A DNA stretch of 28,484 nucleotides from a virus. Position numbers and translations under genes: made by a program. The notes under the pieces are model-generated. The model made no database searches. It saw only the letters and a list, made by a program, of their open reading frames with translations, and had not been told where the DNA came from. Of the stretch, positions 1-28,484 are shown piece after piece (position 1 is the stretch's first letter; every line of letters starts with the position of its first letter). The stretch is from the IMG/VR virus record IMGVR_UViG_3300005747_000194, positions 1 to 28,484 of that record; one strand, 5' to 3'.

Positions 1-13
1 ATTTTAAAAGCCA

Positions 14-259
14 TTACTTCTTACTTTTATTTCCCCAGTTAGCAGCGCCAACCTTTCTACATTTAACTAATGCTCCGCTAGCATAAGCTGAAGGCCATTT
101 TTTATAACGACTTTTTACTTTACTATAGCAGGCGTCTTTTTTTTTAGCAGGAGTAACTGGTTGTATCGCACCCCCGGATCCGTCCGCATTCATAGCTATA
201 TCCATATTGTCTTTATGAATACCGCGTATTTTAGCTTTCTTTGTTATTGGTATACTCAT
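14..259 (-). CDS. Small basic conserved phage protein, function unknown
   Basis: This 81-residue protein is lysine- and arginine-rich. The C-terminal half holds a conserved-looking block, KKDACYSKVKSRYKKWPSAY followed by ASGALVKCRKVGAANWG, with two cysteines about 24 residues apart and several aromatic residues. From memory, near-identical blocks recur as stand-alone small proteins in environmental phages and some large eukaryotic viruses, but I cannot confirm a family name. Its ATG overlaps the TGA stop of the giant upstream gene as ATGA, so it is probably translated by coupling to that gene. The leader is A-rich without a Shine-Dalgarno sequence. The basic character would fit nucleic-acid binding, but that is only inference. 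The gene itself is well supported; its function is unknown. Confidence 0.8.
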   Translation of the reverse strand: MSIPITKKAKIRGIHKDNMDIAMNADGSGGAIQPVTPAKKKDACYSKVKSRYKKWPSAYASGALVKCRKVGAANWGNKSKK

Positions 260-3200
260 AATTTTTCTAGGTATTTAATTCTTTCTTTTATAGTTTTACC
301 TTTTTTGAATTTAATATAATCTCCGTAATCTTTAGCTGGAACGGTTCTTTCTAATGACTTTAATTTATCAGATGTAGCTTTCCTTGTGTTCTTAGCTTTT
401 TCTTTACCTTCTGCTTTTCTTCGGGCTTTACCTTCAACTTTAACCTTGTCTTCTTCTTCTTTGTCGGCATTAACATCCCATGTTCTCCACCCTAAACCGA
501 GCATCATTCTTTGGTAAGAGGTATTTCTAGCATCTAATGCCTCGGATATAGCGTCTACTTCAGCTAAGGCCCTGTCTAAAGGTAAGTTTAATCCAGCGGA
601 AGCTAATGAGCCTATTATTTCATAATTAGGCGATATATTAAATCTACCATCTAATGTTACATCATAGCCTTGAGCTTCCATAACATCTTTATCAAACTTT
701 GTTGTTTGAATAGCACCGTACACTTTTCTAAGTTTAGATCCTATAGGTGGAGATACGTTTGCTAATTCTAATAGAGTATACGCATGATCTGCGTTATACC
801 CCTTCTTCTCTTCTTTGTAATATCTATTAATAGTGTTTTTTAATGTTGATACTACCGCACCTGTCAATCCAGATCCCCTGAGAATAGTGTCCACCATAGA
901 ATTAACAATTCTTTCAGTCTTTGTATTAATGATTTTTTCGTATTGCTCATCTTCTTTTTCTTCATCGTCAAATCCTGGTATTAATGCAAATAAAGCGTTT
1001 TGCAATGCGCTAAATATAAGGTTTTGTATAAACCCGTAATAGGCTATCTTGCTAATATTAGTCTTAGCATCTCCACGGCCGTTTATAAGGTCCTGGCCAG
1101 CTTTTTTCATCAATCTAGTGTATTGCATCGGCGTGTTTTGAAAAGCCAATATAAGACGCCCTAAATGGCTGGACTGTTGTGCTGATACAAGCATAGGATC
1201 ACCCGATTGTTGAGTCTCATCGGATATAGCACTGAAATCTTCAAACGCTTTTGCTTCTGCTTCTGCTTGGGATAAACCTTGCTTCTTATAAGTTTTTGTT
1301 CTGTTAATTAAAAACGTAGCACCACCAGTTGCGATAGCCATACTATCTGCTATTTGTGTGGGCGTAAAACCTATTTTTAATAAGTATGCAATCACAGCGC
1401 TTGCTTTGTCTTTGCTGTTTTTAGCTTGATTAGCAATCTCTTGTTCTTGTACATCTGATTTTAATCCACCGCGACGTTCTTTAAGCTTATCAGAGTTAAA
1501 TATCTTTGACCATGCTTTCCAGTATGCTGGTTGATTAGCAAACGCAATACCAGCTTTTAGTGGATTATTGTCACTCCAATTTACAAAGTTAGCAAATGAT
1601 AACATCTGCATTATAGCGGATCTTCTGTTAAAGAACATTATAGTACCAACTGAATTGTTAACCCAGTTTAACCATTGCTGCTCATAAGCCCCAGGTTGTG
1701 ATGGCCTGTTTCTCCCAGATTTCATTCTGGCTATTGAGTTTTTTAAAGCATTTACATAACGAGTGCCATATATAGCTTCAAGCTTAGTTAAATTGTTTTC
1801 GTCAAATATAATATCTACATTATCGTTAAACTCTTGCAGGTATTCAGCTCTTGTCCCAACTTCATTTATTTGATTAATATCTTTTAAAACAGAACCAGCA
1901 ATCCAGTATTCAGCGGGAGACGGCCATTGTTCTTGCTTTGATATTGTTTGAAGTCCATCGGCAAAGGCTAATAAATCAGGATCATTTGACACAAGGCTAT
2001 TTAATTTCTTTTGATCTCTTTTAGATATACCTGGGATCTCCTGCCCTTGTTGTGTCCATAAATATACACGAACTGCCTGATCAACAGTGTAATCCGTATC
2101 GCCAATTTGTTTACCTAAACGTTTTTTCATTCCGGGAAACATTTTTAGCAGCATGGCAAAATCATTCTTAAGTGCGCGTCTAGCTTTTTCCATAGCGGAT
2201 ATGCCTCTCATATATGGCACTACTAAATTGTCTTCAAAGAATTTTTGATCAGCTTCACCTTGCTTGCCTTTACCAGCTAATGTATATGACGTTAGTCCTC
2301 TAAAGTCTTCTGCTCCATACGGTAAGAAAAATTTAAACCTACCTTTTTTAGCTCCGTCTTTTCTAGCTTTTATTTTAGAGTAAATAGCTTCTGATTTAGC
2401 GCCTTTGTTGCGCTCAACCATGTCGTTAAGCTCTTTGCTTAATGTTACTGATCTTTTTACTCTGGCTTGCTGCACTTTGCCTTTTACATCAAAGGTATTA
2501 AGAATATCTTTAACTGCTTTAACATTACCAAGATGGTCATCAACAAAATAAAAGTCATTAAAACCATCAGCTACTTTTGTTACCATCCAAGCAGCCTTTG
2601 CGGCTGGTGCGCCATTAGCCAGTCCAGTTATATTTTCAAGCGGTATTTCTAAACCTAGGCCTTTTAAAAATGCGTGTATAGCAACTGCCGATTCTTGCGG
2701 TCTAGCTGTTAATACAAATATATTTTTATTACCAAATTTTTCAATTGCTTTTTTAAGCCTTGGCGCTAACGGCCCAGGTGTTCCTTCAACAACTTTATTA
2801 AATTCACTAAAATCAAACTTAGCGCCTTGTGCTGTTAGTTCTTCGCCTTTCTTAGCGAATTCAGCAGGTGTAATTCTTCTTGTCGCTCCTGGTACGTCTT
2901 TTAAAACTTTTGCCTGTTGTTCTTCATTTAGGTTATCAAACGTTTTCAAAAACCCAGGTTTGTTTTTAAGAGCTGTTTCTCCAAATAATCTTCTTGCTGC
3001 AATGTCAAGCATAGATTTTTCGGCAGGCATTATAACTATAACTTGACTTTTGCTAAATGCAAGTGTGTCATCAAAATCATATACACTAATACCTTTAGGA
3101 TTCTTAGTATAAGAACGCTTGCGAGCGTTGTTAATAGCTTTTTGCTGAGTAGTTATTTTTTTAACCTCAGCCTCAGCGTTTGCTTTAACCTCAGGCTTAA

Positions 3201-6200
3201 CACCTCTTTGATTAAAGTAGTCAGCGTATTGTTGTCCTATAATAGACCCGTCTTCTAATGATTCTAACGCGTATTGTATTTTGCCTCTTGTTGCAAAGTT
3301 ATAATATCTTTTCCACCAAGGCGTTTCGCCTGGTTTATACCCCGCTATCATAACTTGCTGATAACCTGATTTGCCTATAACTTTATCCATCTCAACTGGA
3401 ATAATAGCTACTTGATAATCTGCTTTTAAAGCTTTTATATCTATGCTAGTATCACCATTTACTATTGATTGATACAAATGAGCAAGTACCACTCTTGCTG
3501 GAACTCCATGCTCATACCTGTAGTCTTTTGTTATTTGAGAAGGTAGCACTGAACTTCTGTATGTAACAGGTGCAGCTGCCCTTAAAGCTGTATTTGTACC
3601 TGAATTTAGCGAAGCCATAACCATAGCTTGAACCTCTGGCGTTGAATTTTTAATACCTTTAATCATTGCGGTTGTGTACTTCCAAGCCGCATTTGCGTTA
3701 GCCTTGTCAGCTTCCGCGTCAAATTTACCGGTTAAATGCCCCTTAAGAACATTCCCTGTTGCTGAGTACTCTCTTTTTAATATAGTACCGTCTTGTAGCG
3801 TTATTTCGGTATTGGATATGCTTTTAATTTTAAAGCCTGCTCTGTTAAGCGCCTCTATAACTTGTTCTTTGCCTGAGTATAAATCAGATCGATGCGTCTT
3901 GCTAAAATCTAATTCCCCATCAACCCATAATCCAATTCTACCTGAATTAGCAAACGAGGTACTTGTAAAAGCAACAGCTTCCTGTATAGTTAAAGTTTTT
4001 AATACATCTTCAATGGCCGTTTGTGCGTCCATTACATTATTGTAATTTTCAAACAAAGAAGCAATAGATCCTTCGACACCAGTCATTTTAGCTATTGTTT
4101 CATTGGTATCTATATCTTTAGCTATATCTACTAAATATTCTTCAAATGTTTTCCCTTCTTCTTTAAGCGAAGTTTCAACATCTATGCCTTTTAATGGTTT
4201 AAGTAATCTAAAAAATTGCTTAGATATAGCTTTATGCTGAGCTTCTGTGAAATCAGGATAATTATTTTTATGCGCTTTCTTTATAGCGTTTTCCTTAATA
4301 GCGCCATTAGAATTAAGTAATGCTTTAATATCCACAAAGAATTTATCTTTACCAGCTTCCCACTTTATAGCATCTTCTTTGCTTAGCCTAGATACTGATC
4401 TTTTTACATTGCCTCGCTCAGCTTGTCTTGAAAATTCTTCCGCTAGATTTTCAGATAATTCAACACCGAGTCTTGTTTGGTTTGCTTCAAACGCTTGACG
4501 AATTTCGCTATCTTCATTTTGCAACTCCTGGTTGTATAAATCAAAAGCATATTCTTCTGCTAATGCTTTTGCTAAAGCTTCTTTACGACCGCGAATAACT
4601 TCTTCACCTTTAAACATGTAACCCAAGAAATCCTGATCGCTTACGTTATTTGCTGCATTAGGTATTCTTCTTACAATTTCCGCACCTGAAGTTCTACCCG
4701 CTTTATCGGTCTCTACGCTTTCTCTATCAATTTTTTGCCCTTGCCAATCAGAAGTAAATCTACCATCAACTTGCTTTTGTATTGCGAACGGCATAGCTTG
4801 CATTAAAAACGTAGTTGTAAGGTTTTCAAGAATGGGTTTTTTAAGTTTAAGTAAATTATCCCTAAGCTCATTATTCTTTTTAGCTCCAAGCATTTTCTTA
4901 AATTCAATATCCGCTTGCTTACCAATTTCTTTTTTAATTTCAGCTATTAAAGGAGTTACTGTTCTATTTAAGGAAACGGCAGCATCAATTCTAGATCTAA
5001 GTACACGAGTTGTAGATACAACTTTTTGTTTTACTTTAGCGGCCATTTCATCTGGCAATACTTTGCTTTCAACTAGGTTTACAAACTTAGGTTTTTGTGC
5101 TGTTTGTTCACTAACTGGATCAGCTGCAAGATCTTTTTGATCTGATGCTTGAGGAGCTTCAAAATTACCTAAATACATTCTTTCTTGCGGGGGCAATCTA
5201 TATTCAGCTTTCTCAACATCTTTTATTCTAAACTTAATTCTTTCAGCTAAATATCCGCTTAGTTTTCCTCTTGAATCATATTTTGTATTTTCTTGAGCGC
5301 TAAGCATTCTAAAAAACACATCATCTGCAAAATCATTCAACTGCTGTGGTCGCAAGTTATATTTTTTTGAGATTTGAGCCTTAATCATATTAGGCACTTC
5401 ATCTCTTATGACTGCTTGGCTTTTAGGAGATTTAATGTTATCTTTAGGTAACGCATCTAGTCTTTCATTGCTTTGCTTTGCAGCTAAACTAATCGACTTT
5501 TTCTTTTCATCTTGAACTTGCGCTCCGGCTTTTAATTTCTTTTTAGCTTGACTCGTAAGTTTACCTTTTTCAATTCCCGCTTGGTAATCTTTAATAAAAT
5601 CAAATACTTGTTGTCCGCTATTGAACTTTAAATTCTTAGTTCCAAATCTAGTGTTAAACAAATTAGCTATAGCTTTACCTATTTTAACCCACTGTGACTC
5701 TTCTAACGCCTGGAAAGGTATTTCGTTTTTGGATATAGCATCGGAAAAGAATGTAAAATACTCGTCCATATCGGCGCCATCTACATCTCCTATTCCCTCC
5801 TGGCGATACATCTCTGCTCTTTGTTCTATTTGCTGAAATACACCTTTATTTTTTAGTATTTGCTTAAATTCATCAACAACCCTTTTCATTTCAGGATTAT
5901 TTTTAAATTCAGACTTTAATACTTTATGCAGTAGCTCATGTGAAGCAACCGATATAGCTTGTGCATTAGCCGCTTGCTCTCTGTTTATAATTATTTTGCC
6001 ATCAACCTCAATAAACCCATCTGAGTTCATATCCAGGTCTGATAATCCAGCAGCTTCCATTTCTGCTTTAGAATTATAAACTGTTACATTTTCTTTACCA
6101 ACAATGCCTTGTATAGTTTCGGTTTCTTTAACAACTAACTCATCAGCGGCTTTATTTCTTATAGCTAACAATTCGTTGTTTAATTCTTCTAAGCGGGCAT

Positions 6201-8688
6201 CAACATCGGCGCGCATAGGAGGCGCTAGCTGAGATCTTTCGTTAGTAGCTGCTTCTATTTTAGATTGCACAACCGCAGCTTCTATAAGGGCATCTGGAGT
6301 CTTTAACATCCAAGCAGGAAACTTGTTGTTTGAATTACCAACCGCTTTAGCTTGCTCTAGTATACCGTCTGCATCTTCTTGTGACAATCTGCCAGCATCA
6401 ATCATTCTGTCAAAGCGTTTTTTTGCACTTTTTAAATCGCGAGAAAGTATATATAAGTTTTGTAATCTTTTATTGCCATTTACTCTCGACCCAGGCGTAC
6501 TTAAACCACCCAGCAAACCACCTGCGGCAAAAGATAATATAGATGTATTTACAAAATCATCTTTACTATAGTCTGCCTGCATTAAATCCATGCCGGCTGT
6601 TTCGTTTATTCTTTTATTAACAACTTCTACCTCAGCAATTTGCTGTGTATTTTCTTGAATAAATTCCGCTCCACCTTCTTTAACAAAACCAACAACCTTT
6701 CCACTTGTAGATAATCCCGTTTGTTTAATTTGGTTTTTAACACTTTCCCCAAAAGCTAATTGACTATTAGATTTTTTATACTCATTAACAGCTTTTGTAA
6801 ATACTTTATTTTTCGTAAGTATATCGTCAAGTTTATTTACAAAACCAATTCTTGGGTTTATTGGCGTAGTTAATCCGTAAACCACAGCCATCTCCAGTTG
6901 AGCTTGATCAGCTAATTTTTCCGCAACTTCATTTGAAAGCCCGGCCTGCATAGCCGCTTTCATTGTGTTTTCATAACCAGTTACGCCACCCACAAAAGAG
7001 TAATACATGCTGGCATCAAGCATTTGCGCATTAAATGGCAACTTCATTCCAAAAGTCTCTTTAGTACTCACAAACCTACCTTTAGCTCCTCTTGCTCTTG
7101 TGCTTATGTCTTTTAAACCTTTAGCTGATCTTAATTTATTTGCTTTCGCTAAGTAGCTGGCTGATGCTGCCACCCTAGCGGTGCCTAATCCTTTTGTACC
7201 TATTACATCAAAAACAATACCACCAGTTACTTCACCGCCCATAATAGCGCCACCACGAAAACTAAAGTCATCCATTGGTTTGCCTTCGGCATCAATTGTT
7301 TGCGAAATAGATTTTAGCTCCAACGGGGTTAATACCTGGCTTACATTTACACCTTCTGTTGTGTTGTATATATTGCCCCTTTCGTCTTTAATAAATGTTT
7401 CGCCATTTATAGTAGTTCCTTTACCACTAGCATAAAAGTATTCTAGCGAATCAGTATCTGCTATTTCGTCTTCTATATTTAATAAACGTTGTTGTTTAGC
7501 TCTTTCGTTACCGCCAAATATACCTATAGTATCGTCTATCCATATTGCAGTTTCGTCTAGCTTTTTATAAAAACCAGTACCTAAACCTTTAATAAATTCA
7601 CCGACATTTGCCAATCCCTGAGTACCAACGCCTGTATTTTCATTAAATTCTTTTCTTTTTTTGTATGCATCTATTTTTTCTTGCTGTACTTTTGCATTTT
7701 TTTCCATTAATGCTGGAAAATTTTGGCCTAAGTATGCTTTTACAGCCTCTTGATCATACCCTGTATAACCAATATCGCTATTTTTATAAGCTAGTTCCCT
7801 AACTTCATCTAACGACATGCTTTGATCAAAGTCACCAGGGTTTTCAAGTATATTGTTGACAAGCATTTTGTCGTTTAACCTGTTATCTCTGTCCGCCATA
7901 TACTGGCTAAGCTTTCTAGCTAAAGTTCTTTCTTTAGTTACCTGTATGTCTTTTTTCTCATCACCTGTATATATTATACCACCAAGCTCGCCGTATACAC
8001 CATCAGCAACGTCTTCTTCGAAACCATCAATAAAATCATCCCGCATTAACATACCCTGGAAGTCCTGCATTTCAAGCTCTGTTAAACCAGCTTTGGCAAG
8101 CTCTTTTTTACCAAAGTACTTATCTACAAACCAAGTTTCGCCTTTAGGATTAAAATAATTATTGGTAAACTCAATGTCTAAATCGTTGTCTTTTATATAA
8201 GCTTGGGTCTGAACCTCTAGTGAAGGCCTATTTTCTGGCTTTACGTATTTAGGATTATTTATTTTTCTACCCCTTGAATTACTAATAAATTCAGGCTCAT
8301 CTAAGTTATCTATGGTTTCCCTAAGTATTTCTTCTTGAGATGGTTCAGCGTATTTTTTTACTTTTCTTCCTCTTTTATTTGTGTACTCCTCTAAAACTAA
8401 TCGTTCTTCAGGGTTTTCAATTAAATATGAGTTAGGTGCTATTGTACCATTACTACGATTCTCTAATGATTCCACAGAACCAAGTAGAAAATTGTAATCC
8501 CCATCTTTTTTTGGGGGTTCGTTTGCAGGAGGAACACCCGCAATTATGGACGCTCGACTGGGCATTACTGGAGTTGCAAGTGCATCCGTCTCCGCAGCTC
8601 CGTTTTGAAAATCCTCTTCAGGATCTGAATTTGTAGGGGTTACCCATTGTTTTAGATTTTCATCCCAAACTAATTTTTCTTCTGACAT
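256..8688 (-). CDS. Giant polyvalent virion protein with metallopeptidase and HAD-like domains, probable DNA-ejection protein
   Basis: This is a 2810-residue uninterrupted protein. Residues 1-370 are charged and mostly helical. Glycine-rich hydrophobic stretches lie near residues 480-530 and 710-735. A zinc-peptidase signature HELLH sits at 917-921, just after a short strand-like segment (DGKIIIN). A HAD-phosphatase-like domain spans about 1865-2065: DFDDT at 1871-1875, LTARP around 1994 and FVDDHLGN with DD at 2050-2051. The C-terminal 650 residues are helical, with a hydrophobic stretch near 2553-2573 followed by an acidic patch, and end in a lysine-rich tail. Its position after two smaller internal-protein-like genes matches the order of T7 gp14, gp15 and gp16, the proteins ejected with the genome. 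Size and multiple enzyme domains fit the phage 'large polyvalent protein' class. The leader lacks a Shine-Dalgarno sequence. Ejection and cell-entry roles are inferred. Confidence 0.85.
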   Translation of the reverse strand: MSEEKLVWDENLKQWVTPTNSDPEEDFQNGAAETDALATPVMPSRASIIAGVPPANEPPKKDGDYNFLLGSVESLENRSNGTIAPNSYLIENPEERLVLEEYTNKRGRKVKKYAEPSQEEILRETIDNLDEPEFISNSRGRKINNPKYVKPENRPSLEVQTQAYIKDNDLDIEFTNNYFNPKGETWFVDKYFGKKELAKAGLTELEMQDFQGMLMRDDFIDGFEEDVADGVYGELGGIIYTGDEKKDIQVTKERTLARKLSQYMADRDNRLNDKMLVNNILENPGDFDQSMSLDEVRELAYKNSDIGYTGYDQEAVKAYLGQNFPALMEKNAKVQQEKIDAYKKRKEFNENTGVGTQGLANVGEFIKGLGTGFYKKLDETAIWIDDTIGIFGGNERAKQQRLLNIEDEIADTDSLEYFYASGKGTTINGETFIKDERGNIYNTTEGVNVSQVLTPLELKSISQTIDAEGKPMDDFSFRGGAIMGGEVTGGIVFDVIGTKGLGTARVAASASYLAKANKLRSAKGLKDISTRARGAKGRFVSTKETFGMKLPFNAQMLDASMYYSFVGGVTGYENTMKAAMQAGLSNEVAEKLADQAQLEMAVVYGLTTPINPRIGFVNKLDDILTKNKVFTKAVNEYKKSNSQLAFGESVKNQIKQTGLSTSGKVVGFVKEGGAEFIQENTQQIAEVEVVNKRINETAGMDLMQADYSKDDFVNTSILSFAAGGLLGGLSTPGSRVNGNKRLQNLYILSRDLKSAKKRFDRMIDAGRLSQEDADGILEQAKAVGNSNNKFPAWMLKTPDALIEAAVVQSKIEAATNERSQLAPPMRADVDARLEELNNELLAIRNKAADELVVKETETIQGIVGKENVTVYNSKAEMEAAGLSDLDMNSDGFIEVDGKIIINREQAANAQAISVASHELLHKVLKSEFKNNPEMKRVVDEFKQILKNKGVFQQIEQRAEMYRQEGIGDVDGADMDEYFTFFSDAISKNEIPFQALEESQWVKIGKAIANLFNTRFGTKNLKFNSGQQVFDFIKDYQAGIEKGKLTSQAKKKLKAGAQVQDEKKKSISLAAKQSNERLDALPKDNIKSPKSQAVIRDEVPNMIKAQISKKYNLRPQQLNDFADDVFFRMLSAQENTKYDSRGKLSGYLAERIKFRIKDVEKAEYRLPPQERMYLGNFEAPQASDQKDLAADPVSEQTAQKPKFVNLVESKVLPDEMAAKVKQKVVSTTRVLRSRIDAAVSLNRTVTPLIAEIKKEIGKQADIEFKKMLGAKKNNELRDNLLKLKKPILENLTTTFLMQAMPFAIQKQVDGRFTSDWQGQKIDRESVETDKAGRTSGAEIVRRIPNAANNVSDQDFLGYMFKGEEVIRGRKEALAKALAEEYAFDLYNQELQNEDSEIRQAFEANQTRLGVELSENLAEEFSRQAERGNVKRSVSRLSKEDAIKWEAGKDKFFVDIKALLNSNGAIKENAIKKAHKNNYPDFTEAQHKAISKQFFRLLKPLKGIDVETSLKEEGKTFEEYLVDIAKDIDTNETIAKMTGVEGSIASLFENYNNVMDAQTAIEDVLKTLTIQEAVAFTSTSFANSGRIGLWVDGELDFSKTHRSDLYSGKEQVIEALNRAGFKIKSISNTEITLQDGTILKREYSATGNVLKGHLTGKFDAEADKANANAAWKYTTAMIKGIKNSTPEVQAMVMASLNSGTNTALRAAAPVTYRSSVLPSQITKDYRYEHGVPARVVLAHLYQSIVNGDTSIDIKALKADYQVAIIPVEMDKVIGKSGYQQVMIAGYKPGETPWWKRYYNFATRGKIQYALESLEDGSIIGQQYADYFNQRGVKPEVKANAEAEVKKITTQQKAINNARKRSYTKNPKGISVYDFDDTLAFSKSQVIVIMPAEKSMLDIAARRLFGETALKNKPGFLKTFDNLNEEQQAKVLKDVPGATRRITPAEFAKKGEELTAQGAKFDFSEFNKVVEGTPGPLAPRLKKAIEKFGNKNIFVLTARPQESAVAIHAFLKGLGLEIPLENITGLANGAPAAKAAWMVTKVADGFNDFYFVDDHLGNVKAVKDILNTFDVKGKVQQARVKRSVTLSKELNDMVERNKGAKSEAIYSKIKARKDGAKKGRFKFFLPYGAEDFRGLTSYTLAGKGKQGEADQKFFEDNLVVPYMRGISAMEKARRALKNDFAMLLKMFPGMKKRLGKQIGDTDYTVDQAVRVYLWTQQGQEIPGISKRDQKKLNSLVSNDPDLLAFADGLQTISKQEQWPSPAEYWIAGSVLKDINQINEVGTRAEYLQEFNDNVDIIFDENNLTKLEAIYGTRYVNALKNSIARMKSGRNRPSQPGAYEQQWLNWVNNSVGTIMFFNRRSAIMQMLSFANFVNWSDNNPLKAGIAFANQPAYWKAWSKIFNSDKLKERRGGLKSDVQEQEIANQAKNSKDKASAVIAYLLKIGFTPTQIADSMAIATGGATFLINRTKTYKKQGLSQAEAEAKAFEDFSAISDETQQSGDPMLVSAQQSSHLGRLILAFQNTPMQYTRLMKKAGQDLINGRGDAKTNISKIAYYGFIQNLIFSALQNALFALIPGFDDEEKEDEQYEKIINTKTERIVNSMVDTILRGSGLTGAVVSTLKNTINRYYKEEKKGYNADHAYTLLELANVSPPIGSKLRKVYGAIQTTKFDKDVMEAQGYDVTLDGRFNISPNYEIIGSLASAGLNLPLDRALAEVDAISEALDARNTSYQRMMLGLGWRTWDVNADKEEEDKVKVEGKARRKAEGKEKAKNTRKATSDKLKSLERTVPAKDYGDYIKFKKGKTIKERIKYLEKL
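2494..3096 (-). other. HAD-superfamily phosphatase-like domain inside the giant protein
   Basis: Residues about 1865-2065 of the 2810-residue protein show three of the four HAD motifs. Motif I is DFDDT (nucleophile D1871, acid/base D1873). Motif II is the threonine in VLTARP (T1994). Motif IV is the double aspartate in FVDDHLGN (D2050, D2051). A lysine-containing helix between II and IV could supply motif III. The fold call is solid by motif order; the substrate is unknown. Confidence 0.7.
5689..6051 (-). other. Zinc metallopeptidase (zincin-like) domain inside the giant protein
   Basis: Within residues about 880-1000 of the 2810-residue protein, the order is a beta-hairpin-like DGKIIIN segment, a helix rich in alanine, and SHELLHKVL with H917, E918 and H921 forming an HExxH motif. 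This arrangement is typical of MPTase-PolyVal-type peptidases in polyvalent phage proteins. A third zinc ligand downstream (for instance a glutamate in the DEYFTFF segment) is possible but not certain. Boundaries are approximate. Confidence 0.65.
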
Positions 8689-8728
8689 ATTGTTCGTGTT
8701 AACTTTTCTCTTTCGAGGAGTGTTTTCT

Positions 8729-9928
8729 TTATTTTAATTGGTCTAAGCTTGTTACACCAAACCTTGCTGCGTCTTTACCAAGCAAACCATTTTCGTTAAT
8801 TATTACAAGCTTATTACCGTTTTTATCAAATATATAATATCCGGTTTTGTCGTATATAATTTCGGCTGGTTCAAACGACTTTGTGCCTGTAATTGAATCA
8901 TATAGTTTTGTTTCAACCCCAACAGCACCTCCTTTTATTGCTTTCAACACGTCTACATTGTACTGTAATTTATTTTCGTTGTTGTTGTTGTTGTTGTTTT
9001 GATTTTTAACGGCATAATCTTTAGCACCAGCATCTGAGGCAGCCATAATACCATTCATAATTTGATTAACCAAATCATTCTTTAAAGCCGCTGGATCTGT
9101 AAATGATGCTTCGCTTATTTTTAATGGTGTGTTTGTTAACAATCCGTCCATTACTAATGATTTAGCAATATCAGGGTTAGACCCAATAGCATCTTCTATT
9201 TGCATACGCAAATTAGCTGAAGAATATTGATTAGCGGCTTGACCGCTTCTGAAAGCTTTATTATATACTTGATCTGTTAATTTTAACAATGCTGTTGCCG
9301 TGGATGTTGCTTTAGCACTTGGTGGATTGAAGTTAGCATACTCTATTTCCTGGCCGTCTATATTAAACACCAGGCCACCTTTTTTATTTAAAGAGAACGA
9401 AGCCCCAGGCTTATACATATACTCGGCTTGCGATAACCTAGTAGGATCACCGCTGGATAATAAGTTTTCTTGGAAGTCTTCATATAAATCTTTTTGATTA
9501 AGCTTGTAAGTTTTCATGTTGTTACTTACGTTTGTAATATTTTGATTTACCTGATTCATAACATCAACATAATCAGTGTAGCCAGGATCACCCGGTTGCA
9601 TTGTTGCCAGCATATTTGCTGCTTCTACGTATTGACTCTTTTGTTCTACTAAATAATCTTTAAGAACTTTGTTCTGATCAGCATTTAGACCCTCTATATC
9701 GGCCCCGCTTTTCATTTTATTAAGGTGACTAGCTATTTTTCTATTAGCTTGATCAGCTTGACCCTTTCGCTTCGCTACTATAGCATCTATTTTAGCCCTT
9801 TCCTTTTCCTGAATGTCTACTACTTCTTTAGCTGCTTTGCCGACTATACCACCTACATCCAAAAATCCACCTTGTTGGTTTCCCCCTGTTATTGCGTATT
9901 GTTCTCCTTTTATTAAATCTATAGCCAT
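8729..9928 (-). CDS. Probable internal virion (ejection) protein, 399 residues
   Basis: The N-terminal third is helical and charged (KAAKEVVDIQEKERAKIDAI and following), with many alanines, glutamines and asparagines. The middle holds a short beta-like part (GLVFNIDGQEIEYANF). An all-asparagine run at residues 311-317 forms a low-complexity linker before a C-terminal beta-like segment (YDKTGYYIFDKNGNK). I do not recognise a named family. It sits between a small Gly/Gln-rich protein and the giant polyvalent protein, the place held by T7 gp15-type internal proteins, so an ejection role is inferred from context. The ATG is preceded by an A/T-rich leader (ACTTACAATATA) without a Shine-Dalgarno sequence. 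It ends in TAA, 40 bases before the giant gene. Confidence 0.75.
   Translation of the reverse strand: MAIDLIKGEQYAITGGNQQGGFLDVGGIVGKAAKEVVDIQEKERAKIDAIVAKRKGQADQANRKIASHLNKMKSGADIEGLNADQNKVLKDYLVEQKSQYVEAANMLATMQPGDPGYTDYVDVMNQVNQNITNVSNNMKTYKLNQKDLYEDFQENLLSSGDPTRLSQAEYMYKPGASFSLNKKGGLVFNIDGQEIEYANFNPPSAKATSTATALLKLTDQVYNKAFRSGQAANQYSSANLRMQIEDAIGSNPDIAKSLVMDGLLTNTPLKISEASFTDPAALKNDLVNQIMNGIMAASDAGAKDYAVKNQNNNNNNNENKLQYNVDVLKAIKGGAVGVETKLYDSITGTKSFEPAEIIYDKTGYYIFDKNGNKLVIINENGLLGKDAARFGVTSLDQLK
8978..8998. repeat. Trinucleotide microsatellite (GTT)7
   Basis: Seven perfect GTT units on the plus strand read as AAC on the coding strand and encode Asn311-Asn317 of the 399-residue protein. Unit gain or loss would keep the reading frame and change only linker length. 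Confidence 0.9.
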
Positions 9929-9944
9929 TATATTGTAAGTTTAA

Positions 9945-10574
9945 TTATGCGAAATCAAATCCTTCGCCTCCAAACATCTCCATTTGGCCCATTCCAGCAG
10001 TGGCTAATCCAGTTGCACCGCCAATAATAGATTGAGTAGCGGCTTGTTTTGCAGCTTTAGCAGCGCCTAAACGTTGCTGTGCCATACCAAATTGCTGTTC
10101 TACTTTTTCTTTTTCATCTGCTCGCGATTGATATTCACCAGCTATTTCTTGTTGTTGCAAATTAGCAGCCATACCTCTTTCTGCCATTTGATTTGATTGT
10201 TCTTGCTGCCCAATGCTTATTGATGCCGCAGCTAAATTTTTTGATTGTTGGTTAGCCATTGTCTGCGCCAATGCGGCTATACCCGATCCACCAGCAGCAC
10301 CCTGCATAGTGTTCATTGTGTTAGCTAACGCTTGATTTTGTTGCTCAGCCGCAAAGTCTGCTTGCTGTGTATTAACAGTTAAATCCTCATATACATTTTG
10401 TTGATTTGCATATAAATTAGAGGTATCCCTGTCATTCATTTTTTGCTTTTGTCGGTCGTATTCTTGCTGCGCTTCTTTCATTTCACGCTTACGCTTTCCA
10501 CTACCGATGATACCACCAGCAATTCCTGCTAAACCTTTGACTCCCGCCATCGCTAATCCTAATGGTACTGCCAT
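9945..10574 (-). CDS. Small internal virion/ejection-like protein, 209 residues
   Basis: The protein begins with a glycine/alanine-rich hydrophobic stretch (residues 4-25, VKGLAGIAGGIIGSG), followed by a basic patch KRKREMK and a long helical, Gln/Ala-rich body (QQEYDRQKQKMNDRDTSN and repeated QQ pairs). It ends with a second small hydrophobic Gly/Ala region (IIGGATGLATAG) and an acidic tail. Short phage inner-core proteins such as T7 gp14 share this pattern of a membrane-active N-terminus plus helices, and the two following genes look like the larger partners. The T7-type function is inferred from composition and order, not from recognised homology. The start has an A-rich leader, AAACAATACAATC. 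Confidence 0.75.
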   Translation of the reverse strand: MAVPLGLAMAGVKGLAGIAGGIIGSGKRKREMKEAQQEYDRQKQKMNDRDTSNLYANQQNVYEDLTVNTQQADFAAEQQNQALANTMNTMQGAAGGSGIAALAQTMANQQSKNLAAASISIGQQEQSNQMAERGMAANLQQQEIAGEYQSRADEKEKVEQQFGMAQQRLGAAKAAKQAATQSIIGGATGLATAGMGQMEMFGGEGFDFA

Positions 10575-10606
10575 GATTGTATTGTTTTATATATTATTAT
10601 TACGTA

Positions 10607-10948
10607 TTATTTACTGCTCTCAAAAACCTCTGAGCCTACGGAAAATATCTCTGATTCTTCTATTGAGCCATTCCTAAATTGCAATCTAGCAAAATACCCA
10701 AGTACAGAACCTAAGTTGCTTGTGTTGTCTTTAGTAAATAATATAAAGCTATTAGCAGTAGGTCTTTCTTGACTTGGTGCTATTTCTGCTTTTATTTGGT
10801 TTAAGCCTTGATTAATATCAGTAACCTTCCCAATTTTTTTCAATAGCTCACCCTCGTACACATTCTGAGAATTTGTAAAATACGCTATATCTCCTATTTG
10901 TACTGAAACATTAATAGGGTTTGGAAAGGTTAAAGTTATTATATCCAT
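10607..10948 (-). CDS. Conserved small virion-type protein, 113 residues
   Basis: A compact beta-rich protein containing ISV/VSVQIGDIAYF near the N-terminus, FILFTKDN in the middle, then GYFARLQFRNGS and a terminal EIFSVGSEVFESSK. I recall very similar small proteins, ending in a serine-serine-lysine tail, next to tail genes in many environmental phage genomes, but know no assigned function. The stop is followed 32 bases later by the ejection-type gene. The start lies one base after the stop of the preceding adhesion-module gene, so the two are probably co-translated. A structural or tail-assembly role is inferred from position only. Confidence 0.75.
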   Translation of the reverse strand: MDIITLTFPNPINVSVQIGDIAYFTNSQNVYEGELLKKIGKVTDINQGLNQIKAEIAPSQERPTANSFILFTKDNTSNLGSVLGYFARLQFRNGSIEESEIFSVGSEVFESSK

Positions 10949-10949
10949 G

Positions 10950-12029
10950 TTATGATGATGGGTAAATTATTGTACTGTACCCAACTTTTGCTCCAGGTAT
11001 TCCTGCACTCAAAATTCCAGTGTATTGCCCATTGTTTGTAGATTCTGGATTAATAATAGTAGGATTTGTTACACCTGACAATCTTTTCCAATAATGGGTG
11101 CCATTTAAAGGCGCGGCTACAAGGTTACCGTTGGCATCGTATTCGTAAAATTGCTTTACAAATTTGCCATAACCCTCGTAAGCCATATAGTATTTTGTAG
11201 TGTCATTAGTAGCACTACCACTAGGGCCAGTAGTTACGTAATAATCATACAAAGTACCAGTTCCATCCCACAAAGACTCAATTGAAATATCCCAATTTTG
11301 ATTCATCAAAGCATCTGAACCATCTTGACACTGCCCGTCTGCTCCTTGGAATAAGCCGGTTAGTATCCTAAAGTCTCCAACGTCTTCAAAAGCGAAAAGG
11401 TAATTTTGCGAACCTCCTGTGCTACTAGTGGAATGAACCTGAAGAGTTCCTCTTCCGCCATAACCGCCGCCAGTTGCTTCATAAGCGCCATTAGCCCTCC
11501 ATCCAGTGCCTCCTGCTCCTGAATTGTAAGTTCCGCCGTAGCCTTGATTTGATGTGCTTCCGTTCATCACCCATCCATGCAACCCAGCTGAATCCACCCA
11601 ACCGTTTGGATCTTGATAATCCGCACGAGTTTGGAATCTAATAGGTAATGCGTGAGCAGTACCCTGAGGCCCTTTGTATGTAGTTATAAACACTACAATA
11701 GCACCCTTAGATTGTTGCTGAGAATTAAATTGTAGCGAACTTTCAAAATACGCGCTAACGTTTGGGTAATTAGTACACGTGTCTACGGACTGATCGGGGC
11801 TTGCCTGAGTTGGCGTTGTTATAGCCGGCATACCAATTGATGGAAGGTTTGCTGCTATATTAGCCTCCGCGGATGACGCGTAAAGCGCAAGTCCTTGCTC
11901 AGAAAATTGAGTATTTGTATATCCAACTAAAGGGCTGTCCGAAATTTCGTAAGGCACATTGCATGTTGGACAAGTGGAAGGACTCCCCAGTGATGGGGGA
12001 GATCCACTAAATTGTCTATAATTTGCCAT
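10950..12029 (-). CDS. Glycine-rich tail-associated protein with MANYRQ/CPxC N-terminal module; candidate adhesin
   Basis: A 359-residue protein. Residues 1-23 form a module (MANYRQ, then LGSP, then CPTC) shared with the next gene. The centre (about residues 160-205) is very rich in glycine, serine, tyrosine and asparagine (for example GYGGTYNSGAGGTGWRANG). The rest is beta-like and aromatic (FAFEDVGDFRILTGLFQGA, YYMAYEGYGKFVKQFYEY). No catalytic motif or signal peptide is seen. Gly-rich beta proteins at the end of a tail gene run often form fibre tips or receptor-binding parts, so this is a reasonable but unproven candidate. A GC-rich hairpin lies in codons 10-16. It begins 21 bases after the stop of the 80-residue gene. 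Confidence 0.8.
   Translation of the reverse strand: MANYRQFSGSPPSLGSPSTCPTCNVPYEISDSPLVGYTNTQFSEQGLALYASSAEANIAANLPSIGMPAITTPTQASPDQSVDTCTNYPNVSAYFESSLQFNSQQQSKGAIVVFITTYKGPQGTAHALPIRFQTRADYQDPNGWVDSAGLHGWVMNGSTSNQGYGGTYNSGAGGTGWRANGAYEATGGGYGGRGTLQVHSTSSTGGSQNYLFAFEDVGDFRILTGLFQGADGQCQDGSDALMNQNWDISIESLWDGTGTLYDYYVTTGPSGSATNDTTKYYMAYEGYGKFVKQFYEYDANGNLVAAPLNGTHYWKRLSGVTNPTIINPESTNNGQYTGILSAGIPGAKVGYSTIIYPSS
11961..12029 (-). repeat. MANYRQ...CPxC N-terminal module, copy 1
   Basis: Residues 1-23 of the 359-residue protein match residues 1-22 of the neighbouring 80-residue protein in the pattern MANYRQ-x2-G-...-LG-x-P-x2-CPxC. The first 18 coding bases of the two genes differ at one position by eye. 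The cysteine pair could bind metal or form a disulphide. Confidence 0.75.
11983..12001 (-). other. GC-rich hairpin inside the start of the 359-residue gene
   Basis: The arms CTCCCC (11983-11988) and GGGGAG (11996-12001) flank a 7-base loop. The stem falls about 28 bases after the ATG, in otherwise AT-rich DNA. It could slow early translation or simply reflect Pro/Gly codons. Confidence 0.45.
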
Positions 12030-12050
12030 AAGATTAAATTTAAATTATTA

Positions 12051-12293
12051 TTATACGTCGTCGCTGTAGAACCCAGCAGCCGCAGCGGTAGTTAACGCAT
12101 TGTCTTGATACAATGTAGTCGCGTTAGCGAAAGTAGTTCCAGTTGGAACATAGACCGTTACTGTACTAGGAGTTCCACAACATAGACCATCTGCGTCAGT
12201 AGCGTCATACTTTAAAGATAAAGATACTGAACATGATGGACAAGCTGCTGGAGCACCCAATGTGTTCCCTGTTTGTTGTCTGTAATTTGCCAT
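12051..12293 (-). CDS. Short chimeric tail-module protein, 80 residues
   Basis: The protein consists almost entirely of two borrowed modules. Residues 1-22 carry the MANYRQ...CPSC module seen in the next gene. Residues 36-80 carry a C-terminal module beginning with adjacent cysteines (LCCG) and ending in LYQDNALTTAAAAGFYSD, which resembles the last 40 residues of the upstream 495-residue protein. It has four cysteines in total (CPSC and CC). It may be a small linker or cap joining tail parts; this is inference. The start is preceded by an A-rich tract (AAAAATTAAAAA) and, 13 bases upstream, by TAACATTT, a short string also found upstream of two other genes. No known family is recognised. Confidence 0.75.
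   Translation of the reverse strand: MANYRQQTGNTLGAPAACPSCSVSLSLKYDATDADGLCCGTPSTVTVYVPTGTTFANATTLYQDNALTTAAAAGFYSDDV
12054..12188 (-). repeat. CC...FYSD C-terminal module, copy 1
   Basis: Residues 36-80 of the 80-residue protein align with the last 40 residues of the 495-residue protein: an adjacent Cys-Cys, a beta-like stretch, then (A/T)T-x-(L/I)Y-x-D and a G(F/Y)YS(D/E) end. Confidence 0.65.
12228..12293 (-). repeat. MANYRQ...CPxC N-terminal module, copy 2
   Basis: Residues 1-22 of the 80-residue protein, pairing with the copy at 11961-12029. Both begin MANYRQ and end in CPxC. Confidence 0.75.
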
Positions 12294-12320
12294 TTTTTAA
12301 TTTTTAAATGTTAGTGTTAA

Positions 12321-13808
12321 TTATTCTGAATAATATCCTAACGGGGCGAAGGTTGAACCTGCGGAGTCCGTATAGATTGTGCTCGCGGTAGCAAGCGTTG
12401 GTTGATCAAGGTAATATGTGGTTTTGGTTGTGCAGCAGGCAACTTGCCCGTTTGCTGTGTCATAACCTAATGCGACTCCATATAGTCCTGAGACAAAAGA
12501 ATCAATATTTAATGTATGAGTAAAACTTGTTATTCCTGTTGCGGAAACAGTTACGGTCGCATTTAGCTCCCATTGGCCACTTGAATTAATAAGCGTTGAT
12601 ATTCTTGAAATTGAATATGACATTTCTGTTGCTGATGGATCTGGTATAACCGGAGTCCAATCACTTGCGTTCGGGTGTGATATAATATTTAAAACACCGC
12701 CTACCGCGTTTAATTCTGCGGTTAATGTTATGTTAAAAACCCCAGAGCTACCGTATGGATAAGTATAGTTAGGTACTAAATTAACTACAGCCGCGGGGGA
12801 TAGTATAATATTACTATTACTTGTTATTGGGATAAATTGAATTGTTACGCTCTGAGTTTGCGGCACAACTATCTGTACATCGTTTCCAACATTAGCTATA
12901 TTTGGATTTATATCCCCTGATATTATAATTATAAAAGGAGGTGTTACCGGCGACGCGGTACTTGGGAATATCATTGTTACCTCAGCAATACCTGTTGAGC
13001 CCATAACTCCTGATACGGATTGTTGAACAACTGAGCCAAGAGTATCCTGCATTTCCACGTTCCAGGCAGAACCCGGATCTCCTATTAATCTTAAAACTCT
13101 TGTATCACCAGCAGGCGGAACATTTGGCTGCGTAGCTCCTGTTACTCCCGCTAAAGTGTAAGCATTTATATATTGGGTTTTTGAAATGATAGGTATAGCA
13201 TTTCCTACTATAGTAATTTCATCACCGCTTATATTTTCATTTGGGTATGTATATGTTATATTAAAATCTCTAGATATTAATCTACCTTCATTATTTAATG
13301 TATCAGAAGATTGTATATTATACCTATTAGCATTACCTTGTGTTACTGACGCAATTGGTGCAGTTTGAAAATAGTAATTAGCATTAGCTGCTATTGTTTT
13401 ACTTAAAACAACCTCACTGCTTTCAAAGGCCCCTGAATTAGAATATGTGTTGGTTTCGCTTGCAGGAGTCGCGAAGGTTGTTTGTATGTTGTATATACCA
13501 TTAATTGTAAACGCATTGCCATCAGCAAATCCTCTTATACATAAAGGAAATTCAGAATCATTCCCTGGCACAATAGTACCTGCTGCAAATTCAAATGTAA
13601 GCTCTATGCTTTCTTGTATTTGAGTAAATACAACATTTGTAATGCCCGATGGTATAGGTTGTATTAAAGCAAAGTCATTTGCGTCTAAAGTAAAACCTTC
13701 GTCTGGCGTTATTGTTAAACTATAAGACCCAGTGCTACTTAAATCTGTTCCAATTGGCTCGACAAAATTAACTTCGGATACCGTAAAGTTTTCAAATATT
13801 GTACTCAT
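12321..13808 (-). CDS. Beta-sandwich-rich tail or fibre protein, 495 residues
   Basis: The protein is rich in Thr, Ser, Ile, Val and Asn with few charges, and reads as a string of Ig-like beta-sandwich domains (for instance SYSLTITPDEGFTLDANDF at the start, GVFNITLTAELNAVGGVLNI near residue 375). The final 40 residues (456-495) form the CC...LGYYSE module shared with the following 80-residue protein. No enzyme motif, coiled coil or signal peptide is visible. It starts three bases after the stop of the VWA-domain gene. Its place in the tail region and its fold type suggest a fibre, spike or adhesion subunit. That role is inferred and the exact family is not recognised. Confidence 0.8.
   Translation of the reverse strand: MSTIFENFTVSEVNFVEPIGTDLSSTGSYSLTITPDEGFTLDANDFALIQPIPSGITNVVFTQIQESIELTFEFAAGTIVPGNDSEFPLCIRGFADGNAFTINGIYNIQTTFATPASETNTYSNSGAFESSEVVLSKTIAANANYYFQTAPIASVTQGNANRYNIQSSDTLNNEGRLISRDFNITYTYPNENISGDEITIVGNAIPIISKTQYINAYTLAGVTGATQPNVPPAGDTRVLRLIGDPGSAWNVEMQDTLGSVVQQSVSGVMGSTGIAEVTMIFPSTASPVTPPFIIIISGDINPNIANVGNDVQIVVPQTQSVTIQFIPITSNSNIILSPAAVVNLVPNYTYPYGSSGVFNITLTAELNAVGGVLNIISHPNASDWTPVIPDPSATEMSYSISRISTLINSSGQWELNATVTVSATGITSFTHTLNIDSFVSGLYGVALGYDTANGQVACCTTKTTYYLDQPTLATASTIYTDSAGSTFAPLGYYSE
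12324..12443 (-). repeat. CC...YYSE C-terminal module, copy 2
   Basis: Residues 456-495 of the 495-residue protein, matching residues 36-80 of the adjacent 80-residue protein by shared CC, IY-x-D and GYYSE/GFYSD positions. Confidence 0.65.
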
Positions 13809-13811
13809 AAA

Positions 13812-15080
13812 TTATGTAATTTGATTTTGTCCGCCACAATATGGCGCTATATTATACCCCGCTGCAATAAGAGCATTAACTACAATTTCGGTGTAGTAAC
13901 CATTAGTGGTGTTACCGTCGTCAATTAAATCAAAGCCATATCCGTCGGTACCAACTGGGTTGCCAATTGAAATTTGGCTTGTATAATTTGTTAAATCGTT
14001 GTTTTCTAATTGAAATCTAGATCCTGTAGTTGCGTTTAAAGCATCAAATATTGTCTGCATCGGCCCTAAGCTGTCTCCTGAATTGTTTTCCACGCAAAAA
14101 TATATACCTCTATAGTTGCCACTAAAACTATCAATGTTGCTCTTCAGGCCTGTTAATCTAATCATAGAAGTAGCATTAGGAACGCTTGCACTAGGGGTGT
14201 AGGATTGGTAAGTTACACCTGCGTTAGAGATCTCATCGTTAAATACAAGCATATTAACGGTGTCTGCGTTTGGAAAATAACTATCCCCAAATCCATTACT
14301 TAAATTATTTAACCAGAAAAAAGGATATTCTGCGCCGTTGCTTATTATAAAAACTTTATTAGTATATTCATCTGATCCATTCGTGCTAGTATCCGTGTTG
14401 CCTTGTGCCTCAGTAGCACCTGTTGCGTAAAAGTCTTGTAAATAGGATTTTAAACATGTACAATCATTGTAAGGATCCGATACGCCTGTACCTACTAAAT
14501 CCCTAGCTAACCGTGGTTCAGTGGAACCCATAGAGCCAGAGCTATCAAATATAATTTTAAAATATGTATCAATAGTAGGGACTAGTCCGCCTATCGTTAT
14601 TACTTGGTCATCATAAAGTATAGGATCACCACCATCTGTTACTCTTATTGTAAATTCAAAATTTCCTTCTCTCACTCCTTGCCCATCATCCGCTAAGGAT
14701 GCAGTACCTGTAAATCCTTCGCCAGTAGTTGTTAAATTTATCCACGAGGGCGCGTTTATAAGTGACCAAGATAATTCATCTTGCGTATGGTCAACATCAG
14801 TTGCCGTTATTGGAGTATAACTATAAGGATCCCCAACACTATAAGTGGAGCTCGGAGGGTTTGAGGTTATATTGGGGCCATCATTTACACCTTCTACACG
14901 CACTGTTACTGTTGCTTCAGGGCTATCAAAATACCCATTGTTTACTGTATATTTAAAATAACCTGCATCTCCAAAGAAATTTAAACTAGGTATAAATACA
15001 ACTTGGCCAGTGTTTACATTAAATGATGCTATCTGCCCTCCCGTAGTTGCGTCTTCTGTTAGTTTATATGTTAATGCCAT
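13812..15080 (-). CDS. Phage adhesion-type protein with cadherin-like domains and a VWA domain (MIDAS)
   Basis: A 422-residue protein in three parts. Residues 1-63 are the second half of a tandem cadherin/Big_9-type repeat (VVFIPSLNFFGDAG, YFKYTVNNGYFDSPEATVTV). Residues about 66-165 look like a dystroglycan-type cadherin or He_PIG domain (SVGDPYSYTPITATDVD, then PSWINL and TIRVTDGGDP). Residues about 170-370 read as a von Willebrand factor A domain: IIFDSSGSMG at 176-185 gives a MIDAS DxSxS (D179, S181, S183), with later strands NKVFIISNG and TVNMLVFND. VWA domains bind ligands through a metal ion, so a host-surface adhesion role is plausible. The start lies four bases after the TAA of the nozzle-like gene, whose C-terminus holds the missing first half of domain one. 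The C-terminal 50 residues contain PYCGG. Confidence 0.85.
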   Translation of the reverse strand: MALTYKLTEDATTGGQIASFNVNTGQVVFIPSLNFFGDAGYFKYTVNNGYFDSPEATVTVRVEGVNDGPNITSNPPSSTYSVGDPYSYTPITATDVDHTQDELSWSLINAPSWINLTTTGEGFTGTASLADDGQGVREGNFEFTIRVTDGGDPILYDDQVITIGGLVPTIDTYFKIIFDSSGSMGSTEPRLARDLVGTGVSDPYNDCTCLKSYLQDFYATGATEAQGNTDTSTNGSDEYTNKVFIISNGAEYPFFWLNNLSNGFGDSYFPNADTVNMLVFNDEISNAGVTYQSYTPSASVPNATSMIRLTGLKSNIDSFSGNYRGIYFCVENNSGDSLGPMQTIFDALNATTGSRFQLENNDLTNYTSQISIGNPVGTDGYGFDLIDDGNTTNGYYTEIVVNALIAAGYNIAPYCGGQNQIT

Positions 15081-15180
15081 TGTATTAAGAATTAGGATCT
15101 AATGCTGATAGCTGCAATATTGCACACCCTTGATCGCAATCTTCCAAGACAGTGTAAGTCATATTGTTTGCTGTTGGTGG
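14892..15180 (-). other. Cadherin/Big_9-type repeat split across two genes
   Basis: The last 31 residues of the upstream protein (PPTANNMTYTVLED...LSALDPNS) and the first 63 of the next (MALTYKLTEDATTGG...EATVTVRV) together give one complete repeat of the tandem cadherin/Big_9 pattern. The halves are separated by TAA TACA ATG and sit in frames differing by +1. Confidence 0.7.
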
Positions 15181-18100
15181 TAATATGTAAGATGCACAAT
15201 CCGGATTTGCAAATACTCTTATATTATATGCGCTAATGGCTGGTCCTTCAATAATAGATGCCCGCCCGATACCTTGCATTGAGAATTCTTTTGAATCTAA
15301 ATTATTATCAGTATTAGTATTAAAAAATGTAGCCTCACCTTTTATATATTGAAACCATTTGTTTTCTTTATCTAGGAACTGCTTAACATAACCCTCTTGA
15401 AGATCAGTCGTTATATACTCAGTATACCAGCCTTCGTTATTTAAAGTTTCGCTTGTTAAATTCTGCAGTTGTAAAGCCTCGACTTGCGCCAATGTTAAAC
15501 CTTCGTGTACGCCATTTCCATATAAATATTCACGAGATTTTGTACCGGAATAATTTAATGTTTTATATTTTTTAACCGAATTAGGTTGTTCATTCATTAA
15601 AAATGTTACAGAACTATCGTATTGAATACCATAAAAGTTATTTCTAACAGCATCTTCTGTTCTGTGTTCCCACATCAATCCATTCTCAAAAGTATAGTAC
15701 CTGTCGTTTAAACTTATTCCACCCTCTTGACTAAATGTTTTTCTACTTTCCCATGCGTTTATAGACTCCTTAAAGCTTATTACAGTATTTGTTGTTGGAA
15801 TATCTACCCACTCCTTTCCATTGCCAGTTTCTGAATATGTTTTTGTAGTAAGTTTATCTTGCCATTCTTGCGATAAGTTATTTAAGCACAAGTTATAGCC
15901 ACCGCGATCATCATCGAAAGATCCCCATGTTATCGTCGACTTCTTTAAGTTATCCGCAAAGAAATCACCCATACCATATCTTGATATTTGTTCAATTCCA
16001 TCTCCAGATAATCTTAAAACCACACCTCTGTTTTTATCTGTAAAGTAAGCTCTAAAACCATAGCTAGCAAAACTTTCAGGGTGATTACTTATACCAAACT
16101 CACCTATATAAGGTGTCGCTTGTCCAAGTACCGCATTATTTGATGTAACATTAGCATTGCCGTCAGCATTAAATAACGCATCTTTATTGGTAAGAATTCT
16201 TAAACACTTATCTTCGCACAAAGTAACTAAGTTAGTATCTCTAGTGTGCAATTTTTGTATAGACCCATATACTGGATTTAAATCTTTTGTTATAGCTTCC
16301 GCTTGTATAAATTGATTTAAGTTATTTACTCCAGATATAGAATTAAATATTTGTGAAAATATTAGTCCATTTGATCTACGTTCTTTGCCGTAAGGTTCTT
16401 TTAGTGGTGCAGATGCAATAGCACCATTATCTATAGTGACAGCGTTAAAGTCGTCTCTAATTCTATCTGACTCCACACCATTCCCAAATGAATAGCAATT
16501 ATGCCAGTCCAAAGCATGGCTATCACCATATGTAGACATTGGGTAGTACGGAGAAGCAGAATAATATATTTCTAATTCTGTTGCTTCTTTTGGCTCAGTT
16601 TCAAAAATACCAGGATTGTCAGAAGTAAATCCTTCATCTTCAAAGTACGGTTTTAAAAATTCTATTTCAGGGGCGTCGGGATTATTCATACTCCTATTTA
16701 TTTTAGGAAAAACCCACCCCGCTGGCCCTTGAAACAAACCGGTACCGTTTGCTGTTTTGTCGAGTGGCTCAACATTTAAGAACCATCTTGTTCTTTTGTT
16801 TGAACCTTTATTAAATTTATTTCTTCTTTTATTACCTTGGTAATTACGAACTCTTGATTGTTCTTCTGTTTTTGTAATTTTATATACGACTTGATCAGGA
16901 TCTTCTTTAAACCTAAATAACCCGCCTACAGACATAAGAGTATCTACAGCATCTCTGTATTGTCGGTATCTGCTTCGCCCTACTCCAAAGTCTGGCCCTT
17001 TAGGCCATATACCTGTAAAACCTATTGAAATAACGTTGCCTCCAACGGTAAAAGCAGGGGCAGCGCCGCCTCTGTCTGTATCACCACCATCATCTATAAA
17101 AAATCCAGATCTTCCATAATCAGCACCTCCCCAGCCGCCAGGCTGTGAATCGTTAATTATATAGCTCCGGTACATTTTGTGATTTATATAACCTAAATTT
17201 ACAGATGTTTTTACAGCGTAGTTATCAATATTTGCCGATGCCAATATATATTCCTCCAGCACCGCGTCTTTGTATAGTTTAATAAAAAATCTACCTTCAA
17301 ACTCAGGTTTATCCTCAAAAGCCTCTGACGCTAATTCTAGTAACAAACCACCTATTAAGTCGTCGTTTTCATCTAAGACAAAGCCCATGTCTTCCCCGAA
17401 CTTTGTGTCAATAGTTATACGATAAAATCCATCTTCAGGTATAGTAATACTTGATACTTCGTACCAATCACTTCTATTACTTGCTCCCAGTATTCGTACA
17501 AGTCGCTGTCTTTGTGTAGTGTCAAGAGCAGATGCTAATTCACTTGCTTTAAATTCAGCCTCGTCTACATCAATCCAGGTTCTGTCCGGCTGGGGTATAC
17601 CTGTTGATTTAAATAAATTATTCCCAGGTCCAGCCTCTAGTGTACCAAAACTCTTTATTACTCTACGTAAAAATAAAGGCGCTTCGTTTGATATTGCAAT
17701 TACTTTATATTTTGCACTAAAAGGAACAAACTCATCTGATTCGTGTCTTTTTTTAAGTTCTAAAAACGTTTCATCATCTACTTTGTTTCTTTCTGATGAA
17801 GGAAAACTAATCCAGACGTTACCATCTTCAGCATCGTACCAACGGTCCATTGCTAAGTTATAATACTGCTGGGAATTTTCTTTTATATAATATTTAAAAC
17901 TTTCAAAACCCTCTGGTTTATTACCGTCTGTTTGCACGGTTATTTTGTTATATTGATCTGCCTCTTCTTTACCTAAAGTAACAGCTGCAGATTCCGAAGT
18001 AAATACAGGGGTTTGCCTACCGTATTTATCAGCGAATACAACTCCTATCTGATATGTTCTTTGTGTTTTTAAAGACTGATACGGTTGCTTAGGTACGCTT

Positions 18101-19626
18101 TCGCCTAACTCACTTAAAGTGTGATCTCCGTTTTCATCTAAATCCCAATCAGTATAATGCGCTATTGTTTGAGTTAAAGTTGGTGAAACAATCTGATTTA
18201 AGTTATTTTTTAAATCAAAATTTTGTTCATAATTAGCATATACTATTCTGTTGCCTGTTATTTCCTGCGCTTTAGCGGTCAGGGGAACGTTGTCATACGG
18301 CCTTAATATTTGATTAGCCGGAAGCAAAGATGATATAATTTCGGATTCTATATTAAATTCGTTAGCAGTCCAAATATCATCATCCTTTTTAAATGTATCT
18401 ACTACATATATTGAACTGCTATTGCTTTCTTTGTATAGAAGATCAACCTCGACAACATCTAAGGGTGTAGTAGACGGGACAAAGTCTTGTATGATACATT
18501 GCCTTAATGTATTGACCATACCTAAATTGTAACCCTTTTTTGTGTTATACTCAAATTCCGATGGTAAGAAAGCTACCTCCGTAAAAGGTGAAAATGTAGA
18601 ATAATAACCATCTTTATATTTATACCTGTATGCAAATCTAGGGAACTTAAATTCAAAAAATGGCTTTTCGTCTATTTTAACGTCCCAATCTATATCTACA
18701 TCCTGTACACTTTCGTTTACAGCCAATACTTTAACCAAAGCCCCTGTTTGGGATGATCCCGCTGTGACACTTAATACCTCAACTCTCGCTTCATATTCAT
18801 CAACAAAGTTAGCATCATCGGGGGCTGACCCCGTCATTACTAAGACGTCTCCTGTTCTATAAAACGGATAAGGAGAACTTGCCCAAGATAAATTAAATTC
18901 CGTACCTATAGGTGCCGCTATCCTTTCTGCGGCGTCGTCTGGGTCTACTATTACAAAATTTTGTACACACGTAGTGCTAACAATTGCCGGCTCCCCGTTG
19001 TCATCTAATATTCTAGTATTGGATAAATCTAATGTAGGTGGCGTTAGTGGTGACTTCTTTATTACTGTTATATCAGCCTCTTCAAAATCTCTACCATTAA
19101 ACACAGTGTGAGTTAAAAAGTTTGTGCTGCTTTCTTTAAAATCTTTTATATTTACTACCTTAGGTTCTGTTTGGCCGTCTGTAAAAAACATCAAACCTTC
19201 TATAATGTTTATACCAGTAATTAAATAATCTTCAGAAAAATTTAATATGTTTTTCGTATCAACAATAACAGGCGTAACCACGTCTAGGGTTTGATCATAT
19301 TCTGCAATAGCGCTTATACCGGCAGAACTTAAAAACCAATATATTTTTTCGGTTGTTGAATCAATTATTTCTCCTATTTTTTTAGGAGTGCTCATTGAAT
19401 CAATGTATCCACCCACCCATAAAGTATACTCCCCTGTATCAGGGTTAAAAGACCTGTATGGTTTATTTGAATTACCCACAATGTTTTGCAGCGATCCAAC
19501 ATTACCTGTATCCGATGTAGATATTTCTAAGTTTAGAGCATCTCTATACTCGCCATTTGGAACTAAGCGCTCATCAAGGTCTTTATTCATTTTGCCCTTG
19601 GTGAACGTACGGATTAATTCTGGCAT
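15085..19626 (-). CDS. Large tail nozzle/stabilisation-like structural protein, 1513 residues
   Basis: The N-terminus carries MNKDLDERLVPNGEYRDALN (residues 13-32) followed by DTGNVGSLQNIVGN, a signature I recall from large structural proteins of marine phages. It resembles the 'NKDLHP...ALN' start of crAss-like tail stabilisation proteins. The body is beta-rich with repeated Gly/Asp turns, in keeping with a propeller-like nozzle. Conserved-looking parts include WISFPSSERNKVDDETFLEL and, near residues 1174-1224, ESFASYGFRAYFTDKNRGVV and ISRYGMGDFF. The final 31 residues begin a cadherin-like repeat that stops at TAA and resumes in the next gene. It follows two connector-type genes, the usual place of a nozzle protein. 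It starts three bases after the preceding stop. The structural role is likely; the nozzle assignment is inferred. Confidence 0.8.
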   Translation of the reverse strand: MPELIRTFTKGKMNKDLDERLVPNGEYRDALNLEISTSDTGNVGSLQNIVGNSNKPYRSFNPDTGEYTLWVGGYIDSMSTPKKIGEIIDSTTEKIYWFLSSAGISAIAEYDQTLDVVTPVIVDTKNILNFSEDYLITGINIIEGLMFFTDGQTEPKVVNIKDFKESSTNFLTHTVFNGRDFEEADITVIKKSPLTPPTLDLSNTRILDDNGEPAIVSTTCVQNFVIVDPDDAAERIAAPIGTEFNLSWASSPYPFYRTGDVLVMTGSAPDDANFVDEYEARVEVLSVTAGSSQTGALVKVLAVNESVQDVDIDWDVKIDEKPFFEFKFPRFAYRYKYKDGYYSTFSPFTEVAFLPSEFEYNTKKGYNLGMVNTLRQCIIQDFVPSTTPLDVVEVDLLYKESNSSSIYVVDTFKKDDDIWTANEFNIESEIISSLLPANQILRPYDNVPLTAKAQEITGNRIVYANYEQNFDLKNNLNQIVSPTLTQTIAHYTDWDLDENGDHTLSELGESVPKQPYQSLKTQRTYQIGVVFADKYGRQTPVFTSESAAVTLGKEEADQYNKITVQTDGNKPEGFESFKYYIKENSQQYYNLAMDRWYDAEDGNVWISFPSSERNKVDDETFLELKKRHESDEFVPFSAKYKVIAISNEAPLFLRRVIKSFGTLEAGPGNNLFKSTGIPQPDRTWIDVDEAEFKASELASALDTTQRQRLVRILGASNRSDWYEVSSITIPEDGFYRITIDTKFGEDMGFVLDENDDLIGGLLLELASEAFEDKPEFEGRFFIKLYKDAVLEEYILASANIDNYAVKTSVNLGYINHKMYRSYIINDSQPGGWGGADYGRSGFFIDDGGDTDRGGAAPAFTVGGNVISIGFTGIWPKGPDFGVGRSRYRQYRDAVDTLMSVGGLFRFKEDPDQVVYKITKTEEQSRVRNYQGNKRRNKFNKGSNKRTRWFLNVEPLDKTANGTGLFQGPAGWVFPKINRSMNNPDAPEIEFLKPYFEDEGFTSDNPGIFETEPKEATELEIYYSASPYYPMSTYGDSHALDWHNCYSFGNGVESDRIRDDFNAVTIDNGAIASAPLKEPYGKERRSNGLIFSQIFNSISGVNNLNQFIQAEAITKDLNPVYGSIQKLHTRDTNLVTLCEDKCLRILTNKDALFNADGNANVTSNNAVLGQATPYIGEFGISNHPESFASYGFRAYFTDKNRGVVLRLSGDGIEQISRYGMGDFFADNLKKSTITWGSFDDDRGGYNLCLNNLSQEWQDKLTTKTYSETGNGKEWVDIPTTNTVISFKESINAWESRKTFSQEGGISLNDRYYTFENGLMWEHRTEDAVRNNFYGIQYDSSVTFLMNEQPNSVKKYKTLNYSGTKSREYLYGNGVHEGLTLAQVEALQLQNLTSETLNNEGWYTEYITTDLQEGYVKQFLDKENKWFQYIKGEATFFNTNTDNNLDSKEFSMQGIGRASIIEGPAISAYNIRVFANPDCASYILPPTANNMTYTVLEDCDQGCAILQLSALDPNS

Positions 19627-19629
19627 ACT

Positions 19630-20538
19630 TTAGTGTTTTATTTGCTTAGACTTGCCTCTCATAACCTGAGATATTTCCTCAATTTTTATGTTAGACAATC
19701 TTAATTTTGCATTTCTTTTAGCAGCTCTTAATTCTTTTTTATAACGTTGTACCACATATTCAGGCACACTTGGGCGGGTCGATAAAATTGCGTAAGCTAT
19801 ATACTTATATAATGCTTCCTCTGCTAACTTATGCACCACAGATTCCTCGTCTGTAGCTAGCCCATCTGATATATATTTTATTGTAACAACTTGATCGCAT
19901 ACATTAGAGCTAAAATGTATCAACCCTTTTATTTGATCAATAAAAAACAATCCGTTTGCTTGGGCATATTGCGGGTCTAAACCATATCTACGACCGTAAT
20001 GATGTAATCTTAATAAATCATTATTGTTTATATTCTCATTAGCGTTTGATCCACCACTTTTTGAACTAAATCTTTTAGACATTTCGGAGGGATTACCCTC
20101 TAATATCTCTCTTTCTTGATCATCAAATAAGTATTGAAAATTATTGTCTTGTAGTATTGGGACTGGATCACCTGTTTTCGTTGCTGGATACAACACTCTT
20201 TCTACACCAGCGCTATCGACTCTTGCTATCTTAACATAGTTAACGTAATCTTGCGGCAATACAGCTGTTAGAGTAGGGCCTACTTCAATCTCTATATATT
20301 TTGAAGATGGCAATATATCAAAGCTTAATTCCTGTAATCCTCGCTGTGCATGAAAAGCAACATCGGTTCTTCGTAATTTTGTTATAAGCTTATCTTGCCC
20401 AACATAAGATATAATAAAATTATTTATAATATCTTTTATAGAAACAAATTGATAATCACCGTAGTTCTCATCAAAACTATTCCATATGCCATCTGGGCCT
20501 AGATAGTATTGCTCATTATTTTGATTTAATAATCCCAT
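19630..20538 (-). CDS. Connector/ring-type neck protein, 302 residues
   Basis: A mixed alpha/beta protein. An N-terminal helix (IKDIINNFIISYVG) leads to RTDVAFHAQRGLQELSFD, then a beta segment LTAVLPQDYVNYVKIARVD, a loop rich in Ser and Asn, and a C-terminal helical part (EEALYKYIAYAI, then a basic helix RYKKELRAAKRNAKLRL). The pattern of an initial helical bundle with 'Q-D-Y-V' strands recalls adaptor or ring proteins that extend the portal in podoviruses (T7 gp11, P22 gp4, crAss ring proteins). The assignment rests on that pattern and on its position between another connector-like gene and the nozzle-like gene. It starts three bases after the previous stop. Confidence 0.75.
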   Translation of the reverse strand: MGLLNQNNEQYYLGPDGIWNSFDENYGDYQFVSIKDIINNFIISYVGQDKLITKLRRTDVAFHAQRGLQELSFDILPSSKYIEIEVGPTLTAVLPQDYVNYVKIARVDSAGVERVLYPATKTGDPVPILQDNNFQYLFDDQEREILEGNPSEMSKRFSSKSGGSNANENINNNDLLRLHHYGRRYGLDPQYAQANGLFFIDQIKGLIHFSSNVCDQVVTIKYISDGLATDEESVVHKLAEEALYKYIAYAILSTRPSVPEYVVQRYKKELRAAKRNAKLRLSNIKIEEISQVMRGKSKQIKH

Positions 20539-20541
20539 CTA

Positions 20542-21321
20542 TTATGCTTTTTCTTGTTGTGTATTCCTTACTTCTTCGCCTGCTGCTATTTGGTACATTT
20601 GTATATCCTTAACCAACAAACCAGCCATTTCTAATACTTTAATAACAAGCTCAGTTTCTTCTGATGGATCTAATTCGAAGTCCACAGAATACGTTGCGTC
20701 ATACAACGCTTCACCATATACCATTTGATATTTCCACTCTACTTTAGCGGGCTTACGTATATAATTACACTTTACACCCGAAGTTAACTCTAGGTTTCCA
20801 TATACATTAATATTGTTATTTTTAGAAACATATATAGGCCTAACATTTTTTGGCTTAGTTAAAGGCGAAGAATTAATATATAACAATGAATTGCCATTAA
20901 CCCTCTCCACTTCTATGTCTTCATTTTTTGTTTCTCTGTAAACTACAGGATTACTAGCCGGAAAGTTTGCTCCTTGAGTAGGAGAAGGGTAAAGATCCCT
21001 TGTTGTAGTGTTTGTATATATGATTGTACCAAGTCTGTACATATCACTTGGAAGATCAAATGAGCCTCCCGCGTAGTTTAAATTTTGTTGATTTTCAAAC
21101 GGCGCTATTTTTTTGTTTAATATATCTAGCATGTCCGAATATTCCGTATCATTGCCAGGTATTCTACCAAACTGGTTAATATCGTAAAAGTATTGCTCGA
21201 ACAAATCCATTTGTGCTTGGTTTGCGAACAAATTAAACTCCTGAGGCGTAACATACCCTCGTTGTTCTTTATTGAGTATACCTAATACCCTTTGATAAAC
21301 AGTATCTATACTTACGCTCAT
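20542..21321 (-). CDS. Connector/ring-type neck protein, about 259 residues
   Basis: I place the start at the internal ATG at 21321 (MSVSIDTVYQRVLGILNKEQ) because it has an A-rich leader (AATAAAAAAAAT) like other starts here. A longer frame beginning at 21351 would start inside a hairpin and add ten unlikely residues (MRLNYYNKKN). The N-terminal half is helical (EFNLFANQAQMDLFEQYFYD) and leads into a beta segment (GGSFDLPSDMYRLGTIIYTN) and a C-terminal helix (ETELVIKVLEMAGLLVKD). This layout fits a portal-proximal adaptor such as crAss ring proteins or T7-like gp11 analogues. The family is inferred from arrangement and gene order, and it is tightly followed by another connector-type gene. Confidence 0.75.
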   Translation of the reverse strand: MSVSIDTVYQRVLGILNKEQRGYVTPQEFNLFANQAQMDLFEQYFYDINQFGRIPGNDTEYSDMLDILNKKIAPFENQQNLNYAGGSFDLPSDMYRLGTIIYTNTTTRDLYPSPTQGANFPASNPVVYRETKNEDIEVERVNGNSLLYINSSPLTKPKNVRPIYVSKNNNINVYGNLELTSGVKCNYIRKPAKVEWKYQMVYGEALYDATYSVDFELDPSEETELVIKVLEMAGLLVKDIQMYQIAAGEEVRNTQQEKA

Positions 21322-21342
21322 ATTTTTTTTATTATAGTAATT

Positions 21343-21361
21343 AAGCCGCATATAGCGGCCT
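21343..21361 (-). other. Intergenic hairpin before the connector gene
   Basis: The coding strand reads AGGCCGC, loop TATAT, GCGGCTT: five G/C pairs extended by one G-U and one A-U. It lies in the 55-base spacer between the 253-residue and connector genes. No T-run follows directly, so a classical terminator is doubtful; an RNA-processing or stabilising role is possible. Confidence 0.5.
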
Positions 21362-21376
21362 AACCACTATTGCTAA

Positions 21377-22138
21377 CTATTTTAGCTTCTTTTGAATTGC
21401 TTTGTAAACCTCTATTCCATCGTCAGTCTTAAAGTAAGCTGCTAATGCTGAATATGGGTTTTCATCAAATGGAACTGTCATTAATTTTCTATCCCCATCA
21501 CCATAAGTAAATGTTCTTTGATCACTTGATAGCTTAATTAGTCTAGCCTCCGTTGCTTTGATACCAAAATTTCTAAGTTCAACGTTTTCATCAGACGCTA
21601 ACTCCACAAATAATATTGGACTTCTCTTTGCAAATAACAGCCCATCTCGCTTTAATTCTTTGCTAGATAGCTTATCTACTTCATTGCCGAATTCTACTCT
21701 TAAAATAGCCTCTAATTGATCCACGGTAAGTGATTTGGCTAAATTTAAAGCTTCAATTTCCGCTTCAATCCAATCTAATTGACTTGCAGCTTGCTGTTGA
21801 GGTTTGTATTCTTCGTAAACCTCTCCTCTATACGGGTGATACAAAGATAGCAATTTTTGTAGCGCTTGTTGTTCTTTTGGCACTCTTAGCGCCCCATCTC
21901 TCATAACTATACGTCCTAATGTCGCTGTGCCTTTCTGTTCGTCTACAAATGGTGAGGGTTGATTTGTCGCGTATTTTAATTCACGCTGATATCCTTTTTC
22001 CTCATCGAACCACAATAGTGGCGCTTTTTGACTATGCATAGACGGTATTGTAAATACCAAAGGTTGCTTGTTATTTTTTAAAGTGTATAATCGATCTTTT
22101 ACTTCCCAATTGGAAGTTTTTGTTTCTTTTTTTGACAT
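21377..22138 (-). CDS. Conserved head-associated phage protein of unknown function, 253 residues
   Basis: The sequence is soluble and charged with no membrane segment or enzyme motif. Conserved-looking parts are RLYTLKNNKQPLVFTIPS near the N-terminus, LLWFDEEKGYQRELKYATNQ, and RDGALRVPKEQQALQKLL; the C-terminal part is alpha/beta (QLEAILRVEFGNEVDKL, LIKLSSDQRTFTYGDGDRK). I recall similar proteins beside capsid genes in environmental phages without a known role. It follows the major capsid gene, separated by a terminator-like hairpin and a leader nearly identical to that of the scaffold gene. This suggests separate control and perhaps a head-completion or decoration role, which is inference. 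It ends in TAG. Confidence 0.75.
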   Translation of the reverse strand: MSKKETKTSNWEVKDRLYTLKNNKQPLVFTIPSMHSQKAPLLWFDEEKGYQRELKYATNQPSPFVDEQKGTATLGRIVMRDGALRVPKEQQALQKLLSLYHPYRGEVYEEYKPQQQAASQLDWIEAEIEALNLAKSLTVDQLEAILRVEFGNEVDKLSSKELKRDGLLFAKRSPILFVELASDENVELRNFGIKATEARLIKLSSDQRTFTYGDGDRKLMTVPFDENPYSALAAYFKTDDGIEVYKAIQKKLK

Positions 22139-22161
22139 GATATGATATAATAAAAATGTTA
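22139..22161 (-). promoter_or_regulatory. Shared A/T-rich leader, copy upstream of the 253-residue gene
   Basis: The 23 bases before the ATG match the leader of the scaffold gene at 20 of 23 positions. With the shared ATGTCA start the match is 26 of 29. It contains TAACATTT and an ATATC/TATC-rich part. It lies between a terminator-like hairpin and the gene, so it may hold a promoter or a translation-initiation signal. Confidence 0.5.
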
Positions 22162-22177
22162 ATAAAAGTAATAACTA

Positions 22178-22198
22178 CCCCCGTTGATAAAACGAGGG
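22178..22198 (-). terminator. Probable intrinsic terminator after the major capsid gene
   Basis: On the transcribed strand, CCCTCGTT and AACGGGGG pair over eight positions (one T-G) around a five-base loop TTATC. This is followed by a T-rich stretch (TTATTACTTTTATT) rather than a pure T-run. It lies 20 bases past the capsid stop. Confidence 0.6.
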
Positions 22199-22217
22199 CA
22201 ATCATTACAGTACTATA

Positions 22218-23648
22218 CTATGATAATGCTTTAAGCAATACAAAGTTGTTAGCAGCTTGTACACATAGAGCTCTTTCAGACAAGAAATGAACATTCATTT
22301 CATCCGCGTCGCTTGTGAAGTTACCACCAACTGAACCAGTTACCCAAGACTTTAATCTACGGTCATCAGCTTCAGAAGCTCTGTAGCGAATGTGTAGGAA
22401 TGGTCGTGAGATGTTCTTACCTAATTGTTGATCATAAACTGTTGAAGTTCCTGCTGGTACTAAAACACCTTCTACATCAGCAACTAAACCTCTTGTTACA
22501 GAGTCGTTAAGATATTTCCAGTCTGTTTTGTAAAAGTCATACGAACCTCTTCGGAATCCTGAGAATCCTAAGTTCAACGCCATATCTTCAGAGTTGTCAA
22601 ACACACCGTAAGATGTACCTCCAGCCCCAAGACCATTTTGTTGTGCTAGCATATTATCGATAGACAAAGAAGTTCCTCTATCTAAGAAAAGCATGTTTTC
22701 TTCAATAGCTCCTTGCTTGTCTAGCTCAGCTAGAATAGAATCAAACTCTGCCATACCTGGGCTTAGTTGCCCGGCTGCCGCAACAGCTCCAAAGTTAGCA
22801 TCGTTATATACAAGACCACGAGTCTCAAGTACAGAGAATAAACCGTCAGAACCAGTGATAGCAGCGCCTCCGCCAAATCCAGCAGCAGCAGCGATATCTC
22901 TTGTTGATCCGTCAGTGTTTAATGATTTCTCAGCCTCTACCATAGCCATTTCAAGTTGATCTTCGAAACGGATACGAGCTTCGTGCTCAGATTTTAAGTA
23001 CCAAAGGTAACCAGATGTTCCAGCTTCAGTAGTTACTTCTACCCAACCGATTTGTGCAACGTCAGAACCATTTACATTATACTTATCTCTAAGAATAATT
23101 GGCTTGTTGTTGAAAGTTGTGAAAGAAGCGTCAATTGAATTACCAGCGTTGCTAGTTCCTTTAGCGTATTCAGAACCGTATACAAACACTTTTACGTCGT
23201 CACCAGTAATTGTAATTCCTGATACTTCACCATAAGTGTCTACTTCTACGTTTGTTCCTACTACAGCTTTTACATAAGCTTTTTGAGTTGTGAATCCTTT
23301 TGAAACAACAATTGTCATTCCTGGGCCAATTAAGTGACCAGCTGGGAATGTAAGGTTAGTTGTATCTACTACAGAAACGTCATCATAAGCAATATGTAAT
23401 CTACCTTGCTCAGACCATACTACTTGATCAGAAGCCATAGGCATTTCCGCCCCAACCATACGTAAAAATCCAGAGATAGTTCTGTTTCCAAAACGCTCTA
23501 CTTCTTTTTCGTATACTTCAGGTAGAAATTGTTGTGTAAAATCCATCTCTCCTACAGAAAGATAGTTGTCACCGAACAACCCTTTAATAGGGCGTGGAGT
23601 TAAGTGACTTAAGTTTGCCAACGTGGTTGGCGATGTTGCAAATGCCAT
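22218..23648 (-). CDS. Major capsid protein (HK97-fold type, crAss-like)
   Basis: A 476-residue protein directly downstream of the scaffold and portal genes. It starts MAFATSPTTLANLSHLTPRP and has the usual N-arm, a long helix (LEMAMVEAEKSLNTD, about residues 233-247) and a C-terminal ending ANNFVLLKA. Features such as IGPGMTIVVSKGF, WSEQGRLHIAYDD and FLHIRYRASEADDRRLK look like those of Bacteroidota phage capsids. Size and position fit an HK97-type coat protein that assembles on the scaffold. Its composition is visibly more GC-rich than neighbours (33 of 60 bases in the line at 22741, 17 of 60 at 26161 in the portal), consistent with codon selection in a highly made protein. A terminator-like hairpin follows the TAG stop. 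Confidence 0.85.
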   Translation of the reverse strand: MAFATSPTTLANLSHLTPRPIKGLFGDNYLSVGEMDFTQQFLPEVYEKEVERFGNRTISGFLRMVGAEMPMASDQVVWSEQGRLHIAYDDVSVVDTTNLTFPAGHLIGPGMTIVVSKGFTTQKAYVKAVVGTNVEVDTYGEVSGITITGDDVKVFVYGSEYAKGTSNAGNSIDASFTTFNNKPIILRDKYNVNGSDVAQIGWVEVTTEAGTSGYLWYLKSEHEARIRFEDQLEMAMVEAEKSLNTDGSTRDIAAAAGFGGGAAITGSDGLFSVLETRGLVYNDANFGAVAAAGQLSPGMAEFDSILAELDKQGAIEENMLFLDRGTSLSIDNMLAQQNGLGAGGTSYGVFDNSEDMALNLGFSGFRRGSYDFYKTDWKYLNDSVTRGLVADVEGVLVPAGTSTVYDQQLGKNISRPFLHIRYRASEADDRRLKSWVTGSVGGNFTSDADEMNVHFLSERALCVQAANNFVLLKALS

Positions 23649-23670
23649 TGTTTAAATTTTAATGGGTTAA

Positions 23671-24888
23671 TTATTTTTTTCTAACTCTCAGCTTTGATCC
23701 ATTTACATTATCGCTTGGTACTGCTCTGATAGTCCAGCCATTAGAAGTTGTTACTTTTTCATGAGTCCCTCTCGGATCCATATCAACATTCTTCGATTTA
23801 GCTATACTAGTTTTCATTGCATCAGCTTTACCTTGTTCGTAAAAGTGATTAGCGACAGCATCTGTATTCATTGCTGTAAATAAAGCTTTGTGATAACCTT
23901 TAGCGTCTATCATTTCATTTTTATCGTTCAAGAACTTCTTGACAAAATTATTGATATTGCTTTGGTTTTCTTTCAAGCCTTCTGCATCTTTAACATTAAA
24001 CCGATATTTTTTGTCTCCCACATTGAAATCAAAACCTTTGAAGTCTTTGTTAAAAACGCTATCTGTTTTCTGTAAAAATATTTTTGTTTGCTTCTCAGCC
24101 ATCTTTTTTGTTTCTACTTGTTCTTGGTTGTAGCGATCAAAAAATTCAACAGCTTTCTGCTGATCAGGATTTAATCTAGACCCTGATTTAATTTCTTCGT
24201 AATACTTGCTCTTTAAACCGTCTAAATGCTTTTTAGCTTTAGCTAATGTTTCTTTACGAGCAATTTTTTTCTTTTTTATATCTCTTTCTTCATCTAACTC
24301 AGCGTCATATGAAAAGTTTTCTTCCATTAAAAAAGATATTTCTTCCGCATCTAAGTGCGGTTTTGTATTTTCGTAATACTCTCTTAATAATTGTGATTCA
24401 TTTAATGCAGAATAATCTGTGTTAAGTTTAACATAATCTTGCAGAGTACCGCCAGTTTCATCCATAAAGTCTACAACTTTTTGAATATTTTCCGGTAAAG
24501 GTTTTCCAGTATCTTGGGCTTGTTGAATTTCTTCTTCAACTTCTTCTTGAAGTTCTTCCGCTTGCTCTTGTACTTCCTCTTCGGTTATTTCTTGGAGAAC
24601 AGATTGTTCATCTTCTTCGACGGGCTCCCGTACTTCTTGAACCACTTCTTCGCCACTTGGCGTGTCTTCGGGTTCTTCGACAACATCATTGCTGTCATCT
24701 GCGCTTTGCTCTGGAACGGCATCTTCTTGTGGTTTATTTAGTTCTCCTAAATTTATTTTTATGGTCCCCTCTTCGTCTTGCGACACTGCGGGGTTGACCT
24801 CTTGTTTTACTTCTCCTGTTGTGTTATCAACAGTTTCTTCCTGCACACTTTCTTGTGTGTCAAGAACTTCTTCTGTGTTTTCTGACAT
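23671..24888 (-). CDS. Capsid scaffolding protein
   Basis: A 405-residue protein with the profile of a scaffold. Residues 1-130 are extremely acidic (runs such as VVQEVREPVEEDEQ and EELQEEVEEEIQQ). The middle is helical and charged (DIKKKKIARKETLAKAKKHL), and the C-terminus is basic and polar, ending in KLRVRKK. In tailed phages a protein of this type between portal and capsid genes directs shell assembly, usually by binding the coat through its basic C-terminal helix. No protease domain is seen. It begins 32 bases after the portal stop and carries the leader shared with the 253-residue gene. Function is assigned from composition and position. Confidence 0.75.
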   Translation of the reverse strand: MSENTEEVLDTQESVQEETVDNTTGEVKQEVNPAVSQDEEGTIKINLGELNKPQEDAVPEQSADDSNDVVEEPEDTPSGEEVVQEVREPVEEDEQSVLQEITEEEVQEQAEELQEEVEEEIQQAQDTGKPLPENIQKVVDFMDETGGTLQDYVKLNTDYSALNESQLLREYYENTKPHLDAEEISFLMEENFSYDAELDEERDIKKKKIARKETLAKAKKHLDGLKSKYYEEIKSGSRLNPDQQKAVEFFDRYNQEQVETKKMAEKQTKIFLQKTDSVFNKDFKGFDFNVGDKKYRFNVKDAEGLKENQSNINNFVKKFLNDKNEMIDAKGYHKALFTAMNTDAVANHFYEQGKADAMKTSIAKSKNVDMDPRGTHEKVTTSNGWTIRAVPSDNVNGSKLRVRKK

Positions 24889-24911
24889 GATAAGATATTA
24901 TATAAATGTTA
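24889..24911 (-). promoter_or_regulatory. Shared A/T-rich leader, copy upstream of the scaffold gene
   Basis: The bases before the ATG are the counterpart of the leader at 22139-22161, at the same distance from the start codon. The shared pattern ends ...TATCATGTCA. The spacer between portal and scaffold genes is only 32 bases, so it covers most of it. Confidence 0.5.
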
Positions 24912-24920
24912 CTATTATAA

Positions 24921-27347
24921 TTACCTAGGCTCAAAAGAACCTAAGTCAAAGCCACCGCCAATTATGTCGTTTCCGCCGGATTCGAAGTTTTGCGGAGGTG
25001 TATTATTTTTTCTTTGATTTATTAATTCACTTTGTTGTGATGCTTGAATCTTTGTTCTATCGTCTTTGCGATCTTCTTTTTGAGATTCTCTTTGCTTTAA
25101 AATATCAGTCTCCATACCTTTTAGTTGCATGTTGTACTGAAACTCCTGAGCCATTAATTCTTTTTTAGCGGCCACTTCTGCTTGAAGCTTTTGTAATTCC
25201 ATCTGACCTTTCATTTGCTCTAGTTCCGCTTTCTGCGCTGTTAAGGCTTGGTTTTTCATAACCTCAGCATTTGCGGCAACTTCTTGTGCTTGAGCATTTG
25301 CCTGTGCTTGCGCCTGTATGTTTTGCTGCTGCATCATTTGGTCTCGCTCTTGCTTTTGCTTGCGTCTTATTTTAAGTAATTGATTAGCTAATTTAAGATT
25401 TTTGATAGTCCTAATATCTATAGCATCATCTAAATCTATAAGCCCCGCCGACAAAGCCGTTTGAATGTTATTTTCTAACATAGCTTTTTCTTCTTCGTCT
25501 GGCATCAATTCTATAAATATACCAAAATCGTGTAAATGTAGGTTTTCCATTTCAGATAGCGTAGCTACATTATGCGCACCTATTTTCTGTATAAAGGCCT
25601 CCCTAGTTGGTGAGTACTCTATTATATCAGATATTCTTAATGATAAACCTTCAGCTAACTGCGATGTTATAAATAATCCGCCTTCCATTATGTGCCTAGT
25701 AGCGGTGTTGGAATTAGCAGCCGCTATTTTTTGTACACCAACCAAAGCTTTTGCATCAGGCATACTGCCATCTCTGGCTTCATTTAAACCTGTTACATCG
25801 CGGATCATCTGTAAATAGTAATTGTACGTAGCTATAAGAGACTGAAGCTTATTACCACCAGACCCTGTTTGCAATTCTTGTATTGGCACTTTACCAGGAT
25901 TCATATCACCGTCTTGAGTGAACGATCTACCAATAACAGAACCTGTTTGGAAAAACATATTTAATGCTTCCTGAGGGTTATAATTTGTTCCATTGCCTAA
26001 GTCAATCTCGGCTAAGCCATCGGCATCTAAATATACACCGTCTGGAACCATTCTTGACATTACTTGTTGTAACTTTAAATGAGTAAGTTGTATCATATCT
26101 GCAAAACCAGTTGTTCTGCTAACTAATGATTCAATTTTACCCTTATACATTCTTGGCGCTGTGATACTATAATTCATTAATACTTTTGAATTATCGCTTT
26201 TCGGACGCATCATGTTTTTAGCCATATCCCACTTAAGTAGCATATCTGTGCCTAATACTAATACACCTTCGTATAATACCTCTAAAGACCTTGATAATTT
26301 ACCAAAGTTCTTTTCTAATTCTTCAACAGGTGGATCAAATTGATCATCTCTTATTAGTATTTTTGTAGCGCCAGTTGCGGTTTCTTTTACTTTATAAACC
26401 TCATTCATGTAGGTTTTATAATTAAAATATAAGATCTGCACCGTATTACTGTCTGACCTATCGTAATTAGTTATTGTGCGATCATAAAAACCGTTGTTTT
26501 GAAAACCTTGTTTAGATATTCTTTCTAAATCATCCTGAGTTAATTCAGGAAATTGCTTTTTAAGTTCATTAAGCGGTATGCTTTTTACTTCGCCGCAATA
26601 ATATATGTCATCAAAATAAGGCGACTCTGTGTAGGACCATACAAGATTTGCTGGGTCTACATAGTCTACTGTTACGCCCTCAGATTTGGAAAAGTTATTT
26701 TTAACAGCTCCAATACCAATGGTTGTTAAATCGTATATGATTCTTTTTTTAGTAAGATCATAATTATTTCCATTAAGTAAAGTTTCTATAGCTTGTTCCT
26801 CTGCCATCTCTACAGCTTGCTTATACGATAGCTGCATATGTACTTCTAACTCTTCTTTGTTTTCAGGTAAATTATCTTGATCGGATTCGAACAAATTAAT
26901 ACCAAATTCAGCCTGTACAAACTCATTCATTTCTTTTGTTTGCATATCACGTATGATAGACTCCATATACTTTGTTCTTTTATCAACGCCGTATGGATCT
27001 TGTGAATAAGCTTTAATATCGAATGCTCTTTCTGAAATACCGTTAACTACTATATCAACAAACTTTGGTATAATAGGAACAGGTTTCCAATCTAAGTTTA
27101 AATAAGATAAGTCACCGTTAATAGACAACTCGTCTTTGTATTTTTGTATGCCCTGCTCTCCTCTAGAGTATAATCTTAAATTATGGAATGTGTTTTGATT
27201 ACTTCTAAACCGTGTAGTACCAGAGTCTGATTTAAACCACTCATCTTGAATGGCTCTTCCAACTCTTAATCCATATTCCGAGGACATTTTCTCAGTGTCG
27301 CTCGCAACCTGGCTTGGAAAAAAACTTTTTATAACTGACTCAGCCAT
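24921..27347 (-). CDS. Portal protein
   Basis: An 808-residue protein, a typical length for crAss-like and P22-like portals. The N-terminal part holds WKPVPIIPKFVDIVVNGISE, a common portal wing pattern, then a mixed alpha/beta core (YVDPANLVWSYTESP). The stretch AARHIMEGG-like ANSNTATRHIMEGGLFI and RDVTGLNEARDGS marks the crown-proximal helices. From about residue 655 to 770 comes a long Gln/Ala-rich coiled coil (MMQQQNIQAQAQ, KAELEQMKGQMELQKLQAEV) that would form the barrel. Portals are dodecameric rings at one capsid vertex through which the terminase packs DNA. The gene sits directly after terminase, spacer four bases, and before the scaffold. The start has an A/T leader (AATAAAATAAACAT). 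Confidence 0.85.
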   Translation of the reverse strand: MAESVIKSFFPSQVASDTEKMSSEYGLRVGRAIQDEWFKSDSGTTRFRSNQNTFHNLRLYSRGEQGIQKYKDELSINGDLSYLNLDWKPVPIIPKFVDIVVNGISERAFDIKAYSQDPYGVDKRTKYMESIIRDMQTKEMNEFVQAEFGINLFESDQDNLPENKEELEVHMQLSYKQAVEMAEEQAIETLLNGNNYDLTKKRIIYDLTTIGIGAVKNNFSKSEGVTVDYVDPANLVWSYTESPYFDDIYYCGEVKSIPLNELKKQFPELTQDDLERISKQGFQNNGFYDRTITNYDRSDSNTVQILYFNYKTYMNEVYKVKETATGATKILIRDDQFDPPVEELEKNFGKLSRSLEVLYEGVLVLGTDMLLKWDMAKNMMRPKSDNSKVLMNYSITAPRMYKGKIESLVSRTTGFADMIQLTHLKLQQVMSRMVPDGVYLDADGLAEIDLGNGTNYNPQEALNMFFQTGSVIGRSFTQDGDMNPGKVPIQELQTGSGGNKLQSLIATYNYYLQMIRDVTGLNEARDGSMPDAKALVGVQKIAAANSNTATRHIMEGGLFITSQLAEGLSLRISDIIEYSPTREAFIQKIGAHNVATLSEMENLHLHDFGIFIELMPDEEEKAMLENNIQTALSAGLIDLDDAIDIRTIKNLKLANQLLKIRRKQKQERDQMMQQQNIQAQAQANAQAQEVAANAEVMKNQALTAQKAELEQMKGQMELQKLQAEVAAKKELMAQEFQYNMQLKGMETDILKQRESQKEDRKDDRTKIQASQQSELINQRKNNTPPQNFESGGNDIIGGGFDLGSFEPR

Positions 27348-27351
27348 ATGT

Positions 27352-28484
27352 TTATTTTATTATTTTGGATATTGCACCGGTGTTCTTGTACTTTGATATG
27401 CTTAAATTTAGTTTCGGTTTTTGTACAATTGCATTTGGTCTATATAAATGCCTATTGCACGCCATTACAGCTAAGCCTGAGCTAATCGCTGCATCAAATT
27501 TTGTTCTTTTATTTATGTCAAACTTAGCCCAATCATTTAGTGTATCATTGAAATACAGATTACCATATTCCCCGTCACTTTTTAATCCAACATAAGATTG
27601 TATGTAAGTTTCAATTGCGGCAGCATGAGCTTGTTTAATATCTTCACTTGAATTAGGTATTCCTCCAACCTCTTTTTCTGCCACAGATAATTTATTATAT
27701 ACTTTATCTGGTCTATTCATGGAGTAGCCTCTATAGCCCCTTCTCTTTAAATAATACAATAACCTAGGTTTATTGTTCTCCGCGAGTATAGGCATACCGT
27801 AAAATACTAAAGCCATTAATACATCTTCAAAAAACATTTCCGCTGTTTGTGGTCTTGCTACATATTCTAAAAAAAATGTATTAGGCGGCGCATCTTCCAT
27901 GCTAAATTTAGTTAATCCGTGCAACGCGCCTTTAGACCCTTTTCCGTCCGTAGTTCCCGATATATCGTAACTATCACAACCAAATGCCCCCATGTGCTCA
28001 TTACCTGGAAATCTAATACCATTTTTTGTTATTTGCTTATTCTGCAAATTAGTTCTTGGTATCCAAGAAATATTAAATCTACCACTAGGGTTAGGACTAA
28101 ACATTACCTTGGTATCTTTAATACCGTTTTCCCATTGAAAACTGCCTCTTGTTATAACGTTAGTATTACGCAAGTCTTCATTATAATCAATTTGTTCGTA
28201 TATTTTTACTAAATTAAATATACTATTTTTTGTTTCATCTCTGAATGCGTGCTCTTCCGTTCGCGGAAATTGTCTGTAATACTCGTTTAAAGCATCTTGG
28301 TCGCCTTTTAATCCGTCTACTTCATTATCCCAATGTTCGATGACGCCAACTTCGATAGCGTCTCCGTATGGGCCAACGCAATCTTCTGATGGGGTTTCGA
28401 ATACAGGCATTCCATAATCATCAATGAATCCCTCGTAATTCCATTCCATAGGAATGAACAAAGAATATAATCCTGACTTAGTTT
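27352..28484 (-). CDS. terL: Large terminase subunit, C-terminal nuclease half (5' end outside window)
   Basis: The frame is open to the right edge of the window (...TKSGLYSLFIPMEW), so the gene starts beyond it and the ATPase domain is missing here. Visible are the linker LNEYYRQFPRTEEHAFRDE, typical between ATPase and nuclease domains, and an RNase H-like nuclease. The latter has GCDSYDISGT (first acidic site), FFLEYVARPQTAEMFFEDV and AENNKPRLLYYLKRRGYRGY, and a late KFDAAISSGLAVMACNR with a third aspartate. The enzyme packages DNA into the prohead and cuts concatemers. It is followed after four bases by the portal gene. The product name is fairly certain. Confidence 0.85.
   Translation of the reverse strand, partial: TKSGLYSLFIPMEWNYEGFIDDYGMPVFETPSEDCVGPYGDAIEVGVIEHWDNEVDGLKGDQDALNEYYRQFPRTEEHAFRDETKNSIFNLVKIYEQIDYNEDLRNTNVITRGSFQWENGIKDTKVMFSPNPSGRFNISWIPRTNLQNKQITKNGIRFPGNEHMGAFGCDSYDISGTTDGKGSKGALHGLTKFSMEDAPPNTFFLEYVARPQTAEMFFEDVLMALVFYGMPILAENNKPRLLYYLKRRGYRGYSMNRPDKVYNKLSVAEKEVGGIPNSSEDIKQAHAAAIETYIQSYVGLKSDGEYGNLYFNDTLNDWAKFDINKRTKFDAAISSGLAVMACNRHLYRPNAIVQKPKLNLSISKYKNTGAISKIIK

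Follow-up and report, generated by a model that had tools for sequence, protein, structure and literature searches.

A cadherin-like repeat divided between the muzzle gene and a VWA-like tail-tip gene, a candidate docking site for an exchangeable adhesin in a crAss-like phage

The stretch of DNA analysed here, referred to as the window, covers positions 1 to 28,484 of the IMG/VR virus record IMGVR_UViG_3300005747_000194 (28,484 bases) and, judged from sequence, appears to belong to a crAss-like bacterial virus; genes elsewhere in the window match the terminase, portal and virion proteins of crAss-like phages. Two adjacent genes on the minus strand are the subject of this work (Table 1). The upstream one is assigned to the crassvirus muzzle family on the basis of its profile matches (crAss_MUZ at 2e-10 and crAss_MUZ_C at 3e-7 in Pfam, phrog_14478 at 4e-132 in PHROG) and its tail-gene context. 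In phi-crAss001 the muzzle (gp44) has been described as a hexameric tail-tip protein complex (PMC10172136). The second gene follows it immediately, a position which supports the location in a phage tail region proposed by the first-pass annotation, and gaps of 1-4 nt between genes are common throughout the window.

Table 1. Features of the muzzle and VWA genes in the window.
Feature	Position	Strand	Basis
Muzzle protein gene, 1513 aa, predicted docking partner of the VWA module	15085..19626	-	crAss_MUZ, crAss_MUZ_C, phrog_14478
N-part of split cadherin-like repeat, muzzle residues 1481-1513, ILPPTANNMTYTVLEDCDQGCAILQLSALDPNS	15088..15186	-	predicted strands A, B; conserved ED, two Cys
TAA stop of muzzle ORF, within B-C loop of repeat	15085..15087	-	sequence
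ATG of VWA gene, 4 nt past muzzle stop, +1 frame	15078..15080	-	sequence
VWA-bearing tail-tip gene, 422 aa, directly after muzzle gene	13812..15080	-	ORF
C-part of split cadherin-like repeat, residues 1-67, VND linker at end	14880..15080	-	predicted strands C to G
Second cadherin/Ig-like repeat, residues 68-165	14586..14879	-	profile, AF2, structural comparison
VWA-like domain, residues 166-422	13815..14585	-	conservation, AF2, structural comparison, HHalign
MIDAS DxSxS block, D179-S180-S181-G182-S183	14532..14546	-	sequence, motif scan, alignment
Candidate MIDAS Thr223	14412..14414	-	invariant in 6/6 sequences
Candidate second MIDAS Asp282	14235..14237	-	predicted strand end; invariant in 6/6 sequences

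The segment IIFDSSGSMG, which had been read as a DxSxS metal-binding site at D179, S181 and S183, is indeed present at residues ~175-184 of the 422-aa ORF (minus-strand codons 14546-14544, 14540-14538 and 14534-14532, respectively). When all open frames of at least 150 aa at 81 loci and in the window were scanned for hydrophobic(3)-D-x-S-[GSA]-S, matches were confined to the window protein, together with its copy in L001, and the relative in L005, so that the motif is not a product of chance. The site also withstood comparison with its homologues, D179 and S183 being invariant across six sequences and S181 being serine in five of them and threonine in L004. The threonine and second aspartate still to be located in a complete MIDAS have candidates in T223 and D282, whose roles were assigned by position and which are likewise invariant in all six. 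The original span of the domain, 13971-14573 or residues 170-370, proved too short, since conservation runs to residue ~415 and the domain is better drawn as in Table 1. The VWA genes at L004:14626-16269 and L005:14626-16284 carry an extra C-terminal domain of ~120 residues, which is lacking in the window protein.

It is probable that the C-terminal ~250 residues of this protein constitute a VWA-like domain, a resemblance which the conserved MIDAS residues and fold predictions of low to moderate confidence weakly support. No VWA profile in Pfam, NCBIfam, PHROG or the PDB sequence profiles matched the 422-aa protein, and none was found in Pfam and NCBIfam scans of six family members, while PF00092 and PF13519 were absent from four related viral records yet matched in control genomes; for this reason the domain is named VWA-like and is not filed as a member of the Pfam VWA family. 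HHalign against 31 bacterial VWA domains gave a score of 33.8 (the best of 40 column shuffles reached 18.5), with an alignment restricted to the DSSGSM block. The VWA assignment of the first-pass annotation is partly supported, with a conserved MIDAS but no profile match and no alignment beyond that block. Its further claim of strands and helices in VWA order is in agreement with the AF2 model of a joined chain, in which the muzzle tail and the VWA ORF were artificially fused with the TAAT word read as one residue (model residue = ORF residue + 83). In this model an alternating beta-alpha domain with VWA-like strand and helix order is predicted at pLDDT ~50-85, D179 following strand 255-261 and D282 following strand 357-364 (model numbering). 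On the other hand, the domain folded alone gave a poor model (mean pLDDT 42), and the Foldseek list derived from it was consequently excluded as evidence. Structural comparison of the VWA-like domain (VIA) returned only Z scores of 6.6 or less, in which VWA/I-type matches (integrin beta-8, TFIIH p34, the alpha-X I domain and vWF A3) were mixed with SGNH esterases. Searches by tblastn found no match to the window protein in 50,697 phage records, nor, at E 5, to its counterparts in L083 and L094, and no cellular relative was found in a first scan of genome contigs.

At the boundary between the two genes the muzzle ends in ...MTYTVLEDCDQGCAILQLSALDPNS, after which come its TAA stop, a TACA spacer and ATG GCA TTA ACA TAT, the start of a VWA ORF that reads MALTYKLTEDATTGG...VEGVNDGPN. 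Compared as sequences, the end of the muzzle and the beginning of the VWA ORF are together one cadherin-like repeat. The cadherin-like domains that had been described as joined to the VWA domain are accordingly confirmed as repeats, but the first of them lies only partly in the VWA ORF, with its N-part at the muzzle end; the earlier architecture overlooked this division across two genes as well as the exchange of the module between phage lineages. AF2 modelling of the joined chain gives the split repeat mostly in blocks of pLDDT ~80-96, with strands 57-62 and 71-73 contributed by the muzzle and five by the VWA ORF. Structural comparison pairs model residues 46-249 with tandem cadherin repeats (best Z 11.8 over 191 residues, rmsd 6.8), a match also obtained with Foldseek, and model and match together describe a seven-strand cadherin-like beta-sandwich. 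As the prediction was made on a fused chain, it shows that the two parts are compatible within one chain and has no bearing on their association as separate chains. In cadherins, calcium is bound by motifs that include a Glu in the first repeat, a DxND-like linker and a DxD. The residues conserved in the split group, namely ED in the muzzle part, and VNDxP and DxD in the part encoded by the VWA gene, fit these calcium-binding positions at the level of sequence.

Four lineages (the window, L082, L004/L005 and L083), the only ones in which this state is known, have their split in one and the same loop, and all sequences come from metagenomes. From TAA to ATG the gap is 4 nt in the window, 1 nt in L082 (TAA-T-ATG), 2 nt in L004/L005 (TAA-TT-ATG) and 3 nt in L083 (TAA-GAT-ATG), so that the VWA ORF lies in frame +1 relative to the muzzle in the window and L082, -1/+2 in L004/L005 and in the same frame in L083. 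At all split junctions an ATG with an M[AP]L start occupies one shared alignment position, and no conserved slippery run was seen by inspection in the four lineages. Sequencing or assembly error was rejected as an origin of the junction, four different junction sequences being present in independent contigs, and so was stop reassignment, as the stop is TAA everywhere while the frames differ. In the fused muzzles of L002, L030, L006-L012 and L014 a single ORF holds the repeat unbroken (TDPASLPLTFELVSDNT in L030), and in L002 and L030 the repeat is followed by a C-terminal domain other than the VWA-like one. In L094 it is the gene behind the muzzle that carries an intact repeat and, after it, a VWA-like domain, and the muzzle itself has no half-repeat. 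Throughout the fused muzzles listed above, the place of the VWA-like domain is held by a conserved domain with the pattern LLxLxF...CxRGTY...GN.

The muzzle tree places the L002 and L030 muzzles closest to that of the window (100/100), but at residue ~1481, ahead of the stop codon, the resemblance of the window switches from L002/L030 to L082. Counted as L002-only:L082-only, the discordant sites of the muzzle body stand at 445:71 and those of the linker at 6:1; the N-part has 1:11 and the C-part 2:28 (Fisher test, muzzle body versus N-part, p = 7e-9). This places a recombination breakpoint just before the half-repeat, so that the half encoded by the muzzle gene is transferred along with the VWA gene. 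Purifying constraint acts on the N-part: over its 33 codons the window-L082 pN/pS is 0.15, a rough value because synonymous sites are close to saturation. The six contigs recovered from IMG/VR with the N-part alone are those that the VWA gene had recovered in its first search, and no N-part without a VWA gene was found in IMG/VR. On the muzzle tree the lineages with the split-VWA state do not form one clade, a distribution consistent with exchange between lineages. Part of the co-transfer of N-part and VWA gene may be due to a recombination site lying upstream by chance.

These observations favour, with a confidence slightly above even, the view that the VWA gene product is an exchangeable adhesin subunit docked non-covalently at the tail tip of a crAss-like phage. 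The muzzle and VWA proteins would each be translated from its own reading frame, the two frames being adjacent and possibly coupled, after which the N-part of the muzzle and the C-part of the VWA gene product would fold into one cadherin-type repeat on the virion. Through the shared repeat the VWA subunit would be held on the muzzle with no peptide bond between them, and would stay exchangeable by a single crossover. Calcium bound where the two repeats meet might further stiffen the arm, at whose tip the VWA domain might bind a ligand on the host surface through its MIDAS metal. By analogy with known domains, metal-dependent host binding by the VWA-like domain is plausible in view of the domain type, its position at the tail tip and its replacement by another domain in sister phages. 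The fuller proposal, in which one cadherin-type domain divided between two proteins docks the exchangeable adhesin and the calcium site and distal MIDAS make a doubly metal-dependent arm, stands at about even chances.

Other origins of the split have to be weighed against separate, docked proteins. Synthesis of a single muzzle-cadherin-VWA protein, through programmed frameshifting or stop readthrough that fuses both ORFs, would have a model in the sister phages with the repeat inside one fused ORF and a precedent in the frameshifted FN3 extension of SPP1 gp17.1 (PMC8718954). Yet frames of +1, +1, -1/+2 and 0 are distributed across the lineages, and since all three relative frames occur no shared frameshift or readthrough mechanism can account for the split, one recoding event being unable to serve them all. 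Neither the constant relative frame nor the conserved slippery site of a programmed frameshift is found in the four lineages, the aligned ATG is present in each, and the gaps of 1-4 nt are so usual between genes of the window that the boundary looks ordinary, merely placed inside a domain. A +1 programmed frameshift, which had been the initial suspicion, was ruled out as the common mechanism by L004/L005 and L083, and recoding as a whole is considered improbable. An unlikely explanation is also offered by neutral gene fission, whereby the half-repeat of the muzzle is a remnant and the VWA protein acts alone or attaches elsewhere; the L094 arrangement, with the cassette on another gene beside a muzzle devoid of the half-repeat, would agree with it, but the N-part is constrained, co-transferred with the VWA gene and never met without it in IMG/VR.

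The function and fold of the VWA-like domain are open to alternatives as well. In an archaeal virus, tail assembly has been reported to need a MoxR-VWA system (PMC7824862), and the phage VWAs described in the literature surveyed are of the MoxR-chaperone, cobaltochelatase (CobT) or Ter type, in line with a role as tail-assembly chaperone or structural element instead of host binding. Here, however, the domain is tied to tail-tip cadherin repeats, is missing from close relatives and is replaced there by another domain, a linkage and swapping that suit an adhesin better than an assembly factor, so that the assembly role is given little credence. Similarly doubtful is an assignment of the alpha/beta domain to another Rossmann-like fold, such as an SGNH/GDSL hydrolase. 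Such a fold would explain the SGNH esterases found beside VWA/I domains among the structural matches, and the invariant D-S pair, but the six relatives share no invariant His, which leaves the SGNH catalytic triad unconserved, and the DSSGSM block aligns with bacterial VWAs.

Compared with VWA and integrin I domains (PF00092, PF13519), the window domain shares the DSSGSM block, the candidate Thr and second Asp, the predicted beta-alpha alternation and the placement of both Asp at strand ends, but it lacks a profile match, is longer (~250 aa, with insertions) and resides on a phage tail-tip protein. In the donor-strand complementation of chaperone-usher pili, an Ig-like fold is completed by strands from another polypeptide; the split repeat would resemble it in completing such a fold across polypeptides and differs in that two strands come from the C-terminus of the neighbouring gene, with no chaperone or usher. 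The muzzle of the window is a member of the crassvirus muzzle family of gp44 (PMC10172136) by both Pfam and PHROG, from which it departs in ending with part of a cadherin-type repeat that the next gene completes. The nearest architectural precedent, by analogy, is the frameshifted Ig-like/FN3 tail decoration (SPP1 gp17.1 long form, PMC8718954), also an optional beta-sandwich extension beyond the stop of a main ORF; here, in contrast, the relative frame is not conserved, the domain itself is cut and the second part has its own ATG.

Modular tail-tip adhesins are of a known kind and the split docking domain is the newest part of this proposal. A literature search of partial coverage revealed no matching report of VWA/MIDAS domains in phage receptor binding or of cadherin in Crassvirales, nor, within the same partial coverage, of two tail genes that together encode one domain or of split or donor-strand domains in phage tails. 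If correct, the proposal would provide a simple route to a modular tail-tip adhesin, as a gene boundary inside the docking domain allows a single crossover to swap the docking half together with the binding head. It would also represent a phage tail protein with a MIDAS-type domain, making metal-dependent adsorption directly testable in the abundant crAss-like phages.

Further variation was observed at and downstream of muzzle ends. The muzzles of L024, L029, L031, L033, L035-L038, L040, L069 and L075, which lack the cadherin part, terminate with xLTI.ENND or a similar sequence; TAA(N)ATGGC comes next, and the adjoining gene opens with MALxNC. This arrangement may represent a second conserved muzzle/adhesin boundary. 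Much longer muzzle tails are present in L041, L043, L045, L046 and L049. Within the window, the minus-strand genes at 12051-12293 and 10950-12029 both encode proteins that start with MANYRQ.. and contain a CxxC motif, and proteins encoded downstream of the muzzle in L011, L012, L019, L072, L078 and L081 begin in a similar way, which suggests a common N-terminal tag with variable C-termini.
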